64,000 nucleotides of DNA from Actinopolymorpha alba DSM 45243 (GTDB lineage: Bacteria > Actinomycetota > Actinomycetes > Propionibacteriales > Actinopolymorphaceae). Positions 1-64,000 of this stretch are shown piece after piece. The position numbers and the translations under genes are program-made. Where the stretch lies: NCBI RefSeq assembly GCF_000373925.1, contig NZ_KB892707.1:1-64000 (forward strand). Reading direction: 5' to 3'. Within the stretch, counting starts at the first letter, position 1. Each line of letters opens with the position of its first letter. A model generated the notes under the pieces. It saw only the letters and a list, made by a program, of their open reading frames with translations, made no database searches and had not been told where the DNA came from.

Positions 1-57
1 GGTTGTGAGTCGTCCGGTAAGCCATCCATAATGTGGACGGCTCGGGGTGAGTTTCGT

Positions 58-114
58 CGAACCTTGAGTAGATGACCAATTTCGGGTCGAGAGTGGGCAT
101 CTACTCAAGGTTCG
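58..114. repeat. 17-bp perfect inverted repeat
   Basis: The arms 58-74 (CGAACCTTGAGTAGATG) and 98-114 are exact reverse complements, separated by a 23-nt spacer. It could be a transcription end signal or the remnant of a small mobile element. No T-run follows either arm. Confidence 0.75.
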
Positions 115-300
115 GTCTGAGAGTCGGTCATCGCCAACCTCAGTAAGACCGTGGAAACTCCAGGGTGTTATAGCACCCCGGAAGCTCCACGATCTGAGCT
201 GGCCAGGCTCCCAGAATGAGGCAATGCGTACAGCAACGAATAGGCCTCGGTCGGGCTCGGGGATCGCTCACTATGCGAGCCGCTCGTCGAGGTCGTCGTC

Positions 301-348
301 ACTTGTTGGAGGAACGTCGGCAAAGAAGGCGACAATCCTCCAACAAGT
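301..348 (-). repeat. Hairpin, family B (conserved loop), copy 1
   Basis: The arms 301-313 and 336-348 form a perfect 13-bp stem around a 22-nt loop. The loop contains GTCGGCAAAGAAGGCGA, which matches the loop of the hairpin at 51576-51625 at all but two positions, although the stems differ. It lies 60 nt past the stop of the ABC permease gene on the minus strand. The second copy lies downstream of a minus-strand gene in the same orientation. Confidence 0.75.
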
Positions 349-375
349 CCCCAAGCCCGTGGCGCCAGCCGCAGA

Positions 376-405
376 GGCCGCGCGGACAGCCCTGTCCGCG
401 CGGCC
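376..405 (-). terminator. Terminator-like hairpin of the ABC operon
   Basis: A 13-bp perfect GC-rich stem (376-388 with 393-405) encloses a 4-nt loop and begins 3 nt after the permease stop codon. It has no U-tract, which is common for actinobacterial intrinsic terminators. Confidence 0.75.
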
Positions 406-407
406 GC

Positions 408-1193
408 CTATTCCCAGCGGAAGACCTTCGCGGCGATGCCGCTGGCGAGGACGGTACAGATGGCTAGGGCGGCGAGGTGGGCAAGGTTTGGTGCGTTCCC
501 TTGCCAGCCAGCGCTCAATGCCTCGACGGCCGAGCCGTAGGGCACGTACTCGCCGATCGTCGCGAGCACACCCGGCAGGTTGTCCCGCCCGCCGAGGCCA
601 CCCCCGAGCGCCATGGTGGCGAAGAACGTCACCAGACCGATGGCCACCGAGGAGTTCGCGGTGGGTGCGACGGCCGCGATCAGCATGCCGAGGGCGTACA
701 TCGCGGCCACCGTGAGCACCATCGCGAGGGCGGTGCCGGCCAGGTTGCCGGGCGCCACCACGCCGAGGGCACTGGCACCGATCACGAGCGCAAGGGCGGT
801 GCCGACGATCGTCTGGATCAGGCTCACGACCACCTGCGCGACGAGCACCATCGACGGCGCGGCCGGCGTGACGGCCAGCCGGCGCAGAACCCCCGTCGTG
901 CGGTAGCTGGCAAGGAACGACGGCATGTTCACGATGCCGATCAGGGCGACCATCATCGTCAGCGTCGACGGGATGACGAACGCGTTCATGGCGGAGACGC
1001 CGCCGAGTTCCGGGATGCGTTCGGTGCCGCCGGCCAGGCCACTCATCACCATGAGCAGCGTCGGCAGACCGAGCGGGATCACCAACCCGCCGGTGTCGCG
1101 TACGACCATCCGCAGCTCGTGCAGGATCAGCTGACCCCAGGCGGCCAGGCCGGGCCGGTCGCTCGCGATCGGGACGGACGTGGTGCTGGTCAT
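408..1193 (-). CDS. ABC-2 type transporter permease
   Basis: This is the membrane half of an ABC-2 exporter (DrrB/NodJ-like), 261 residues and about six hydrophobic segments. After a soluble N-terminus it has the typical helix near LILHELRMVVRDTGG and alternating hydrophobic stretches up to the C-terminus. Its ATG (1191-1193) overlaps the TGA of the ATPase gene by an ATGA junction, so the two are translationally coupled. Such pairs usually export drugs, lipids or antibiotics. The substrate cannot be told from sequence. A hairpin follows directly after the stop. Confidence 0.9.
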   Translation of the reverse strand: MTSTTSVPIASDRPGLAAWGQLILHELRMVVRDTGGLVIPLGLPTLLMVMSGLAGGTERIPELGGVSAMNAFVIPSTLTMMVALIGIVNMPSFLASYRTTGVLRRLAVTPAAPSMVLVAQVVVSLIQTIVGTALALVIGASALGVVAPGNLAGTALAMVLTVAAMYALGMLIAAVAPTANSSVAIGLVTFFATMALGGGLGGRDNLPGVLATIGEYVPYGSAVEALSAGWQGNAPNLAHLAALAICTVLASGIAAKVFRWE

Positions 1194-2164
1194 CGGGAGG
1201 CCTCCAGGTCGGTCCGAGAGTCTTCGTACGGGTCGCCGGGGAAATGGCCGCCTGGAGCTTCGTCGAGCGATCGCCCGGTCAGTGTGAGGAACGCGTCGTC
1301 CAGCGTCACCTGGCGTACCCGCGCGTCCGTCACCACGACGTCCTGACTGAGCAGGGCACGCGTCACGGTGTGGAGCAGGTTGCCCCTTCCCCTGATCACG
1401 ACATGCTCGCCGTCGATCCGTAGGCCGGTGACTTCCGGTAGGCCATTCAGCGCGGCCTGGTCGACAGCGCCCTGCGTACGAACCCGGACCTCCTGCTCGC
1501 CCTGCGCCCTCGCGATCAGCCCCTCCGGCGTGTCGAGGGCGACGATCTGGCCGCGATCGAGGACGGCGATGCGGTCACACAGGCGCTCGGCCTCCTCCAT
1601 GACGTGGGTGACGAGCACGATCGTCACGCCGCCGCGACGGATGCGGTCGATCAACTGCCAGGTCTCCCGCCGGGCCGCGGGGTCGAGACCGGTCGTGAGC
1701 TCGTCCAGGATCGCGATCCGTGGCCGGCCGACAAGAGCCAGCGCGATCGACAGGCGCTGCTGTTGGCCTCCGGACAGATCGTCGTAGAACGCCCGCCGCT
1801 TGTCGTGCAGGCCCAGATCGGCGAGCAGGCGGTCGGGATCGGCGCCCGTACGGTAAAAGCTGCGGTAGAGCTTGACGGCCTCACCGACCCGCACCTTTCC
1901 GGGCAGGGCGCCTTCCTGGAGCTGGCTGCCGAGCACCTGCCGGACCTTCACGCGGTCGCGCCACGGATCCAGGCCCATAACCCGCACCTGCCCGCTGTCG
2001 GGGCGGCGAAGGCCGGCGAGACATTCGACGGTGGTGGTCTTTCCGGCGCCGTTGCGGCCGAGAATGCCGAGGATCTCGCCCTTTTCCACGGCGAAGCTGA
2101 CGCCGTCCACGGCCACGTGTTCGCCGTACCGCTTGCGGAGGTTCTCCACGGAGATGACGGGCAT
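1190..2164 (-). CDS. ABC transporter ATP-binding protein
   Basis: This is the ATPase subunit that powers the neighbouring ABC-2 permease. Visible motifs are Walker A GRNGAGKTT (residues 36-44), the signature LSGGQQQR (130-137), Walker B RIAILDE (149-155) and the H-loop histidine (187). The C-terminal 100 residues resemble the DrrA-type tail. I chose the ATG at 2162-2164 because a GGAAAGGGA ribosome site precedes it and the protein then begins with MPVISVENLRKRYG. A longer frame to 2206 exists. The gene diverges from the two-component pair, whose regulator may control it. Confidence 0.92.
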   Translation of the reverse strand: MPVISVENLRKRYGEHVAVDGVSFAVEKGEILGILGRNGAGKTTTVECLAGLRRPDSGQVRVMGLDPWRDRVKVRQVLGSQLQEGALPGKVRVGEAVKLYRSFYRTGADPDRLLADLGLHDKRRAFYDDLSGGQQQRLSIALALVGRPRIAILDELTTGLDPAARRETWQLIDRIRRGGVTIVLVTHVMEEAERLCDRIAVLDRGQIVALDTPEGLIARAQGEQEVRVRTQGAVDQAALNGLPEVTGLRIDGEHVVIRGRGNLLHTVTRALLSQDVVVTDARVRQVTLDDAFLTLTGRSLDEAPGGHFPGDPYEDSRTDLEASR

Positions 2165-2221
2165 GCGGTCCCTTTCCGTGCGCGAGCACAGGTATTCGCT
2201 CGCCAACTAATGCGCTTCTTC

Positions 2222-2245
2222 TACCGTGCGGACTGCTCAACGGTA
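2222..2245. promoter_or_regulatory. Candidate operator between ABC and two-component genes
   Basis: TACCGT and ACGGTA form an inverted repeat separated by 12 bp in the divergent spacer. Its place between the efflux genes and a NarL-type response regulator makes it a candidate binding site. The function is inferred only. Confidence 0.35.
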
Positions 2246-2345
2246 TGAAGGGACGTCGCCGCGCGTCGCGTGCCAGAGGTCACGGTTTACGACCATGACT
2301 TCCGGCATATCCACCGTTGTTTAGGCGATCTCTTAGACTCCTGCG

Positions 2346-3488
2346 ATGACGACGAAGTCGCGGCTGGAGAATTGGGCCGCAGTCGCCGGCCTGGGTGTAT
2401 GCCTACTCGTCGGGGTTCCCGTCTGGGTTGGACACCTGAACTCCGTGAGAGTCACGAGCGGACCGTTCTGGCTGTGGAACGCACTCCACGTCGTCACCCT
2501 CGCCGCCATGATCGGGGTGTGGTGGGCCCTCGACAACAATCGGCGGGTCCTCCAACGCGTTTTCCTCGCGGTGCAGTTCGTCGCGGCGGCGACACTCGTC
2601 CTTCTCGACCGACAGCAGAGCCTCACCCCGACGCTGATGATCTTCACGGTCGCCAACGCGGCGATGTTCCTGGCCCACAGGACCACTGTCGCCCTGACCG
2701 CCGCCAACGTCGCGATCATTGCCGTCGCGGCACTCCTGCGGGAAGCCAACCTGACCAGCTTCCTCCTCGTCCCCTCTCTCTACGGCATGCTGCAGGTGAT
2801 GATCGTGCTGTCGACGTGGAGCGAACAGCGGGAAAAACACGCCACCGCGCAGTTGGCGCTCGCCCACACCAGGTTGCGCAGCGCGAGTGTCCTGCTGGCC
2901 GAATCCAGTCAGGCTCGGGAACGGCTCCGGATCGCCCGGGAGCTGCACGACCTGCTCGGCCACAAGCTGACCGCGCTCGCCCTGGAACTGGAGACCGCCA
3001 CGCACCAGAGCACACCGCCGGCCACCGAACACGTCACCAGGGCGCGACAACTCGCCAAGGAACTCCTCACCGACGTCCGCGCGACGGTGAGCGAACTCCG
3101 GTCGAGACCACCCGAGCTTCGGGCGGCCCTCGACACGCTCGTGGCCGACATTCCCCGCCCTCGGGTGCACGTCCGCGTCCACGATGCCGTCGAACTCGAT
3201 GAGCAAGCGATCACGACCCTGATCCGCTGCGCACAGGAGGTCATCACCAACGCGATCCGGCATTCGGAGGCGGAGAACCTCTGGATCGACATCGACGAGT
3301 CGCCCGACCACCAGATCGTCCTGAACGCCCGAGACGACGGGTGCGGTGCGTCGCTCTTGAAGCTCGGCAACGGGCTGACCGGACTCCGTGAGCGGATCGA
3401 GCAGCTTGGCGGCACCGTGGCGTTCGACACCCGGGAGGGGTTCGCCGTCCGCGCACAGATCCCGTCCGCTCGGGTGGTCGCCTCATGA
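2346..3488 (+). CDS. Sensor histidine kinase (HisKA_3 type)
   Basis: The protein has 380 residues. The N-terminal 155 residues hold about five membrane helices with almost no extracellular loop. A linker helix follows, then the dimerisation/phosphoacceptor segment ARELHDLLGH with His201, and a C-terminal HATPase domain with an N-box near EVITNAIRHSEAEN and a G-rich lid. This is the NarX/DesK-like family that senses membrane or drug stress. Its TGA overlaps the ATG of the response regulator. It diverges from an ABC efflux pair, a common arrangement for self-regulated drug export, so that pair is the likely target. The signal is unknown. Confidence 0.93.
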   Translation: MTTKSRLENWAAVAGLGVCLLVGVPVWVGHLNSVRVTSGPFWLWNALHVVTLAAMIGVWWALDNNRRVLQRVFLAVQFVAAATLVLLDRQQSLTPTLMIFTVANAAMFLAHRTTVALTAANVAIIAVAALLREANLTSFLLVPSLYGMLQVMIVLSTWSEQREKHATAQLALAHTRLRSASVLLAESSQARERLRIARELHDLLGHKLTALALELETATHQSTPPATEHVTRARQLAKELLTDVRATVSELRSRPPELRAALDTLVADIPRPRVHVRVHDAVELDEQAITTLIRCAQEVITNAIRHSEAENLWIDIDESPDHQIVLNARDDGCGASLLKLGNGLTGLRERIEQLGGTVAFDTREGFAVRAQIPSARVVAS

Positions 3489-4198
3489 TCCGCGTGTGTG
3501 TCACCGACGACCAGACGTTGGTACGCCAGGGGATCCTCAGCCTGCTGCGACTCGCCGACGACGTGATGGTCGTGGCCGAGGCCAGCGACGGAGACGAGTC
3601 GCTGGCGGCGATCGGCCGCCACCAGGTGGACGTGCTGCTCCTCGACCTGCGAATGCCGGGCCGGGACGGGATCGCGACGCTGGAGGCGCTCCAGGAACGC
3701 GGCATCGAGGTGCCGACGCTGGTGCTGACGACGTTCGACGACGACGAGCTGGTCCTTCGGGCGCTGCGGGCCGGGGCACGGGGCTACCTACTGAAGGACG
3801 TCACCCTCGGCCAACTTGTCGGGGCAATCCGGACGCTGGCGGGCGGCGGCACGCTCGTCCAGCCCGCGCTGACCGAACGCCTGCTTCGGGCGGTGAACGC
3901 GCTCCCCGGTGGTTACCCGGCATGGGCTACCCCGACGGGGACCGACCCGGCCATCGCCCACCCGATCGACGACCTCCCGCCTCCGGTACCACTGACCAGC
4001 CGGGAGCTGGAGATCCTGCGCCTGCTCGCCGGCGGCTTCAACAACCGCGAGATCGCCGACGCGATGTACCTCGCCGAAGGGACGGTGAAGAACCACGTCT
4101 CCAGCGTGCTGGCGAAGCTGCACGTCCGCGATCGCACCCGCGCGGTGCTGCGCGCCCTCCACCTCGGGCTGCTGACGGAGCGACCACCGGGCAGGTAG
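3485..4198 (+). CDS. Response regulator, NarL/FixJ family
   Basis: The protein has 237 residues. The receiver domain carries acidic residues D8 and D9, phosphoacceptor D54 (LLLDLRMPG) and the switch lysine in LLKDVTLGQL. A linker of about 40 residues is followed by a LuxR-type helix-turn-helix (TSRELEILRLLAGGFNNREIA, then EGTVKNHVSSVLAKL). It is coupled to the kinase gene by an ATGA overlap. It probably binds near the divergent promoter region and controls the ABC exporter. The linker is longer than usual. Confidence 0.94.
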   Translation: MIRVCVTDDQTLVRQGILSLLRLADDVMVVAEASDGDESLAAIGRHQVDVLLLDLRMPGRDGIATLEALQERGIEVPTLVLTTFDDDELVLRALRAGARGYLLKDVTLGQLVGAIRTLAGGGTLVQPALTERLLRAVNALPGGYPAWATPTGTDPAIAHPIDDLPPPVPLTSRELEILRLLAGGFNNREIADAMYLAEGTVKNHVSSVLAKLHVRDRTRAVLRALHLGLLTERPPGR

Positions 4199-4260
4199 CC
4201 TCCCTCGCGTCTGAGCTAGCGTCTTCCGGACAACAGAAGCGATGCTTGACGCCAGCGCGG

Positions 4261-4274
4261 TGGAAACGTTGCCA
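4261..4274. promoter_or_regulatory. LacI-family (cre-like) operator
   Basis: TGGAAACGTTGCCA fits the LacI/CcpA-type operator pattern TGNAANCGNTNNCA at every fixed position and is a near-perfect palindrome. It sits 50 bp before the alpha-mannosidase start. A LacI-type sugar repressor is the likely binder, but none is encoded in this window. Confidence 0.55.
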
Positions 4275-4323
4275 CGCAGCCCGGCGCCAGGTGACTGCTA
4301 CCGGTTCCTCGGAGGATCGATCT

Positions 4324-7300
4324 ATGCACGACGACCACCGCCTGGTAGAGGCACGGTTGGAACGCGCTCTCCGGCAGCGCCTCCGCCCCGCCGTCTACGG
4401 CGACACCGTCCCGCTCGACATCGAGGTGTGGCACGCGCCGGGTGAGCCGGTGCCGGTCAGCGAGGCACTCGCTGCCGACTACAAGCCGGCATCCCTGGGT
4501 GACAAGTGGGGTCCGCCGTGGGGCACCAGCTGGTTCCGCCTGACCGGGCAGGTCCCGCAGGAGTGGGACGGCAAGCGGGTGGAGGCCGTCCTCGACCTGG
4601 GCTTCGGCGGTGGGCCCGGCTTCTCTGCCGAGGGCCTCGCCTACACCCCCGACGGTGAGCCCATCAAGGGCCTCAACCCCGACAACATCTACGTACCCCT
4701 CGCGGGGCTCGTGTCCGGTGGTGCCTCCCAGTCGGATGGCGCGAAGGCCACGGGCGGCTCGGCGTTCCAGATCTACCTCGAGGCGGCGGCCAACCCGACG
4801 GTGATCGAGTGGCCGTCGTTCGAGCCTTCCGACCTCGGCGACAAGGACACCGCCGGCACCGACCCGATCTACGAGATCAGGCGGGCCGAGCTCGCGGTCT
4901 TCCACCTCGACGTCTGGAACCTCCTCCTCGACATCGAGGTCATCGGCGGCCTGATGAAGGAGCTGCCCGAGGACCTGCCGCGGCGTTCGGAGATTCTGCG
5001 CGCGCTGGAGCGGTCCCTCGACGCGCTCGACTACGACGACATCCCTGGCACCGCCGCCGCTGCCCGCGCGCAGCTCGCGACGGTGCTCGCCAAGCCGGCG
5101 TACGCCAGCGCACACCAGATCTCGGCGGTTGGTCACGCGCACATCGACTCGGCCTGGCTGTGGCCGCTGCGCGAAACCGTCCGCAAGGTGGCCCGTACCA
5201 TCTCCAACGTCACGACGCTGGCGGCCGACCACCCCGACTTCCGGTTCGCGTTCTCGCAGGCCCAGCAGCACGCGTGGATGAAGGAACACCACCCGAAGGT
5301 CTGGACGCGCCTTAAGGACGCGGTGGCCACGGGGCAGATCATCCCGATCGGCGGCATGTGGGTCGAGTCCGACAGCAACATGCCGGGCGGTGAGGCGATG
5401 GCCCGGCAGTTCATCCACGGCAAGCGGTTCTTCCTCGACGAGTACGGCATCGAGACCGAGGTCGTCTGGCTGCCCGACTCCTTCGGGTATTCCGCCGCGA
5501 TGCCGCAGCTGGTGAAGCTGTCGGGGTCGAAGTGGTTCCTCACCCAGAAGATCTCCTGGAACCAGACGAACAAGTTCCCCCACCACACCTTCTGGTGGGA
5601 GGGCATCGACGGGACCCGGGTCTTCACCCACTTCCCGCCGGCCGACACCTACAACGGCCAGCTGGTCGCGCCGGAGCTCTCCCGGGCCGAGCGCAACTAC
5701 CAGGACAAGGGCGGCGGCACGATCTCGCTGCTGCCGTTCGGTCACGGCGACGGTGGTGGCGGCCCCACCCGCGAGATGCTCGCACGCGCGGAGCGGTTGG
5801 CCGACCTCGAGTCCTCCCCGCAGGTGCGGATCGAGCACCCGGTGAAGTTCTTCGAGGACGCGCACGCCGAGTACACCAACGCGCCGGTGTGGGTCGGTGA
5901 GCTGTACCTCGAGCTGCACCGTGCGACGTTCACCTCGCAGGCCAAGACCAAGCAGGGCAACCGCCGCAGCGAGCATCTGCTGCGCGAGGCCGAGCTGTGG
6001 TCGGCGGCGGCCGCACTGGCGGGCACGCTGGAGTACCCATACGCCGACCTTGACCGGATCTGGAAGGCCGTCCTGCTCAACCAGTTCCACGACATCCTGC
6101 CGGGCAGCTCGATCCGGTGGGTGCACCGTGAGGCGGAGGAGACGTACGCCCGACTCGCGGTCGAACTCGAGGCGATCATCGGCCGGGCGCAGGCGGCGCT
6201 GGCCGGTGAGGGCAGCGAGACCGTGGTCTTCAACGCGGCCCCGCACGACCGGGCCGGCGTACCCGCTCTTGGTGCGGCGGTCCAGGGCCGCTCGCACGCG
6301 CCGGAGGTCAAGGTCAGCCAGGACGGCTCGAACGTCGTCCTCGACAACGGCCTGCTCCGCGTCACGATCGACGAGCGCGGCCTGCTCACCTCGGTCTACG
6401 AGGTCGAGTCGGAGCGGGAGGCGATCGCGCCGGGCGCCGCGGGCAACCTGCTGCAACTCCACGTTGACACCCCGAACGTCTGGGACGCCTGGGACGTCGA
6501 CCCCTTCTACCGCAACAAGGTCAAGGACCTGACGGACGTCGACAGCATCGACGTGGTCAGCGCGACGCCGGAGGAGGTCGTGGTCGCGATCACGCGGTCG
6601 TTCGGCTCGTCGCGGATCGTGCAGACCATCCGGGTACGCGCCGGCGAGTGCCAAGTCAACATTGACAACGAGATCGACTGGCACGAGAAGGAGAAGTTCC
6701 TCAAGGCCGCGTTCCCGCTCGACGTCCGTGCCGACCAGTCGGCGTCTGAGACGCAGTTCGGGCACCTCTTCCGGGCAACCCACACCAACACCTCGTGGGA
6801 GAACGCGAAGTTCGAGATCTGCGCGCACCGGTGGATCCACGTCGGTGAGCCGGGGTACGGGCACGCGGTCGTCAACAACTCCACGTACGGCCACGACGTG
6901 ACCCGTACCGTCCGCGAGGACGGCGGCACCACGACGACCGTGCGGCTGTCGCTGCTGCGGGCGCCGCGGGTGCCCGACCCGGTGACCGACCAGGGCATCC
7001 ACCACCTGTCGTACGCCCTGGTGCCGGGTGCTGGCATTCCCGAGGCGGTCGAGGAGGGCTACCGGATCAACCTGCCGGCACGGACCGTGACCGGTGCGGC
7101 CGGAGTCGCCCCGCTCGTCGAGGTCGACAACCCCGCCGTCGTGGTCGAGGCCGTCAAGCTGGCCGACGACCAGTCCGGCGATGTCGTCGTACGCCTGTAC
7201 GAAGCGCACGGCGGCCGGGCGAAGGCGCGGCTCACCACGTCGTTCGAGCTTGCCTCCGCGCAGGAGACCGACCTGCTCGAGCGGGCCCTGGCAGACCGCG

Positions 7301-7374
7301 AGGTCTCTGACGGTGGGGTCGCCCTGGCCCTGCGGCCGTTCCAGGTCCTCACCCTGAGGTTGAAGCGCGCCTGA
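4324..7374 (+). CDS. Alpha-mannosidase, GH38
   Basis: This 1016-residue glycoside hydrolase family 38 enzyme would cleave alpha-mannosides with retention, using a zinc ion. Key residues are visible: the zinc motif GHAHIDSAWLWP (His273 and Asp275), the nucleophile Asp385 in WLPDSFGYS, and the distal zinc ligand His589 in NQFHDILPGSS. An N-terminal beta domain and a long C-terminal beta-rich half complete the usual layout. No signal peptide is seen, so it is probably cytoplasmic. The ATG at 4324 follows GGAGGA at 4311-4316. The open frame extends upstream to 3388 but that part is a shadow of the two-component genes. It stands alone, with a LacI-type site upstream and a hairpin downstream. Confidence 0.95.
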   Translation: MHDDHRLVEARLERALRQRLRPAVYGDTVPLDIEVWHAPGEPVPVSEALAADYKPASLGDKWGPPWGTSWFRLTGQVPQEWDGKRVEAVLDLGFGGGPGFSAEGLAYTPDGEPIKGLNPDNIYVPLAGLVSGGASQSDGAKATGGSAFQIYLEAAANPTVIEWPSFEPSDLGDKDTAGTDPIYEIRRAELAVFHLDVWNLLLDIEVIGGLMKELPEDLPRRSEILRALERSLDALDYDDIPGTAAAARAQLATVLAKPAYASAHQISAVGHAHIDSAWLWPLRETVRKVARTISNVTTLAADHPDFRFAFSQAQQHAWMKEHHPKVWTRLKDAVATGQIIPIGGMWVESDSNMPGGEAMARQFIHGKRFFLDEYGIETEVVWLPDSFGYSAAMPQLVKLSGSKWFLTQKISWNQTNKFPHHTFWWEGIDGTRVFTHFPPADTYNGQLVAPELSRAERNYQDKGGGTISLLPFGHGDGGGGPTREMLARAERLADLESSPQVRIEHPVKFFEDAHAEYTNAPVWVGELYLELHRATFTSQAKTKQGNRRSEHLLREAELWSAAAALAGTLEYPYADLDRIWKAVLLNQFHDILPGSSIRWVHREAEETYARLAVELEAIIGRAQAALAGEGSETVVFNAAPHDRAGVPALGAAVQGRSHAPEVKVSQDGSNVVLDNGLLRVTIDERGLLTSVYEVESEREAIAPGAAGNLLQLHVDTPNVWDAWDVDPFYRNKVKDLTDVDSIDVVSATPEEVVVAITRSFGSSRIVQTIRVRAGECQVNIDNEIDWHEKEKFLKAAFPLDVRADQSASETQFGHLFRATHTNTSWENAKFEICAHRWIHVGEPGYGHAVVNNSTYGHDVTRTVREDGGTTTTVRLSLLRAPRVPDPVTDQGIHHLSYALVPGAGIPEAVEEGYRINLPARTVTGAAGVAPLVEVDNPAVVVEAVKLADDQSGDVVVRLYEAHGGRAKARLTTSFELASAQETDLLERALADREVSDGGVALALRPFQVLTLRLKRA

Positions 7375-7387
7375 CGGGCCTTGCTTC

Positions 7388-7427
7388 GGGCCGCGCGGGC
7401 AGCAACGAGAGTTTGCCCGCGCGGCCC
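7388..7427 (+). terminator. Terminator-like hairpin after alpha-mannosidase
   Basis: A perfect 14-bp stem (7388-7401 with 7414-7427, GGGCCGCGCGGGCA) with a 12-nt loop starts 14 nt after the stop codon. Confidence 0.75.
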
Positions 7428-7461
7428 TCGGGGTTTGAAGGGCTGCGCGCGCCCTGGGCGT

Positions 7462-7547
7462 AATGATCACGTTTACGTGGTCATTACCCGCTTCACATGG
7501 CACTGGTGCCGCGCGAGGTGGGTAATGACCACGTAAACGTGATCATT
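7462..7547. promoter_or_regulatory. 28-bp inverted repeat made of two pseudo-palindromes
   Basis: The arms 7462-7489 and 7520-7547 are perfect 28-bp reverse complements with a 30-nt spacer. Each arm is itself nearly palindromic (AATGATCACGT, TT, ACGTGGTCATT), giving four AATGAYCACGT half-sites. The centres are 62 bp apart, about six helical turns, so proteins bound at both would face the same side. It lies upstream of the GntR gene and could be a paired operator for it. A cruciform or 3'-end role is the alternative. Confidence 0.6.
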
Positions 7548-7595
7548 CCGGGCCCCTTTCCGACAGCGGACGCGAAGGACTGAGTCCGCCCAAGG

Positions 7596-7606
7596 TTGTG
7601 ACACAA
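7596..7606. promoter_or_regulatory. FCD-GntR type operator
   Basis: TTGTGACACAA is a perfect 11-bp palindrome of the TTGT-N-ACAA kind bound by FCD/VanR-type GntR repressors. It lies just before the regulator's start codon, so autoregulation is likely. Confidence 0.5.
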
Positions 7607-7613
7607 TCCCGCC

Positions 7614-8378
7614 ATGCATGCGGCGAACCAGGCGATCTCTGAGCAGGTGGCGGAGGCGCTGCGTGCCGAGCTGCTCGACGGCGCGCTGGCGCCGGGTTCG
7701 CACCTTTCGGAGGAGCAGCTGGCCGAGCGGTTCGGTGTCGGGCGCTACACCGTCCGGTCCGCGCTGCGCAGCCTGGTGACCGCCGGCCTGCTCGTCCACG
7801 AACGCCATCGCGGCGCGTTCGTCCCCGAGCTCTCCCGAGCGCGCATTGATGAGCTGTTCACCTACCGTTCCGTCGTCGAGCTGGGTAGTCTCCGCCTCGC
7901 GCTCGAACGCGGACATGATCTCCGCCCAGTCGAGCGGGCCGTCATCGAGCTCGAACGCGTCGACCCGGCGGGCGAGGCTCACCGCCACGTCGCCTGGCAC
8001 GAGGTGACGGCGGCTCACCGGGCAGTTCACCACGCGATCGTGGCAGCGGCCGGTAACCCTCGCCTGGTCGCCGCGTACGCCGCGTGTGAGGACGAGCTGC
8101 AGTTCCTGCTGGCGTTCATCCGTCCGGAGTTCAGGGCGGGGCGGCTCGCCCGGCTGCACCGTGACCTGCTGAACCGCCTTGGTTCGGGCATCGCGGGGGC
8201 ACAGGCCGCGCTCGCCGCCGACCTGGAGGTGGGCCGGCAGGGTTTGGTACGCGCACTCGACCGTTCGACGCTCGTACGCCCGACTCCGCACCCGCGGCCG
8301 GTGGACGGACACAGCCGCCCGCCGCTTGGCACCAAGAAGCTGGAACATCCTTCTGTACAAGGGAGATCCGTCAGATGA
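7614..8378 (+). CDS. GntR family regulator, FCD subfamily
   Basis: The protein has 254 residues. The N-terminal winged helix (about residues 8-70, with [20 protein letters not shown]) is typical of GntR. The C-terminal FCD helical domain carries the expected metal/ligand histidines (for example in [10 protein letters not shown]). A low-complexity tail of about 40 residues ends the protein. The stop overlaps the start of the hydroxy-acid oxidase gene by ATGA, so it probably controls that gene in response to a 2-hydroxy acid such as lactate, as LldR does. Palindromes at 7462-7547 and 7596-7606 are candidate operators. Confidence 0.9.
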
Positions 8379-9613
8379 CCGAACGCCCTGCCGTCCAGCG
8401 CAGGATGCCTCGCTGGTCAGAGCTGAAGCCGTTGCTCCGCACCCGGCGGATCGAGTTGGACGCCACCAAACGGCGTCTCGACCGCGCCCTCACGATCGCC
8501 GACCTGCGGGCCATCGCCAAACGGCGTACGCCACGCGCGCCGTTCGACTACACCGACGGCGCGGCTGAGCAGGAGGTCAGCCTGCGCCGGGCCCGGGCGT
8601 TGTTCCGGCGCCTGCAGTTCAACCCGAGCGTCCTGCGCGACGTGTCGAAGGTCGACCCGAGCACCACGATCCTGGGCCGGCCCTCGGCGTACCCCTTCGC
8701 GCTCGCGCCCACCGGCTTCACCCGGATGATGCAGCACGAGGGCGAGCCCGCGGTGGTGCGCGTCGCCGAGCGGGCCGGTATCCCGTACGCGCTCTCGACG
8801 ATGGGCACCACCTCGATCGAGGACGTCGCGGCCGCCGCGCCCAACGCCGACAAGTGGTTCCAGCTCTACATCTGGACCGACCGTGCGGCCGGCAAGGACC
8901 TCGTCGACCGCGCGCACGCCGCCGGCTACACCACGCTGGTGCTCACGGTGGACGTGCCCGTGGCCGGTGCGCGCCTGCGCGACGTCCGCAACGGCATGAC
9001 CATCCCGCCGTCGTTGACGCCGAAGACGATCCTCGACATGGGGCTGCACCCGGCCTGGTGGATCAACATGCTCACCACCAAGCCGCTGTCGTTCGCCTCC
9101 CTGTCCGACTGGCCGGGCACGGTCGCCGAGCTCATCAACCACATGTTCGACCCGTCCGTGACCTTCGACGACCTCGCCTGGATGCGGGAGATCTGGCCGG
9201 GATCGCTGGTGGTCAAGGGCATCCAGAACGTCGAGGACGCCCGGAAGGTGGTCGACCTCGGCGCCGACGGTCTGGTGATCTCCAACCACGGTGGCCGGCA
9301 GCTCGACCGCGCGCCGATCCCGCTCCAGCTGGTGCCGAAGGTCGCCGACGCGGTGGGCGACCGGGCCGAGGTGTACGTCGACACGGGCGTGATGACGGGC
9401 GCGGACATCGTTGCCGCGGTGGCGCTCGGCGCCCGGGCCGTCCTGGTGGGGCGGGCGTACCTCTACGGGCTGATGGCCGGGGGAGAGCGCGGGGTGCAGC
9501 GGGCGGTCGACATCCTCGGGAACGAGGTACGCCGTACCCTGCAGCTGCTCGGCGTCCAGAATCCCGGCGAGCTGAACCGCTCCCACGTGACCCTGCCGGA
9601 GGTGGCGTTCTAG
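8375..9613 (+). CDS. FMN-dependent alpha-hydroxy-acid oxidase/dehydrogenase
   Basis: This 412-residue TIM-barrel enzyme oxidises L-2-hydroxy acids using FMN (lactate dehydrogenase LldD, glycolate oxidase and mandelate dehydrogenase family). The active-site signature [10 protein letters not shown] is present, with the catalytic base His305 and substrate-binding Arg308. The N-terminal [11 protein letters not shown], the FMN-binding ALAPTGF region and QLYIWTD match the family. It is longer at the N-terminus than glycolate oxidase. A GntR-FCD gene directly upstream with an ATGA overlap supports use of lactate or a related acid. The exact substrate is not determined by sequence. Confidence 0.9.
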
Positions 9614-9639
9614 GCTGCGGTTCGACGTGGGGTTCTGGA

Positions 9640-9726
9640 CGGGCCTGGCAGGACCACCCTCGTCCGCCGGACTGCTCGCAAGCTCCCTTGACGTCTCGCC
9701 GGACGAGGGTGGTCCTGCCAGGCCCG
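9640..9726 (+). ncRNA. Family A stem-loop with conserved 33-nt loop, copy 1
   Basis: The arms 9640-9666 and 9700-9726 form a perfect 27-bp stem. The 33-nt loop (9667-9699) is, in reverse complement, identical at 32 of 33 bases to the loop of the hairpin at 52480-52562, whose stem sequence is different. It starts 27 nt after the oxidase stop, on the sense strand. The other copy is also just downstream of a gene in the same sense. The conserved loop with changed stems suggests a structured RNA or a 3'-end element with a bound partner. Confidence 0.6.
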
Positions 9727-9889
9727 ATCTGGCGGCGTTCCTCGCCCGGTGATCTTGGACTGCGCGACGATCTCAGGCCCGACTCAGGGGTCGCCCGGGT
9801 CGACCCAAGGGATCACCCTCGTGCATCCGCGCGGGTGGCGAGGCAGGATGGACGACGTACGCGGCAAGAGCGACGGAGGGGCATGCCTT

Positions 9890-10402
9890 ATGTACGACAA
9901 CGCCACCTGGTTTCCGATCTGTGCCGGGCTGTCTGCCGTCGGTGTGGTGGCGGCATTCTTCGCCTTCCGCCGGAAGGGGGTCGCCTCCGGGCTCCGGCTG
10001 CTCGGCTGGGCCGTGTTGCCGATGGCGATCTACCTGACCGGCATGGTGCGCCTGTTGTGGACGATCGGCCAGGCCCTGGTGCAGTGGGTGTCCGGATTCG
10101 TCTTCAGCCCGTTCGTCTGGACCGGCCTCGCGTTGTTCGCGTTCGCGGCGCTCGTGTTCCCGGTGGCTGCCCGGCTCCGGCGGCGGCAGGCGGGTGCGGC
10201 CGGAGCGTCGGCGTCCGGTGACGGCGCGACGACGCCGCTGCCCAAACAGGGGGAGACGGCGACCGCGGCGGGCAAGACACGCGGCGGAGACAAGGCAAAG
10301 GCCAACCCGAAGGCGGTTGGAAAGGGTACGCAGCAGGCCGCCAACCCCATGGAGGGCATGGAAGACATCGAGGAGATCCTCAAGCGGCGCGGGATCTCCT
10401 GA
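9890..10402 (+). CDS. Small membrane protein, unknown
   Basis: This 170-residue protein has about three membrane segments: residues 7-25, a stretch around GLRLLGWAVLPMAIYLTGMV, and WTGLALFAFAALVFPVAARL. A charged, low-complexity cytoplasmic tail follows, ending in the acidic helix MEGMEDIEEILKRRGIS. I chose the ATG at 9890 because CGGAGGGG lies upstream. Longer frames back to 9749 lack support. Its place before the dioxygenase-like gene and miaA looks like a conserved actinobacterial neighbourhood. I do not recognise its function. Confidence 0.75.
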   Translation: MYDNATWFPICAGLSAVGVVAAFFAFRRKGVASGLRLLGWAVLPMAIYLTGMVRLLWTIGQALVQWVSGFVFSPFVWTGLALFAFAALVFPVAARLRRRQAGAAGASASGDGATTPLPKQGETATAAGKTRGGDKAKANPKAVGKGTQQAANPMEGMEDIEEILKRRGIS

Positions 10403-10434
10403 GGACGCCGGCCGAGCCACGACAATCCGCCATC

Positions 10435-11205
10435 GTGTTCGTCGCCGCTGCGATCTGTCCTCATCCGCCCGTCCTGGTGCCCGCGCTCGCGTCCGGGGCC
10501 GCAGTTGGGTTGGATGCCGTCCGCTCGGCATGTGACGACGCCGTGGGAAGGCTGCTCGCGGCCCGGCCCGACGCGATCGTCTGTGTGGGGGATGCCCCCA
10601 CCGAAGCAACCTGGGATGGCTCGGCTGTTGGTTCCTTCGCGGCGTACGGCGTCGATGCTCGGGCCGGGGGTCGGCACGCCGGGACGGCTGCCGGCGTACG
10701 GAATGCCGTCGACGCGGGCGCAGGGGAGGCGGGCGTACGAGATGCGGGTCGGCCGGTGCTCCCGCTCGCGTTGACGATGGGTGCTTGGTTGCTCGACCGT
10801 GCGGGATATGCCGGCGATCGGGAGTACACCGGCGTTCCCCGCTCATGGTCTCCCACCCGCTGCGAGGAACTCGGCCGCCGGCTCGCGGCGCGCCCCCGCC
10901 GGATGGGGTTCCTTGTCCTCGGCGACGGCTCGGCCCGGCGGTCAAAGTGGGCCCCCGGAGACTTCGACCCCCGCGCCCAAGGCTTGGACGCGGGTTTGGG
11001 CGCTTCGCTGGGGTCAGGCGACCTGGACGGTCTCCGGGGGCTCCAGCCCGACCGTGCGAACGAGTTGCTCGTCGCGGGTCGGGCGGCCTGGCAGGTACTC
11101 ACGGGAGCCGCGGCCGGCTCCACTGTCGAGGCGGTTCTCCTCGCTGACGAGGCGCCCTACGGTGTGGGCTACTTCGTCGCGTCCTGGCGGGCGAGACTGG
11201 ACTAA
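10435..11205 (+). CDS. Class III extradiol dioxygenase-like protein
   Basis: This 256-residue protein starts with GTG. The opening AAAICPHPPVLVPALAS matches the LigB-fold class III extradiol dioxygenase domain, whose family uses His residues near this point to bind iron. The later GFLVLGDGSARRSKWAPGDFDPRA resembles the second conserved part of the actinobacterial family found beside miaA. No substrate is known, and the fold may have been reused for another role. It follows the membrane protein by 32 nt and precedes miaA by about 105 nt, so an operon is possible. Confidence 0.75.
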   Translation: MFVAAAICPHPPVLVPALASGAAVGLDAVRSACDDAVGRLLAARPDAIVCVGDAPTEATWDGSAVGSFAAYGVDARAGGRHAGTAAGVRNAVDAGAGEAGVRDAGRPVLPLALTMGAWLLDRAGYAGDREYTGVPRSWSPTRCEELGRRLAARPRRMGFLVLGDGSARRSKWAPGDFDPRAQGLDAGLGASLGSGDLDGLRGLQPDRANELLVAGRAAWQVLTGAAAGSTVEAVLLADEAPYGVGYFVASWRARLD

Positions 11206-11310
11206 CCGGCCGGCAACGACCGCGCCGGGCTACCCAGGGACCTACCCCGATCCTCCATGCTCACACCTGCGCGGATGGAAAGGTCAGGTTGACAGGAAGA
11301 AAGGAATGGC

Positions 11311-12246
11311 GTGGCAGTCGACGAGGTGCTGGCGGTGGTCGGCCCGACAGCGGCGGGAAAGTCTGACCTCGCGGTCGAACTCGCGCGCCGCGTCGGCGGT
11401 GAGGTGGTCAACGCCGACTCGATGCAGCTGTACCGCGGCATGGACATCGGTACGGCGAAACTCCCGCCCGAGGAGTGGCGCGGCGTGCCGCACCACGTCA
11501 TTGATGTGCTGGACATTCACGAAACCTCAACGGTGGCGGAGTTCCAGGACCAGGCCCGGGCGGCCATCGCGGACTGCCAGGCACGCGGCGTCCTGCCGAT
11601 CGTCGTCGGCGGCTCGGCGCTCTATATCCGTGCGGTGCTTGACCGATTCGAGTTCCCGGGCACGGATCCGGTCGTACGCCGGCGCCTCGAGGTGGAGGCG
11701 GAACGGCTGGGTTCCGAACGGCTGCACCAGCGGCTCGCCGAGGTCGACCCGTCCGCGGCCAACCAGATCCTGCCGACGAACACCCGGCGGGTGGTGCGGG
11801 CGCTGGAGGTCATCGAGATCACCGGCCGCCCGTTCGCGGCGAACCTTCCCAGCCACACGTACGCCTATCCTGACGTGTGTCAAGTTGGCCTTGACGTACC
11901 CCGGGAGCTCCTTGACGAGCGGATCCGGTTGCGGGTGGACCGGATGTGGGATGCCGGGTTCGTCGACGAGGTACGCCGGCTCGAAGCGGCCGGATTGCGG
12001 GACGGCGTGACCGCGAGCCGGGCGCTGGGCTACGCGCAGGTCCTGTCGCACCTCTCGGGCGAGTGCTCCGAGGACGAGGCGAAGGACGCGACCGTACGCG
12101 CGACCCGGCGGTTCGCCCGCCGCCAGGACTCGTGGTTCCGGCGTGACCCGAGGATTCTGTGGCTGCCGTACGCCGCGCCGGACCTGGCCGAGCAGGCGCT
12201 GGCCATCGTGGAGCGGTTTCGTTCGGCCAGTCATCACGGCCCCTGA
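11311..12246 (+). CDS. miaA: tRNA dimethylallyltransferase
   Basis: MiaA transfers a dimethylallyl group to adenine 37 of tRNAs that read UNN codons. The 311-residue sequence shows the P-loop GPTAAGKSD (residues 11-19), the catalytic region VNADSMQLYRGMDIGTAK and the substrate-binding VGGSALYIRAV, followed by the helical tRNA-binding insert and the C-terminal FARRQDSWFRRDPR. The GTG at 11311 fits the protein start. The ATG 5 nt upstream is out of frame. A purine-rich AGGAAGAAAGGA precedes it. The length is normal for the family. Confidence 0.97.
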   Translation: MAVDEVLAVVGPTAAGKSDLAVELARRVGGEVVNADSMQLYRGMDIGTAKLPPEEWRGVPHHVIDVLDIHETSTVAEFQDQARAAIADCQARGVLPIVVGGSALYIRAVLDRFEFPGTDPVVRRRLEVEAERLGSERLHQRLAEVDPSAANQILPTNTRRVVRALEVIEITGRPFAANLPSHTYAYPDVCQVGLDVPRELLDERIRLRVDRMWDAGFVDEVRRLEAAGLRDGVTASRALGYAQVLSHLSGECSEDEAKDATVRATRRFARRQDSWFRRDPRILWLPYAAPDLAEQALAIVERFRSASHHGP

Positions 12247-12280
12247 GGAGCGGAGCCGCCGCGGACGGGTGCGTCGCAGG

Positions 12281-12335
12281 CCGTGTTGGCTCGGGCGCGG
12301 TGTTGGGTCAGGGCACGGTATTGAGTCGGGGGCGG
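12281..12335. repeat. Degenerate 18-bp tandem repeat (about three units)
   Basis: The spacer between miaA and the LCP gene holds three imperfect units that read like CGGTGTTGGGTCAGGGCA (12281-12297, 12298-12315, 12316 onward). Nothing else is seen in this convergent spacer. Confidence 0.4.
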
Positions 12336-12409
12336 CCTCGTCCAATAAAGCTGAACAAGGGTGCCCCCGACCAGGGAGCCGTACAGGGATCCGCAGGCGC
12401 TCTTTCGGC

Positions 12410-13936
12410 TCACGGCTTGTACGCGCAGGCGTCCTCGAGCGGGTCGGTAAAGTCCGAGCCCGTCGAGTCAGGTTTGGCGATCAGCGCGTTCTGGACCATC
12501 GAATGGATGAGCGGGTAGTCGGGGTTCGAGGTCTTGATGACCTTCCGCGTGAACACGATGCTGGTGAGGCTGCCCGTATCCTTGATCTTGAGTGCCAAGT
12601 CCACGAACGCCGGCAGCACGGACGCCGGAATGTCGGTGTAGAGAATGTCCTTGGAGCTTCGGGCCAGAGCTTCGTATCGGGTGAGGACGGTGAATGGATC
12701 GGCCTGGTAGATGATCGCCTTGATCACGCATCGTTGGCGTTCCATCCGATCCCAGTCGCTGGCACCATAGCGGCCGCGGGCGAACCACAGGGCGTTGAAC
12801 CCGTCGAGGTGCTGGTCGGGACCCTTCTTGAGCCAGCCGTGAGGTTTGAGGCCCGCGTCAGCCTCGCCGCCAATCGCGACCGGGTAGTTGATGTTGACGA
12901 TGATGCCGCCGAGGGCGTCGATGAGTTGTTCGAATCCTCGAAGATTGACCAGCATGTAATAGTCGATGGGAATGCCGAGCGCTCCGGCGGCGGCCATCTT
13001 CATCGCTTCGGCACCGGGGTTGTCGGTGGTGAAGAGCCTCGGATGTTGGGCAGGGACGTTCTCATAGATCGCGGTGAGCATCCATTCCAGTTGGTCGCCG
13101 CGGCCGGCGAACACCCCGTCGGGGTACGCGTTCGCGAGGACGGAGCCGGGCTGGAAAGGCACCTTCTGCAAGTTTCGAGGAAGGCTGAACAACACCGTGT
13201 TTCCCGTACGCGTATCGATGCTCGCGACAATGACCGTATCGGTGCGTACTCCCACCCGGTCGGGTCCGCCGTCACCGCCGAGCAACAAGATGTTGACGCG
13301 ATCCCGTCCAGCCCACGCGTCTGGTTGGCTCGCGTGAGCGACGGCGTTCGCGCCTGGTGATGCCGACGGGGAGGTTCCTGGCGGCGTGGACGGGGATGCC
13401 GTGGACGAAGATGCCGCGGCGGCCGCACGCTCTGGTGACACGTGTTGGTTATCTGCTCTGGCAAAGACCTGTTCGATCACGCTTCGCTGCACAAGCGCGT
13501 ACTTGCTGCCGATGCCGAGGGGTGTCGTCACGGCCAGGACCAGTGCGGCGACCACGACAACACCCGTGAGCCGCGAATACCATCGGGCCGAGCGCGGGCG
13601 TAGTGATCGGTAGGTCGTCACAATGACGACGAACCACCCTAACGCGAGAAGCGCGAAGAACACCGCGATCAGGAGGAGAGCGTCGGGTTGAACGGCCCAC
13701 CGAAGTGCCATCCGGCGACCGGCGATGGCGAGATACGCGGTCCCGGCAAGGAGTAACAAGAACGCGAGAAGCGCCGCGGCGCCCAGTCGTCGGCGACGGG
13801 CGACCAACAGGCCGAGGCCGGGAATGATCGTACCGACAATCGTGAGAGCGATCGTCTTCGGGAAAGATCGCGTCGGTGGGGATACCCGACTCAGGGACTC
13901 CTGAACTGTCGTGCCTATTTCAGTGTCGGCTCGCAT
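12410..13936 (-). CDS. LytR-CpsA-Psr (LCP) family protein
   Basis: LCP enzymes attach teichoic acids, arabinogalactan or capsule to peptidoglycan on the outer face of the membrane. This 508-residue version has several membrane helices in its first 170 residues, a Ser/Pro/Thr-rich linker, then the LCP domain. That domain begins at RVNILLLGGDGGPDRVGVRTDT and includes the arginine-bearing FSLPRNLQKVP, YYMLVNLRGFEQLIDALGGI and the ARGRYGASDWDRMERQR motif. I chose the ATG at 13934-13936, which has GGAAGGTG upstream, over the longer frame to 14128. It diverges from the YbaB/WXG operon. Confidence 0.92.
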   Translation of the reverse strand: MRADTEIGTTVQESLSRVSPPTRSFPKTIALTIVGTIIPGLGLLVARRRRLGAAALLAFLLLLAGTAYLAIAGRRMALRWAVQPDALLLIAVFFALLALGWFVVIVTTYRSLRPRSARWYSRLTGVVVVAALVLAVTTPLGIGSKYALVQRSVIEQVFARADNQHVSPERAAAAASSSTASPSTPPGTSPSASPGANAVAHASQPDAWAGRDRVNILLLGGDGGPDRVGVRTDTVIVASIDTRTGNTVLFSLPRNLQKVPFQPGSVLANAYPDGVFAGRGDQLEWMLTAIYENVPAQHPRLFTTDNPGAEAMKMAAAGALGIPIDYYMLVNLRGFEQLIDALGGIIVNINYPVAIGGEADAGLKPHGWLKKGPDQHLDGFNALWFARGRYGASDWDRMERQRCVIKAIIYQADPFTVLTRYEALARSSKDILYTDIPASVLPAFVDLALKIKDTGSLTSIVFTRKVIKTSNPDYPLIHSMVQNALIAKPDSTGSDFTDPLEDACAYKP

Positions 13937-13986
13937 CTCAAAAATCACCTTCCGCTGGGAATGTGTACGGTCAATCCTTCCCAAGT

Positions 13987-13998
13987 GAATTCGAATTC
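13987..13998. promoter_or_regulatory. 12-bp palindrome in LCP/YbaB divergent spacer
   Basis: GAATTCGAATTC is a perfect palindrome 51 bp before the LCP start, in a locally AT-rich patch. It could be an operator for the LCP gene, the divergent operon, or both. Confidence 0.35.
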
Positions 13999-14111
13999 TT
14001 TGAGGGTTCGAGGAATCTTTACGTAGGAGTTGGATTCGCTTGGTGACGGCGATTTCGAGCAACACAAAGCCTCGCTGGGCCTCCTCCACGCCAGTCCGGC
14101 ACAGAGGACGG

Positions 14112-14120
14112 TTATCCACA
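14112..14120 (+). promoter_or_regulatory. Single DnaA-box match
   Basis: TTATCCACA is an exact match to the classical DnaA box. It stands alone in the divergent spacer, so it is not an origin. It may be a chance match. Confidence 0.3.
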
Positions 14121-14227
14121 GGCGTCACCGGCTGCGTGGTTGCGATTCCGCTAGCCTTTCCGCCCTACACGGGTCGACGACAGGTCGCCTTGTGTCGTAC
14201 CCAGCGCCACCCGGACGGGGAGGAAGT

Positions 14228-14860
14228 GTGTGTGGCCAAAGGTTCGAGGCCTCCGACGCGACGGGATGCGTTCGGGTGGCGATGGATGGCAACGGCGAGG
14301 TCGTCGATGTCGGCATCTCCTCTCTCTGGCGGGAGCGGGTGGGCGGCGAGTGCCTGGCCGCTGCCCTGTTCGAGGCCACCACCCGGGCCGCCTTCCAGGT
14401 GCGAACGTCTTCAGCGGCGGCGCAGGCGTCAGCGCTGCCGCCAAGCCTTTCTGAGCAAGTGGCGGCCGCCTATGCCGCGATGCCGCCGGAGCAAGGTCGC
14501 GAGGCGATGTACCGCACCGCAGACCTCGTGCGCAAGGTCATGACGGAGACCACGGAGCGCCTGGAACGCCTCCGTGCGATGAATGAAAGCCAGTACGCGG
14601 GCACTGATGAGCGCCGCCGCGTCACGGTGGTGGTCCTACCTTCCCGTGTCGTTCGCTCCATCACTGTCGACGAGACGTGGCAGGTGTCGGTGACAACGGA
14701 ACGGCTGGTGAATGCGGTGCGCGAGGCGTTCCGGTCGGCCTACTCCAAGCTCGAGGCGGCACGTGCCGACGTCGCCGGCGAGGGAGCGGCAACGGTCCAA
14801 CTTCGCACGATCATCTCGGGATCTGATGGTCTGCGCCGATGGCTTCGAGAGGAGCGGTAA
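14228..14860 (+). CDS. YbaB/EbfC-like protein
   Basis: This 210-residue protein starts at GTG 14228 after GGGGAGGAA. The segment VRVAMDGNGEVVDVGISS, followed by a helix with repeated alanines, looks like the C-terminal half of YbaB/EbfC nucleoid proteins. The rest is helical, with a basic segment RRVTVVVLPSRVVRSITVDE and an alanine-rich C-terminus. YbaB-like genes often precede WXG100 genes in actinobacteria, which fits the next genes. Its stop overlaps the next ATG (TAATG). The first plus-strand frame back to 14030 is not needed. Its role in DNA binding or as a secretion accessory is uncertain. Confidence 0.65.
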   Translation: MCGQRFEASDATGCVRVAMDGNGEVVDVGISSLWRERVGGECLAAALFEATTRAAFQVRTSSAAAQASALPPSLSEQVAAAYAAMPPEQGREAMYRTADLVRKVMTETTERLERLRAMNESQYAGTDERRRVTVVVLPSRVVRSITVDETWQVSVTTERLVNAVREAFRSAYSKLEAARADVAGEGAATVQLRTIISGSDGLRRWLREER

Positions 14861-15198
14861 TGACTACTGAGTCAGAGGTGACGATCTCCCTCGACCAGAT
14901 GCTGAAGGACGCCGAGTGGTGGCGGCTCGCTGCTGGCGGTCTTGGTGAGGTGCAGGTCCTCGTGGAGAGGCTCGAACTCACCGCGCACAGCTTCTCGAAG
15001 CTCGCGGACGAGCAAGGGGCAACGGAGGTGTACGGCAAGGTCAGGGAGAAGGTGGCGCGCCTCCTCGGAGAGGGCAGTGCCTGCTTTGACGACGTCGCCG
15101 AGCGGCTCGAACTCGTCGTCCGCCGCTATGAGCGCTCGGAGGCCGAGCACCGTGAACGCATCGCCTGGGTCCAGCGACTGGTCGACGAGGAGGAGTGA
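14860..15198 (+). CDS. Small helical protein in WXG-type operon
   Basis: This 112-residue, mostly helical, acidic protein (SLDQMLKDAEWWRLAAGGLG, then ELTAHSFSKLADEQGATEVYGKVREKVARLL) has WW and heptad-like patterns. It looks like an ESX/WXG100-associated partner in size, but no canonical WXG motif is present. The ATG overlaps the previous stop, so it is translationally coupled. The next gene starts 4 nt after its stop. Its function is unknown. A partner or chaperone of the following WXG-like protein is the best guess. Confidence 0.7.
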   Translation: MTTESEVTISLDQMLKDAEWWRLAAGGLGEVQVLVERLELTAHSFSKLADEQGATEVYGKVREKVARLLGEGSACFDDVAERLELVVRRYERSEAEHRERIAWVQRLVDEEE

Positions 15199-15202
15199 AC
15201 GC

Positions 15203-16018
15203 GTGAACATTGAAGAACAGGCGGGGACCCGATCTCCCGAGTTCGAGGCCGCCAGGCAGATCTCGGCGACCTATCAGCGGATCTGCGATCTCTTCCGGGA
15301 CATGATCGAACGTGCCGTCGACTGGTTGATGCCCTCGTGGTTGGAGGCGCTCTGGAAAGATCGCGATGCGATCATCAAGGAGTTCCGCGAGGGAATGGAA
15401 GCTGCCCAGCGCAAGCTGAAAGAAGTGTGGGCGAAGATCGAGCCGTGGTTGACCGAAGCGGGTAACTCCAGCGTGCTGGACATCGTCGCTGATCGTTGGA
15501 CGACTGGGGTTGGCGGAGGCCTTGGTGGATTCGCCGTGTGGTTCACCGAAGACAAGATGAGTATTGATAACTACTGGTCGGGGCCGGCCGGAAAGGCATA
15601 TGTCGATTCCCTGTCGAACCAGAAGGAAGCGATCATCGCTGTCACGACGATTGCGGCAGGCATCAGTCCGGCGTTGCGCGATTTCGCCAAGGCTCTGCGA
15701 AGCTTCTGGTCCAGTGTGAACATCGCGCTCACTGGCATGTGGATCGATATTGTGAGTATCGGCATCGGATGGTACGCCGTCAATACCGGTGAAAGAATAG
15801 GTGCGATCGTCATCGCCCTCAAGGATGCGGTGATGGACATAATTAAGAGCTTTACGGAAGCGCGCAACACCTTCTCCAAGGCTGTCGATGACCTCTTCGG
15901 TCAGGTCGAGTCGAACACATACTTCATGCGGAAACGAAATTCGGGTGAGGTGGGCTGGCCTCTGGTAGGGCAACTCTCTACGAGCCCGGATGACTGGGTG
16001 CCAGGCAAGGTGGGCTGA
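15203..16018 (+). CDS. WXG100-like protein
   Basis: This 271-residue protein starts at GTG 15203. It has a long N-terminal helical region rich in W and E/K (residues 20-90), then YWSGPAGKAYVDSLSNQKEA, which matches the W-x-G turn of WXG100 proteins. Two or more hydrophobic helices follow (AVTTIAAGISPAL; WIDIVSIGIGWYAV) and then a helical tail. The GC content is visibly lower than in the neighbouring housekeeping genes. No EccC-type ATPase or other type VII machinery is in the window. It may be a secreted effector, a secretion substrate or an envelope protein. Confidence 0.65.
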   Translation: MNIEEQAGTRSPEFEAARQISATYQRICDLFRDMIERAVDWLMPSWLEALWKDRDAIIKEFREGMEAAQRKLKEVWAKIEPWLTEAGNSSVLDIVADRWTTGVGGGLGGFAVWFTEDKMSIDNYWSGPAGKAYVDSLSNQKEAIIAVTTIAAGISPALRDFAKALRSFWSSVNIALTGMWIDIVSIGIGWYAVNTGERIGAIVIALKDAVMDIIKSFTEARNTFSKAVDDLFGQVESNTYFMRKRNSGEVGWPLVGQLSTSPDDWVPGKVG

Positions 16019-16713
16019 TGTCTTCTTCGGGTATCCCTGACTTTCAAGCGGGGCGTCGAGGCCTCGGCGGTCGGCGTCCCTTGACCAAGCGTGGCGTCCT
16101 GGCTTCGTGCTGCGGTGCCGCTGTTGTCCTGGCTGGCCTTGCGGTGTGGATCGGCGGTATTCGTGGTGGATCGCCGGCGGTAGAGCCATCTGCTTCGCAG
16201 GGCGCGCAGGAAACTCCTCCGCCCTTGGCGAAGAACGCTTGTGTATTGATAGGTAGAGAAATCTTCCAGAAGTTCGTTCCTTATCCAGACATCGAGATAG
16301 AGCCCACAACGCAACTCTTTGACAGCTCGAGCGTCGCCTGCCTTGCTAAGACGCAAGGTGGCAGCGGCGTTTATGTGCGCGCAAGTGTTCAGCTCACCCG
16401 CCATCTGCCGGCGGATGGATCGTCGGCACGGGAGAAGGCGCGGTATTCCTTCGACACTCAGTGCAAGCGCATTACTGAGGCGGAGCCAAAACGCAGCGAG
16501 GTGAGATCTCCTCTTCCAGGCGTCGGTGAGCTCGGTGGTGGAAGCTGTGGGGTCCTGAGTAAAGATAAGAACATGCCCTTCGTCAGCGTTCGGATGACAG
16601 TTCTCCAGGGCTTCGATGTCGTCGATATCTGGTACACGCAGCGAGATGGAGACTTCACGAAGACTCCGAATGACGCGGCCGGGCTGGCGCGTGAGGTGCT
16701 CGCCAAGCTGTGA
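16018..16713 (+). CDS. Membrane-anchored protein, DUF3558-like
   Basis: This 231-residue protein has a basic cytoplasmic start, one transmembrane helix (about residues 29-48), a Ser/Pro linker, then an extracellular domain with cysteines at CVLIG, VACLAK, TQCKR and GSCGV. The order resembles DUF3558 lipoprotein domains linked to type VII secretion operons, but this one has an uncleaved helix instead of a lipobox. Its ATG overlaps the TGA of the WXG-like gene. Four cysteines could form two disulfides outside the cell. The domain assignment is weak. Confidence 0.6.
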   Translation: MSSSGIPDFQAGRRGLGGRRPLTKRGVLASCCGAAVVLAGLAVWIGGIRGGSPAVEPSASQGAQETPPPLAKNACVLIGREIFQKFVPYPDIEIEPTTQLFDSSSVACLAKTQGGSGVYVRASVQLTRHLPADGSSAREKARYSFDTQCKRITEAEPKRSEVRSPLPGVGELGGGSCGVLSKDKNMPFVSVRMTVLQGFDVVDIWYTQRDGDFTKTPNDAAGLAREVLAKL

Positions 16714-16840
16714 TCAGGTGATTGAGCCGCCGCGGGTGACTGGGTGCGGACTTCACGGTTCTCCTCGACCCGCTCGCGCCTATATGGTCGGTGCCTTGCT
16801 GTAGATCGTCGTGAACCACGCAGAGGGAGGGAGCGGGTCG

Positions 16841-18679
16841 ATGCGTCGTACGTACGTTGTCACGGCGGTGGTAGCTGTCGCGGCCACGGCGTTGATCGGG
16901 CCATCCGCGCAGGCGAAGGAACGTGGCGGGCCCCAGACGACCGGGAAGGTCCCCGTCGCGCAGGGGTACGGCGGTGCGGTGTCGACCGTCGATCTCGACG
17001 CGACCCGGGTGGGAATTGACGTGCTTCGGCGGGGCGGCAACGCCGTCGACGCGGCGGTGGCGGCGGCCGCGACCCTCGGGATCACCGAGCCCTTCTCGGC
17101 CGGCATCGGCGGTGGGGGCTTCTTCGTCTACTACAACGCACGCACTCGCAAGGTCCACACGATCGACGGCCGGGAGACCGCGCCCGCAACGGCGACCGAC
17201 CAGCTGTTCATCGACCCCGCGACCAAGGCTCCTCTGGCATTCGAGGAGGCAAGGGTCAGTGGCCTGTCGGTCGGCGTTCCCGGCACTCCCGCCACCTGGC
17301 AGCGGGCCCTGGACACGTGGGGGACCTGGCCGCTCGCGCGGGCACTCGCGCCGGCGACGAAGGTGGCCGAGCGTGGTTTCACGGTCGACGAGACGTTCCG
17401 TTCCCAGATCAACGAGAACGCCCACATCTTCGACGACTTCACCTCCACCCGCGACCTCTACCTACCAGGCGGTGAGCTGCCCAAGGCGGGTTCGACGTTC
17501 CGCAACCCCGATCTCGCGGACACCTACGACCTGCTTGCCCGCAAGGGCGTCGACGCGCTCTATACGGGAGCGCTGGGTGGAGAGATCGCGGCCGCCGTGC
17601 AGAGCCCACCGGCCGCGCCCGACACCGACCGGGTGGTGCGGCCGGGTGCGTTGACGCCCAAGGATCTGGCCAACTATCAGACGGTGTCCCGCGCGCCCAC
17701 GCACGTTGAGTACAGAGGGCTCGACGTCTTCGGCATGGGCCCGCCGTCCTCGGGTGGGTCGACTGTCGGTGAGGCGCTCAACATCCTCGAAACCGCGCTT
17801 CCCTCGCAGCCAGAGTCGTCGGGCGAGTTCTCCGTTGACGACCGGGTCGGCGTGCTGCACACCTACCTCGAAGCGTCCGCGCTGTCGTTCGCTGACCGCA
17901 ACCGCTATGTGGGTGACCCCGACCAGGTCGACGTCCCGCTCGACGAACTTCTGTCGCAGGGCTTCGCCGACGAGCGCGCCTGCCAGATCAAGCCCGATGC
18001 CGCCCTGCCGAAGCCGGTGGCGCCCGGCGTTCCGGACGGCGACTACGCGGCCTGCGGCGACCTCGCCCAGGTCGCACCGGAAGACCCGGCCGAGGGACTG
18101 TCGACGACCCACCTCACCGTGTCTGACCGGTGGGGCAACGTGGTCGCCTACACCCTCACGATCGAGGCCACCGGTGGCAGCGGCATCGTCGTACCCGGTC
18201 GGGGGTTCCTGCTCAACAACGAACTCACCGACTTCAACTTCGTCCCCACCCAGGGCGACGCCTTCGACCCGAACCTCCCGGGCCCTGGCAAGCGCCCCCG
18301 CTCGTCCATGGCGCCGACGATCGTGCTCAAGGACGGCAGACCGTTCCTCGCTCTCGGAAGCCCTGGTGGAGCGACGATCATCACGACCGTCCTGCAGACC
18401 CTGGTCAACCGCCTCGAACTCGGCATGAGCCTGCCCGAGGCGCTCGCGGCGCCACGCGCATCCTCGCGCAACACCGCATTGCAGGCGGAGCCGGCATTCG
18501 TGACGTCTCCGGAAGGCAAGGCGTTGGCGGAGATGAAGCACAAGTTCGCCGAAGTCGCCGAGATCGGTGCGGAGACAGCGCTGGAGTTCGGCCGGCACGG
18601 CTACGTCCAGGCAGCGGCGGAGCCCACCCGCCGAGGGGGCGGTTCGGCCATGGTGATGCTGCCGGTACCCCGACGTTGA
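16841..18679 (+). CDS. ggt: Gamma-glutamyltransferase
   Basis: This 612-residue secreted enzyme hydrolyses gamma-glutamyl bonds of glutathione and related compounds or transfers the glutamyl group. It has a signal peptide (MRRTYVVTAVVAVAATALIG followed by an AQA site). The large-subunit segment GGNAVDAAVAAAATLGITEPFSAGIGGG is present, as is the autoprocessing site STTHLTV. Thr422 is the expected nucleophile and new N-terminus of the small subunit. RPRSSMAPTIV and the glycine-rich SPGG follow. The ATG at 16841 has GAGGGAGGGAG upstream. A GTG at 16811 is a weaker start. Confidence 0.95.
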   Translation: MRRTYVVTAVVAVAATALIGPSAQAKERGGPQTTGKVPVAQGYGGAVSTVDLDATRVGIDVLRRGGNAVDAAVAAAATLGITEPFSAGIGGGGFFVYYNARTRKVHTIDGRETAPATATDQLFIDPATKAPLAFEEARVSGLSVGVPGTPATWQRALDTWGTWPLARALAPATKVAERGFTVDETFRSQINENAHIFDDFTSTRDLYLPGGELPKAGSTFRNPDLADTYDLLARKGVDALYTGALGGEIAAAVQSPPAAPDTDRVVRPGALTPKDLANYQTVSRAPTHVEYRGLDVFGMGPPSSGGSTVGEALNILETALPSQPESSGEFSVDDRVGVLHTYLEASALSFADRNRYVGDPDQVDVPLDELLSQGFADERACQIKPDAALPKPVAPGVPDGDYAACGDLAQVAPEDPAEGLSTTHLTVSDRWGNVVAYTLTIEATGGSGIVVPGRGFLLNNELTDFNFVPTQGDAFDPNLPGPGKRPRSSMAPTIVLKDGRPFLALGSPGGATIITTVLQTLVNRLELGMSLPEALAAPRASSRNTALQAEPAFVTSPEGKALAEMKHKFAEVAEIGAETALEFGRHGYVQAAAEPTRRGGGSAMVMLPVPRR

Positions 18680-18691
18680 GACGGGGTACCG

Positions 18692-18723
18692 GGTGCCGGG
18701 CCAGTCCCGACCGGCCCGGCACC
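18692..18723 (+). terminator. Terminator-like hairpin after ggt
   Basis: An 11-bp GC-rich stem (18692-18702 with 18713-18723) with a 10-nt loop lies 13 nt after the stop codon. Confidence 0.65.
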
Positions 18724-18841
18724 TCGGTCCATGCGGTCTCCTGATGCAATAGGTTCGTCCAAGGGACCCGGGGACGGCGGCACCGGGCCGCAGTTACCGC
18801 AGGGTCCCGTCACCTGGCGCGACAGAAGGTGGAGTACCCCC

Positions 18842-19681
18842 GTGGGCACGGTGCACTGGGTCAAGGGCCACGGCACGGAGAACGACTTCGTGCTGCTGTA
18901 CGACCCCGACGGCACCGCCTACCCCGACCTCGACGCCGCCACGGTGCGGTTCCTGTGCGACCGCCGTCGCGGCGTGGGCGCTGACGGCGTGCTTCGAGTC
19001 GTTCGTACGCACGCGATCGAGGACGGTCGGGCCTACGCCGGCGTGGCCGAGTGGTTCATGGACTTCCGCAACGCAGACGGGTCCACCGGCGAGATGTGCG
19101 GCAACGGCGTCCGCGTCTTCGCCCACTTCCTTCGCGACCGCGGCCTGGCCGACCCCGGCGTGGACCTGCCGGTCGTGACCCGGGCCGGTCTCAAGCCGGT
19201 GCGGTTCGAAGCCGACGGTCAGCTCACGGTCGACATGGGACCCGCCGGGTTCCCCGCCTCCGATGGTCTCGTCCTGACGGCCGGCGGTAGAAGCTGGCCG
19301 GGGGTCGCCGTCGACATGGGCAACCCGCACGGGGTCGCGTTCGTCGACGACCTGTCCGATCCGGGTGCCCTGGTCGAGCAGCCGACGTGGACGCCGTACG
19401 ACGTCTTCCCGAAGGGCGTGAACGTCGAGTTCGCGGTACGCCGAGGCGAGCGGCACCTCGCCATGCGGGTCCACGAACGCGGCGTGGGGGAGACCCGCTC
19501 GTGCGGCACCGGTGCGTGTGCGGTGGCCGCGACCGTCGCCCGCGTGGACGGTGTTGGCGCCCCCGCGACGTACCTCATCGACGTCCCTGGTGGCACGCTC
19601 ACCATCACCCTGCGCTCCGACGGGCATCTGGAGCTGACCGGCCCCGCGGTCCTCACCGCCCGCGGCGAGATCGACGTCTGA
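18842..19681 (+). CDS. dapF: Diaminopimelate epimerase
   Basis: DapF converts LL- to meso-diaminopimelate for lysine and peptidoglycan synthesis. The 279-residue protein shows both catalytic cysteines: Cys86 in EMCGNGVR and Cys221 in RSCGTGACA. It also has KGHGTENDFVLL at the N-terminus and DMGNPHGVAFV. The GTG at 18842 follows GAAGGTGGAG and starts the protein at the expected place. The open frame upstream to 18731 is not supported. It is a single gene in the miaA-dapF-hflX neighbourhood seen in actinobacteria. Confidence 0.97.
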   Translation: MGTVHWVKGHGTENDFVLLYDPDGTAYPDLDAATVRFLCDRRRGVGADGVLRVVRTHAIEDGRAYAGVAEWFMDFRNADGSTGEMCGNGVRVFAHFLRDRGLADPGVDLPVVTRAGLKPVRFEADGQLTVDMGPAGFPASDGLVLTAGGRSWPGVAVDMGNPHGVAFVDDLSDPGALVEQPTWTPYDVFPKGVNVEFAVRRGERHLAMRVHERGVGETRSCGTGACAVAATVARVDGVGAPATYLIDVPGGTLTITLRSDGHLELTGPAVLTARGEIDV

Positions 19682-19864
19682 CAAACGCTCCGCGCTCCGC
19701 GGTTCGCCCTTCGTCAGCAAACGTCCACGGACCCTGGACCAGCTCAGGGTTTCTCCCCGGGGTGCTCCCTGACCTGGCGATCTCTGGCGATCCTCCTTAA
19801 GACGTAGCCGAATCGCGACGTACGACGGAGGGCTTTGTCGGTGGTCGGAGCTACTGTCGGGAGC

Positions 19865-20035
19865 ATGTCGATGAGCATCCCTCCGGAGCAGGACCTCGAG
19901 GTGCTGCGGGCGCAGCGCCGCCGGGTCCTGCTCCGTCAGGTGCGCGCCCGCCGGGCCTCGTCATTCGCTCGAAGGTCCGCCATGGTCCGCACCGGTGTCC
20001 TTCTGCGTTCCATCGGTTACCACGACGACCGCTGA
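19865..20035 (+). CDS. Small basic protein (56 aa), putative
   Basis: This 56-residue, arginine-rich frame starts at ATG 19865 with GGGAG just upstream. Its central part (LRAQRRRVLLRQVRARRASS) would form a basic amphipathic helix. Codon use has the expected high third-position GC. It stops 6 bp before the convergent dehydratase gene. The function is unknown. It could be a nucleic-acid-binding peptide or a non-gene. Confidence 0.45.
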   Translation: MSMSIPPEQDLEVLRAQRRRVLLRQVRARRASSFARRSAMVRTGVLLRSIGYHDDR

Positions 20036-20040
20036 GGCGG

Positions 20041-21330
20041 TCACGGCCGCTGCACGGTGCCGTCCGGCAGGCGGGTCCGTGTCCAGGCGTCCTTGACAAG
20101 TGGCCCGACGGGCGGAAACCTCTCCGCCAGCTTCTCGTCCAGGTCGACCCCGAGTCCGGGCGCGTCACTTGGCCAGAGATGCCCGTCCCGCACCTCCGGG
20201 CAGCCAGGAAAGACCTCAGCCGCGGCGTCGTTGAAGACGTGCTGTTCCTGGATGCCGAAGTTCGGTGCGGCCAGGTCGAGCGCGAGGTTGGCGGCGTGGC
20301 CGATCGGCGACACGTCACCCGGTCCATGCCACGCGGTCCGTACGCCGAACAACTCCGCCGCGGACGCGAGCCGCCAGGCCGGAGTGAGGCCACCGATGGC
20401 GGAGACATGGCAGCGGACGAAATCGATCAAGCGGTCCTTGACGAGCGGCACGTACTCCGCCGGGTTCGTGAACAGCTCACCGATCGCGAGTGGGGTCGCC
20501 GTCTGCGCGCGTACCGTCGGCAGCCAGCCGAGGTCCTCCGGAGCGAGCAGGTCCTCGAGGAAGAAGAGATGGAACGGCTCGAGTTCCTTGGCCAGCCGGA
20601 CCGCCTGAGTCGGGTGCAGGCGTTCGTGAACGTCGTGCAGCAGGTGCACGTCTTCGCCGAGCGTGTTCCGCAGATGTCCGAAGAGTTCCGGCACCACCCG
20701 CAGGTACGAATCGGGCTCCCACGCGTTCGCCGGAAGGCCCGGACGCGGTGCGGCGGCCGAGGCGCCACCGGCGGCGGGTGCGCCGTACGTCAGCGCGCCG
20801 GGGATCCCCACCTGGCAGCGGACGTGTCGGTAGCCGGCCTCGACGTACCCGCGGACCGCGTCCTCCACCTCGACCGCATCCCGTCCGGACGCGTGGGCGT
20901 AGACCGGCACCGCACCCCGGCACCGCCCGCCGAGCAGTTGCCAGACCGGGAGGCCAGCCTGCTTGCCCTTCAGGTCCCACAGCGCCATGTCGACACCCGA
21001 CAGGGCGTTGTTGAGCACCGGGCCGAACCTCCAGTACGAACTCACCAGCAGCGAGGACGCGATGTCGGTGATGTCGGCCGGGTCGCGCCCGATCAGCTGC
21101 GGGGCGAGGTAGGAGTCAACGGCCTCCGCGACCGCCTGCGCCCGCTGGGTGAAGGTCGCACATCCCAGGCCGTAGAGCCCCGGCTCGGAGGTGTCGATCC
21201 TGACGACCACCAGGGTGATGTTCTCGGGGGCGGTCAGGATCGCGCGGACGCCGGTGATCCGCGTCCCGCTACCAGCCTCGTGCCACGGTGGAGCGGCGAG
21301 TGGCTGCGGTGCGTCGACAGAGGTGTTCAC
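20041..21330 (-). CDS. Enolase-superfamily dehydratase, ManD/RspA-like
   Basis: This 429-residue enolase-superfamily enzyme most resembles D-mannonate dehydratase/RspA. The N-terminal capping domain is followed by the barrel with VYAHASGRD, the metal-binding Asp in LLHDVHERLHP, the Glu in FFLEDLLAPED and the Glu in AIGELFTNPAEY. The late catalytic region is AWHGPGDVSPIGHAANLALD. A 25-residue Ala/Pro-rich insertion (GAPAAGGASAAAPRPG) is unusual. I chose GTG 21330 because GAAGGGATC precedes it. A GTG at 21369 is possible. Many family members act weakly on D-mannonate or gluconate, so the substrate is open. Confidence 0.85.
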   Translation of the reverse strand: MNTSVDAPQPLAAPPWHEAGSGTRITGVRAILTAPENITLVVVRIDTSEPGLYGLGCATFTQRAQAVAEAVDSYLAPQLIGRDPADITDIASSLLVSSYWRFGPVLNNALSGVDMALWDLKGKQAGLPVWQLLGGRCRGAVPVYAHASGRDAVEVEDAVRGYVEAGYRHVRCQVGIPGALTYGAPAAGGASAAAPRPGLPANAWEPDSYLRVVPELFGHLRNTLGEDVHLLHDVHERLHPTQAVRLAKELEPFHLFFLEDLLAPEDLGWLPTVRAQTATPLAIGELFTNPAEYVPLVKDRLIDFVRCHVSAIGGLTPAWRLASAAELFGVRTAWHGPGDVSPIGHAANLALDLAAPNFGIQEQHVFNDAAAEVFPGCPEVRDGHLWPSDAPGLGVDLDEKLAERFPPVGPLVKDAWTRTRLPDGTVQRP

Positions 21331-21519
21331 GGAGGCGATCCCTTCGAAAGGCGCGGGTGCGGGCGACACAGCACCCTAGGCACGGCGATCGGGATGGTCC
21401 CACCTCGTCCACGCGATCGGGCAGGTATCGGTCATCCTTCGCGCCAACCGTCGGGTTCGTGCCCAAGACCCGGGCATATCCACGTGCGTATTCAGTGCCG
21501 CGCGTGCCACGATGGGGAA

Positions 21520-21538
21520 GCTACGGCCATTCCGTAGC
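21520..21538 (+). promoter_or_regulatory. Short hairpin in the hflX leader
   Basis: GCTACGG and CCGTAGC form a perfect 7-bp stem around CCATT, 15 nt before the hflX start codon. It could be an operator or a translation-modulating hairpin. Confidence 0.35.
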
Positions 21539-21553
21539 GTTGACTGGAGTTGT

Positions 21554-23038
21554 ATGACACTACGACCTCATGAACGCACCAACGTCTTCGCCGACGACTC
21601 GACGAAGCGGGGTAGCGATGTCGACATCGAGCTGCGGTATTCCAACCTGACGCTCGGGGCAGACGATCCGGCGACGGGCGAACTCGATCTGGAGGATCGC
21701 CAGGCGCTGCGCCGGGTGGCGGGCTTCTCCACCGAACTCACAGACATCACCGAAGTGGAGTACCGCCGGCTCCAGCTCGAGCGGGTGGTGCTCGTCGGCG
21801 TCTGGACCGACGGCAGCGTCGAGGACGCCGAGAACTCCCTGCGCGAGCTGAAGCTGCTGTCCGAGACCGCCGGTGCTGAGGTGCTCGAAGGGCTCATCCA
21901 GCGGCGTAGCCGGCCCGACCAGGCGACATATATCGGACGCGGCAAGGTCGACGAACTCCGCTCCGACGTCGTGGCGACCGGCGCTGACACGGTGATCTGC
22001 GACGGCGAGCTGAGTCCGGCCCAGCTCCGTAACCTCGAAGACCGGGTCAAGGTCAAGGTCATTGACCGCACCGCCCTGATCCTCGACATCTTCGCCCAGC
22101 ACGCCAAGAGCAAGGAGGGCAAGGCGCAGGTCGAACTCGCCCAGCTCTCGTACTTCCTCCCGCGGCTTCGAGGATGGGGTGGCAACCTGTCCCGCCAGGC
22201 CGGTGGTCGGGCCGGCGGCGCGACCGGCGGTGTCGGTCTGCGTGGTCCTGGTGAGACGAAGCTCGAGATCGACCGGCGGCGGATCCGCACCCGCATGGCG
22301 AAGCTGCGCCGCGAGATCGCCGCGATGGGCACGAGCCGCGGGACCAAGCGGCAGAGGCGTCGCCGAAACGCCGTCCCGTCCGTGGCGATTGCCGGTTACA
22401 CCAACGCCGGCAAATCCTCGCTGCTCAACCGCCTGACGGGTGCTGGGGTGCTGGTCGAGGATGCGTTGTTCGCGACGCTCGACCCGACGACGCGGCGCGC
22501 GGCCACGCCTGATGGCAGGTTGTTCACGCTGACAGACACGGTCGGCTTCGTTCGCCACCTTCCGCACCAGCTCGTGGAGGCGTTCCGGTCGACCCTTGAG
22601 GAAGTCGCCGAGTCCGACCTGGTGGTGCACGTCATCGACGGGTCGCACCCCGACCCGGAAGGCCAGATCAGCGCGGTCCGCGAGGTGCTGACCGAGGCTG
22701 GCGCGGCGGACCTTCCCGAGATCCTCGCGATCAACAAGGCCGACCTCGCCGACCCGATCGAGGTGGCCCGGCTGCAGACGCTGTTCCCGCGTTCGGTCGT
22801 CGTCTCCGCGCGCACCGGTCTGGGCATCGACAAGCTCCTCGAGGAGATCGGTGGCGCCCTGCCGCGGCCCGAGATCGAGGTGAACGCTCTCGTGCCGTAC
22901 GCCAGGGGCGACGTCGTGGCGCGGGTCCACGAGCACGGCGAGGTCCTCGAGATCGAGCACACCGCGGACGGCACCCGGCTGCGGGCTCGCGTCGATCCAG
23001 CCCTGGCCGCGGCGCTGGACGGCTTCGTCACCAGCTGA
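21554..23038 (+). CDS. hflX: GTPase HflX
   Basis: HflX is a ribosome-associated GTPase that splits stalled or stressed 70S ribosomes. The 494-residue protein has the N-terminal HflX domain (RRSRPDQATYIGRGKVDEL), a coiled linker and a glycine-rich region, then the G domain. There G1 is AGYTNAGKSSLLNRL, G3 is DTVGF and G4 is NKAD. The C-terminal domain is short. I chose the ATG at 21554, which has CTGGAG upstream. The frame extends to 21512. A strong hairpin follows the stop. The N-terminal 45 residues are longer than in E. coli. Confidence 0.95.
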   Translation: MTLRPHERTNVFADDSTKRGSDVDIELRYSNLTLGADDPATGELDLEDRQALRRVAGFSTELTDITEVEYRRLQLERVVLVGVWTDGSVEDAENSLRELKLLSETAGAEVLEGLIQRRSRPDQATYIGRGKVDELRSDVVATGADTVICDGELSPAQLRNLEDRVKVKVIDRTALILDIFAQHAKSKEGKAQVELAQLSYFLPRLRGWGGNLSRQAGGRAGGATGGVGLRGPGETKLEIDRRRIRTRMAKLRREIAAMGTSRGTKRQRRRRNAVPSVAIAGYTNAGKSSLLNRLTGAGVLVEDALFATLDPTTRRAATPDGRLFTLTDTVGFVRHLPHQLVEAFRSTLEEVAESDLVVHVIDGSHPDPEGQISAVREVLTEAGAADLPEILAINKADLADPIEVARLQTLFPRSVVVSARTGLGIDKLLEEIGGALPRPEIEVNALVPYARGDVVARVHEHGEVLEIEHTADGTRLRARVDPALAAALDGFVTS

Positions 23039-23046
23039 TCTGTTTC

Positions 23047-23086
23047 GCACGCTGTTTGCCGGGGGCGACCCCGGCAAACAGCGTGC
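23047..23086 (+). terminator. 18-bp perfect terminator with GCGA tetraloop
   Basis: The arms 23047-23064 and 23069-23086 pair perfectly over 18 bp around GCGA, a GNRA-type tetraloop. It begins 9 nt after the hflX stop. There is no U-tract. Confidence 0.85.
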
Positions 23087-23170
23087 CCGAGTTCTGGCAT
23101 TTCCGGGTGATCCAGGTCGAACGACTAGGATCGCCCGGGTTTTTGCTGGAACGACGAAGGGGTCTGCTGG

Positions 23171-23941
23171 ATGATCGTCGCGGGTGTCGTCGCCTTGGTT
23201 GTCGCAGCCGTGTGCGGATACTTCGCCTGGAGGGCGCGGGCCAGGCAGCACGCCATGATCACCACCGAAACCCTGAGCGCACAGGAGTTGGGCGCCCTCC
23301 ACCAGGCGGCCGCGCAGGCCGCGGGTCCGGGGGCCTTCCTCCACAAGGTGGAGGTGACGGGCCAGGTCCAGCCTGGTCAGTCGGGGCTCCTGAAGTCTGA
23401 GCTCGCGAGCGTCGACAGCGTGTGGCATCGGCACGTGGTGACGCGGAAGTACTGGGAGACCCGGCGCGACAGCAAGGGCAACACCCGGCGGGTCAACCGT
23501 TCGGAGCGCGTCGCCGAACGCACCTCTGACCTGCCGTTCGTCGTTCAGGACGCGACTGGGGTGGTGCCCGTCTATCCGGGAGCCGTCCAGGCGGACGGGG
23601 CGCAGAAGGTGCTCGATCGGTTCGACAGGGACTCGGACGGGGGCAGGACCAACATCCAGCTCGGGGGGTTCCGCCTGAGTCTCCCGAGAAGCGGTCGTTC
23701 GGGCACCTACGGCTATCAGTACAAAGAGTGGGTCCTGCGCCCGGGCCAGCGGGTCTTCGTCCTGGGCGAGGCGAGTGACGGAAACGGCGAACTCGCGATC
23801 ACCGAGCCGTCGATCATCAGTACGCGAAGCGAAGCCGAGCTGATCCAGAGCGCACGCTCCCAGCAGACGCTGTTCACGATCGCGACCGTCGCCGGTGCCA
23901 TCGCCGGGCCTGTACTCCTCGTGCTCGGTCTGTTCAGCTAG
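23171..23941 (+). CDS. GIDE-domain membrane protein
   Basis: This 256-residue protein has a membrane helix at the N-terminus (residues 1-20) and another at the C-terminus (about 235-255). The region between has the pattern of the GIDE domain known from mitochondrial MUL1/MAPL: VEVTGQVQPGQSGLLKSELA, WHRHVVTRKYWETRR, LPFVVQDATGVVPVYP, then YKEWVLRPGQRVFVLGEAS. No RING finger is present, so it should not be a ubiquitin ligase despite the family name. Bacterial members have no settled role. Its last 8 bp overlap the convergent regulator gene. Confidence 0.8.
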   Translation: MIVAGVVALVVAAVCGYFAWRARARQHAMITTETLSAQELGALHQAAAQAAGPGAFLHKVEVTGQVQPGQSGLLKSELASVDSVWHRHVVTRKYWETRRDSKGNTRRVNRSERVAERTSDLPFVVQDATGVVPVYPGAVQADGAQKVLDRFDRDSDGGRTNIQLGGFRLSLPRSGRSGTYGYQYKEWVLRPGQRVFVLGEASDGNGELAITEPSIISTRSEAELIQSARSQQTLFTIATVAGAIAGPVLLVLGLFS

Positions 23942-24917
23942 CCGCCCGAGTTTCCGGCGCTCCGCGCAGCAGGTGGTCGCCGAGTTCGGTCCGCTGATAG
24001 AGCACCGACCGCCCGTCGCGCTGCGACGCCACGACGCCGGCCGCTGCCAGGATGCGCAGGTGCACGCTCAGCGTGGGCGGCGAGAGGTCCAGTTGGCAGG
24101 CCAGCTGGGTGGTCGACATCGGTAGGTCGAGCTGGGCGACGATGGCAGACCTGGTCCGTCCCACGAGTTCGGCGAGGGGAGTGCCGTGGGTGGTGGCCGG
24201 GGATTCCCAGATCAGGCCCATGCCCCGCGGGGAGTACGTCACGGTCGGCACATGCGGTGCCGCGGTGAGGACGAGAATGCTCGGCCAGGCGAACACGCAC
24301 GGCACGAGCAGGAGTCCGCGGCCGGCGAGCGGTGCCTTGTCCTCGCAGGCATACTTCACGATGCTGAGCGTGCCGCGGCTGAAACTCACCAAGGGGTGGA
24401 GCGTACGAAACAGTTGGTCGACGCCGCCTGAGGCGAGTTCGTTCATGCGGTACGCCAGATCCGCCTGCAGCAGCGCGCGGATCCGCGACCAGTGCGGCTC
24501 GATGGCGGCGCGCCAGTAGCGCTCGAGTTCGACGACGATGCGGTCCAGGCCGGCCGCCGGATCAGCGAGGAGGTCGTCAAGCACGGGATTTCGGTGGCTC
24601 CCGCGGAGCGACTCGAGATCGCTCGCGACAGTCGGAATCGGCGTGCTGGCGATGGCCGCGAGGCCCGACTCGAAACTCGACGAACGCCGGGCGGGCGCCG
24701 GGGTGAGGAAGTCGGGGATATAGCCGTCGGACGGGACGAGCGCGCTGAGCAGCGGCAGGTCGATTCCTTCCAGCCGGCTGCGCACCTGCCTGAGCCAGGA
24801 CGCGTGGAGGCCGTTCGGTGAACTGGTCAACGCACGCACGCTGGTGACGGTCTCCCAGACGGGGGAGATCGCGAAGCGGATCCGGCTGAGGTCCTCGGGC
24901 CCGAGGTCGAGCATCAT
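23934..24917 (-). CDS. ArsR-like winged-helix regulator (DUF5937 type)
   Basis: This 327-residue regulator has a long N-terminal domain of about 240 residues (starting MMLDLGPEDLSRIRFAISPVWE) typical of DUF5937 proteins. A C-terminal ArsR-like winged helix follows (STTQLACQLDLSPPTLSVHLRILAAAGVV, then SQRDGRSVLYQRTELGD). It diverges from an MFS exporter across a 96-bp spacer that holds an inverted repeat, so it probably represses that exporter and itself. I chose the double ATG at 24912-24917. The frame runs further but into the transporter gene. The ligand is unknown. Confidence 0.85.
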   Translation of the reverse strand: MMLDLGPEDLSRIRFAISPVWETVTSVRALTSSPNGLHASWLRQVRSRLEGIDLPLLSALVPSDGYIPDFLTPAPARRSSSFESGLAAIASTPIPTVASDLESLRGSHRNPVLDDLLADPAAGLDRIVVELERYWRAAIEPHWSRIRALLQADLAYRMNELASGGVDQLFRTLHPLVSFSRGTLSIVKYACEDKAPLAGRGLLLVPCVFAWPSILVLTAAPHVPTVTYSPRGMGLIWESPATTHGTPLAELVGRTRSAIVAQLDLPMSTTQLACQLDLSPPTLSVHLRILAAAGVVASQRDGRSVLYQRTELGDHLLRGAPETRAAS

Positions 24918-24942
24918 CACGGACTGAAGCGTACCCACCCCT

Positions 24943-24964
24943 CGATTAGGCTCTCGCCAAATCG
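24943..24964. promoter_or_regulatory. Operator candidate between DUF5937 regulator and MFS gene
   Basis: CGATTAGG and CCAAATCG form a 7-of-8 inverted repeat around CTCTCG in the divergent spacer, well placed for the winged-helix regulator to control both genes. Confidence 0.45.
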
Positions 24965-25013
24965 TCGACAGCGGAGGGCCGTCGCCCGCAGGCTGTCCAC
25001 CGTGCTTGACACC

Positions 25014-26237
25014 ATGACTTCCACGCGAGCGGTATCCACGTTGCCCCGAGCGTTCTGGGCGCTCTGGGCTGGCCAGTTGATCAACCGGCTGGGTGGGTTC
25101 GTCCAGCCGTTCCTCGTGCTCTACCTCACCCAGGAACAACGGCTCAGCGCGTCGACGGCGGGCGCGGTGGTGGCGGCGGTCGGGGCCGGCACGATTGCCG
25201 CGCAGTTGCTCGGTGGCTGGCTCGCCGACCGCGTCGGGCGCCGCCGGACCATGCTCGCGGGTTTCCTCGGCACGGCTGTCGCGCTGGTCACTCTTGGCGC
25301 CGCCTCGAGCTTCACCCTGATCTGGGTCTCCGCGCTCGCGGTTGGAGTGACGTCTGAGCTGTTCCGGCCCGCGGCCTCCGCCACGGTGGCCGACCTGCTC
25401 GGACCCGAGGCCCGGGTGCGGGCGTACGGCCTGCTGTTCTGGGCAGTGAACCTCGGCTTCTCGATCTCCGCGGTGAGCGCGGGGGTGTTGGCGAGCCGTG
25501 GCTTCGGGTTGCTCTTCTGGATCAACGCGAGTACCTGCGTGATCGCGGCGCTCGTCATCTGGCGGGCGGTGCCCGAGACCCGGCCGGCCGCTGTCGAGGT
25601 CAACCGGCGGTCCGTCCTTCGAGTCGCCGGAGCCGACAGGCCACTTCTTGGCATCGTCGCCATCACCACGGTGTATGCGGCGATCTACTTTCAGGCGTAC
25701 TCAACGCTGCCGCTGGCGATGGCCGCCGACGGTCTGTCGCCGTCGACGTACGGTCTCGTGATCGGCGCGAACGGCCTGGTGATCGTGGTCGCCCAACCGC
25801 TGCTCATACGCGTGCTGGGCCGCTACGACCGGAGCACACTGCTGGCGGTTTCCATGCTGGTCGTCGGACTCGGCTTCGGTGCCGGGGTGTTCGCCCATGG
25901 CATCGTCGGATACACCGGCTCGGTGGTGGTCTGGACACTCGGGGAGATCGGGCTCAGCACCGTATTGAGCGCGATCTTCGCCGACCTCGCACCGCTTGAT
26001 CTCCGGGGCCGATACATGGGGATCGCGGGAGTCGCGTGGGCCATGGGCTCGACTGTCGGGCCGCTCGCGGGCACGGCGGTGTTCGAGGCGGCCGGGTCCA
26101 CCGTTCTGTGGGTCGGATGTGCTGTCATCGGTGTGCTCCTGTGCCTTGCCCAGCTGGCTCTGGCTCCGGCGCTCCGAGCCCGGGCGGCGGCCGCCGATCA
26201 GGAAGCTGAATCCTCTCGGCTTGCCGAGTTGTCATAG
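25014..26237 (+). CDS. MFS transporter (drug-exporter type)
   Basis: This is a 12-helix major facilitator of about 407 residues. The motif-A loop between helices 2 and 3 (GGWLADRVGRRRTM) is clear, and the second half begins after the central loop near VNRRSVLRVAGADRP. It resembles MdtH-like multidrug exporters. The divergent DUF5937 regulator probably controls it. The start is uncertain: a GTG at 25002 lies 12 nt upstream in frame and neither has a good ribosome site, so a leaderless transcript is possible. The last codons lie inside the left arm of a 19-bp hairpin. Confidence 0.9.
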   Translation: MTSTRAVSTLPRAFWALWAGQLINRLGGFVQPFLVLYLTQEQRLSASTAGAVVAAVGAGTIAAQLLGGWLADRVGRRRTMLAGFLGTAVALVTLGAASSFTLIWVSALAVGVTSELFRPAASATVADLLGPEARVRAYGLLFWAVNLGFSISAVSAGVLASRGFGLLFWINASTCVIAALVIWRAVPETRPAAVEVNRRSVLRVAGADRPLLGIVAITTVYAAIYFQAYSTLPLAMAADGLSPSTYGLVIGANGLVIVVAQPLLIRVLGRYDRSTLLAVSMLVVGLGFGAGVFAHGIVGYTGSVVVWTLGEIGLSTVLSAIFADLAPLDLRGRYMGIAGVAWAMGSTVGPLAGTAVFEAAGSTVLWVGCAVIGVLLCLAQLALAPALRARAAAADQEAESSRLAELS

Positions 26238-26273
26238 GTTTCTCGGTCTCTTGGCCGAGAAACCTATGACAAC
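26228..26273 (+). terminator. 19-bp perfect hairpin overlapping the MFS stop
   Basis: The arms 26228-26246 and 26255-26273 pair perfectly over 19 bp around an 8-nt loop. The left arm contains the last three codons and the stop of the MFS gene. Having coding sequence inside a terminator stem is unusual. Confidence 0.8.
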
Positions 26274-26361
26274 CCGGCGTTGCCTTCGGCTCGGATGCTG
26301 AGCTACACCGCAAGTCGGGCCGTTACGTGAGACAACTGGCCAGCCACGGCGAAGGATCGCG

Positions 26362-26413
26362 GACTTGTCCGAAGAATCGACACCCCTCCACGCGGAGAAC
26401 CTTCGGACAAGTC
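26362..26413. repeat. 13-bp perfect inverted repeat, 26-nt spacer
   Basis: GACTTGTCCGAAG (26362-26374) pairs perfectly with 26401-26413. It lies between the convergent MFS and rhomboid genes. The arm begins with GACTT, as do the arms at 51576 and, within two bases, several others. Confidence 0.7.
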
Positions 26414-26439
26414 GCGGACGCACGACCGTCAGGTGTGGT

Positions 26440-27075
26440 TCAGCCGTAGCGATCGCTCGACGGCAGGGCTCGGCGATTTTCACCGCCAAGGATCCACGCG
26501 GTGACGATGCCGCCCACGGCACCGAACAGATGTCCCTGCCAGGAGATCCCGTCCTGTGGGAGCAGCCCACCGAGGAGGGCGCCACCCCACACGATGACGA
26601 CCAGGGCGCCGATCAGCAGCTGACCAATACTGCGGTTGAAGAGGCCGCGGACGATGAGGTACGTGGCGTACCCGAAGACGAGACCGCTCGCCCCGATCGT
26701 GATCGACATCGGAGGGGACGTCAGCCAGGTGCCGACGCCGCTCACCAGCCCCACGACGGCGGTGACGACGAGCAGCCGGACCGCCCCGGCGACCGCGATG
26801 ATCGCGCCGAGCATGAGCAGCGGGATGGTGTTGGAGAGAAGGTGACCGAATCCCGCGTGGAGGAACGGCGCGGTCAGGATGCCGATCAGGCCGTCGGCGT
26901 CCCTGGCCTCGATGCCGTACGAGTCGAGCCGGTGGCCGAGGAACGTGTCGACGAATTCGGCGACCCACATCAACCCGACCAGGAGGATGAGAACCTTCAG
27001 GCCGCTGACGCCGGAGTCGGTGGACCGGCCGAGGGCCCCCCGCTGGCCGGGTGGGCGAGAGTACCCATACGTCAT
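26440..27075 (-). CDS. Rhomboid-family intramembrane serine protease
   Basis: This 211-residue protein has about six membrane helices. The catalytic serine is in GASGLVFG (Ser130) and the histidine in SWQGHLFGAVGG (His182), giving the Ser-His dyad inside the membrane. HAGFGHLLSN (about residues 73-82) matches the conserved His/Asn region. Substrates of bacterial rhomboids are mostly unknown. It lies 156 bp downstream of the S9 peptidase on the same strand. Confidence 0.93.
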   Translation of the reverse strand: MTYGYSRPPGQRGALGRSTDSGVSGLKVLILLVGLMWVAEFVDTFLGHRLDSYGIEARDADGLIGILTAPFLHAGFGHLLSNTIPLLMLGAIIAVAGAVRLLVVTAVVGLVSGVGTWLTSPPMSITIGASGLVFGYATYLIVRGLFNRSIGQLLIGALVVIVWGGALLGGLLPQDGISWQGHLFGAVGGIVTAWILGGENRRALPSSDRYG

Positions 27076-27191
27076 GAGTCCACCATGCCTGATCGTTGCA
27101 AGTCGTACCCCCGATCGACGGCGATTCTCGGCAGGTTCTTACCCTTCCAAGTGGCCGGCGCGCTGATCGCCGGGCGCCCAGATTCGGGGGC

Positions 27192-27225
27192 GCCGATGGC
27201 CGGCACGCCGATGGCCGGCACGCCG
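27192..27225. repeat. 15-bp tandem repeat
   Basis: GCCGATGGCCGGCAC occurs twice in tandem (27192-27206, 27207-27221), with the start of a third copy, just past the S9 peptidase stop on the minus strand. Each unit is rich in GGCCGG-type self-complementary sequence. Confidence 0.6.
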
Positions 27226-27231
27226 GCCACC

Positions 27232-29079
27232 TCAGGATTCCGTACGTCCACCCAGGTGTTCGGCGAGGAAGCGCTCCGCGGCGGCGTAGTAGATCTCGCG
27301 GTTCTCCGGGCGGGCGAGTCCGTGCCCCTCGTCGGGGAACAGCAGGTATTCGTGTGGTAGGCCCTTGTCCTTGAGGGCGGCCACGATTTGTTCCGCCTCG
27401 GCCTGTTTGACCCTCGGGTCGTTGGCCCCCTGCGCCACCAGCACCGGAATCTGGATGTCGTCGACCCGGGAGAGCGGCGAGCGCTCCCAGAGCATGTCCT
27501 TCTCCGCCTCGGGGTCGCCGACCTTCGCGTGCATCATCGCGACCAGCGGCTTCCAGTAGTCAGGGAGCGAGGTCAGCAGGGTGAGCAGGTTGGACGGTCC
27601 GCACAGATCGACCGCACACCGGAACGCCTCAGGAGTGAACGCCGCACCGGCGAGCGCGGCGTACCCGCCGTACGACCCGCCCATGATGCCCACCCGGTCA
27701 CGGTCGATGACCCCCTTGCCGGCCAGGTGCTCGATCGCGTCGAGCAGGTCGGTGTGCATGGTCCGGCCCCACTGCTTGTCCGCGGCATTACCGAACGCCT
27801 TGCCGTAGCCGGTCGACCCGCGGTAGTTGACCTGGACGCAGGCGTACCCGCGGTTGGTGAGCCACTGCGCCTCCGGGTGGTAGCCCCAGGTGTCCCGGGC
27901 CCATGGGCCGCCGTGCACGTTGAGGACCGCGGGAAGGTTGCGGCGTTCGGCCTCGGGCGGAAAGGTGATGTAGCCGTGGATCTCGAGCCCGTCCCTTGCC
28001 GTGAAGGAGAACGCCTCCATCGAGGCCAGGACGTATCCGGCGAGGTCGGGCTTGTGCGAGAAGAGGAACCGCAGCGCACTGGTGGACCGGTCGTACAGGT
28101 AGTAGCGGACCGGCCCGTCGGAGGGTACGACGGACACCAGCCACAGCCGGTCGGTGCGCTCGGAGCGGTTGATGCCCAGCTCGCCGTCGATGCCAAGCGA
28201 GGAACGCAGCTCCTCGACCGCCTGGCGGTAGCCGTCGTCGAGGTACTCCCAGACTTCACGGTCTTTGTCGAAGATCACCGCTTGCGGCTTGCGGGTCTCA
28301 GGCTCGAGTTCGACACCGCCGATGTCGTACGCCTCGTCGGCCGCCAGCACCGTCTCCTCACCGGTCTCGAGGTCGACGCTCACCAGCCGGGCGGCGTTCG
28401 CGCCCAAGGAGGAGACCAGGTAGAGCGTGTCGCCGTCGCGGGAGAACCCCACCGGATTGGTGGTGTTGACGTCATCGGCCGGCACCTCCAGCCACGGGTG
28501 GTACTCCCCGGACTCATCGGTCAGGAAGTAGACCGCCCCGCCGTCCTCGGTGATCGTGGCCGCGCCCTGGATGGTCAGGTCGGTGTCGACGAGCCACCCG
28601 ACGAAGCCGGGGTTGTCGAGCACCTTCTCCAACTCGCCCGTGGTGAGGTCCAGCTCGTAGACGTCGTGCAGTTCCGGGGTGTCCTTGTTGATGCCGAGCA
28701 GCATCCGGGTCGGGTGCCAGCGGTTGTGGCCGAGGACCCGCACCTGGACGTTGTCGTACGGCGTGACGCAACGCTCGGCCCCCGTGACGAGGTCGAGAAG
28801 GTGGAGCCGCCAGTTTTCGTCGCCGCCCTGGTCCTGCAGGTAGAACAACGTGCGGTCGTCGTGGCAGAAGCCGAACACGCGGATACCCCGGCCGCGGTCG
28901 TGCGTCACCGGGCGCGCGTCATCCGGCCGGTCGACCGGACCGACCCAGACGTTGAGGACGCCCTCGTCGGGCGCCAGGAAACCCAGCCGGGTGCCGTCAG
29001 GGGAGACGGTCGGGCTGGCGAACGTCGGATTGCCGAAGAGGACCGCGCGAGGGATCAGCGGGACCGCGTCATAGGTCAT
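27232..29079 (-). CDS. S9 family (prolyl oligopeptidase) peptidase
   Basis: This 615-residue cytoplasmic serine peptidase has an N-terminal beta-propeller (to about residue 360, with repeated SPDGTRLGF-like blades) and a C-terminal alpha/beta-hydrolase domain. The catalytic Ser is in GIMGGSYGGYAA, the Asp in QGANDPRV and the His in DEGHGLARPENR. VLNVHGGPWARD forms the oxyanion region. It resembles acylaminoacyl-peptidase and related oligopeptidases, which cut short peptides. No signal peptide is seen. It is followed on the same strand by the rhomboid gene. Confidence 0.94.
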   Translation of the reverse strand: MTYDAVPLIPRAVLFGNPTFASPTVSPDGTRLGFLAPDEGVLNVWVGPVDRPDDARPVTHDRGRGIRVFGFCHDDRTLFYLQDQGGDENWRLHLLDLVTGAERCVTPYDNVQVRVLGHNRWHPTRMLLGINKDTPELHDVYELDLTTGELEKVLDNPGFVGWLVDTDLTIQGAATITEDGGAVYFLTDESGEYHPWLEVPADDVNTTNPVGFSRDGDTLYLVSSLGANAARLVSVDLETGEETVLAADEAYDIGGVELEPETRKPQAVIFDKDREVWEYLDDGYRQAVEELRSSLGIDGELGINRSERTDRLWLVSVVPSDGPVRYYLYDRSTSALRFLFSHKPDLAGYVLASMEAFSFTARDGLEIHGYITFPPEAERRNLPAVLNVHGGPWARDTWGYHPEAQWLTNRGYACVQVNYRGSTGYGKAFGNAADKQWGRTMHTDLLDAIEHLAGKGVIDRDRVGIMGGSYGGYAALAGAAFTPEAFRCAVDLCGPSNLLTLLTSLPDYWKPLVAMMHAKVGDPEAEKDMLWERSPLSRVDDIQIPVLVAQGANDPRVKQAEAEQIVAALKDKGLPHEYLLFPDEGHGLARPENREIYYAAAERFLAEHLGGRTES

Positions 29080-29243
29080 GGGGAGATCTCATCACACCCG
29101 TCGGGCTGGGGACGATCGGTTAGCGCCCGTACGTCATGGATTCGCCGGAAACGTGTAGCCCCTCGGACTCTCTGCCGTCTACCGGTCACGGAACGGCCGT
29201 GCCGCGACGCCGGCGCCGACGACCGCAGGTATAGCCTCGCGGG

Positions 29244-31349
29244 ATGGCCGAACCAGCGCGGGATTCCTCGGACCAACGCCGCCCCGACCCCCGCGTGGGC
29301 GAGCTGCTGCACGACGCGGTCGACGCGCTCGCCGGCTCCGAACGCCCCGGGCAGCTGGTGATGGCGAACGCCGTCGCCCACGCGATGCAGGACGGCGAAC
29401 ACCTTGTCGTGCAAGCCGGAACGGGTACCGGCAAGTCGCTCGCCTATCTCGTGCCGGCGTTCCTCAATCCGGGTGGATCTGACGAGCCGGTGGTCATCGC
29501 GACCGCGACTCTGGCGCTCCAGGCGCAGCTCGTCGGCCGGGACCTGCCGCAGCTGGTCGACGCGATCGAGAAACGCCTCGGCCGGCGACCGTCGTACGCC
29601 ATCCTCAAGGGTCGGCACAACTACGCCTGCCTGCACCGCGTCCGCGACGGGGTGCCCGACGACCAGGGCGCGCTCGTCGAGATGGTGCCCACCGGGCCGC
29701 TCGGTCGTCAGGTGATGGCGTTACGTAACTGGGCGACCGAGCAGGCCGACTCCGGCGGCGACGGTGACCGCGACGCGGCGCCGACCCACCAGGACCGCGC
29801 GTGGGCGCAGGTCTCGGTCTCGTCCCGGGAGTGCCTGGGCGCGCAGCGCTGTCCGTACGGCGAGGAATGCTTCGCCGAGCGGGCCCGTGAACGCGCCATG
29901 GCCGCCGATGTGATCGTCACCAACCACGCGCTGCTGGCCATCGACGCGCTCGAGAACGTTCCCGTGCTGCCCGACTACGACGTGGTCGTCATCGACGAGG
30001 CGCACGAACTGGCCGCGCGGGTGACCGGCGCGGCGTCGGCCGAGCTATCCCCCGGAATGGTCGAACGCTCCGCCCGCCGGGCCCGGTCGTTCTGCGAGGG
30101 CGGCGAGTCCGACCCGCTGGACGACGCGGAGGAGGCGCTGCGGATGGCGCTGGCCTCGGCCCCGCTCGGCCGGGTCGAAACCTTCGGCGCCGAGTTGGGG
30201 GACGCGGTGGCGTCGGTGCGTGACGCGGCTCGGGCGGCCTGGTCGGCGTTCCCGAGCGAGAAGAAGGACGCCGACGCCGAGTCTGGTCGGCGGCAGGCAC
30301 GGGCGTACGTCGAACAGGTCCGCGACGTGGCCGACCGGATCGCCACCCGGTCGCCGTACGACGTGGTCTGGGTGGCCGAACGGGAACGCGGCGGGCCGGA
30401 GCTTCGGGTCGCTCCCCTGTCGGTGTCGGGGCTGCTGCGTGAACGCCTGCTGGCCGAGCGGACCTGCGTCCTCGCCTCGGCGACCCTGAAGCTGGGCGGT
30501 GACTTCGACGCCGCCGCGCGGTCGGTCGGCCTCCGTCCGGTTGACCGGATCCGGGACGACGGCGCGGCCGGCGACACGCCGGGTGCTGCGGCGGAAGAGC
30601 CGCGGGGTGCCGCGGCCGAGGAGTCGCGGTCGGATGCGGACGAGCTCGCGGGCAAGGACGTCGTGGAGCCGTTGCCGTGGCGGGCGCTCGACGTCGGCTC
30701 GCCGTTCGACTACGGCCAGCAGGCGATCCTCTATGTCGCGCGCAGGATGCCCCCGCCCGGGCGCGGCGGGATCTCCGACCGCGTGCTCGACGAGCTGTGC
30801 GCCCTGGTCGAGGCGTCCGGTGGCGGGACGCTCGGGTTGTTCTCGTCACGGCGCGCCGCCGAGGACGCGTCGGCCGCTGTCCGCGAGCGGTTGGGTATCG
30901 AGGTCCTGTGCCAGGGGGACGGCCAGCTTTCCGAACTCCACAAGCGGTTCGTCGCCGAACCCGCCACGTCGCTGTTCGGGACGCTCTCGCTGTGGCAGGG
31001 CCTCGACGTCCCGGGGGACACCTGTCAGCTGGTCGTCATCGACCGGGTCCCGTTCCCTCGACCGGACGATCCGCTCGCGTCCGCACGGCAGCGGGCGGTG
31101 GACGAGGCGGGCGGTAACGGGTTCATGGCCGTGGCCGCCACCCATGCGGCGCTGCTCTTGGCCCAGGGAGTGGGACGGCTGATCCGGCGTTCGAGCGATC
31201 GCGGAGTGGTCGCCGTACTCGATCCGAGGCTGGTGACGGCGAGGTACGGCGGATTCCTGCGAGCCTCGCTGCCACCGATGTGGTTCACGCCTGACCGCGA
31301 GACCGCGCTGGGTGCGCTTCGTCGCCTGCGGGCGGCAAGGGAAGGTTGA
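29244..31349 (+). CDS. dinG: ATP-dependent DNA helicase, DinG/XPD type
   Basis: This 701-residue superfamily 2 helicase shows Walker A AGTGTGKS (residues 58-65), the DEAH box at 251-254, and cysteines (ACLHRV; CLGAQRCPYGEECF) that would bind the 4Fe-4S cluster of XPD/DinG enzymes. Late motifs include FGTLSLWQGLDVPGD and GVGRLIRRSSDRG. Such enzymes unwind D-loops, R-loops and forked DNA. An Ala/Glu-rich insert (about residues 450-475) separates the two halves and looks like a flexible loop. No SOS box was seen upstream. Confidence 0.93.
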   Translation: MAEPARDSSDQRRPDPRVGELLHDAVDALAGSERPGQLVMANAVAHAMQDGEHLVVQAGTGTGKSLAYLVPAFLNPGGSDEPVVIATATLALQAQLVGRDLPQLVDAIEKRLGRRPSYAILKGRHNYACLHRVRDGVPDDQGALVEMVPTGPLGRQVMALRNWATEQADSGGDGDRDAAPTHQDRAWAQVSVSSRECLGAQRCPYGEECFAERARERAMAADVIVTNHALLAIDALENVPVLPDYDVVVIDEAHELAARVTGAASAELSPGMVERSARRARSFCEGGESDPLDDAEEALRMALASAPLGRVETFGAELGDAVASVRDAARAAWSAFPSEKKDADAESGRRQARAYVEQVRDVADRIATRSPYDVVWVAERERGGPELRVAPLSVSGLLRERLLAERTCVLASATLKLGGDFDAAARSVGLRPVDRIRDDGAAGDTPGAAAEEPRGAAAEESRSDADELAGKDVVEPLPWRALDVGSPFDYGQQAILYVARRMPPPGRGGISDRVLDELCALVEASGGGTLGLFSSRRAAEDASAAVRERLGIEVLCQGDGQLSELHKRFVAEPATSLFGTLSLWQGLDVPGDTCQLVVIDRVPFPRPDDPLASARQRAVDEAGGNGFMAVAATHAALLLAQGVGRLIRRSSDRGVVAVLDPRLVTARYGGFLRASLPPMWFTPDRETALGALRRLRAAREG

Positions 31350-31380
31350 CGGCCTCGGTCAGCGGGGATCTGGACGCTGA

Positions 31381-31425
31381 AAAAGGATCGAGCTCCGGCC
31401 GGGTAGACCGGAGCCCGATCCTTTT
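31381..31425 (+). terminator. Terminator after dinG
   Basis: An 18-bp stem with one mismatch (31381-31398 with 31408-31425) ends in TTTT on the plus strand and AAAA on the other, so it can stop transcription from both sides. It lies between the convergent dinG and secreted-protein genes. Confidence 0.85.
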
Positions 31426-31526
31426 CCACACTGCTCGGATCGCGAGCGTTCGTTCCCGTCGGCCAGTCGTGGTCCTCGCGTGGGTTGAGGACGAGCCTGC
31501 GCCGGTGGGCCCTGCTCTGTTGCCTT

Positions 31527-32078
31527 CTACGGAGTCGGGATCGGCAGCGCAGGCAGCTGGATGAGCCCCAGTGATGCCAGGACCTGCATGATCAGCGCGA
31601 CCACCGTGTCGAGGAGGCCGATGTCCGGCAGATCCGCGGTTGGCACCGGCAGGTCGGGGAGGTCGATGAGCCCCAGCGACGCCAGGAGCTGCGTGACCAG
31701 TGCGAGCAGCGCGTCGAGGATGCCGAGTCCGCCGAGGCTCTGCGTGCTCTGTGTCGAGAAGTCCGGGACGCTGACTCCATCGAGGCGGAGCTTGTCGACG
31801 GCACCGCGCAGGTCGCTCAGCACGGCGGGATCGACCACGTCCACCTTCGCCAGCGACCGGTCGGTGCCGAACTTCTGCACGTCGGATCGTTCCGCTTCGA
31901 GCGCCTGCCTGGCCTGCAGGAGTTGCTGCTGAATCTGGAGGAGTTCATTCCCTGCCTCGGCGACCTGGCGTGAGTCGGCCGGAGGGCGGGCCACCGCCGC
32001 GTGGGCGGGTGCCGCGACCGCTGCGGCCATCGCGACGCCCAGCGTGATGGCGGCTGCCTTGGTCAGAATCTTCGACAT
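31527..32078 (-). CDS. Secreted protein with internal helical repeat
   Basis: This 183-residue protein has a clear signal peptide (MSKILTKAAAITLGVAMAAA, cut near APAHA). A charged coiled-coil segment (residues 38-75) follows, then two copies of a 30-residue unit at 118-147 and 153-182. Each unit has the pattern LL-x-x-x-ALV/IxQxLASLGLI followed by LPxLPxPT. The units are also similar in DNA (about 31560-31638 and 31671-31749), so they arose by duplication. I chose the ATG at 32078, which has GGAGG upstream. The function is unknown; an envelope-associated or self-assembling protein is plausible. Confidence 0.8.
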   Translation of the reverse strand: MSKILTKAAAITLGVAMAAAVAAPAHAAVARPPADSRQVAEAGNELLQIQQQLLQARQALEAERSDVQKFGTDRSLAKVDVVDPAVLSDLRGAVDKLRLDGVSVPDFSTQSTQSLGGLGILDALLALVTQLLASLGLIDLPDLPVPTADLPDIGLLDTVVALIMQVLASLGLIQLPALPIPTP

Positions 32079-32647
32079 GCGGACGTAAACCTCCAACGCT
32101 TGATGACCTGGACTTGCGCGGGCCCGGATGCTGACGCGGGCCCGGGTACCTCCCGATCTCCTTCCCGATGGGGCGCGGCTCGGCGACTTGCGACCGGCCA
32201 GCTGGTTCATCCCCAAACGGACATAGGACGCAAACGCCTCAAATGAGAAAAAAACACACCCGGCAGTCTGGGAGGCCTCTTCGAGGCGCCTCATGCCGAC
32301 TGACCGCGGCTTCGCGGAGGGAGGGGAGGGAGTGGGAGCCGACATGGTGGAGGAAGTCGCGGACGCGTTCGCGGCGCGGGTTGTCCCACGGACTGGACTG
32401 CTGGCGGCCTGGTGGGGGGCCATCACTCGGGCGTCTGCGGCGCCATAAATGATTCAATTCAGGATTAAAAAATATTGTTAGACAGTACCTTTAACCCAAA
32501 TGCAATCCGTGCGACATTTCGCTTAGGCGCGGGGGCTCTTATGCACCGATTAGCTTCCGTCCTTTGCCTGCTGGCGTTGCCAACCTTCGCGGCGCCTTCA
32601 AGTGTCTGCACAGCGCCGACGTACGGCGATCATTCGGGGAGAAGCAC
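32079..32647. other. Long non-coding spacer with structured leader and AT-rich patch
   Basis: No gene is credible here. The first 150 bases form the leader of the minus-strand secreted protein. It holds two copies of GCGGGCCCGG (32118-32127 and 32136-32145), each largely self-complementary, which allows alternative hairpins. At 32447-32526 the sequence turns sharply AT-rich (for example ATTAAAAAATATTGTTAG), which stands out in this genome and probably carries the promoter of the SH3 gene or a protein-binding site. No known riboswitch could be assigned with confidence. Confidence 0.55.
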
Positions 32648-33328
32648 ATGTTGAGTAATGGCATCGGCATCACCGCCAGCCGCGGCACTCGCCGTGGTGG
32701 CCCGGTTGGGTTCTCCATCCGCGAGCGCGCGGCCGCCCTACGAGGGCGAGGTCACGTCCTACTAAGGAACCGCGCTGTCGGCGGGACCGTCGTCGCGGCC
32801 GCGACGACGATCCTGCTTCCGGCGGTCCTGCTGGCCGTCGCCCCGCAGGCTCACGCTGCGACGAGCTACCAGGGCAGGGTCACCACGGCGGCGCTCAACG
32901 TCCGGAGTGCCCCGACGTCAGCAGCCCCAGACGTCGGCACGCTCCGGAATGGGACGACGATCAGCATCCAGTGCAAGGTGTTCGGGCCGTCCGTGGGCGG
33001 TAACACGCTCTGGTACAAGCTGTCCACCGGAAGGTGGGTGACCGCGCGTTACGTCGCCAACATCGGGACGGCGCCGCGGTTCTGCGGCGACGGACGGGAG
33101 TACGAGGGACGGGCCGTGTCGTTCCTGAATGTCCGCAGCGGTCCGCACACGGCGAACGCTACGGTGTCGTCGGCACCGCAGGGCACGTTCTTGCCCCTGG
33201 TCTGCAAGGTCGACAGCCAGGTGATCGACGGCAACTCCCGCTGGTACCAGCTCACCAGCGACGGTGGTGGTCAGTGGGTCGCCGCACGGTACGTGTCGAA
33301 CGTCGGCTCGGCGCCGCCGTCCTGCTGA
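32648..33328 (+). CDS. Secreted protein with two SH3b domains
   Basis: This 226-residue protein begins with a long basic segment, then a hydrophobic signal (AATTILLPAVLLAVAPQAHA). Two bacterial SH3 repeats follow, each with the pattern LNVRSxP...G...C-x-V...W-Y-x-L...W-V-x-A-R-Y-V. Each repeat carries a cysteine pair (CKV and a C-terminal C) likely to form a disulfide. Bacterial SH3 domains bind cell-wall peptides. The ATG at 32648 follows GGGGAGAA. An alternative upstream start adds 28 residues. No catalytic domain is fused, so it may be a wall-binding module or part of a larger complex. Confidence 0.85.
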   Translation: MLSNGIGITASRGTRRGGPVGFSIRERAAALRGRGHVLLRNRAVGGTVVAAATTILLPAVLLAVAPQAHAATSYQGRVTTAALNVRSAPTSAAPDVGTLRNGTTISIQCKVFGPSVGGNTLWYKLSTGRWVTARYVANIGTAPRFCGDGREYEGRAVSFLNVRSGPHTANATVSSAPQGTFLPLVCKVDSQVIDGNSRWYQLTSDGGGQWVAARYVSNVGSAPPSC

Positions 33329-33354
33329 CAGGCGCCGGGTCGTCGCCCGAGGAC

Positions 33355-33392
33355 TGGAGACTTTTCCGTGCGCCAACACGGAAAAGTCTCCA
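33355..33392 (+). terminator. 16-bp perfect hairpin, family C copy 1
   Basis: TGGAGACTTTTCCGTG (33355-33370) pairs perfectly with 33377-33392 around the loop CGCCAA, 26 nt after the SH3 gene. The left arm is nearly identical to 45352-45366 downstream of the polymerase gene. Confidence 0.75.
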
Positions 33393-33441
33393 CTGCCTAT
33401 CGGGTGAACCGGCCGGACTGCCTATCGGGTGAACCGGCCGG
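33392..33441. repeat. 25-bp perfect tandem duplication
   Basis: Two exact copies of a 25-bp unit (33392-33416 and 33417-33441, core CCTATCGGGTGAACCGGCCG) abut each other. The first base overlaps the end of the preceding hairpin. It is a recent duplication or a doubled binding site, in the convergent spacer. Confidence 0.85.
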
Positions 33442-33484
33442 CGACAGGTCCGGAGTTCCTCGCTTGGCGTCGTGATGAGGGCGG

Positions 33485-34339
33485 TCAGAGTGGAAGGCGG
33501 ACGCACACCGCGACCGGAGTCTGCTGCCGACCCTGTCCGAACGGGTTGTCGCGGAAGAGTTCGCAGAAGAAGCTGGGCAGCCGGTCGGTGTCGTGGCCGA
33601 GGACGTCGCGGCCCAGGTCGTTGGAGTCGATGATCACCGTGCCGGCCAACGTCTGGGCGGGGCCGGGCGGAAGTGCGGACCTGAGCGTCGCGGTGATGTC
33701 GGCCGCGACCTTGTCGGGATCCTTCGGCGGCAGCTTGGCGGAGACGTTCGACGGGAACGCGGAATAGGACGTCGGGCCGTCGATCGCGTTGACGCGGTGG
33801 CCGGCGACGACGTAAAACCAGCCGCGCCGGCCGATCGCCTTGCCGACGACGCTGGCTGCCGCGGCCAGGAGGATCCGCGGCAGGCCGGCTTCGTTGATGG
33901 CCAGTTGCATGGTCCACGGGCTGCCGAGCCCGATCCCGTGCGGCGTCCTCTGCACCAGGCGGGAGAGAAATCGAGCGGAGGCGCCCGGATTGATCTCCCA
34001 GGTGAAGTAGGAGCGGCCCTGCGAGATCGCGACGATCTTTTCGCTCACCACGACATACCACGGCTCGATGAACGCGCCGGCGAACTCCGCGCTGGCCCCC
34101 GCGCACTCAACGGTCTGCGTCGCGTAGGCGACGACCTTCTCGACGATCTGGTCACCTCGGGCGAACAACGCGGTCTGGATGGGGACGCGTGCCCATCGCG
34201 TCCCCTCCACCTCGATCGTGAGGCTTTTGCCCGCATTGGGTGCCAGCGGTCCCTTCGGCGGAGGGGCGACCTCGCCATCATCCGCTGGCGTGGGGTCAGC
34301 TGCGGACGTGGCGTTGGCGCCCGCCGTGGGCTTGGACAT
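33485..34339 (-). CDS. F420-0:gamma-glutamyl ligase-like protein
   Basis: This 284-residue protein resembles the CofE/F420 gamma-glutamyl ligase fold. Matches are IPIQTALFARGDQ, the segment around GRSYFTWEINPGASARFLSRL, GLGSPWTMQLAINEAGLPRI, FYVVAGHRVNAIDGP and TVIIDSNDLGRDVLG. The N-terminal 40 residues are Ala/Pro-rich. The proteins of this subgroup are not proven F420 enzymes, so the substrate may differ. It lies directly downstream of lexA on the same strand (44 bp apart) and could be read through from the lexA promoter. Confidence 0.75.
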   Translation of the reverse strand: MSKPTAGANATSAADPTPADDGEVAPPPKGPLAPNAGKSLTIEVEGTRWARVPIQTALFARGDQIVEKVVAYATQTVECAGASAEFAGAFIEPWYVVVSEKIVAISQGRSYFTWEINPGASARFLSRLVQRTPHGIGLGSPWTMQLAINEAGLPRILLAAAASVVGKAIGRRGWFYVVAGHRVNAIDGPTSYSAFPSNVSAKLPPKDPDKVAADITATLRSALPPGPAQTLAGTVIIDSNDLGRDVLGHDTDRLPSFFCELFRDNPFGQGRQQTPVAVCVRLPL

Positions 34340-34383
34340 GCTGCTCCTGCTCGTCGCGTCAAACCTCGCACCGGATCATGGCA

Positions 34384-35112
34384 TCAGATCCGGCGCAGGA
34401 CGGCGACGACCTTACCGAGGATGACCGCGTCGTCTCCAGGGATGGGTTCGTATGCGGGATTGTGGGGGAGCAGCCAGACCCGCCCGTCACGGCGCCGGTA
34501 GGTCTTGACCGTGGCCTCACCATCGATCATCGCGGACACGATCTCACCCGACTCGGCGGTGGGCTGCTGGCGTACGACAACCCAGTCGCCGTCGCAGATC
34601 GCGGCCTCGACCATCGAGTCGCCCCTGACCTTGAGGAGGAACAACTCGCCCTCGCCGACGAGCTGGCGGGGCAGGGGCATGACCTCCTCGATCGACTGCT
34701 CGGCAAGGATCGGGCCACCGGCGGCGATCCGGCCGACGAGGGGGACGAAAGCGGGCGCGGGGTAGGCCTCGTCGCTGTCGGTCTCGTCGTACGCGGCGAC
34801 CAGCGACCGCCGAGGCCCGTCGAGCGGTGCGAGCACCTCGAGTGCGCGCGGACGGTTGGGGTCGCGACGGATGAAGCCCTTGGCCTCGAGGACCTTGAGC
34901 TGGTGTGCGACGGACGACGAGGAGGTCAGCCCGACGAGCTCACCGATCTCCCGCATCGCGGGTGGGTAGCCGCGGTTCTCGACGGACTCGCGGATCACCT
35001 CGAGGATGCGGCGCTGCCGCGGCGTGAGGCCGCTGGCGTCGGGCGGGCCGTCCGGAAGCTCGCGCACGGTGGCGGTCGCGGAGTGCTGAACGGGATTCTT
35101 CCGCTTGGGCAT
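34384..35112 (-). CDS. lexA: LexA repressor
   Basis: LexA represses the DNA-damage regulon and cleaves itself when RecA is activated. The 242-residue protein has a winged helix at residues 29-90 ([37 protein letters not shown]), the cleavage site Ala131-Gly132, catalytic Ser166 in GDSMVE and Lys203 in ATVKTYRR. I chose the ATG at 35112, as the longer frame adds only an unsupported tail. A LexA box at 35206-35221 lies upstream, so it controls itself. It diverges from the LysM division-inhibitor gene. Confidence 0.97.
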
Positions 35113-35205
35113 AGCGGGTGTTCTCCTTCTCGAGAAAATCGTAGGGACGGTGTGGAGCGTGGTCCGAGGCTTCGACACAGAGCGTAGGCCCTAGAGCACG
35201 CACGT

Positions 35206-35221
35206 TCAAACATCTGTTCGA
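35206..35221. promoter_or_regulatory. LexA (SOS) box 1
   Basis: TCAAACATCTGTTCGA matches the actinobacterial box TCGAAC-N4-GTTCGA with one mismatch, 94 bp before lexA. It should serve autorepression. Confidence 0.8.
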
Positions 35222-35264
35222 CCTCGTGTCGCGGCGCGTCGCAGCCGGCACGCATCGTCCCACC

Positions 35265-35280
35265 TCGAACAGATTTTCGA
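35265..35280. promoter_or_regulatory. LexA (SOS) box 2
   Basis: TCGAACAGATTTTCGA matches the box with one mismatch. It lies midway between lexA and the LysM gene and may act on both. Confidence 0.65.
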
Positions 35281-35334
35281 CCCACCCTGGCGGCTTGTCG
35301 GTGGGGTGGTGTAGAAAATCTGCCAGGCATCTGG

Positions 35335-35350
35335 TCGAACAATCGTTCGA
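35335..35350. promoter_or_regulatory. LexA (SOS) box 3
   Basis: TCGAACAATCGTTCGA is a perfect match to the consensus, 42 bp before the LysM gene start, so that gene should be strongly SOS-inducible. Confidence 0.9.
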
Positions 35351-35391
35351 CGTTCTCGATCGTAGCTTCCACTTGCATTGGGGGTCGACAG

Positions 35392-35940
35392 ATGAGCGGT
35401 AGCGCACCGGTGATCTACATCGAGGACTTCGTGGCGCGTCGAGCCCATCCCGAGCGCGCGCGACCGGGGGGGGATCGAGCGGCCACCCATGCGTCCATTC
35501 CGCGTCAGACGTCGCCGGACGTGCGTGCCACTCGTCCGGCGAGCGTGCGGAGGGTGCCCCGCCCGCGAGTCGTCCGGTCGTGTGCTCGGCCGGTCGCCGC
35601 TGGCCCGTCGGCCCGTCGGGGTGTCCGGTTGACTCCACGGGGTCGGGTCGTGCTGGCCACGTTCCTGTTGCTGCTCGCGCTCGTCACGATGGCCGGCATC
35701 GACGCGACGACACGGTGGCTCGCCGGCAGTGATGCGGACGCCGGGCGGGAGGTGTCGGTCCAGACAAGGACCGTCACGGTGGAGCCGGGGCAGACGCTGT
35801 GGGGCATCGCGGCCCGGGTCGCGCCCGGTGCCGACGTTCGCGCGACCGTGGATCACATCCTGGAGCTCAACGGCCTGGCGCGCGCCGGAGATCTGGCGGC
35901 CGGCCAGAGCCTCGTGGTTCCTGTGAGTGGGCGGGGCTAA
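35392..35940 (+). CDS. LysM-domain SOS cell-division inhibitor (Rv2719c/DivS-like)
   Basis: This 182-residue protein has a basic cytoplasmic N-terminus rich in Arg/Pro, one membrane helix (about residues 86-104, VVLATFLLLLALVTMAG) and a C-terminal LysM domain (VTVEPGQTLWGIAARVAPG to LVVPVSGRG) that binds peptidoglycan. Its position divergent from lexA, a perfect LexA box before it and nrdR after it match Rv2719c (ChiZ) and DivS. These block division during DNA damage. The function is inferred from this context. It is conserved more in order than in sequence. Confidence 0.85.
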   Translation: MSGSAPVIYIEDFVARRAHPERARPGGDRAATHASIPRQTSPDVRATRPASVRRVPRPRVVRSCARPVAAGPSARRGVRLTPRGRVVLATFLLLLALVTMAGIDATTRWLAGSDADAGREVSVQTRTVTVEPGQTLWGIAARVAPGADVRATVDHILELNGLARAGDLAAGQSLVVPVSGRG

Positions 35941-36086
35941 ACAACCCGTAGGCGGCTGTGATTGGCGACGACACGCAGGGGGAATGTCCGGTTTGTCGGG
36001 GTCGCAAGGCCCTGACCTGGGAGGACGTCGCAGGGCTCGCGAGGGACACGCGGAGAGCTTGCGTGCCCCCGCGAGCCGACGTACGG

Positions 36087-36118
36087 TACCCCTAGATGTG
36101 GTAGTTACACAGCTGTAA
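36087..36118. promoter_or_regulatory. Candidate NrdR boxes upstream of nrdRJ
   Basis: Two palindromic elements lie side by side 120-150 bp before nrdR: TACC-N9-GGTA (36087-36103, core CCTAGATGT) and TTACA-CAGC-TGTAA (36105-36118). NrdR binds paired boxes before its own genes, but the spacing here is about half the usual 31-32 bp, so the call is tentative. Confidence 0.4.
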
Positions 36119-36238
36119 GTCGTCCACAGGTTGTGATTCGAAGCTCACAGGTTCGTCCCCAGGGAAGGCCGGTGATCCCGGTGGTGGACGTCATCGCTCC
36201 GTATTCACCACCGAGACCCAGAGGGGAGGCGTGACGCG

Positions 36239-36733
36239 ATGCATTGCCCCTTCTGCCGGCACCCCGACAGTCGCGTCGTCGACAGTCGTACGACCGACGA
36301 CGGCACCGCGATCCGCCGCCGCCGGCAATGTCCCGACTGCGAGCGGCGGTTCACCACGGTCGAGCAGGTCACCCTGGCGGTCGTCAAGCGCAGCGGAGTC
36401 ACTGAGCCGTTCATCCGCGACAAGGTGGTCACGGGTGTCCGCGAGGCATGTAAGGGCCGACCCGTCGGCGATGACGCCCTGGCGGTCCTCGCCCAGCGCG
36501 TCGAGGAGGACATCCGTGCGACCGGCGCGGCCGAGGTGCCGTCCCACGAGGTGGGCCTGGCGATCCTCGGTCCGCTGCGCGAGCTCGACGAGGTCGCCTA
36601 CATGCGTTTCGCCAGCGTCTATCGCAGCTTCGGAAGCCTCGAAGACTTCGAAGCCGAGATCGCTGTGCTTCGCGCGGAGCACGCCGAGACCGTGCCCGAG
36701 CCCGCCGAACGCGAGTCCTCACCCCAACGATGA
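36239..36733 (+). CDS. nrdR: Transcriptional regulator NrdR
   Basis: NrdR represses ribonucleotide reductase genes when dATP is high. The 164-residue protein has a zinc ribbon with C3, C6, C31 and C34 (CPFC ... CPDC), then the ATP-cone domain ([30 protein letters not shown] and so on) with [11 protein letters not shown] near the end. A tail of about 20 residues is acidic. It precedes nrdJ by 136 nt, the usual actinobacterial operon, and follows the LysM gene. Confidence 0.97.
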
Positions 36734-36869
36734 CCAGGCGCGAGGCCCATCGAGCCCGCGCGACTGGTCCTGCACACGACCCATGGCGCCGGGTCGGCGA
36801 AGGGACGTCCCTGGCTGGACGTGCCCGGCCCGGAGTACCACCCACAAGTAGGGAGCAAGGAGAGGCACC

Positions 36870-39731
36870 ATGACGGAGACGGTGAGCGGTCCCGCTCGCG
36901 GGGGCGCGAAGGGGCGTTCGAGTAAAGGCCTGAAGGTCGGCCGGATCTTCACAACGCCTGGTATGCACCCCTACGACGAGGTGACCTGGGAACGCCGGGA
37001 CGTCGTACAGCAGAACTGGAAGACCGGCGAGACCGTCTTCGAGCAGAAGGGCGTCGAGTTCCCTGACTTCTGGTCGGTGAACGCGTCGACGATCGTTACC
37101 ACAAAGTACTTCCGCGGTGCGGTGGGCACGCCGCAGCGTGAGACGAGCCTCAAGCAGCTCATCGACCGGGTGGTCAAGACCTACCGCCGGGCCGGCGAGG
37201 AGCACGGCTACTTCGCCACCCCCGCTGACGCCGAGGTCTTCGAGCACGAGCTGGCGTGGATGCTGCTGCGGCAGTACTTCAGCTTCAACAGCCCCGTGTG
37301 GTTCAACGTCGGTACGCCGGCCCCACAGCAGGTCTCGGCCTGCTTCATCCTGGCCGTCGACGACTCCATGGACTCGATCCTCAACTGGTACAAAGAAGAG
37401 GGCCTGATCTTCAAGGGTGGCTCGGGAGCCGGGGTCAACCTCTCCCGCATCCGGTCGAGCCGGGAGCTCCTGTCGTCCGGCGGCACCGCCTCCGGGCCCG
37501 TGTCGTTCATGCGCGGCGCCGACGCCTCGGCCGGCACCATCAAGTCGGGAGGCGCGACCCGGCGGGCCGCGAAGATGGTGATCCTCGACGTCGACCACCC
37601 CGACGTGGAGGAGTTCATCGAGACCAAGGCGCGCGAGGAAGAAAAGATCCGGTCGCTGCGCGACGCCGGGTTCGACATGGACCTTGGTGGCAAGGACATC
37701 GTCTCGGTTCAGTACCAGAACGCCAACAACTCCGTGCGGGTTTCCGACGAGTTCATGCGTGCGGTTGAGGATGGCGCGCCCTTCGCCCTCCGGGCCCGGC
37801 AGACGGGCGAGACGGTCGACAAGGTCGACGCCAAGGCGCTCTTCCGTAGGATCGCCGACGCCGCGTGGGCCTGCGCCGACCCGGGTCTTCAGTACGACGA
37901 CACCATCAACGACTGGCACACCTGCCCCGAGACCGGGCGGATCACGGCATCCAACCCGTGCTCGGAGTACATGCACCTCGACAACTCCTCCTGCAACCTC
38001 GCCTCGCTCAACCTCCTGAAGTTCCTCGCCGACGACGGGAAGTTCGACGTCGACAACTTCGCCAAGGCGGTCGAGATCATCATCACGGCGATGGACATCT
38101 CGATCTGCTTCGCCGACTTCCCGACGGAGGCGATCGGCGACACCACCCGGGCGTACCGCCAGCTCGGCATCGGCTACGCCAACCTGGGTGCGTTGTTGAT
38201 GGCCACCGGCCACGGCTACGACTCCGAGGGCGGCCGCGCGCTCGCGGCGGCGATCTCCTCACTGATGACCGGCACTGCGTACAAGCGGTCGGCCGAGTTG
38301 GCCGGCATCGTCGGAGCGTACGACGGGTACGCCCGCAACGCCGAGCCGCACAAGCGGGTCATCCGTAAGCACGCCGCGGCCAACGACGCGGTCCGGTCGA
38401 TCGACGCCATGGACCGGTCGATCCTCAAGGCGGCCGGCGCCGCCTGGGACGCCGCGGTCAAGGTCGGCGACAAGAACGGCTTCCGCAACGCGCAGGCCAC
38501 GGTGATCGCGCCGACGGGCACCATCGGCCTCGCGATGGACTGCGACACGACCGGGATCGAGCCCGACCTGGCCCTGGTGAAGTTCAAGAAGCTGGTCGGC
38601 GGCGGGTCGCTGCAGATCGTCAACAACACCGTCCCTCGCGCCCTCACCAGGCTCGGCTACCAGCAGGAGCAGATCGAGGCGATCGTCGAGTACATCTCCG
38701 GGCACGGGCACGTGGTGGACGCCCCCGGACTCAGGCCGGAGCACTACGAGGTCTTCGCCTGCGCCATGGGCGAGCGGGCGATCAAGCCCATGGGCCACGT
38801 GAAGATGATGGCGGCCGTGCAGCCGTTCGTGTCCGGCGCGATCTCCAAGACGGTCAACATGCCCGAGTCGGCGACCGTCGAAGAGGTGGAGGAGATCTAC
38901 TTCCAGGGCTGGAAGCTCGGTCTGAAGGCGCTCGCGATCTACCGCGACAACTGCAAGGTCGGCCAGCCGCTCTCCGACGCCCGGGCCAAGAAGGCCGAGG
39001 CATCCGCGGAGAAGGCGCAGGAGAAGGAGGTGGTCGTCGAGTACCGCCCCAACCGCCGCCGCCTTCCGAAGTCACGGCCGTCCCGCACCACGTCGTTCAC
39101 CGTCGGTGGTGCCGAGGGGTACATGACGGCGGGCTCGTATCCCGACGACGGGCTGGGCGAGGTCTTCCTCAAGCTCGGCAAGCAGGGATCGACGCTGGCC
39201 GGCGTGATGGACGCGTTCTCGATCGCGATCTCGATCGCCCTGCAGTACGGCGTTCCGCTGGAGACCTTCGTCCAGAAGTTCACCAACCTCCGATTCGAGC
39301 CCGCCGGGATGACCGACGACCCGGATGTCCGGATGGCGCAGTCGATGATGGACTACATCTTCCGGCGTCTGGCGCTTGACTACCTGTCGTTCGAGAAGCG
39401 GTCCGCCCTTGGCATCTACTCCGCGGAGGAGCGGCAGCGCCAGCTCGAGACCGGTTCGTACGAACCGATCTCCGAGACGGAGGCGGCGAACGACACCGGC
39501 GACGCGTCGTCGCTCAAGCAGGGCGAGGTTGGCCAGGACGCGGCGTCGACCCCGAGCGGGGCCGAGGCAACCCGGGCAACCACCCAGGCACACACCTCGA
39601 CCGAGCTGCTCGAGGCGATCCAGGGCACCACGGCTGACGCACCACTGTGCTTCACGTGTGGCACCAAGATGCGTCCGGCCGGATCATGCTTCGTCTGCGA
39701 GGGCTGCGGGAGCACGAGCGGCTGCAGCTGA
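36870..39731 (+). CDS. nrdJ: Vitamin B12-dependent ribonucleotide reductase
   Basis: This class II, adenosylcobalamin-dependent enzyme makes deoxyribonucleotides without a separate radical subunit. It has 953 residues, close to the Streptomyces NrdJ. NSPVWFNVG and GGSGAGVNLS are seen, and the thiyl-radical Cys364 lies in NPCSEYM. APTGTIG supports phosphate binding. The C-terminus has the cysteine-rich redox tail (CFTCGTKM, CFVCEGCGS, CS) that reduces the active site. GGAGCAAGGAGAGG precedes the ATG. A variable region of about 80 residues comes before the cysteine tail. Confidence 0.97.
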   Translation: MTETVSGPARGGAKGRSSKGLKVGRIFTTPGMHPYDEVTWERRDVVQQNWKTGETVFEQKGVEFPDFWSVNASTIVTTKYFRGAVGTPQRETSLKQLIDRVVKTYRRAGEEHGYFATPADAEVFEHELAWMLLRQYFSFNSPVWFNVGTPAPQQVSACFILAVDDSMDSILNWYKEEGLIFKGGSGAGVNLSRIRSSRELLSSGGTASGPVSFMRGADASAGTIKSGGATRRAAKMVILDVDHPDVEEFIETKAREEEKIRSLRDAGFDMDLGGKDIVSVQYQNANNSVRVSDEFMRAVEDGAPFALRARQTGETVDKVDAKALFRRIADAAWACADPGLQYDDTINDWHTCPETGRITASNPCSEYMHLDNSSCNLASLNLLKFLADDGKFDVDNFAKAVEIIITAMDISICFADFPTEAIGDTTRAYRQLGIGYANLGALLMATGHGYDSEGGRALAAAISSLMTGTAYKRSAELAGIVGAYDGYARNAEPHKRVIRKHAAANDAVRSIDAMDRSILKAAGAAWDAAVKVGDKNGFRNAQATVIAPTGTIGLAMDCDTTGIEPDLALVKFKKLVGGGSLQIVNNTVPRALTRLGYQQEQIEAIVEYISGHGHVVDAPGLRPEHYEVFACAMGERAIKPMGHVKMMAAVQPFVSGAISKTVNMPESATVEEVEEIYFQGWKLGLKALAIYRDNCKVGQPLSDARAKKAEASAEKAQEKEVVVEYRPNRRRLPKSRPSRTTSFTVGGAEGYMTAGSYPDDGLGEVFLKLGKQGSTLAGVMDAFSIAISIALQYGVPLETFVQKFTNLRFEPAGMTDDPDVRMAQSMMDYIFRRLALDYLSFEKRSALGIYSAEERQRQLETGSYEPISETEAANDTGDASSLKQGEVGQDAASTPSGAEATRATTQAHTSTELLEAIQGTTADAPLCFTCGTKMRPAGSCFVCEGCGSTSGCS

Positions 39732-39772
39732 GCCGCGGGTAGCCCTGAAACCACGGGGTTTGGGCGGGTGAA

Positions 39773-39807
39773 ACGAGGGGCGTCGGCTTGCGGCCGGCGC
39801 CCCTCGT
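39773..39807 (+). terminator. Hairpin 1 after nrdJ
   Basis: A 15-bp stem with one G-T pair (39773-39787 with 39793-39807, arm start ACGAGGGGCG) and a 5-nt loop lies 41 nt past the nrdJ stop. Confidence 0.7.
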
Positions 39808-39865
39808 CATCCTCCTGGGCCACGTCACGCGGGGAAGTCGCGGTGGCGCCACCCAGGACACTCTT

Positions 39866-39904
39866 AGAGGTCGCGCGGATAGGGCCCCTATCCGCGCGAC
39901 CTCT
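39866..39904. terminator. 18-bp perfect bidirectional hairpin
   Basis: The arms 39866-39883 and 39887-39904 pair perfectly with a 3-nt loop. The right arm touches the stop codon of the minus-strand AT-hook gene. It should separate the convergent transcripts. Confidence 0.8.
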
Positions 39905-40365
39905 TAGTCCTGCAGGTCGGCCAGCGCTCGCTGGGCCGCTTCGAGCTCTGCCTGGAGCTGCTCGACTCGCAGCCGCTGCTGCTCTCGCGCCGCGCTGAGC
40001 ACAGTCTCGATGGCCTCGGCGATGTCGGGATGAAGGTCCTTGGCGGCGGCGGCCACCGCGGATGCTGGGACGGCCAGTGCCGTTACGACCCGCTTGCTTC
40101 CATGGGTGACCTCGGCCCGCCAGTCGGTCCCGTCCGAATTCCCTGTGACAGTGAGGACCAGCTCGATACCTTGCGACTTCGCCGCGGCGGCCTTGCGCGG
40201 CCGTCCCCGCTTGGGCCGGGCATCCGCGGCGTCCGCGGGTGACGACTCGAACTTCGGGTCGTCCTGCCCGGTCTCGGAACTCGCCTGCTCGCTGGCCGCG
40301 GTCTCGTCGTGTGCCGGTGCCGCCGCGTCATCGGTCTCGTCAGGTGCGGTGGTCACATCCGCCAT
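39904..40365 (-). CDS. AT-hook protein with coiled-coil tail
   Basis: This 153-residue protein has an acidic, disordered N-terminus (residues 1-48), a single AT-hook PKRGRPRKAAAAK that should bind the minor groove, a compact middle part (IELVLTVTGNSDGTDWRAEVTHGSKRVV) and a C-terminal coiled coil (ETVLSAAREQQRLRVEQLQA). It resembles small actinobacterial DNA-binding proteins, but I cannot assign a named family with certainty. It diverges from the SDR gene, with a LexA-type box between them. A role in chromatin or gene control is inferred from the AT-hook. Confidence 0.7.
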   Translation of the reverse strand: MADVTTAPDETDDAAAPAHDETAASEQASSETGQDDPKFESSPADAADARPKRGRPRKAAAAKSQGIELVLTVTGNSDGTDWRAEVTHGSKRVVTALAVPASAVAAAAKDLHPDIAEAIETVLSAAREQQRLRVEQLQAELEAAQRALADLQD

Positions 40366-40427
40366 CTCTCACTCCTGGATGTCTGGCTGGTGGTGGTGTC
40401 TCGCGCGGCGATCACTTTAGCAGTGGG

Positions 40428-40443
40428 TAGAACGTGTGTTCGA
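40428..40443. promoter_or_regulatory. LexA (SOS) box 4
   Basis: TAGAACGTGTGTTCGA matches TCGAAC-N4-GTTCGA with one mismatch, in the spacer between the divergent AT-hook and SDR genes (62 and 93 bp from their starts). Confidence 0.65.
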
Positions 40444-40536
40444 CGAGGTGAGACGGCGTGTCGCGGCCCGGGCGGTCTCCGTAGGCTCTGAAAGATGTTG
40501 GATGGTCGAGAGAGATGACGGCGGAGAGGACAGCTT

Positions 40537-41211
40537 GTGCGAGTCGTGATCGCTGGTGCTCATGGCAAGGTCGGACTGCGGTTGGGTCGGCTCCTCTCCG
40601 GCCGCGGTGAAGAGGTGCTCGGCATCATCCGCAATCCCGATCAGATACCAGACCTCGCCGGCGCGGGCGTCTCACCGGTCGTCCTCGACCTCGAGCGGGC
40701 GACAGCGGACGCGGTGGCGGAGGCCATCGCAGGATCGGATGCGGCCGTCTTCGCGGCCGGTGCGGGTCCGGGAAGCGGCGCGGCGCGTAAGGCCACGGTG
40801 GATCGCGGAGCTGCGGTCCTCCTCGCCGAGGCCGCCGAGCGGACCGGCGTTCGACGTTATCTCCAGGTGTCTTCGATGGGCGTCGAGAGCGTGCGCGGGG
40901 ACGTCACGCCTGCGGGCGTCGACGAGGTCTTCATCGCCTACCTACGAGCGAAGCTCGCGGCCGAGGACGACCTGCGCAGCCGTGATCTTGACTGGACGAT
41001 CCTGCGGCCAGGCCACCTCACTGACTCTCCCGGAACCAGCCTGGTGCGGCTTGCTCCGCAGGTCGAACGCGGCGAGGTGACGCGTGACGATGTGGCGGGC
41101 GTCCTGCTTGCCCTGCTCGACGCTCCGGCGTCGGCCGGGATGGTGCTGGAGCTGATCAACGGAACGGCACCGATCGAGGAGGCCGTCGCGGCGGTCGCGG
41201 CTGGACGGTGA
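40537..41211 (+). CDS. NAD(P)-binding SDR-type protein
   Basis: This 224-residue atypical short-chain dehydrogenase has the Rossmann start VVIAGAHGKVGLRLGRLLSGRG and a single-domain fold like YwnB and biliverdin reductase B-type proteins. The RYLQVSSMG segment holds serines at the usual place, but the YxxxK motif is altered (AYLRAKL). The C-terminal DWTILRPGHLTD matches NAD(P)H-binding family members. The GTG at 40537 follows GGCGGAGAGGA. It may be SOS-controlled through the box at 40428. The substrate is unknown. Confidence 0.85.
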   Translation: MRVVIAGAHGKVGLRLGRLLSGRGEEVLGIIRNPDQIPDLAGAGVSPVVLDLERATADAVAEAIAGSDAAVFAAGAGPGSGAARKATVDRGAAVLLAEAAERTGVRRYLQVSSMGVESVRGDVTPAGVDEVFIAYLRAKLAAEDDLRSRDLDWTILRPGHLTDSPGTSLVRLAPQVERGEVTRDDVAGVLLALLDAPASAGMVLELINGTAPIEEAVAAVAAGR

Positions 41212-41238
41212 CAGCGGTCCCAGACCCGCACCATCCGG

Positions 41239-41793
41239 TCACGGAGCGAGCAGCTCGGCTGGGGCGATCGCGACAGGGAATGGTGTGGTGGCGTGGAAGG
41301 TCTCCTTGCCCTCGACGTACGCGATGTCGGCGTAACAGCCGTCGCGAAGCTCCCGCACCCACAGGGCGGGGACGTCGGGATCGACGGTCCAGTACGCCGG
41401 GCAGCCGGCCGCCTCGAGCCGGGACGGCTTGAGGAGCTGGTCGACCCGGCGGGTACTGGCGGACAGCACCTCGACCGCGAGCAGTGGTGCGGCCGAAAGG
41501 TCTCGATCGGTGAAATCGGCTGCGCGAGCGACCAGAACGTCGGGCTGGAGCACGGTGTCGTCGGCGAGGACGACGTCCAGCGGCGAGGTGAGAACCTCGA
41601 ACTCGGGACCCGGACGGGCCGCTCGAAGAGCGACCAGCAGATTGGCCACAACACGTTGGTGGACAGGGCGGGGCGCGGGACTCACGATCAGCACCCCGTC
41701 GATGAGCTCGTAACGGTGCCCGTCATCGGGCATCGTCTCGAGGTCTGCTCGGGTGAGCGGCCGGCCGTACGGCAGCGTGGTCACGGAACTCAT
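41239..41793 (-). CDS. Uma2 family (PD-(D/E)XK fold) protein
   Basis: This 184-residue DUF820/Uma2 protein has the opening YELIDGVLIVSPAPRPVHQRV, then the nuclease-like core with LQPDVLVAR (Asp) and LLAVEVLSAST (Glu-x-x) and a Lys further on. The fold is that of restriction nucleases. Such genes are common and multiply copied in cyanobacteria and actinobacteria, with no settled role. It diverges from the DUF429 gene. Confidence 0.9.
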   Translation of the reverse strand: MSSVTTLPYGRPLTRADLETMPDDGHRYELIDGVLIVSPAPRPVHQRVVANLLVALRAARPGPEFEVLTSPLDVVLADDTVLQPDVLVARAADFTDRDLSAAPLLAVEVLSASTRRVDQLLKPSRLEAAGCPAYWTVDPDVPALWVRELRDGCYADIAYVEGKETFHATTPFPVAIAPAELLAP

Positions 41794-41853
41794 CGTGCCT
41801 CCTTTTGCTCATGGCCGCCAAGCATGACCGGTTTCGGGCCGGGGCGACCTTGG

Positions 41854-41871
41854 TTGTCCACAGGTGGATAA
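41854..41871. promoter_or_regulatory. Palindrome of two DnaA-like boxes
   Basis: TTGTCCACA abuts GGTGGATAA, so TTGTCCAC and the reverse complement TTATCCAC face each other around AG. It lies 25 bp before the DUF429 start and overlaps an alternative upstream GTG. It may bind DnaA or a different repressor. Confidence 0.4.
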
Positions 41872-41896
41872 CGAGCCTGACGGCGACCATGGGAGT

Positions 41897-42643
41897 GTGC
41901 GCACGATCGGTGTGGACCTTGCGGCGAGTCCGAAAACGACCGCGCTCTCGACGGTGCTCTGGCGCGGGGGTGTGGCGTACGTCGACCCGCCCCACCTTCG
42001 ATGCACCGACGACCAACTGCTGGCTCTCTTCTCGGGACTGGAGCCCGGAGATCGGGTGGGCGTGGACTGCCCGTTCGGGTGGCCGGTGGCGTTCATGGAG
42101 GCGGTCCGCGCGCATGCGGGCGGAGCACCCTGGCCGGGCCGTGAGCTCCCGAGCGAGGAACACCGGCGAACCCTGTGGTTTCGGGAGACAGACCGCTGGG
42201 TTCGGCGCGAAACGGGACGGAACCCCCTGTCCGTGTCGTTCGACCGGTTGGGTGCGGTGACGGCTCGTTGGGCATACCTCGCAGACGCGCTGGCAGAGGC
42301 GGGCATCGTCATCGACCGCGCTGGGGCGGGGGCATTCATCGAGGTCTATCCGGCCGCTACTCGCCGGCGGTGGGGGCTTGGTGCCGTTCGTTCGCTGCCC
42401 GATCTTGAGGCGGCGGCGCCGTGGTTGCGCATGGGGGAGGAGGCGTCGGCGGTGTACGCCGTGCACGAGCACGCCTTCGACGCACTGATCGCGAGCCTCG
42501 CCGCCCGGTCCGCCGCACTCGGGCTCACCACGCCACCGCCTGCCGAGCTTGGTGATCAGGCCCGTGTCGAGGGGTGGATCCACCTGCCCGAGCCCGATGC
42601 GCTCGGCCGGCTCGCGGCGCCTTCACCGCGTGCCGATCTGTAA
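41897..42643 (+). CDS. DUF429 family protein
   Basis: This 248-residue protein has the family start VRTIGVDLAASPKTTALS, an RNase H-like opening in which Asp8 would lie, then GDRVGVDCPFGWPVAFMEAV and IEVYPAATRRRWGL. The three acidic positions resemble the RNase H fold active site, but the family has no proven activity. I chose the GTG at 41897. A longer frame to 41864 adds 11 residues. It is preceded by the DnaA-like palindrome and followed by a spacer of about 270 bp. Confidence 0.8.
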   Translation: MRTIGVDLAASPKTTALSTVLWRGGVAYVDPPHLRCTDDQLLALFSGLEPGDRVGVDCPFGWPVAFMEAVRAHAGGAPWPGRELPSEEHRRTLWFRETDRWVRRETGRNPLSVSFDRLGAVTARWAYLADALAEAGIVIDRAGAGAFIEVYPAATRRRWGLGAVRSLPDLEAAAPWLRMGEEASAVYAVHEHAFDALIASLAARSAALGLTTPPPAELGDQARVEGWIHLPEPDALGRLAAPSPRADL

Positions 42644-42698
42644 ACCAGACGTGAATTCTTCCGCGCCGAGAACCGGTCTGAGCGTGGCCGGCGGCATC

Positions 42699-42714
42699 TG
42701 TGAGGTGGCTCACT
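42699..42714. promoter_or_regulatory. CRP/GlxR-like site
   Basis: TGTGA-N6-TCACT matches the CRP-type site TGTGA-N6-TCACA except for the last base, about 200 bp before the Bcr/CflA transporter gene. Nothing else was seen in the spacer at 42644-42911. Confidence 0.35.
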
Positions 42715-42911
42715 TCGACGAGCTGGAATGGACCGGGTATCGATGAAAGCTGAAGGCATCGGGCAACGTCGCCCGTCGGATCCTTCCCCCATGATCACCG
42801 CGTTCCGTCGGTTCACTGTGCCCGCGCGCTGATGCACCCTCACCGGTGCCGGCGCATCCGCTCGGACGTACCCCGTACCACCCCGCACCAACCAACGCTT
42901 CGGAGACCACT

Positions 42912-44195
42912 GTGCGCACCTCGGCCGGTTCCGCCGGCGTGTCCCGGCTGCCCTTACTCGTCCTACTCCTCGGCTCGATCACCGCGATCGGACCGATGTC
43001 GATCGACCTCTACCTGCCCGCCTTCCCTGAGCTGACGCGTTCGCTCCACACCACGGAGCCGATGGTGCAGCTCACCCTGACCGCCTGCCTGGTCGGCCTC
43101 GCGATCGGTCAGGCCGTGGTCGGCCCCCTCTCAGACGCGATCGGGCGGCGCCGTCCGCTGCTCGTCGGCATGGCGGGGTACGCCGTCGCGTCCGTGCTGT
43201 GTGCGCTGGCGCCGAGCATCGAGGCGCTCACGATCGGCCGCTTCCTCCAGGGGTTCGCGGGCTCGGCGGGCGCGGTGCTCGCCCAGGCACTGGTCCGTGA
43301 CCTGGTGGACGGCCCCATGGTCGCGCGGATCCTGAGCCGCCTGATGCTCGTGATGGGTGTCGCCCCGGTGCTCGCACCGACACTGGGCGGACAGCTGCTG
43401 CGGCTGACCGGATGGCGTGGCGTTTTCTGGGTGCTCGCTGTCTTCGGCGTGATCATGACCGGTGTCGTCGCGGCGTTCGTGAAGGAGACGCTCCCTGAGG
43501 AACGCCGGCGCCGCGGCGGCGTGGCCGCGACGTTCCGGACATACCGCCGGATCGTCGCGGACCGGCGTTACGTCGGCTACGCCGCGGTGTCCGCGCTGGG
43601 ATTCCTGGCGATCTTCGGTTATGTGTCCGGCTCGCCGTTCGCCTACCAGGAGGTCCACAACGTCTCGCCGCAGGCGTTCGGCCTGCTGTTCGGGATCAAC
43701 TCGATCGGTCTGGTCGCCGCGAGCCAGCTGAACGCCCGGCTGGTGCTGCGGATGCCGTCGTTCAAGATCCTGCGGCGAGCCGTGCCCGTCACGGTGGCCG
43801 GCGCGCTCGCCCTCGTGTTCACCACCATCACGGGTGCCTTCGGCCTGGTCGGCCTGTCCGTGCCGCTCTTCGTCGTGGTGGCGAGCCTCGGGCTCGTGCT
43901 GCCGAACTCCGGCGCGCTCGCCCTCAACCGCCACCCCGAGTCGGCGGGAACGGCCGCGGCTCTGGTGGGGATGACGCAGTTCGTGGTCGGAGCCTTCGCC
44001 GGTCCGTTCATCGGGTCGATGGGCGTGGGTACGGCCGTACCCATGGCCGGCGTGATCGGTGCGGGCGCGCTCGGCATGCTCGTCATCGCTCTGGTGCTGA
44101 CTCCGGGGGAGCGGCGGATGGCGCGCGGCACCCTGCCGGAGCAGAGCCAGCAGCCGGAACGCGAGCGGGTCGCCGAGGAGGCGATGCTCCACTGA
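42912..44195 (+). CDS. Bcr/CflA-type MFS drug exporter
   Basis: This 427-residue, 12-helix multidrug transporter has the family signature IGPMSIDLYLPAFPEL in helix 1 and the motif-A loop GPLSDAIGRRRPLL. GFAGSAGAVLAQALVRDL follows in helices 4 and 5. The GTG at 42912 follows GGAG. The frame extends to 42846 but that part would not be membrane-like. Members export bicyclomycin, chloramphenicol and sulfonamides. Its own substrate is unknown. The short C-terminal tail is charged. Confidence 0.92.
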   Translation: MRTSAGSAGVSRLPLLVLLLGSITAIGPMSIDLYLPAFPELTRSLHTTEPMVQLTLTACLVGLAIGQAVVGPLSDAIGRRRPLLVGMAGYAVASVLCALAPSIEALTIGRFLQGFAGSAGAVLAQALVRDLVDGPMVARILSRLMLVMGVAPVLAPTLGGQLLRLTGWRGVFWVLAVFGVIMTGVVAAFVKETLPEERRRRGGVAATFRTYRRIVADRRYVGYAAVSALGFLAIFGYVSGSPFAYQEVHNVSPQAFGLLFGINSIGLVAASQLNARLVLRMPSFKILRRAVPVTVAGALALVFTTITGAFGLVGLSVPLFVVVASLGLVLPNSGALALNRHPESAGTAAALVGMTQFVVGAFAGPFIGSMGVGTAVPMAGVIGAGALGMLVIALVLTPGERRMARGTLPEQSQQPERERVAEEAMLH

Positions 44196-44285
44196 GCCGG
44201 CCGGGTGGGCCGATTGTTGGCTGTCCCGCCGCCCGAAACGTCGGGGGCCACGCGTTGGGGTAGGCGGTGGGGCAGACTGGCAGGC

Positions 44286-45317
44286 GTGGATGCGCCACGG
44301 TGGGTTCTCCATGTTGACCTCGACCAGTTCATCGCGGCGGTCGAGGTGCTCCGGCGACCGGAGTTGCGCGGCCTGCCGGTGGTTGTTGGTGGCTCGGGTG
44401 ACCCCACCCAGCGGGGTGTGGTGGCGACCGCCTCCTACGAGGCGCGGGAGTTCGGTGTCCAGTCCGGAATGCCGTTGCGGACGGCGGCCCGGCGCTGTCC
44501 CCAGGCCGTCTTCCTGCCATCAGATGCTCCGGCGTACGAAGCCGTCTCTGAGCGGGTGATGGAGACGCTGCGGGAGTTCCCGGCGGTCGTCGAGGTCATG
44601 GGCTGGGATGAGGCGTTCCTCGAGGTCCACACGGATGACCCGGAGACGCTGGCGAACGACGTCCGACAGGCGGTGCAGGAACGCACGCGGTTGGCGTCGT
44701 CAGTGGGCATTGGCGACAACAAACTCCGAGCCAAACTGGCGACGGGATTCGCCAAACCGGCCGGCGTCTTCCGGCTCACCGAGGCCAACTGGTGGCAGGT
44801 CATGGCGGATCGCCCGACCGACGCCTTGTGGGGGATCGGCAGCAAGACCGCCCGCAAACTGGCTGAGCTCGACGTGCGCACGGTGGCGGAGTTGGCCGCG
44901 GCCGATCCGTACGTCCTCGCCGATCGGCTCGGGCCGACCATGGGTCCGTGGTTTCGGCGGATCGCGCGTGGTGAGGATCGCTCACCGATCGTGGGTACGC
45001 CGTACGTCTCGAAGTCGCGCAGCCGGGAGACGACGTTCCAGCACAACCTCACGGACTGGGCGCTCGTCCGCGAGGAGATCGTGGCCCTGGCCCGCCGGGT
45101 GGCTGACGACGTCGTGGCGGAGGGGCGTCCGGCTGTGCGGGTCGCTGTCAAGGTGCGGTTGGCGCCGTTCCAGACGTACACGCGGAGTGTAGGTTTGGCC
45201 GAACCCACCAGTGAGGCCGCGGCGATCGAGGCCGGCGCACTGGCGGCACTGGAGAAGTTCGAACCCGGCCGCGCGGTGCGTCTGCTCGGCGTCCGCGCAG
45301 ACTTCGAAACGCACTAA
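44286..45317 (+). CDS. Y-family DNA polymerase, DinB2-like
   Basis: This 343-residue translesion polymerase begins at GTG 44286. The first metal motif is HVDLDQFIAAVE (Asp11, Asp13) and the second WDEAF (Asp108, Glu109), followed by the helix-hairpin-helix region WGIGSKTARKL and a little-finger domain. At the steric-gate position, where E. coli DinB has Phe13, this protein has Ile16. Mycobacterium smegmatis DinB2 has Leu there and uses ribonucleotides, and its DLDQF motif is the same. So this is likely a DinB2-type enzyme with loose sugar choice. The GW before DE replaces the usual S-x. Confidence 0.9.
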   Translation: MDAPRWVLHVDLDQFIAAVEVLRRPELRGLPVVVGGSGDPTQRGVVATASYEAREFGVQSGMPLRTAARRCPQAVFLPSDAPAYEAVSERVMETLREFPAVVEVMGWDEAFLEVHTDDPETLANDVRQAVQERTRLASSVGIGDNKLRAKLATGFAKPAGVFRLTEANWWQVMADRPTDALWGIGSKTARKLAELDVRTVAELAAADPYVLADRLGPTMGPWFRRIARGEDRSPIVGTPYVSKSRSRETTFQHNLTDWALVREEIVALARRVADDVVAEGRPAVRVAVKVRLAPFQTYTRSVGLAEPTSEAAAIEAGALAALEKFEPGRAVRLLGVRADFETH

Positions 45318-45347
45318 AGGGCCGTGCCGATGTCGAACTCTCCAAGG

Positions 45348-45392
45348 GGAGTGGAGACTTTCCGTGTCCTGACCTGGAAGACTTTCCACTCC
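45348..45392 (+). repeat. Imperfect hairpin, family C copy 2
   Basis: GGAGTGGA and TCCACTCC (45348-45355, 45385-45392) pair at the base. The inner stem is degenerate. TGGAGACTTTCCGTG (45352-45366) matches the left arm of the hairpin at 33355-33370 with one T fewer. It starts about 30 nt past the polymerase gene, as copy 1 does past the SH3 gene. Confidence 0.55.
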
Positions 45393-45405
45393 TCTCCCTC
45401 TTGTC

Positions 45406-45467
45406 GAGTTGGGTCCTGAAACTGTAGACCGCGCGGCCCTTCGGTCTACAGTTTCAGGACCCAACTC
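45406..45467. terminator. 25-bp perfect hairpin
   Basis: The arms 45406-45430 and 45443-45467 pair over 25 bp without a mismatch, around a 12-nt loop. Such a long perfect stem is far beyond ordinary terminators. It separates the convergent polymerase and regulator genes. Confidence 0.8.
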
Positions 45468-45639
45468 AAAGCTGGCTCCGTCAAGAAATGGCTGGCGGTC
45501 AATTCACGAAACCCGAGGTTCGTCAACGGGACCCTCCACCTATCGCTTTACGGCCTTCGTACTGCTCGGGCCTGATACGGATCTTCGCGGATGTCGCGGG
45601 GTTGTCAACCACTCGTTGCGCGGTGGACCGGATGTCTGC

Positions 45640-46533
45640 CTAGCCTTCGACGAGGAGGGCGAAACCGTCGAGGTGGCGTGCCAGGCCGTACTCGAACAGC
45701 CCGTCCAGATCGATCGCGACCTCGGCCGAGAGGCGTTCCAGTACAGGGAATCGCTCGACCAGCTCGGCGGTCTGGCGTTCCTGGGACAGCCACCACCGGT
45801 CGAACGAAAGCCCGCTCTCCGCACGAGCCTCCACTTCGGCGGCCTTCGTCATCGCCACGGTCATGACGTACGCCGCCAGCGTGATTGCCTCCTGCATCAT
45901 GGTCTCAGGCGGCAGTCCGAGACCATCCAGAGCGCGCAGCGTCCACCCGGTGTGTGCCGCGGCGTTCGGCATCATCAGCGGCCGGGTGAAAGAGATTACC
46001 CGGGGCAGCCACAGATGCTGTTGACACAGCTCCCACTGCACCCGCGAAACCAGCTCCAGCTTGGCCCGCCAGCCGTCAGGCCCCGGCTCGGGTAACGGGC
46101 GTCGGCCGAACACCTCGTCCGCCATCTGCCTCACCAGGTCGTCCTTGCCGTCGACGTACCGGTAGAGCGTCATCGGTCCGGCACCGAGCTCGGCGGCGAC
46201 CCGGCGCATCGACACCGCGTCCAGGCCCTCGGCGTCCGCGATCGCGATCGCGGCAGTGAGCACCTGGTCGCGGCCGAGCGTCGGCTGGACGGCCGCCCGT
46301 GAGCGTACGGTCCGGTGTCCCGCACGGGCGCTGACCACGGTGCCCGCGCCCACTCTCGCCTCGACCAGGCCCTCGTCGCGCAGGCTCGCCATCGCCCGGG
46401 TGGCGGTGGCCATCGCCACGCCGTGGTCCTCGGCGATCCGCCGGATCGAGGGAACGCGGTCACCTGGTCGTAGCTCGCCAGCGGCGATCCGGTCGCGGAG
46501 CTCGGCGGCGATGCGAAGGTACGGAGCTGACAT
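45640..46533 (-). CDS. GntR-TetR hybrid regulator
   Basis: This 297-residue protein joins two DNA-binding domains. Residues 1-70 form a GntR winged helix (LRDRIAAGELRPGDRVPSIR; TATRAMASLRDEGLV). Residues 88-135 form a TetR helix-turn-helix (AIAIADAEGLDAVSMRRVAAELGAGPMTLYRYV). The remainder is a TetR C-terminal helical ligand domain. It diverges from an acetyltransferase gene over a spacer with two different palindromes, one perhaps for each domain. Its target is probably the acetyltransferase/C45 pair. The ligand is unknown. Confidence 0.9.
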   Translation of the reverse strand: MSAPYLRIAAELRDRIAAGELRPGDRVPSIRRIAEDHGVAMATATRAMASLRDEGLVEARVGAGTVVSARAGHRTVRSRAAVQPTLGRDQVLTAAIAIADAEGLDAVSMRRVAAELGAGPMTLYRYVDGKDDLVRQMADEVFGRRPLPEPGPDGWRAKLELVSRVQWELCQQHLWLPRVISFTRPLMMPNAAAHTGWTLRALDGLGLPPETMMQEAITLAAYVMTVAMTKAAEVEARAESGLSFDRWWLSQERQTAELVERFPVLERLSAEVAIDLDGLFEYGLARHLDGFALLVEG

Positions 46534-46563
46534 GCGGCAAAGTGTACTAGCTCATTAGCGCCA

Positions 46564-46575
46564 CGTACTAGTACG
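46564..46575. promoter_or_regulatory. Palindrome CGTACTAGTACG (operator candidate 1)
   Basis: A perfect 12-bp palindrome. The core GTACTA also occurs at 46544-46549 and 46633-46638, giving three sites across the divergent spacer of the hybrid regulator. Confidence 0.5.
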
Positions 46576-46581
46576 CCGTCA

Positions 46582-46602
46582 GGGTTATCCCGGAGATAAC
46601 CC
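46582..46602. promoter_or_regulatory. Inverted repeat GGGTTATC-N5-GATAACCC (operator candidate 2)
   Basis: A perfect 8-bp inverted repeat with a 5-bp centre CCGGA lies 7 bp from operator candidate 1. Its sequence is unrelated, which suits a TetR-type dimer site. Confidence 0.55.
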
Positions 46603-46657
46603 GCCTTAGATCGTTAGGTTCTTGCTCGCAATGTACTAACGCAAATACGGTGTACGC

Positions 46658-47266
46658 ATGTCGATAACGATGTACGACGAAGGGCGCGGTCCGGAGCGCT
46701 CGGTCGTGCTGGACCTGCTCGCTGCGGCCTTCCAGGACGATCCGGTCGTCGCCTGGTTGTTCCCCGATCCCGTCGAGCGCCGGCGCCTGCAGCCGGCCTA
46801 CTACGCCGGGCTGCTCGCCCAGCCGACTGCCGAGGCGTACCTGACTACTGCGGGAGACGGCGTCGCGGTCTGGTTGGAGCTGTCCGCCGGCCAGGTGCCG
46901 TTCGGTGATCCACCCGGCGGCGACGCCGGACCCGACCCGCTCGCGGTGTTCGGGCCGCATGCCGAACGCCTGCGGCACCTGGGTGGCCTCCTCGCCGAGC
47001 GGCACTCGCATGCCGAGCAGCACCTCTACCTCGCCTGCATCGGCGTACGCCCGGACCGGCGGGGCAGCGGCCTGGGGTCGGCGCTGCTCCGCCATCGCCT
47101 CGCTCAACCCGACGCCGAGAACCTGCCGGCGTACCTCGAGGCCAGTTCGGCCCGCAGCCGCGACCTCTACCTCCAGCACGGTTTCGAGGACCTCGGCACC
47201 CCAGTCCAGCTGCCGGACGGCCCGCTCCTCTGGCCGATGTGGCGCAGCGCAACATCAACCCGGTAA
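46658..47266 (+). CDS. GNAT family N-acetyltransferase
   Basis: This 202-residue GNAT acetyltransferase has the acetyl-CoA-binding stretch LYLACIGVRPDRRGSGLGSALL, followed by PAYLEASSARSRDLYLQHGFEDLG. The N-terminal half is more variable. It is followed after 12 nt by the C45 acyltransferase gene with TAAGGAGAAAC as ribosome site, so the two form an operon. The acceptor could be a drug or a small amine. Divergent from it is the GntR-TetR hybrid, whose candidate operators lie in between. Confidence 0.9.
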   Translation: MSITMYDEGRGPERSVVLDLLAAAFQDDPVVAWLFPDPVERRRLQPAYYAGLLAQPTAEAYLTTAGDGVAVWLELSAGQVPFGDPPGGDAGPDPLAVFGPHAERLRHLGGLLAERHSHAEQHLYLACIGVRPDRRGSGLGSALLRHRLAQPDAENLPAYLEASSARSRDLYLQHGFEDLGTPVQLPDGPLLWPMWRSATSTR

Positions 47267-47278
47267 GGAGAAACGCCC

Positions 47279-48457
47279 ATGACGACAATGCATCGCGAAA
47301 CGGTGGCCGGTGGCCCGGGTGCGTTCATGACCGTCGACCACCTGACAGTCAGCGGCAGCCAGGCCGCGATCGGCCGAAGGCTCGCCGAGGAGGCCAGGAG
47401 CCGTTACGGGTGGCGCCCCGTGCCCGCCGACCCGGTGGTGAGCCGCGCCCGGCGCGCCTGGTTCGAACGCAACTGGCCGCAGCATTACGCCCGCATGGCC
47501 GGCGCCGCGCAGGCCATGGGTGTCGACCTGCGCGACGACCTGGTGCACCTCGACGCCCTCTCGGGAGTGCCGGACGGCTCAGGTTGCTCGGCCACCTGGT
47601 CCGCACCGTCGGCGACGGTTGAAGGGCGCGCGTTGCTTGGCCGCAACTACGACTTCTTCACCGTTGGTTGGCGGCAGTTGTTCGCGTTGTTGGGTGGGGA
47701 GACGCCGCCCGCGCACGAGACGCCGATGGCCGCCCGCCCGTACGTCATCACCAGCCGCCCGGACGACGGTCCCGCCACGACGGTCATCACGATGAGTGAC
47801 CTGGACGGGTGCACCGAGGGCATCAACGAACACGGCCTCGCGGTGGTGCTTCTGCTCGCCGACACTGAGTCGACAAGCGGGTCACCGGTCGACGCGGGCC
47901 CGCAGGTCGGGCTGAGCTCCATGCAGTTGCCGCGGTTCGTCCTCGACACCTGCGAGAACGTCGAGCAGGCAAAGCAGGCGTTGCTCGGCGCCAAGCAGTA
48001 TGACCTCGGAATCCCTCTGCACTATCTGATCGCGGACCGGACCGGGCGGGCGTTTGTCTGGGAGCACAGCAACGGGGGAGTGGACCACATCATCGAGGCT
48101 GACGGTGAGGCCTTGTGCGTGACGAACCATCCGTTGCATCGGCCGATCGACCCGGCGAATCCGCCGCGAGACAACGCGGAGACCATGTTGACCTACCAGC
48201 GGCACGAGCACCTGCGGGAGCAGGTCAAGGACGGACCGATGTCGGCGGCCCGGCTGCGTGAGGTACTCGACGAGGTGCGGTTCGACGCACGGAAGGCAGA
48301 CGCGCTTCCGGTGCGTACGTTGTGGCGCACGGTCTTTGACCTGGACGAGCTGACGATGGCGGCGCACTTCTATCTCGGCGACGCGCCCGACGGGGATCTG
48401 GTCTACAGCCCGGAGGTCACGTTCAGCCCGGTCGTGCAGCGACACAGGGTCGGTTGA
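47279..48457 (+). CDS. C45-family autoproteolytic acyltransferase/hydrolase
   Basis: This 392-residue Ntn-fold enzyme resembles the acyl-CoA:6-aminopenicillanic acid acyltransferase family. The expected nucleophile is Cys103 in DGSGCSATW, which would become the N-terminus after self-cleavage. The conserved GRNYDFF follows at LLGRNYDFF, then ITMSDLDGCTEGINEHGLAV and the later N-terminal-hydrolase pattern. The preceding prosegment of about 100 residues has the normal size. Paired with an acetyltransferase, it may act on an acylated amine or a beta-lactam-like compound. The substrate is not known. Confidence 0.88.
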   Translation: MTTMHRETVAGGPGAFMTVDHLTVSGSQAAIGRRLAEEARSRYGWRPVPADPVVSRARRAWFERNWPQHYARMAGAAQAMGVDLRDDLVHLDALSGVPDGSGCSATWSAPSATVEGRALLGRNYDFFTVGWRQLFALLGGETPPAHETPMAARPYVITSRPDDGPATTVITMSDLDGCTEGINEHGLAVVLLLADTESTSGSPVDAGPQVGLSSMQLPRFVLDTCENVEQAKQALLGAKQYDLGIPLHYLIADRTGRAFVWEHSNGGVDHIIEADGEALCVTNHPLHRPIDPANPPRDNAETMLTYQRHEHLREQVKDGPMSAARLREVLDEVRFDARKADALPVRTLWRTVFDLDELTMAAHFYLGDAPDGDLVYSPEVTFSPVVQRHRVG

Positions 48458-48470
48458 TGGCGTAAACGGA

Positions 48471-49157
48471 TCAGTCGCAGACGACCCCGTCGCGATTGCG
48501 GTCGGGATACCAGAAGTATTCCGGGTCCTTGCCGATGTAGTAGGGCCCGTATCCGTGGGCTCGGACCTGGGCGCAGGTGCGATACCTCGGGTCGAGGTCG
48601 CCCTCCCGGGGCCACCTCGGCCGGGGGTACTCGCGGTCACGGTCACGATCGCGGCCGTCGCCGCGGTCGCGCGTGTGGTCGCCGTTGTCGGGCGTCGATG
48701 ACGGCGTGGTTGACCGGGCGGGTGGCCGCGGGCGCGGCGCCCCGGAGGCGTCGGAGGAGCCGCTGGACGTGGTCGGGGTCGGCGATGGGGACGCGGTGTA
48801 CGGCGCCGGATCCTGCTGGGGCACCGAGTCGGAGGAGCCAGCACCGGACTTCGGCCCGGGCCGCGAAGTCCCGGGGACGGTCGAGACGTCCGGGTCAGAA
48901 GTGACGATCGTCATCTCGTCGGGCGGCGCGGAGAAGGCGTTGACGTAGATCAGGATGGCGCTGATGCCCGCGACGAAGCCGAGCCCAACGGCGAGGCGCC
49001 GACGCACGATCGGCGCCTTCGACGGAGCGTCATCGATCCACAGCGTCCAGCCGTACGGCGGCGGCCCCCAGGAAGGGTCGGGCTCCCAGTTGGAGGGTGG
49101 CGTCCAGCCCGCGGGCGGCTCCGGCCAGTTGGGCGGCGGGTTGAATCGAGCGGGCAT
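48471..49157 (-). CDS. Membrane protein with excalibur domain
   Basis: This 228-residue protein begins with a proline/tryptophan-rich cytoplasmic part (repeated PPNWPEPP and PPPYGW), then one membrane helix (about residues 55-75, VGLGFVAGISAILIYVNAF). A long Ser/Thr/Pro/Asp/Arg-rich linker follows, and the C-terminal excalibur calcium-binding domain ends in YRTCAQVRAHGYGPYYIGKD and DRNRDGVVCD. The DxDxDG-like loop and cysteines are visible. The domain is extracellular. I chose the ATG at 49157, which has GGAGATC upstream. The longer frame is unsupported. Confidence 0.85.
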   Translation of the reverse strand: MPARFNPPPNWPEPPAGWTPPSNWEPDPSWGPPPYGWTLWIDDAPSKAPIVRRRLAVGLGFVAGISAILIYVNAFSAPPDEMTIVTSDPDVSTVPGTSRPGPKSGAGSSDSVPQQDPAPYTASPSPTPTTSSGSSDASGAPRPRPPARSTTPSSTPDNGDHTRDRGDGRDRDRDREYPRPRWPREGDLDPRYRTCAQVRAHGYGPYYIGKDPEYFWYPDRNRDGVVCD

Positions 49158-49272
49158 AGCGATCTCCACGGATGAGGCCGGAGGTGATCTTAGGGCCAGC
49201 GCTCGTGATCCGCAGTCACGTACCCACATGCTGGAAACCACGGCCACGCATTTCTGCGATGGAACTCGCCGG

Positions 49273-50040
49273 TCAGGGGTTGGTACGCCGCGCACGCGCC
49301 AGCAACTCGTAGCGGTCACCCCGATACAGCGAGCGCTCAGACTCCAGCACGACGCCGGCCTGGTCCCGGGTCACGGCCTCGATCAGCAGGCATGGTTGTC
49401 CAGGATCGATCTCGAGTAGCTCCGCGTCGTGCGCGTCGGCGACGACCGCGAGGACGCGCGCGCCGCTGGTGGCAGGCCGGACCCCCCAGCGTTCGTCCAG
49501 CGTGTCGAACAGCGAGCGCCGGCTCCACCGCAGCCGGGCCAGCCCGGGGAAGCGCTGGAGAGAGACGTCCGCGCGTTCGAGTGCCATCGGAGCCTCGTCG
49601 GCGGTCCGCAGTCGGACAAGATGCAGGACGGGGGAGCCGACCTCGATCTCGAGCCGGCTGGCGACCCGCGAGGTCGCCGGCTCCACCGTGGCCGACAGGA
49701 CCCGCGACCCGGGAACCAGCCCGCGCGCCCGCATGTCCCGGCTGAACGACGTGAGCAGGTCGGCGCGGGCCGGGCGGGGTTCGGCGACGACGGTGCCGTG
49801 ACCGTGCCGGCGGAACAGCACGCCGTCGGCTACCATGCGTTCGATCTCCTGGCGGACCGTCGTACGCGACACCCCGAAATGGTCGGCGAGCACCCGCTCG
49901 GACGGCATCAGGGCACCCGGCCCGCTGCGCTCGGCCAACTCCTCGAGGATCCGTCGTAGCTGGTGACCCTTGGGTTGGTCGGCGGTGAGCGAGGTGGTCG
50001 TCAGGATGCTCAGGTCGATCTCGTGGCGCGTACGAGGCAT
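49273..50040 (-). CDS. GntR family regulator, HutC/UTRA subfamily
   Basis: This 255-residue regulator has a winged helix at residues 25-95 (GHQLRRILEELAERSGPG; SERVLADHFGVSRTTVRQEIERMV) and a C-terminal UTRA ligand domain with the typical SRVLSATVEPATSRVASRLEIEVGSPVLHLVRLRTAD and LLIEAVTRDQAGVVLESERSLYRGDRYEL. UTRA domains often sense sugar phosphates or amino acids. It diverges from the unknown 424-aa gene, so that is one candidate target. The N-terminal 24 residues are extra. Confidence 0.92.
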   Translation of the reverse strand: MPRTRHEIDLSILTTTSLTADQPKGHQLRRILEELAERSGPGALMPSERVLADHFGVSRTTVRQEIERMVADGVLFRRHGHGTVVAEPRPARADLLTSFSRDMRARGLVPGSRVLSATVEPATSRVASRLEIEVGSPVLHLVRLRTADEAPMALERADVSLQRFPGLARLRWSRRSLFDTLDERWGVRPATSGARVLAVVADAHDAELLEIDPGQPCLLIEAVTRDQAGVVLESERSLYRGDRYELLARARRTNP

Positions 50041-50123
50041 GGTTCAGTATCGACGCCCCGAAGGGGTGGCGTACGTGCGCAGGTGCCCCATATGCGCCAC
50101 GATGTGTGATCCTTGAGGGTGAT

Positions 50124-50148
50124 CTCGGACGCGGCGAACGCGTCCGAG
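50124..50148. promoter_or_regulatory. 10-bp hairpin before the 424-aa gene
   Basis: CTCGGACGCG and CGCGTCCGAG form a perfect 10-bp stem around GCGAA, 32 bp before the start codon. It may be an operator of the divergent GntR regulator or a leader hairpin. Confidence 0.35.
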
Positions 50149-50179
50149 GATACGTTCGACGGGAAAGGAAGTCCGGCTC

Positions 50180-51454
50180 ATGGGTCGCCATGACCCCCTC
50201 CTCGCCCGGGTCCCCCCAGACCTTGCTGGTCATGCCCGCGCGGTGGTCGACTGGTTGGTCGGCGACGTCATGGAGTTCACCGAACTCGGGCTCGCTGACG
50301 TCCGGCGGATGCTGTGGATCGACCTACCGAACCGCTGGGCGGTCCCGGAGCCACAGTGGCCGCAGGTCGTCGAGGCCGGCGCGCAGGTGTTCGACCTCGC
50401 CGGGCGCCCGAGCCTTGCCGCGCTCGCGCGCTCCGACGAGACCCGCGAGATCCTTGCGGCGTATGCGCGCTCGCGCGAGGAAGGCGTGCTCGCCGCGAAC
50501 GCCGCGTTCGACCGGACCGGCACGAAGCCGCCCGACACTGACGTCCTCACGTGGGGCCGGATCATGGGCGGCGCCGAGGCCAACGCGTACGACGAACTCC
50601 AGCGGGTGCTCGAGGCGGCCGTGATCGCCGGCGAGTACATCCCCGGCACGCGCGGCTGGCAGCAGCGCCAGAAGGCGCTCGCCGTCCGCTGGCTCACCTC
50701 ACCCTCGCACTACTTCGACGGCTGGCGCCCCGTCGACGTGATCCACACCGTCCGGCGGGAGGAGTGGGTGGACACGGGTACGCCCGCGCGGACCGTCATC
50801 CTGGGCGACGTGGCGCCGCTCCTGCGCGAGCCGGTGCCGGCGCCCGAGGGCGAGCCCGCACCGCTGGACTGGTTCCTCCGGCGGATCGGCACGAGCATCC
50901 GCCTGACCGAGCGTGGCTACCTTCCACCAGACATGGTGCGGGAGGGCGACGAGCGGTTCGAATGGAGCGCGCCGCCCTACCTCGCCAGCCGCGAGGTCAA
51001 CCTGCCGCCGCTGACGAAGCTTCGCGAAGTCGCCCGGCAGCACAAGCTGGTCATCAAGCGGAAGGACGAGTTGCGGCTGTCACCATTGGGACGCACGGTG
51101 GTGGCCGATCCCGCGCGGATGTGGGAGGTGGGCGCGGTCGCGTGGCTGGGCGAGCACATCTTCGACATCCGGGTTTCTGAACTCGCCGCGGCGTTGTTGT
51201 TCCGCGAACCAAAAAAGGCCGAGACCATAGCCGCGACGATTCATGACGCGGTTGCCCCCGACTTCCGGGTGAAGGGCGGCGGCCAGGTGTCCCTGTCGGC
51301 GACCACGGAAGCGGTCTGGGACTGGATTCGCCGCGGCCTGGCGTTGGGTCTGATCGACGACCGCTGGCGTGGGCCCGAATACGCGCTCACCGAGGTGGGG
51401 CGCAAGGCCGCGTTGACAGCGTGGCAGGCCCGCGCGCACGGCCCCCAACACTGA
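50180..51454 (+). CDS. Conserved hypothetical protein (424 aa)
   Basis: The protein has 424 residues with normal high-GC codon use. Recognisable features are a helical N-terminal half, LRRIGTSIRLTERGYLPP, LPPLTKLREVARQHKLVIKRKDEL with LRLSPLGRTVVADP after it, and a C-terminal winged-helix-like end (WDWIRRGLALGLIDDRW, ALTEVGRKAA). These resemble actinobacterial proteins of pRiA4b/SEC-C type, without a firm family call. There is no signal peptide or membrane helix. It stands alone, divergent from a GntR regulator. No function can be given. Confidence 0.8.
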   Translation: MGRHDPLLARVPPDLAGHARAVVDWLVGDVMEFTELGLADVRRMLWIDLPNRWAVPEPQWPQVVEAGAQVFDLAGRPSLAALARSDETREILAAYARSREEGVLAANAAFDRTGTKPPDTDVLTWGRIMGGAEANAYDELQRVLEAAVIAGEYIPGTRGWQQRQKALAVRWLTSPSHYFDGWRPVDVIHTVRREEWVDTGTPARTVILGDVAPLLREPVPAPEGEPAPLDWFLRRIGTSIRLTERGYLPPDMVREGDERFEWSAPPYLASREVNLPPLTKLREVARQHKLVIKRKDELRLSPLGRTVVADPARMWEVGAVAWLGEHIFDIRVSELAAALLFREPKKAETIAATIHDAVAPDFRVKGGGQVSLSATTEAVWDWIRRGLALGLIDDRWRGPEYALTEVGRKAALTAWQARAHGPQH

Positions 51455-51575
51455 GCAGCCTTCGGCTGAGCGGTTGTGAAGGCTCCGCTTGAGTGTTGCC
51501 CGGCTAGGACAGGTTGCTGGATCTTGGGGGCGGGAACCAGGCCGTCGGCGGTCCGGCGCCCACCCAGGTTGCGAT

Positions 51576-51625
51576 GACTTGGCGGAGGAGTGTCGGCATA
51601 GAAGCCGAGACACCTCCGCCAAGTC
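51576..51625 (-). repeat. Hairpin, family B (conserved loop), copy 2
   Basis: A 13-bp perfect stem (51576-51588 with 51613-51625; GACTTGGCGGAGG) encloses a 24-nt loop containing GTCGGCATAGAAGCCGA. The loop core is shared with the hairpin at 301-348. It lies between convergent genes and in the same orientation to the minus-strand methyltransferase as copy 1 is to the ABC permease. Confidence 0.75.
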
Positions 51626-51751
51626 GCCTCCCGCCACCTTCACGATGCCGCGCGGCGCCTTGGGCGAAGGTTCTTCTGGGTCCGTCGGGTTCGCGGATGC
51701 GTAGGGCCACGTTTCGCCGCAGCCCGGGAGTGGTCTCACCTGACTTCTGGA

Positions 51752-52462
51752 TCAGTTCTTGCGGGCCCAGCCCCACCCGTTCTCATCGCGGAACGCGCCG
51801 TAGGCGGGGTTCTGCCTGACCAGGAGTTCGTACACCTTGCGTACCTGCGGGGTCGACCGTTGCTCGGCGGGCAGCTGGCGCACCCACGTCATGTTCTTGA
51901 GGGTCGGTGAGCTATCGAGCGTCCAGTCCAGGTCGTCGAAAAGAACCCAGCCACCCGGCCGCAGCATCTGGTCGGCGAGCAGGAATGCGAACCCGTCCAC
52001 GTCCCACGTGTGCGCACCATCGATGAAGACGAAGTCGAACGCCGGAACCGGATCCCGCTCGAGGAGGCGCTGCAACTCCCAGGTATAGGAGGTGTCGGCG
52101 AAGATCGGTGTCACGCGGTGTGTCAAGCCGCACTTGCCGAGCAGCTCGTCGATGGTCGGAGACCGGTCCCGCGCGTTCTTCCGATCAATCGTCAGGACGT
52201 GGCCGTCCGTGCCCAGCTCGTCCAGGGCCGCCGCCAGGTAACAACTGGAGACTCCACTGGCGAAGCCGAGTTCGAGGATTCGGCGAGGGCGGGTCTCCCT
52301 GATGAACTCATAGAGCACCTGGCCCTGTGAGCGGGTCATGTGCGGAACGCCGCGTACGGCTGCGGCCACCTCGTCGAAAAGCACCCGCGTCACCGTAGTT
52401 GAGGACCTGCGAACGCCTGCCCGCGTACGGAGAAGCGCTCGGTGAACTCCTGGTGGAGTCAT
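51752..52462 (-). CDS. Class I SAM-dependent methyltransferase
   Basis: This protein of about 236 residues has a Rossmann methyltransferase fold (cephalosporin-hydroxylase/Methyltransf_24 type). RRILELGFASGVSSCYLAAAL is the SAM-binding glycine loop, GHVLTIDRKNA the acidic ribose position, and FDFVFIDGAHTWDVDGFAF then LRPGGWVLFDDLDW the later motifs. The start is uncertain: ATG 52462 is the first Met after the family A hairpin, but it lacks a good ribosome site, and a GTG about 23 codons later is possible. The substrate is unknown. Confidence 0.8.
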   Translation of the reverse strand: MTPPGVHRALLRTRAGVRRSSTTVTRVLFDEVAAAVRGVPHMTRSQGQVLYEFIRETRPRRILELGFASGVSSCYLAAALDELGTDGHVLTIDRKNARDRSPTIDELLGKCGLTHRVTPIFADTSYTWELQRLLERDPVPAFDFVFIDGAHTWDVDGFAFLLADQMLRPGGWVLFDDLDWTLDSSPTLKNMTWVRQLPAEQRSTPQVRKVYELLVRQNPAYGAFRDENGWGWARKN

Positions 52463-52479
52463 GGCAGACAAGGCGACGC

Positions 52480-52562
52480 GGGAGGTGGCGGAGACACTCA
52501 CTCGACGAGACGTCAAGGGAGCTTGCGAGCAGTCCGGCGAGGGCGTGTCCCTGCCACCTCCC
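52480..52562 (-). ncRNA. Family A stem-loop with conserved 33-nt loop, copy 2
   Basis: The arms 52480-52504 and 52538-52562 form a 25-bp stem with four mismatches. The 33-nt loop (52505-52537) matches the loop at 9667-9699 in reverse complement at 32 of 33 positions. It begins 8 bp after the stop of the hydrolase gene on the minus strand and precedes the methyltransferase gene. Sense relative to the upstream gene is the same as in copy 1. Confidence 0.6.
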
Positions 52563-52569
52563 GGCCCAG

Positions 52570-53367
52570 TCAGGTCCGCCGGGCGGGGCGTACGACGTCG
52601 GCGAACTCCAGCACGGTCTTCACCCACTGCTCGGGTACGTCCCGGTGGAGGTGATGGCCCCCGTCGAGGACCGCGAACCGCTCGGCCCTGACCCGCCGCT
52701 CGAACGTCAACCGGTCCAGACCACGAAGCGTGCTGAGCCGGCCCCGACCGGACGGATCGGGCTCGTCTGGAGCGACGACGAAGAGCGCCGGCGTGCGGAG
52801 GGTGCCGAGCATCGCGGGAAGATCCCAGGGGCGCGGCGCGCGCAGGCCGGCGACGAGCGCTGGAACGTCCGCGGCCTCGATGCCCTCGACGGCGTACTGG
52901 ATGTCTTCGGGCGCCCAGCGCGGATGGTCCGCGCCCAGTCGCTCGACGAACCGCTCGCGACCCGAACGCACCATCGAGGACTCGGCCACGACGGCGTCGA
53001 CGATGGCGGCGCGCTCGTCGGCGCCGGAGCTCAACGGATCTTCGAGAACCACCGCGTGGGCGAGGTTGACGTAGCGGCTGGCGAGAGCGAGGGAGACGAC
53101 CGCGCCGAGTCCGTGCCCGACGAGGAGGTCAAGCTGGCCGGGCAGGCGTTCGGTGACCCCCTGGACCAGCGTCGGCAGGTGGAGCGGCCGGTCGATCCGT
53201 GGTGACGTGCCGTGGCCGGGCAGGTCGAGCGCGACCACGTGCCAGCCGTGTTCGGCGAGTTCGGGGCCGATCCGCCACCACGTCGAGGCCCGGGATACCT
53301 CGCCGTGAAGGAGCACCAACCGGCCGCGCACGGGCCCGAGTGGCTCCCACCGAAGAGTCATCCGCAT
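52570..53367 (-). CDS. Alpha/beta-hydrolase fold protein lacking the serine
   Basis: This 265-residue protein has the canonical alpha/beta hydrolase layout: oxyanion region RLVLLHGEVSRASTWW, DLPGHGTSP, the acid residue in VVAPDEPDPSG and the His in DGGHHLH. At the nucleophile elbow it reads VGHGLG, with Gly86 where Ser of GxSxG is expected. It is probably inactive as a serine hydrolase and may act as a binding protein, or use a different mechanism. The ATG at 53367 is chosen. The frame runs to 53391. The family A hairpin follows. Confidence 0.85.
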   Translation of the reverse strand: MRMTLRWEPLGPVRGRLVLLHGEVSRASTWWRIGPELAEHGWHVVALDLPGHGTSPRIDRPLHLPTLVQGVTERLPGQLDLLVGHGLGAVVSLALASRYVNLAHAVVLEDPLSSGADERAAIVDAVVAESSMVRSGRERFVERLGADHPRWAPEDIQYAVEGIEAADVPALVAGLRAPRPWDLPAMLGTLRTPALFVVAPDEPDPSGRGRLSTLRGLDRLTFERRVRAERFAVLDGGHHLHRDVPEQWVKTVLEFADVVRPARRT

Positions 53368-53505
53368 ATCAAAGCGGACAGCCCGGGGCAACCACGAGCC
53401 GTCTCCCGCATTCTGGCCACAACTTGTGTCCTGAGTCAGAAGTGACTTGACGCCGAACTCCGGTCGGAGGCATAGTGCCGACGCGCGTGCGAATAGCGCA
53501 ACGGC

Positions 53506-53522
53506 GTTGTGTTTATCACAAC
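53506..53522. promoter_or_regulatory. Operator candidate GTTGTG-N5-CACAAC
   Basis: A perfect 6-bp inverted repeat 31 bp before the IclR start. A second palindrome TTCCGGAA (53526-53533) follows closely and resembles other IclR-type sites. Both suit autoregulation. Confidence 0.5.
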
Positions 53523-53552
53523 AGTTTCCGGAATGTTACACAGGAGCCTCGA

Positions 53553-54359
53553 ATGGGTGTGGAAGATGTGGGCGTGCCGAACGCCGGGACGACCGCGCCC
53601 CGACGGGATTCCGGCGTACTCCAGACCGCGGACCGGGCGCTGCAGGTTCTCCTTGCGTTCCGTGACCGTCCTGAGTGGGGTGTCACCGAGCTGGCGAGGG
53701 AACTCGCGCTCGACAAGTCGGTGACGCAACGGCTCCTGGCGACGCTCGCGCGGCGCGGCTTCGTGCTCGCCGATCCCGAGACCCGCCGCTACCGTCTCGG
53801 TGCGAGCGTGGGCGTGCTCGCCCGCGCGGCCGAACGCGGCGGCACCCTCGAAGCCACCGCCCGGCCCGTGCTCGCCGAGCTCTCCCGCCGGATCGGGGAG
53901 AGCACCATCCTCAACGTCCCGCACGGTGCGGCATACCGCTGTGCGGTGGCCGTCGACGCCGACGGTCCCGTGCGCTACTCGGGCACCGTGGGGGCGACGA
54001 TCCCCGCCCACGGTGGCGCGGCCGGTCACGCGATCTTCGCCTTCTACCCCCAGGACGAGGTACGCCGGCTGCTGGGCGACGCTCCGCTGGCTCGTTACAA
54101 CGAGCTGACGCTCACGGACTGGGACACCCTTGCCAGGACGTACGCCAAGGTTCGCGCCGAGGGCGTCGCGATCTCCCACGGCGAGTACGACGCCAACGTC
54201 ACCTCCGTGGCGGCGCCCTGCTTCGCCCTCGACCAGATCATCGGATCGATCGTCATCATCGGCCCGCACGACCGTATGGCAACCAAGGTCGACACCGCCG
54301 TCGACCTCGTCCGCGGCGCCGCCCAGCGCCTCGGCGACCTGCTGAGCGGATCCGGCTGA
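53553..54359 (+). CDS. IclR family regulator
   Basis: This 268-residue regulator starts at ATG 53553 after CAGGAGCC. The winged helix (residues 22-85) includes QTADRALQVLLAFRDRPEWG and LARELALDKSVTQRLLATLARRGFV. The C-terminal ligand domain follows (GVLARAAERGGTLEATARPVLAELSRRIGESTILNVPHG to VATKVDTAVDLVRGAAQ). It is followed after 57 nt by the OPT transporter gene and heads the peptide operon, which it probably controls. The inducer is unknown. Confidence 0.92.
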   Translation: MGVEDVGVPNAGTTAPRRDSGVLQTADRALQVLLAFRDRPEWGVTELARELALDKSVTQRLLATLARRGFVLADPETRRYRLGASVGVLARAAERGGTLEATARPVLAELSRRIGESTILNVPHGAAYRCAVAVDADGPVRYSGTVGATIPAHGGAAGHAIFAFYPQDEVRRLLGDAPLARYNELTLTDWDTLARTYAKVRAEGVAISHGEYDANVTSVAAPCFALDQIIGSIVIIGPHDRMATKVDTAVDLVRGAAQRLGDLLSGSG

Positions 54360-54416
54360 CGCACGCACAACGTCCGGCTGACTCCCTGTCGTGGTGAGCC
54401 GGCCGCGAGGAGCACC

Positions 54417-56057
54417 ATGTCCACCACCTCCCCCCTCAAGGGCGCCGACCTCAAGGGTGCGGACTCACACCCCCGAGCGGTCGAGCCCGTCGTTCTCGGC
54501 CTGACCGTCGTTCTGTCCGTACTCGGGGCCTTCATCGGGCTCCACCTCGTCACCACGCTCGGCGTCACCGCCAACACCTCGGTCATCGGAGCGCTGGTGG
54601 CGATGCTGGTCGGGCGGATCCCGCTCTGGCGGCTGCGCGACATGCGCTCGATCCACCGGCAGAACCTCGTGCAGAGCGCGATCTCCGGTGCGACGTTCGC
54701 GGCGGCGAACTCCCTCCTCGTGCCGATCGCGGTGCCGTTCGCCCTCGGCCGTCCGGATCTCGTCTGGCCGATGCTGGCGGGTGCGGCGATCGGACTCTTC
54801 GTCGACGCGTTCGTGCTCTACCGGATCTTCGACTCCAAGCTCTTTCCCGGCCGCGAGGCGTGGCCGCCCGGAGTGGCCGCCGCCGAGACGCTCATCGCCG
54901 GTGACGAAGGTGGTCGGCGCGCCGTGGTCCTCGGCCTCGGTGGCCTGGTCGGGCTGGTCGGCTCGATCCTCAAACTGCCCATGTCGGCGGCCGGCGTCGC
55001 CCTGATCGGCAACATCTGGGCGCTTCTGATGTTCGGCGTCGGACTCGGGCTACGGCAGTACAGCGAACCGTGGTTCGGAATCGACATCAACGGGCTCTAC
55101 ATCCCGCACGGTGTGATGGTGGGCGCGGGGCTGGTCGCGCTCGGGCAGGCGATCGTCTTGCTGGTACGGCGCGAACGCACCGGCCGGGAGCACGAGGCGG
55201 AGCGCGCGGGTGCCCATGCCCGGCACGTCGAGGAGCAGGGTGCCACCGTCGACGAGGCCCGGCTGCGGCGTGCCCTGAGCGAGGGCTACGTGCTGTTCAC
55301 GCTGGGCGCGTTGGTGGTCGCCGTCCTGGGCGGTGTGCTCGGGCACCTCTCCCCGCTGCAGATGGTCGGGTGGTGCCTGCTCGCGGGGTTCGCCGCACTG
55401 GTGCACGAGTTGATCGTCGGGCTGGCGGCCATGCACTCGGGGTGGTTCCCCGCCTTCGCGGTCACCCTTATTTTCCTGGTGCTCGGGCTGGTCATCGGGA
55501 TCCCGACGATTCCGCTGGCGTTGTTCGTCTCGTACGTCGCCGCGACCGGTCCGGCGTTCGCTGACATGGGCTACGACTTCAAGGCCGGGTGGATCGTCCG
55601 CAAGGGTGGAACGCCGTACCGCCTGGTGGAGCGGGCCGGCCGAAAGCAGCAGTACATCGCGCAGCTCGTCGGATTCGGTGTCGCGCTCGTCATCGTCGCG
55701 GTGACCTGGCAGTCGTACTTCGCCGACAACCTGATCCCGCCGGTGTCGAAGGTGTACGCCGACACGGTCGCCGCGGGTCTCGGAGAGTCCTCGACGCTGA
55801 TCAACATCCTTCTGTGGGCCATCCCGGGTGCGATCGTGCAGCTACTCGGGGGACCCTCACGCCAGATGGGCGTGATGCTCGCGACGGGTCTGCTGATCCT
55901 GACGCCGTGGGCCTGCTGGCTGGTGTTCGCCGCGCTGATCCTGCGGGTCGTATGGCGGAAGGTCAAGGGACCGAAGGCCGAGAGCGACCTCAACCTCATC
56001 GGCGCGGGAATCATCGCGGGTAACTCGCTGTCCGACGTGAGCCGCGTGATCCGATGA
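54417..56057 (+). CDS. OPT family oligopeptide transporter
   Basis: This 546-residue membrane protein has about 12-14 helices and is assigned to the oligopeptide transporter (OPT) family, which imports small peptides or metal-chelator complexes by proton symport. The loop GGTPYRLVERAGRKQQYIAQ, the PPGVAAAETLIAGDEGG region and NGLYIPHGVMVGAGL are conserved-looking. The N-terminus carries a short duplicated KGAD motif. GCGAGGAG precedes the ATG. It is followed by two peptidase genes, which supports peptide import. Confidence 0.85.
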   Translation: MSTTSPLKGADLKGADSHPRAVEPVVLGLTVVLSVLGAFIGLHLVTTLGVTANTSVIGALVAMLVGRIPLWRLRDMRSIHRQNLVQSAISGATFAAANSLLVPIAVPFALGRPDLVWPMLAGAAIGLFVDAFVLYRIFDSKLFPGREAWPPGVAAAETLIAGDEGGRRAVVLGLGGLVGLVGSILKLPMSAAGVALIGNIWALLMFGVGLGLRQYSEPWFGIDINGLYIPHGVMVGAGLVALGQAIVLLVRRERTGREHEAERAGAHARHVEEQGATVDEARLRRALSEGYVLFTLGALVVAVLGGVLGHLSPLQMVGWCLLAGFAALVHELIVGLAAMHSGWFPAFAVTLIFLVLGLVIGIPTIPLALFVSYVAATGPAFADMGYDFKAGWIVRKGGTPYRLVERAGRKQQYIAQLVGFGVALVIVAVTWQSYFADNLIPPVSKVYADTVAAGLGESSTLINILLWAIPGAIVQLLGGPSRQMGVMLATGLLILTPWACWLVFAALILRVVWRKVKGPKAESDLNLIGAGIIAGNSLSDVSRVIR

Positions 56058-56097
56058 ACGACGTTCGCCGTCAGCCCGGTTCGTGTGAGGAGGAAGC

Positions 56098-56172
56098 GTG
56101 AGTGAGCGAGCCAATCAACACAGCGCCCTGAGTGCCTCATGGGCGCCCGGAGCGAAGCGAGGACGCGCATGA
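56098..56172 (+). CDS. Mini-ORF (24 aa) coupled to aminopeptidase
   Basis: GTG 56098 follows the strong ribosome site GAGGAGGAAG. It encodes a 24-residue peptide (MSERANQHSALSAS, then a basic tail) whose TGA overlaps the ATG of the aminopeptidase (ATGA). The aminopeptidase itself has no ribosome site, so translation probably passes through this peptide. The start MSER..Q.S...AS recurs at 59226-59270. The codons fit a repeated actinobacterial junction sequence rich in GAGCGA, so it may be a mobile junction repeat and not a functional peptide. Confidence 0.5.
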   Translation: MSERANQHSALSASWAPGAKRGRA

Positions 56173-57221
56173 GCATTGAGTCGAGGCCGGAGTATCTCGC
56201 TTACGAGGCGGCGGTTGGCGCCCGCAAGCTGGTCGAGCAGATCATGCTCGTCAAGCCTGGCGAGGATGTCGTCCTCACCGCCGACACCTCGACCGACGCG
56301 CGGGTCGTCGAGCTCACCGCCCAGGCGGTCGCGGCGGCCGGCGCGACACCGACGGTTGTGTGGTACGAAACCCGGCCGACCTCGGCGATGGAGCCACCCG
56401 GACCGGTCGCGGGGGCGATCGCCCGCTCCGACGTGTGGATCGAGTTCGCGCTGGCGTACATCATGCATTCCGACGCGTTCCGCGCGGCGATGGCGAGCGG
56501 GACGCGGTACGCCAACCTCACCGGTATGGACGTCCAGATGCTCGTCAACACGATCGCGCGGGTGGACTTTCCGGGCGTGATGGAGCTTGGGCGGGCGTTG
56601 TGTGGCCTGCTGGAGAAGGCCGACGAGGTACGGATCACCACGCCCGCCGGGACGGACCTGCGGGCACGCAACGGCGGACGTCCGATCAACCTGCGTGGCA
56701 AGCCGGCCGAGAAGCCCGGTGAGACGGTGATGCTGGCCGGCCAGATCTCCTGGAATCCGTTGGAGGAAACGCAGGAAGGTGTCCTCGTCTTCGACGGAGC
56801 GGTGTGGCCGCCGGCCGAGCTTGGCCTGCTGCGCGCACCGATCCGGATGGAGGTCGCGGGTGGCGTGGTGACGTCGATCGACGGGGACGCGGACGCCACG
56901 ACGTTCCAGCGTTGGATGGAGAGCCACGACGACCCGAACATGTTCCGCATCGCCCACTGGTCGTTGGGTTTCAACCCCGGCGTCACCCAGCCGACCGGCC
57001 GGATCGTCGAGGACGAGCGGGTCTTCGGATGTGTCGAGCTGGGCCTTGGCACCAAGGGCGCGTGGATCGGTGGTGAGCCGTGGGTGGCGGCGGCACACAC
57101 CGACGGAAGCCTGCTCAACCCGTCGATCTATCTTGACGGCAAGGCGATCGAGATCGACGGACGGTACGTACATCCGGAGCTGGTCGAGATCTGCCGGAAC
57201 CTCGGTGTCGCCGGCTACTGA
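56169..57221 (+). CDS. Aminopeptidase (M29-like)
   Basis: This 350-residue protein resembles the metal-dependent thermophilic aminopeptidase (aminopeptidase T, M29) group. Matches are ARKLVEQIMLVKPGEDVVLTADTSTDARV, VELGLGTKGAWIGGEPW (metal-site area), AAHTDGSLLNPSIYLDGKAI and WNPLEETQEGVLVFDGAV. It would release N-terminal residues from imported peptides. It begins directly after the mini-ORF and is followed after 11 nt by the proline iminopeptidase gene. The exact metal ligands are not all certain. Confidence 0.8.
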   Translation: MSIESRPEYLAYEAAVGARKLVEQIMLVKPGEDVVLTADTSTDARVVELTAQAVAAAGATPTVVWYETRPTSAMEPPGPVAGAIARSDVWIEFALAYIMHSDAFRAAMASGTRYANLTGMDVQMLVNTIARVDFPGVMELGRALCGLLEKADEVRITTPAGTDLRARNGGRPINLRGKPAEKPGETVMLAGQISWNPLEETQEGVLVFDGAVWPPAELGLLRAPIRMEVAGGVVTSIDGDADATTFQRWMESHDDPNMFRIAHWSLGFNPGVTQPTGRIVEDERVFGCVELGLGTKGAWIGGEPWVAAAHTDGSLLNPSIYLDGKAIEIDGRYVHPELVEICRNLGVAGY

Positions 57222-57232
57222 GAGGGTCCCGC

Positions 57233-58516
57233 ATGCGCACTCGCACCTATCGTCAACGCGGCCTTGCCTGCACGGAGTACACGCTCGACGTACCCCTGGA
57301 TCACACGGATCCGGAAGGTGAGCGGATCGAGATCTACGCCCGCGAGGTCGTGGACGCGGCCAAGGCGGACGCGGACCTCCCGCGCCTGCTCTTCCTGCAG
57401 GGCGGTCCCGGTGGGAAGGGCCTGCGGCCGACCAGCCGGAGTGGGTGGCTCGGTCGGGCGCTGAAGGACTGCCGCGTCGTCATCCTCGACCAGCGTGGCA
57501 CCGGGCTCTCCACGCCGGCCAACCGCCAGACGCTGGCCAAGCGAGGCGGGCCGGAGAGCCAGGCGGACTACCTCACGCACTTTCGGGCGGACGCGATCGT
57601 GGCCGACTCCGAATGCCTTCGCAAGGAACTCCAGGGTGACGAACCCTGGAGCGTCCTCGGCCAAAGCTACGGCGGATTCTGCACGCTGACGTACCTCTCC
57701 TTCGCACCGCACGGCGTGCGGGAGGCGTTCGTCACGGGCGGTCTGCCACCGTTGTCGGGCACCGCTGACGACGTTTACGCGCTGACCTACGTCCGCACGC
57801 TGGAAAAGAACGCGGCCTACTTCGCCCGGCATCCGGACGACCAGGAGTTGTGCGCGCGGATCGTGGCGCGGTTGACCCGTGATGACGTGCGGCTGCCGAC
57901 GGGTGAGCGGCTCAGCCCGCGGCGGTTCCAGACCACCGGTATGCGCCTGGGGATGCGGTCCGACTTCGACGTGCTGCACTACCTGCTCGAGGAGGCGTTC
58001 GTGGACGGGCCGGGTGGTCCTGAGTTGTCAGACACCTTCCTGGCTGGCATCTCGAGCGCTGTGAGCTTCGCGACGAATCCGTTGTACGCCGTGCTGCACG
58101 AGCCGATCTACTGCCAGGGCAGCGCGTCAGCGTGGTCGGCGGAACGACTGTATGGCGAGCGGCCGGAGTTCGCGCTGGGGGAGGGCCGGCCGTTCCTCTT
58201 CACCGGCGAGATGATCTATCCACACTTCTTCGCCGAGGATCCCGCGCTGGCCCCGTTGCGCGACGTCGCGAACCTCCTTGCGGACAAGGACGACTGGCCG
58301 GTGCTCTACGACGCCGACCAGCTCGCCCGCAACGACGTTCCCACCTACGCGGCGATCTACTACGACGACATGTACGTCGCGCGGGAGCTCTCACTCGAGA
58401 CGGCGGCGGCGGTCAACCGGCTGACACCCTGGATCACCAACGAGCACGAGCATGACGGCCTGCGGGTGGGCGACGTACTCAACCATCTATTCGCCCTCGC
58501 CAAGGAGACGCCATGA
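57233..58516 (+). CDS. Proline iminopeptidase-like S33 peptidase
   Basis: This 427-residue alpha/beta hydrolase belongs to the S33 family. It has LLFLQGGPGGKGLR (oxyanion region), the nucleophile Ser145 in LGQSYGGFCTLTYLS, and the acid and His near DDMYVARELSLETA and NEHEHDGLRVG. Such enzymes remove N-terminal proline, or act on similar peptides. The gene precedes aroM with an ATGA overlap. It is somewhat longer than classical Pip. In this operon it would complete the breakdown of proline-containing imported peptides. Confidence 0.88.
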   Translation: MRTRTYRQRGLACTEYTLDVPLDHTDPEGERIEIYAREVVDAAKADADLPRLLFLQGGPGGKGLRPTSRSGWLGRALKDCRVVILDQRGTGLSTPANRQTLAKRGGPESQADYLTHFRADAIVADSECLRKELQGDEPWSVLGQSYGGFCTLTYLSFAPHGVREAFVTGGLPPLSGTADDVYALTYVRTLEKNAAYFARHPDDQELCARIVARLTRDDVRLPTGERLSPRRFQTTGMRLGMRSDFDVLHYLLEEAFVDGPGGPELSDTFLAGISSAVSFATNPLYAVLHEPIYCQGSASAWSAERLYGERPEFALGEGRPFLFTGEMIYPHFFAEDPALAPLRDVANLLADKDDWPVLYDADQLARNDVPTYAAIYYDDMYVARELSLETAAAVNRLTPWITNEHEHDGLRVGDVLNHLFALAKETP

Positions 58517-59229
58517 CGAACGGGACGCTGGGTGTGGTGACGATCGGCCAGTCACCACGGATCGACATGGTGCCGGAGATGCTGCCGTGGTTGCGGTCAG
58601 CGGTGGCAGGGACGGAGGTGGAGATCGTCGAGCGCGGCGCACTCGACGGGCTGTCACCTGACGAGATCGCCGCCCTGGCGCCTTCTGGCACCGCCAACCA
58701 TGTCTTGACGACCCGCCTCGCGGATGGGTCAGCAGTGGTCCTCGACCACGACCCGATGATGGCTCGCGTCCAGGTGGCGATCCGGTGGCTGGAGGATCCC
58801 GCGCAAGCCGGGGTTGACGCGACGCTCGTCGTGTGTACGGGCGAGTTTCCGGCGCTGGACCACCAACGTCCGTTGCTGTTGGCCGAACGCCTCTTCGTCG
58901 CCGGTGTGCGGGGCCTGTGTGGTGCCGAGCCGGACGGGGTGCTCGGCGTGATCTGCCCGCTGCCGGAGCAGGAGGGCATGAGCCTTGGGAAATGGTCCGG
59001 GGTTGCCGGGCGCGTCGAGGTGGTCGCCGCCTCGCCGTATGTCGAGGGTGCCCGCGATGCGGTCGCGGCGGCGGCTCGGCAGCTTGCGAGCAGGGGCGTG
59101 CGCTGGATCCTTCTGGACTGCATGGGCTACACCGAGGAGATGCGCGCGGCGGCGCGAGCGGTCAGCGACGTACCCGTGCTACTGGCCCGGTCCGTCGTCG
59201 CCCGGCTTGCGGGGGAGGCCGCCGCATGA
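58513..59229 (+). CDS. AroM family protein
   Basis: This 238-residue protein matches AroM of E. coli in pattern (LGVVTIGQSPRIDMVPEM; ALDGLSPDEIAALAPSGT; VLTTRLADGSAVVLDHDPM). AroM has no proven function. It has two cysteines in Asp/Glu-racemase-like positions (VVCTGEFPALD and LLDCMGYTEEM), so its fold is probably that superfamily. It starts by an ATGA overlap and ends by an overlap with the second mini-ORF. Confidence 0.9.
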   Translation: MTNGTLGVVTIGQSPRIDMVPEMLPWLRSAVAGTEVEIVERGALDGLSPDEIAALAPSGTANHVLTTRLADGSAVVLDHDPMMARVQVAIRWLEDPAQAGVDATLVVCTGEFPALDHQRPLLLAERLFVAGVRGLCGAEPDGVLGVICPLPEQEGMSLGKWSGVAGRVEVVAASPYVEGARDAVAAAARQLASRGVRWILLDCMGYTEEMRAAARAVSDVPVLLARSVVARLAGEAAA

Positions 59230-59270
59230 GCGAGCGAATAGTCCAATACAGCCTGTGGGGTGCCTCATGA
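59226..59270 (+). CDS. Mini-ORF (14 aa) between aroM and racemase gene
   Basis: ATG 59226 overlaps the aroM stop, and the TGA at 59268-59270 overlaps the ATG of the next gene, so the 14-codon frame (MSERIVQYSLWGAS) is threaded between them by ATGA overlaps. It shares MSER..Q.S and a final AS with the mini-ORF at 56098. The start of the racemase repeats MSERIV. It is likely a translational-coupling or junction repeat. Confidence 0.5.
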   Translation: MSERIVQYSLWGAS

Positions 59271-59971
59271 GCGAGCGAATAGTCCGACCGCCGTTCGTGG
59301 GGATCATTCGGGTCGTCAGCAGCTCGGACCGGAGGTTCGTCGAAACTCACGGGAAGTGGATCGAGGAACGGTACGCGCTGCGGACGCTGTCCCGCTGCAT
59401 TCCCGACCAGCCACACGGTGTGTACGACGAGGAGTCCGAGGCGCGTGCCGTCCCCAAGATCGTCGGCGTGGCAAGCGGTCTCGTCGCCGACGGCGCCGGC
59501 TGCCTGCTGATCAGCTGCGCGGCTGACCCCGCGCTGGCCGAGGTCAGGGCGGCGGTCAAGGTGCCTGTTGTGGGTGCGGGATCGGCCGGCGCCGCGACGG
59601 CGCTCGCGTTGGGCGGGAAGGTCGGCGTTCTGGGAATCACCGCCGACGCGCCGGCAGCGGTGCGCGAGGTCCTCGGCGAGCGGTTCGTCACCGCGGCGCG
59701 GCCCGACGGCGTCCGGCGGACGACCGACCTGCTCGAACCCGGCGCCGACGACCGCGCTGTCAAGGCGGCCTGGACACTCGTCGACGCTGGCGCTGACGTC
59801 GTCCTCTTCGCCTGCACAGGCTTCACCACGATCGGGCTGGGCGCCCGGATCAGGTCCGAACTCGGTGTACCCGTCGTCGACGCGGTGCTCGCCGCCGGCC
59901 TGGTCGCGTCGTACGCCCTCGGACGCGACGCCCACCCCACCACCGTCACGAAAGGAACGACCACGCCATGA
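59267..59971 (+). CDS. Asp/Glu racemase superfamily protein
   Basis: This 234-residue protein has the Asp/Glu/hydantoin-racemase fold. The two catalytic cysteines are visible in LLISCAADP and LFACTGFTTIG, along with VPVVGAGSAGAATALALGGKVGVLGI. The first six residues repeat the preceding mini-ORF. It may racemise an aspartate/glutamate-type amino acid released from the peptides, or a hydantoin. It overlaps the DUF1177 gene by ATGA. Substrate is unknown. Confidence 0.88.
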   Translation: MSERIVRPPFVGIIRVVSSSDRRFVETHGKWIEERYALRTLSRCIPDQPHGVYDEESEARAVPKIVGVASGLVADGAGCLLISCAADPALAEVRAAVKVPVVGAGSAGAATALALGGKVGVLGITADAPAAVREVLGERFVTAARPDGVRRTTDLLEPGADDRAVKAAWTLVDAGADVVLFACTGFTTIGLGARIRSELGVPVVDAVLAAGLVASYALGRDAHPTTVTKGTTTP

Positions 59972-60900
59972 GTTGGCGCCACGTCATTGATGCTTATGAC
60001 CTCCTCGACGACCCTTCGGTCAAGGGCAACGCCGTCGCCGACTTCCTTCGCGCGGCGGGTGCGCGCGACGTCCACGTTGAGACGGTGACGGGCGAGAAGG
60101 GGAGTACCGACTTCGTGCGCGTGGTCGTCCCGGGATCGGCCGGTCGGCAGGCAGGCGGTACGGCGCCGACCCTGTCCATCATCGGGCGGCTTGGAGGTCT
60201 GGGCGCGCGGCCGGAGCAGATCGGGTTCGTCTCCGACGGGGACGGTGCGCTCGTGGCGGTGGCGACAGCGGCGAAGCTCGCGTCGATGCGCGACCGTGGC
60301 GACGTCCTCGCCGGCGACGTGGTCATCGCCACCCACATCTGCCCTGACGCGCCGACCAGGCCGCACGATCCGGTGCCGTTCATGGATTCGCCGGTCGGTA
60401 TCGCGGAGATGAACGCGCAGGAGGTCGACCCGGCCGCCGACGCGGTGCTCTCGGTCGACACCACCAAGGGCAACCGGATCTGCAACCACCTCGGCTTCGC
60501 CATCTCGCCCACCGTGAAGGAAGGCTGGATCCTGCGTACCAGCGAGGATCTGCTGGCCGTACAGCAACGGGTGACCGGACGCCTGCCGGTGGTGTTGCCG
60601 CTGGCGATGCAGGACATCACGCCGTACGGCAACGACGTTCACCATGTCAACTCCATCTTGCAGCCGGCCACGGCGACCACGGCTCCGGTGGTCGGTGTCG
60701 CGCTGACGACGGAGACGGCGGTGGCGGGTTCGGCGACGGGTGCCACGGACCTGCCCAGCGTCGACGCGGCGGTGCGGTTCTGTATCGAGGTGGCGAAGGA
60801 CTTCGGGCGCGGGGCCTGCGCGTTCTACAACGAGGAGGAGTTCGCCCGGCTCGTCGCGATGTACGGCCCGATGACCAAACTCCAGACGCTCGGCGACTGA
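59968..60900 (+). CDS. DUF1177 family protein
   Basis: This 310-residue protein matches the DUF1177 start MSWRHVIDAYDLLDDPSVKGN. Conserved segments are IIGRLGGLGARPEQIGFVSDGDGALVA, VVIATHICPDAPTRPHDPVPFMDSP, SVDTTKGNRICNH, and PYGNDVHHVNSILQPA. The H, D and C residues suggest metal binding, with a possible peptidase or amidase role, but nothing is proven. It is the last gene of the coupled series and always sits near AroM/racemase genes in what I recall of such clusters. Confidence 0.85.
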   Translation: MSWRHVIDAYDLLDDPSVKGNAVADFLRAAGARDVHVETVTGEKGSTDFVRVVVPGSAGRQAGGTAPTLSIIGRLGGLGARPEQIGFVSDGDGALVAVATAAKLASMRDRGDVLAGDVVIATHICPDAPTRPHDPVPFMDSPVGIAEMNAQEVDPAADAVLSVDTTKGNRICNHLGFAISPTVKEGWILRTSEDLLAVQQRVTGRLPVVLPLAMQDITPYGNDVHHVNSILQPATATTAPVVGVALTTETAVAGSATGATDLPSVDAAVRFCIEVAKDFGRGACAFYNEEEFARLVAMYGPMTKLQTLGD

Positions 60901-60963
60901 GGGCCTTTCACGTTCGCGCAAAATCAGGTGAGGGCGCGGCGGGAGTGCGGGAGAATCCGGCCC

Positions 60964-61959
60964 GTGGCAGATGAGCTGGTCCATGCTGTCCTCGCACCTC
61001 CCGACCTGCGCCGGTTCCGGGAGCTCACGGGTGTCGGAAACGCCAACCTGGACGTGAGTTTTGCCGGCTGGTCGAAGCTGGCGGTGCTGAGCGATGATCG
61101 CGCGTTCCTGTTTCCCCGCCGTGGTCGCGACGCGGCGCTGCTCCGTGGCGCACGGACCTGCGAGATCCTGTCCGCGTTGGGTGTCAGTTGTGTGCCGCGG
61201 GTGCTCGGGCAGTGGCCGGACGGCGCGGTCTCGGCCGGTCCGTTCGTCGCCTTCGAACGCCGGCCAGGCGCCAGCTGGCAGCGGGTCGATGAGCGCGCCG
61301 GTCTTGACGAGGTCGAGCGGATGCTGGCCAGCCTGGGCGGAGTGATCGCGACCTGGCATCGGATCGACGTCGCGCTGCTGCCTCCTGAGCTACTTCGCGG
61401 TGCGCACGGCGCCACGAAGCAGGGATGGCTGAGCTCCTTCCTCGACCCAGACCGGGCGGACGGTGCCGTCGACGCGGTGGTGCGCCTTCTGGACGCGAAG
61501 CCTTCCTGGTCGGCGATCTGGCGGGCGACCATACGGTCCTTGTCGACCATGACGCCTGTGCTTGTCCACGGCGACGTGTGCGAGAACCAACTCCTTGTCG
61601 ACGCCCACGGTCAGGTGAACACTGTGCTCGACTGGGACACGGCGGGAATGGGCCATCCGCTCCACGATTTCGACTTCGGTGAGTGGGGATTCGGCATCTT
61701 CTCGTGGGAGCCGGACTTCGCGAGGCTTCGCCGGGCGATGTGGGACGCCTATGTCGCGGGACGTCGCGAGGCAGAGCTGCCTACCGCGGGGGAGGTGCAC
61801 CTGCTCTTCACGCTGGCGGAGTTGGCGTACTTCGAAGAACAAAACCGTCAGGGAATGAACGACGCATGGGGTGCCGCCAGGCTTGCCCGTTGCCGCGCCG
61901 CCATCGGGCCCGCGACTGACGGGGTCGCCGCCGCGGGCAGCACGCCTGGATCCAGGTGA
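60964..61959 (+). CDS. Aminoglycoside phosphotransferase-like kinase
   Basis: This 331-residue kinase-like protein of the APH family starts at GTG 60964 after GGGAG. The catalytic loop is LVHGDVCENQLLV (Asp and Asn) and the metal-binding loop VLDWDTAGMGHPLHDFD. The N-lobe glycine-rich segment is degenerate (GVGNANLDVSFAGWSKLAVL). The substrate may be an amino sugar, antibiotic or metabolite. It lies 63 nt after DUF1177 and may be read from the same operon. Confidence 0.85.
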   Translation: MADELVHAVLAPPDLRRFRELTGVGNANLDVSFAGWSKLAVLSDDRAFLFPRRGRDAALLRGARTCEILSALGVSCVPRVLGQWPDGAVSAGPFVAFERRPGASWQRVDERAGLDEVERMLASLGGVIATWHRIDVALLPPELLRGAHGATKQGWLSSFLDPDRADGAVDAVVRLLDAKPSWSAIWRATIRSLSTMTPVLVHGDVCENQLLVDAHGQVNTVLDWDTAGMGHPLHDFDFGEWGFGIFSWEPDFARLRRAMWDAYVAGRREAELPTAGEVHLLFTLAELAYFEEQNRQGMNDAWGAARLARCRAAIGPATDGVAAAGSTPGSR

Positions 61960-62084
61960 CGGAAGGAAAGGTCTCCATTGCCTTCGCACAAAGACGCCGG
62001 GCGCGTCACCGCACGCCCCAGCCCCGACAACCAGCCCCTACCCCAGCGGCAGCGGTCAGCCCTCAATCCCAACCCTGCCAGCCG

Positions 62085-62816
62085 TCACTCACCCGGTAGG
62101 TCGTACCGGGGGGTGAGGTCGAGGAGGTACGACACGTCGTCGCCCGGCGGGAGTTCGCGGGGTTCCTCGCCACGAACGAAGAGCCTGGCACCGTTGCGGC
62201 CGTCAAGGCGTGCTTGCCTGTCGGCGACGCGGAGCCAACTGCCCTCGCGCAGGCCGAGCACCGTCACGTCGTTGTCCTCGAGGAATTCTTGCAGGCGTTG
62301 CTCGCGGCTCTCGCCCATGTGGGTGCTGCCCGGGTCGGGGTCGAGATAGTGCGGGTTGATCTGGAACGGCACGAACCCGAAGCTGTCGAACGTCGAAGGC
62401 TGCACGATCGGCATGTCGTTGGTGGTCCGCACGGACGGGCTTGCCATGTTGGTGCCCGCGCTCGAGCCAATGTACCGCAGGTCGCCCGCCCGCACGCGGT
62501 CGCCGATCAGCTCCAGCAGACCCGTGGCCTGAAGGGTCTTGAGGAGCCGGAACGAGTTGCCCCCTCCCACGAAGACCGCGCGTACGTCCGCGATGACCGT
62601 GCGCGGGTCGGCGGCGGTGTGGACCCCGATGACCTCGATGCCACGCGGAGCAAGCGCGCCGGCCACCGTCGCGGTGTAGCCGTCATGGTCACGAAGTGCG
62701 TAGGGGACGAAGGCGATCCGGTCGCACCCGGCGAGGAAGTCGCTGATCTCGTCGAGCGCGTGCTCGAGGAAACCCTGGCCGTGATTGCGGGAGTTTGACA
62801 GCAGCAGCAGGTCCAT
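62085..62816 (-). CDS. pepE: Peptidase E-like (S51) protein
   Basis: This 243-residue protein is close to dipeptidase E, which cuts Asp-X dipeptides. It has LLLSNSRNHGQGFLEH at the N-terminus, AVFVGGGNSFRLLKTL, the nucleophile serine in YIGSSAGTNMA, FDSFGFVPFQINPHYLDPDPG and VLGLREGSWLRV. The fold is type I glutamine-amidotransferase-like. The start MDLLLLSNS at 62816 matches the family. A further ATG upstream at 62840 adds 8 residues. It diverges from the ligase gene. Confidence 0.88.
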   Translation of the reverse strand: MDLLLLSNSRNHGQGFLEHALDEISDFLAGCDRIAFVPYALRDHDGYTATVAGALAPRGIEVIGVHTAADPRTVIADVRAVFVGGGNSFRLLKTLQATGLLELIGDRVRAGDLRYIGSSAGTNMASPSVRTTNDMPIVQPSTFDSFGFVPFQINPHYLDPDPGSTHMGESREQRLQEFLEDNDVTVLGLREGSWLRVADRQARLDGRNGARLFVRGEEPRELPPGDDVSYLLDLTPRYDLPGE

Positions 62817-62934
62817 GGTGCCCGAACGTACAAGACCCATCGAGGCCGGCTGGTACGGACGGCCCGGGTTTCAGCCCGCTCGTCCCGGGCACGCGTCAAC
62901 AAGGACCAGACGTTTCGGAGTCCCCGGATCGACC

Positions 62935-64000
62935 ATGACCCGCGACGACAGCAAGCTGGCGAGCTACCGGAGTCGCCGGTCCTTCGCTCAGACACCGGAG
63001 CCTCGTGGTCGCGCGGCCCGCCCGCGACGCGGAGCGAAGCGCAAGCGCCCCCGCTTCGTCGTTCAGGAACACCACGCGCGCCGCCTGCACTGGGATCTCC
63101 GGCTCGAACATGAGGGCGTTCTGGTGTCCTGGGCGCTGCCGCGCGGGTTCCCCGACGATCCGCGGGAGAAGCGGCTGGCCGTCCACACCGAGGATCATCC
63201 GATTGAGTATCTCGACTTCGAGGGCAGTATTCCGGCGGGGGAGTACGGCGCCGGAACCATGACGATCTGGGACACCGGCGAGTACGACGCGGAGAAGTTC
63301 ACCGACACAGAGGTCGTCGTACACCTTCACGGCCACCGGGTGAATGGGCGTTTCGCGCTCTTCCAGACCCGTGACAAGGACTGGCTGCTGCGTTTGGTTC
63401 CGGTCCCACGCGGGCTTCGCCCGTCTGAGCCCACCCCCGCCTCACACCGGATGGGTCCGCCCGAGCCGGGCCGTGATCAGATGCCCACGGATCTAGAGCC
63501 GATGCTGGCGACGCTCTCCAAACTGCCCGCGGATCAGGACGAATGGGGCTATGAGATCAAGTGGGACGGAGTTCGCGCCCTCGCCTATGGGCAGCCCGGA
63601 CGGCTTCGCCTCGTCAGCCGGAACCTCCTCGACATCTCGGCGCAGTATCCGGAGGTCCGTGGCCTCACCCGCACTCTGGGCGCTCGTCAGGTCATCCTTG
63701 ACGGCGAGCTCGTCGCCCTGGACGCGCGGGGCCGGCCGAGCTTCCAGGCTCTACAGCGGCGCATGCACCTGACCTCGGAGGCTGAGATCCGCCGGCGCCA
63801 GCGCGAGGTACCCGTCACGTACATCATCTTCGACCTGCTGTTCCTCGACGGCCGTCTCCTGTTCGGGATGTCGTACGAGGAACGACGCCGTGAGCTGGAG
63901 GCGCTCGGGCTGTCCGGCTCGCACTGGCACACACCCGGCTACCAGCGCGGGGACGGTGTGGCGTTCCTCCAGGCCAGCAGGGAACAGCAGCTGGAGGGGA
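62935..64000 (+). CDS. ligD: DNA ligase D (PE and ligase domains), truncated by window end
   Basis: The first 160 residues are the 3'-phosphoesterase (PE) domain of LigD: RFVVQEHHARRLHWDLRLEH, VSWALPRGFPDD, HTEDHPIEYLDFEGSIPAGEYGAG. From about residue 183 the ATP-dependent ligase domain begins, with the AMP-accepting Lys209 in YEIKWDGVRA, VILDGELVALD and TYIIFDLLFLDG. LigD with Ku repairs double-strand breaks by end joining. No polymerase domain precedes PE, unlike the mycobacterial order. The C-terminus lies outside the window. The ATG at 62935 is chosen. Confidence 0.92.
   Translation, partial: MTRDDSKLASYRSRRSFAQTPEPRGRAARPRRGAKRKRPRFVVQEHHARRLHWDLRLEHEGVLVSWALPRGFPDDPREKRLAVHTEDHPIEYLDFEGSIPAGEYGAGTMTIWDTGEYDAEKFTDTEVVVHLHGHRVNGRFALFQTRDKDWLLRLVPVPRGLRPSEPTPASHRMGPPEPGRDQMPTDLEPMLATLSKLPADQDEWGYEIKWDGVRALAYGQPGRLRLVSRNLLDISAQYPEVRGLTRTLGARQVILDGELVALDARGRPSFQALQRRMHLTSEAEIRRRQREVPVTYIIFDLLFLDGRLLFGMSYEERRRELEALGLSGSHWHTPGYQRGDGVAFLQASREQQLEG

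What the first reader, a model, noticed from the sequence alone, without database searches (positions are those of the whole stretch)
9640..9726. Stem-loop family A: conserved 33-nt loop, different stems, two copies
The loops at 9667-9699 and 52505-52537 are the same in reverse complement at 32 of 33 positions, while the stem arms (27 bp perfect and 25 bp with four mismatches) differ in sequence but still pair. Both lie 8-27 nt downstream of a gene and in the same sense. Loop conservation with stem change is what a structured RNA, or a hairpin recognised by a protein or transposase, would show. I do not recognise it from any described family.
Basis: partly seen in the sequence, partly recalled or inferred. 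Interest (0 to 1): 0.8.

Follow-up and report, generated by a model that had tools for sequence, protein, structure and literature searches.

The report
Dispersed hairpins with one shared loop
One actinobacterial genome carries 17 scattered hairpins, mostly just behind genes, that share a nearly identical 30-letter loop on stems that differ in sequence but still pair; nothing like them was found in related species and what reads the loop is unknown.

Summary
The window's two hairpins belong to a family of 17 copies (15 with full stem and loop, one with part of the loop deleted, one degenerate tandem copy), plus two truncated ones, across the 8.0 Mb genome. The 30-31 nt loop (consensus GGACTGCTCGCAGGCTCCCTTGACGTCTCG) is about 95% conserved. 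The inner 8-9 bp of stem is about 62% conserved and carries a recurring pyrimidine mismatch. The outer stem is near background identity between copies yet pairs almost perfectly (28 of 37 pairs change on both sides; 0 of 500 shuffles reach this). Twelve of 14 intact copies beside a gene end follow it in the same sense, behind lox-type, infB, relA, valS and rplI genes among others. Nothing related occurs in five congeners, 392 genomes of the order, Rfam or viral contigs; an exact scan of 84,980 species gave only chance-like hits. Loop types are shuffled among stem types, stems show no G-U excess, and no transposase is linked. I read it as a lineage-specific dispersed hairpin element acting at mRNA 3' ends, whose loop is the recognised part and whose outer stem only needs to pair. 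Whether RNA or DNA is recognised stays open.

The parts
9640..9666 (+). 5' arm of hairpin 1 (27 bp, perfect)
9667..9699 (+). conserved loop, copy 1 (module core GGACTGCTCGCAAGCTCCCTTGACGTCTCG at 9669-9698)
9700..9726 (+). 3' arm of hairpin 1
8405..9613 (+). upstream gene, FMN-dependent alpha-hydroxy-acid dehydrogenase (lox-type); stop codon 26 nt before hairpin 1
9848..10402 (+). downstream co-directional gene, no Pfam match (start approximate)
52538..52563 (-). 5' arm of hairpin 2 (minus-strand sense, 26 bp with 4 non-WC positions including the recurring C.T mismatch)
52505..52537 (-). conserved loop, copy 2
52479..52504 (-). 3' arm of hairpin 2
52570..53331 (-). upstream gene of hairpin 2, alpha/beta hydrolase; stop codon about 7 nt before the hairpin
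51752..52393 (-). downstream co-directional gene, O-methyltransferase-like

Best explanation
A lineage-specific family of small dispersed hairpin elements that sits mainly at the 3' ends of mRNAs, in gene sense. SHOWN: the unit is a hairpin of about 80-90 nt. A 30-31 nt loop plus an 8-9 bp inner stem with a recurring pyrimidine-pyrimidine mismatch forms the sequence-conserved module; the outer 12-20 bp are free in sequence but pair. INFERRED: in the transcript the hairpin forms a very stable 3' structure that ends transcription or blocks 3' exonucleases, and the loop is the docking site of an unidentified trans factor (RNA-binding protein, small RNA or termination factor). Outer arms are kept complementary by selection helped by template switching during replication, while loops are occasionally exchanged among copies.
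For: 17 copies in one genome. Covariation score 0.671 against 0.200 for shuffles, and 28 pairs with changes on both sides, 0/500 shuffles. Three-tier conservation with a sharp edge at columns 27/28 and 75/76. Mismatch at 30.73 in 10 of 15 full copies. 12 sense to 2 antisense beside gene 3' ends, often within about 30 nt of the stop codon and in tandem gene pairs, unlike other long hairpins of this genome, 42 of 72 of which lie between convergent genes. The 5' outer arm is G-rich in 12 of 14 informative copies, the kind of G-C asymmetry described for RNA stems (PMC8794818). Two of the three copies that lost the outer stem also have decayed loops and the third is cut within the loop, which ties loop and stem together.
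Against: No U-run follows the hairpins, so they are not canonical terminators. G-U pairs are no commoner than A-C among stem mismatches, 5 against 4 in 366 pairs, whereas RNA-level selection would tolerate G-U. No congener has the loop, so the trans factor or its specificity would have to be lineage-specific. Two intact copies are antisense and two lie upstream of genes. No transcript data. The orientation bias is modest (12 to 2, two-sided binomial about 0.013).
Confidence: 0.48

Rival explanations
1. A non-autonomous mobile DNA hairpin of REP/IS200-like logic: a single-strand DNA nuclease or transposase recognises the folded DNA by its loop and stem mismatch, spreads it, and the 3'-end location reflects survival of harmless insertions.
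For: Restricted to one species yet dispersed to unrelated sites; subfamilies such as c01/c08 and c12/c28/c35 share whole hairpins but not flanks; REP transposases are known to read loop and mismatched stem bases (PMC8266576); nine Y1 transposase matches in this genome, none in four of five congeners.
Against: No family A hairpin lies beside any of the five Y1 genes of this genome that were examined; no GTAG or CGTC tag or other conserved terminus at the foot of the hairpin; no larger element carries the loop; insertion by itself does not explain unrelated but paired outer stems or the sense bias.
Confidence: 0.3
2. Purely mutational: old plain hairpins whose arms are homogenised by template switching and whose loops are homogenised by ectopic gene conversion, with no recognised loop.
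For: Loop distance and outer-stem distance are uncorrelated (rho 0.13), identical loops sit on unrelated stems (c27/c28, c03/c04/c05/c06), 30- and 31-nt loop types occur in the same stem groups; template switching is documented to create and maintain perfect hairpins (PMC8794818); another palindrome family here also shows matched arm changes.
Against: Conversion over a tract of about 48 nt between copies with non-homologous flanks is expected to be rare; it does not predict gene-sense orientation, the recurring mismatch, or invariant loop positions.
Confidence: 0.14
3. A 48-nt module inserted into the apex of pre-existing, unrelated terminator hairpins, each gene supplying its own outer stem.
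For: Sharp drop to background identity at columns 27/28 and 75/76; unrelated long hairpins are common at gene ends in this genome; the degraded tandem copy next to c10 has an inner stem only.
Against: Pairs at columns 23-27 are Watson-Crick in all 14 aligned copies, so no leftover host loop bases flank the module; weak residual similarity persists at columns 20-27 (p about 8e-4); subfamily stems were not found without the module; four of five congeners have no hairpin behind the lox-type gene.
Confidence: 0.06

Closest known systems
REP / BIME elements mobilised by TnpA-REP (RAYT)
   Same: Small intergenic palindromes in many copies, lineage-specific; loop and stem mismatch can be recognition determinants (PMC8266576).
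   Different: REP stems are 5-13 bp and tagged GTAG or CGTC (PMC3733652). Here stems are 15-31 bp, outer stems are not conserved, there is no tag, the loop is 30-31 nt and no RAYT is associated.
Pneumococcal BOX / RUP / SPRITE repeats
   Same: Interspersed hairpin-forming repeats; SPRITE resembles a terminator (PMC3049150).
   Different: Those keep recognisable whole-sequence families and, for SPRITE, a U-rich tract; here only the loop module is conserved and no U-tract follows.
Intrinsic (Rho-independent) terminators
   Same: GC-rich hairpin directly after the stop codon.
   Different: No U-tract; a 30-nt loop of fixed sequence, which ordinary terminators lack.
Iron-responsive-element-type mRNA hairpins (from general knowledge)
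   Same: Design of fixed loop plus fixed stem irregularity on a stem of free sequence, read by a protein.
   Different: Eukaryotic, different sequence and size; an analogy of design only.

Membership tests
REP (GTAG/CGTC) elements | Unpaired GTAG or CGTC tag at the hairpin foot | tested here: not met
   Columns 1-9 and 94-103 of the 15-copy alignment are near background identity (0.25-0.40)
REP (GTAG/CGTC) elements | Short stem of 5-13 bp with family sequence (PMC3733652) | tested here: not met
   Stems 15-31 bp, outer part near background identity
REP (GTAG/CGTC) elements | Associated Y1/RAYT transposase gene flanked by the element | tested here: not met
   Five Y1 loci of this genome examined, no family A hairpin nearby; the other own-genome Y1 matches had no locus returned and were not examined
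Intrinsic terminator | Stable GC-rich hairpin just after a gene | tested here: met
   MFE -53 to -80 kcal/mol for the window copies; location after stop codons
Intrinsic terminator | Run of U after the hairpin | tested here: not met
   3' flanks read directly
Intrinsic terminator | Ends transcription | not testable with these tools
   No RNA-seq or Term-seq available
Rfam RNA families | Match to a curated covariance model | tested here: not met
   No match at gathering score in the window; only sub-threshold microRNA-like fits to the long stems
MITE | Conserved terminal inverted repeats in all copies | tested here: not met
   Outer arms pair within a copy but are unrelated between most copies
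MITE | Target-site duplication | not tested
   Element ends are not defined by sequence, so no systematic test was made

The most novel reading that the evidence does not exclude
A lineage-specific 3'-end regulon: one trans-acting factor reads a fixed RNA loop placed behind about a dozen unrelated mRNAs, including infB, relA, valS and rplI, and sets their 3' ends or stability, with the outer stem a sequence-free spacer kept paired by template switching.
Probability: 0.22. Interest if true: 0.8.

Novelty: new variant of a known kind. Interest (0 to 1): 0.56.

Why it matters
Dispersed bacterial hairpins are usually defined by conserved stems. Here the sequence constraint sits in a long loop and inner stem while the outer stem is free to change as long as it pairs, in one genome and with about 15 natural variants. 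That gives a ready test of what maintains perfect stems (selection or template switching) and of whether a lineage can acquire a new loop-reading 3'-end signal on housekeeping genes.

Tried and rejected
Ordinary repeat or IS remnant: rejected, flanks and most outer stems are not shared. Autonomous element carrying the loop: none found. Relatives outside the species: none in 57 relatives, 392 genomes of the order or viral contigs; 17 exact matches in 84,980 species, none in an actinobacterium, single matches read as chance. Weak covariance-model hits in other genomes are other sequences or other hairpins (L110-L112 and L114 inspected). Trans-antisense RNA to the loop core: remaining near-matches to the 14-nt core are at the level of the reversed control. 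Orthologous 3' ends in congeners: intergenic regions too diverged, unrelated or no hairpins, so no clean empty site. Link to Y1 transposases: none seen. G-U test for RNA: gives no support. A flexible-gap pattern for another palindrome family found nothing.

Full report
CHECK. The loop recurs twice in the window against none in shuffles, and both hairpins fold far better than shuffled sequence.

FAMILY. The genome that holds the window (8.0 Mb, 127 contigs) has ten copies within 3 mismatches of the loop, twelve with a consensus pattern, and further ones found with shorter patterns and a covariance model, which gave 17 hits in this genome. After inspection these are 15 with full stem and loop (called c01-c10, c12, c27, c28, c35 and c130 here), one with a full stem but part of the loop deleted between CTCG repeats (L131), and one degenerate tandem copy beside c10 with an inner stem only (L011). 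Two truncated copies (L026, L038) come on top.

ANATOMY. Fourteen copies align without gaps except one column in the loop. Of all cells at the 37 pairs, 90.5% are standard pairs, 28 pairs have changes on both sides, and no shuffle reaches any of the measures; sliding the partner by 1-3 columns destroys the signal. Column identity shows three tiers: loop about 0.95, inner stem about 0.62, outer stem near background, with a sharp symmetric edge at columns 27/28 and 75/76. Position 30.73 is a pyrimidine mismatch in ten of the 15 full copies. Pairs 23-27 are Watson-Crick in all 14 aligned copies. Weak residual similarity remains at columns 20-27 but not 12-19; this test does not correct for position-specific composition.

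MOSAICS. Loop distance and outer-stem distance are uncorrelated (rho 0.13, p 0.20). Four copies with identical loops have unrelated or weakly related outer stems, and the 31-nt loop occurs in stem groups that also hold the 30-nt loop. Loops and stems have therefore been reassorted, or outer stems replaced. Subfamily stems were not found outside family A hairpins.

LOCATION. Genes were called with a simple codon-usage script, so gene starts are approximate. Of the intact copies next to a gene 3' end, 12 are in gene sense and 2 antisense; two others lie upstream of genes (L118, and L128 ahead of an SMC-type gene). Upstream genes include a lox-type dehydrogenase, infB, relA, valS, rplI, an SBP_bac_5 protein, an amino-acid permease and a trypsin-like protease. 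Most copies lie between co-directional genes, while other long hairpins in 795 kb of this genome lie mainly between convergent genes. No U-run follows the hairpins.

DISTRIBUTION. The loop was not found in 57 relatives including five congeners, in a covariance search of 12 relatives apart from weak hits that on inspection are something else, in 392 genomes of the order or in viral contigs. Orthologous 3' ends of six genes in seven relatives carry other hairpins or none. From the genome sizes of the neighbours I guess an actinobacterium of the order Propionibacteriales; this is inference and was not tested.

RNA OR DNA. For RNA: sense orientation, 3'-end position, G-rich 5' arms. Neutral or against: no G-U excess, no relative with the loop, no Rfam match. 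For a DNA element: dispersal within one species and Y1 transposases in this genome, but none of the five Y1 loci examined has a family A hairpin nearby. Template switching is a documented way to create and maintain perfect stems (PMC8794818) and would explain matched changes without G-U intermediates.

VERDICT. Anatomy and family status are secure. The functional reading, a 3'-end hairpin element with a recognised loop, is the best supported but is an inference. It is not a member of REP, MITE, Rfam or canonical terminator families by the features tested; it works most like a dispersed palindromic repeat whose conservation has moved from the stem to the loop.

Noticed in passing
window 7462-7547; also C1 and C2 of the same genome: A second palindromic repeat family with conserved stem AATGATCACGTATACGTGGTCATT and a more variable loop, in which several copies are extended outward by unique but paired bases (e.g. 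C1:423788, C1:77351).
   Followed up: partly
window 45406-45467; C1:202507, C1:243520, C1:461450, C2:96350: A third hairpin family (GAGGTCGCGAACTGTAGA and relatives) whose two arms change together between copies, suggesting matched stem changes are common in this genome.
   Followed up: partly
C1 and first 240 kb of C2 of the own genome: 75 long-arm hairpins in 795 kb, 42 of the 72 intergenic ones between convergent genes; the congener G003 has 8 in 220 kb.
   Followed up: partly
window 58-114: Hairpin CGAACCTTGAGTAGATG...CATCTACTCAAGGTTCG, a sequence repeated elsewhere in the genome (e.g. C2:231750 and near L035).
   Followed up: no
C1:156122, C1:210914, C1:212400, C2:107141 of the own genome: A small hairpin group with related loop CAAGGTGAATTTGCCGCG on stems of the AATGATCACG type.
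   Followed up: no
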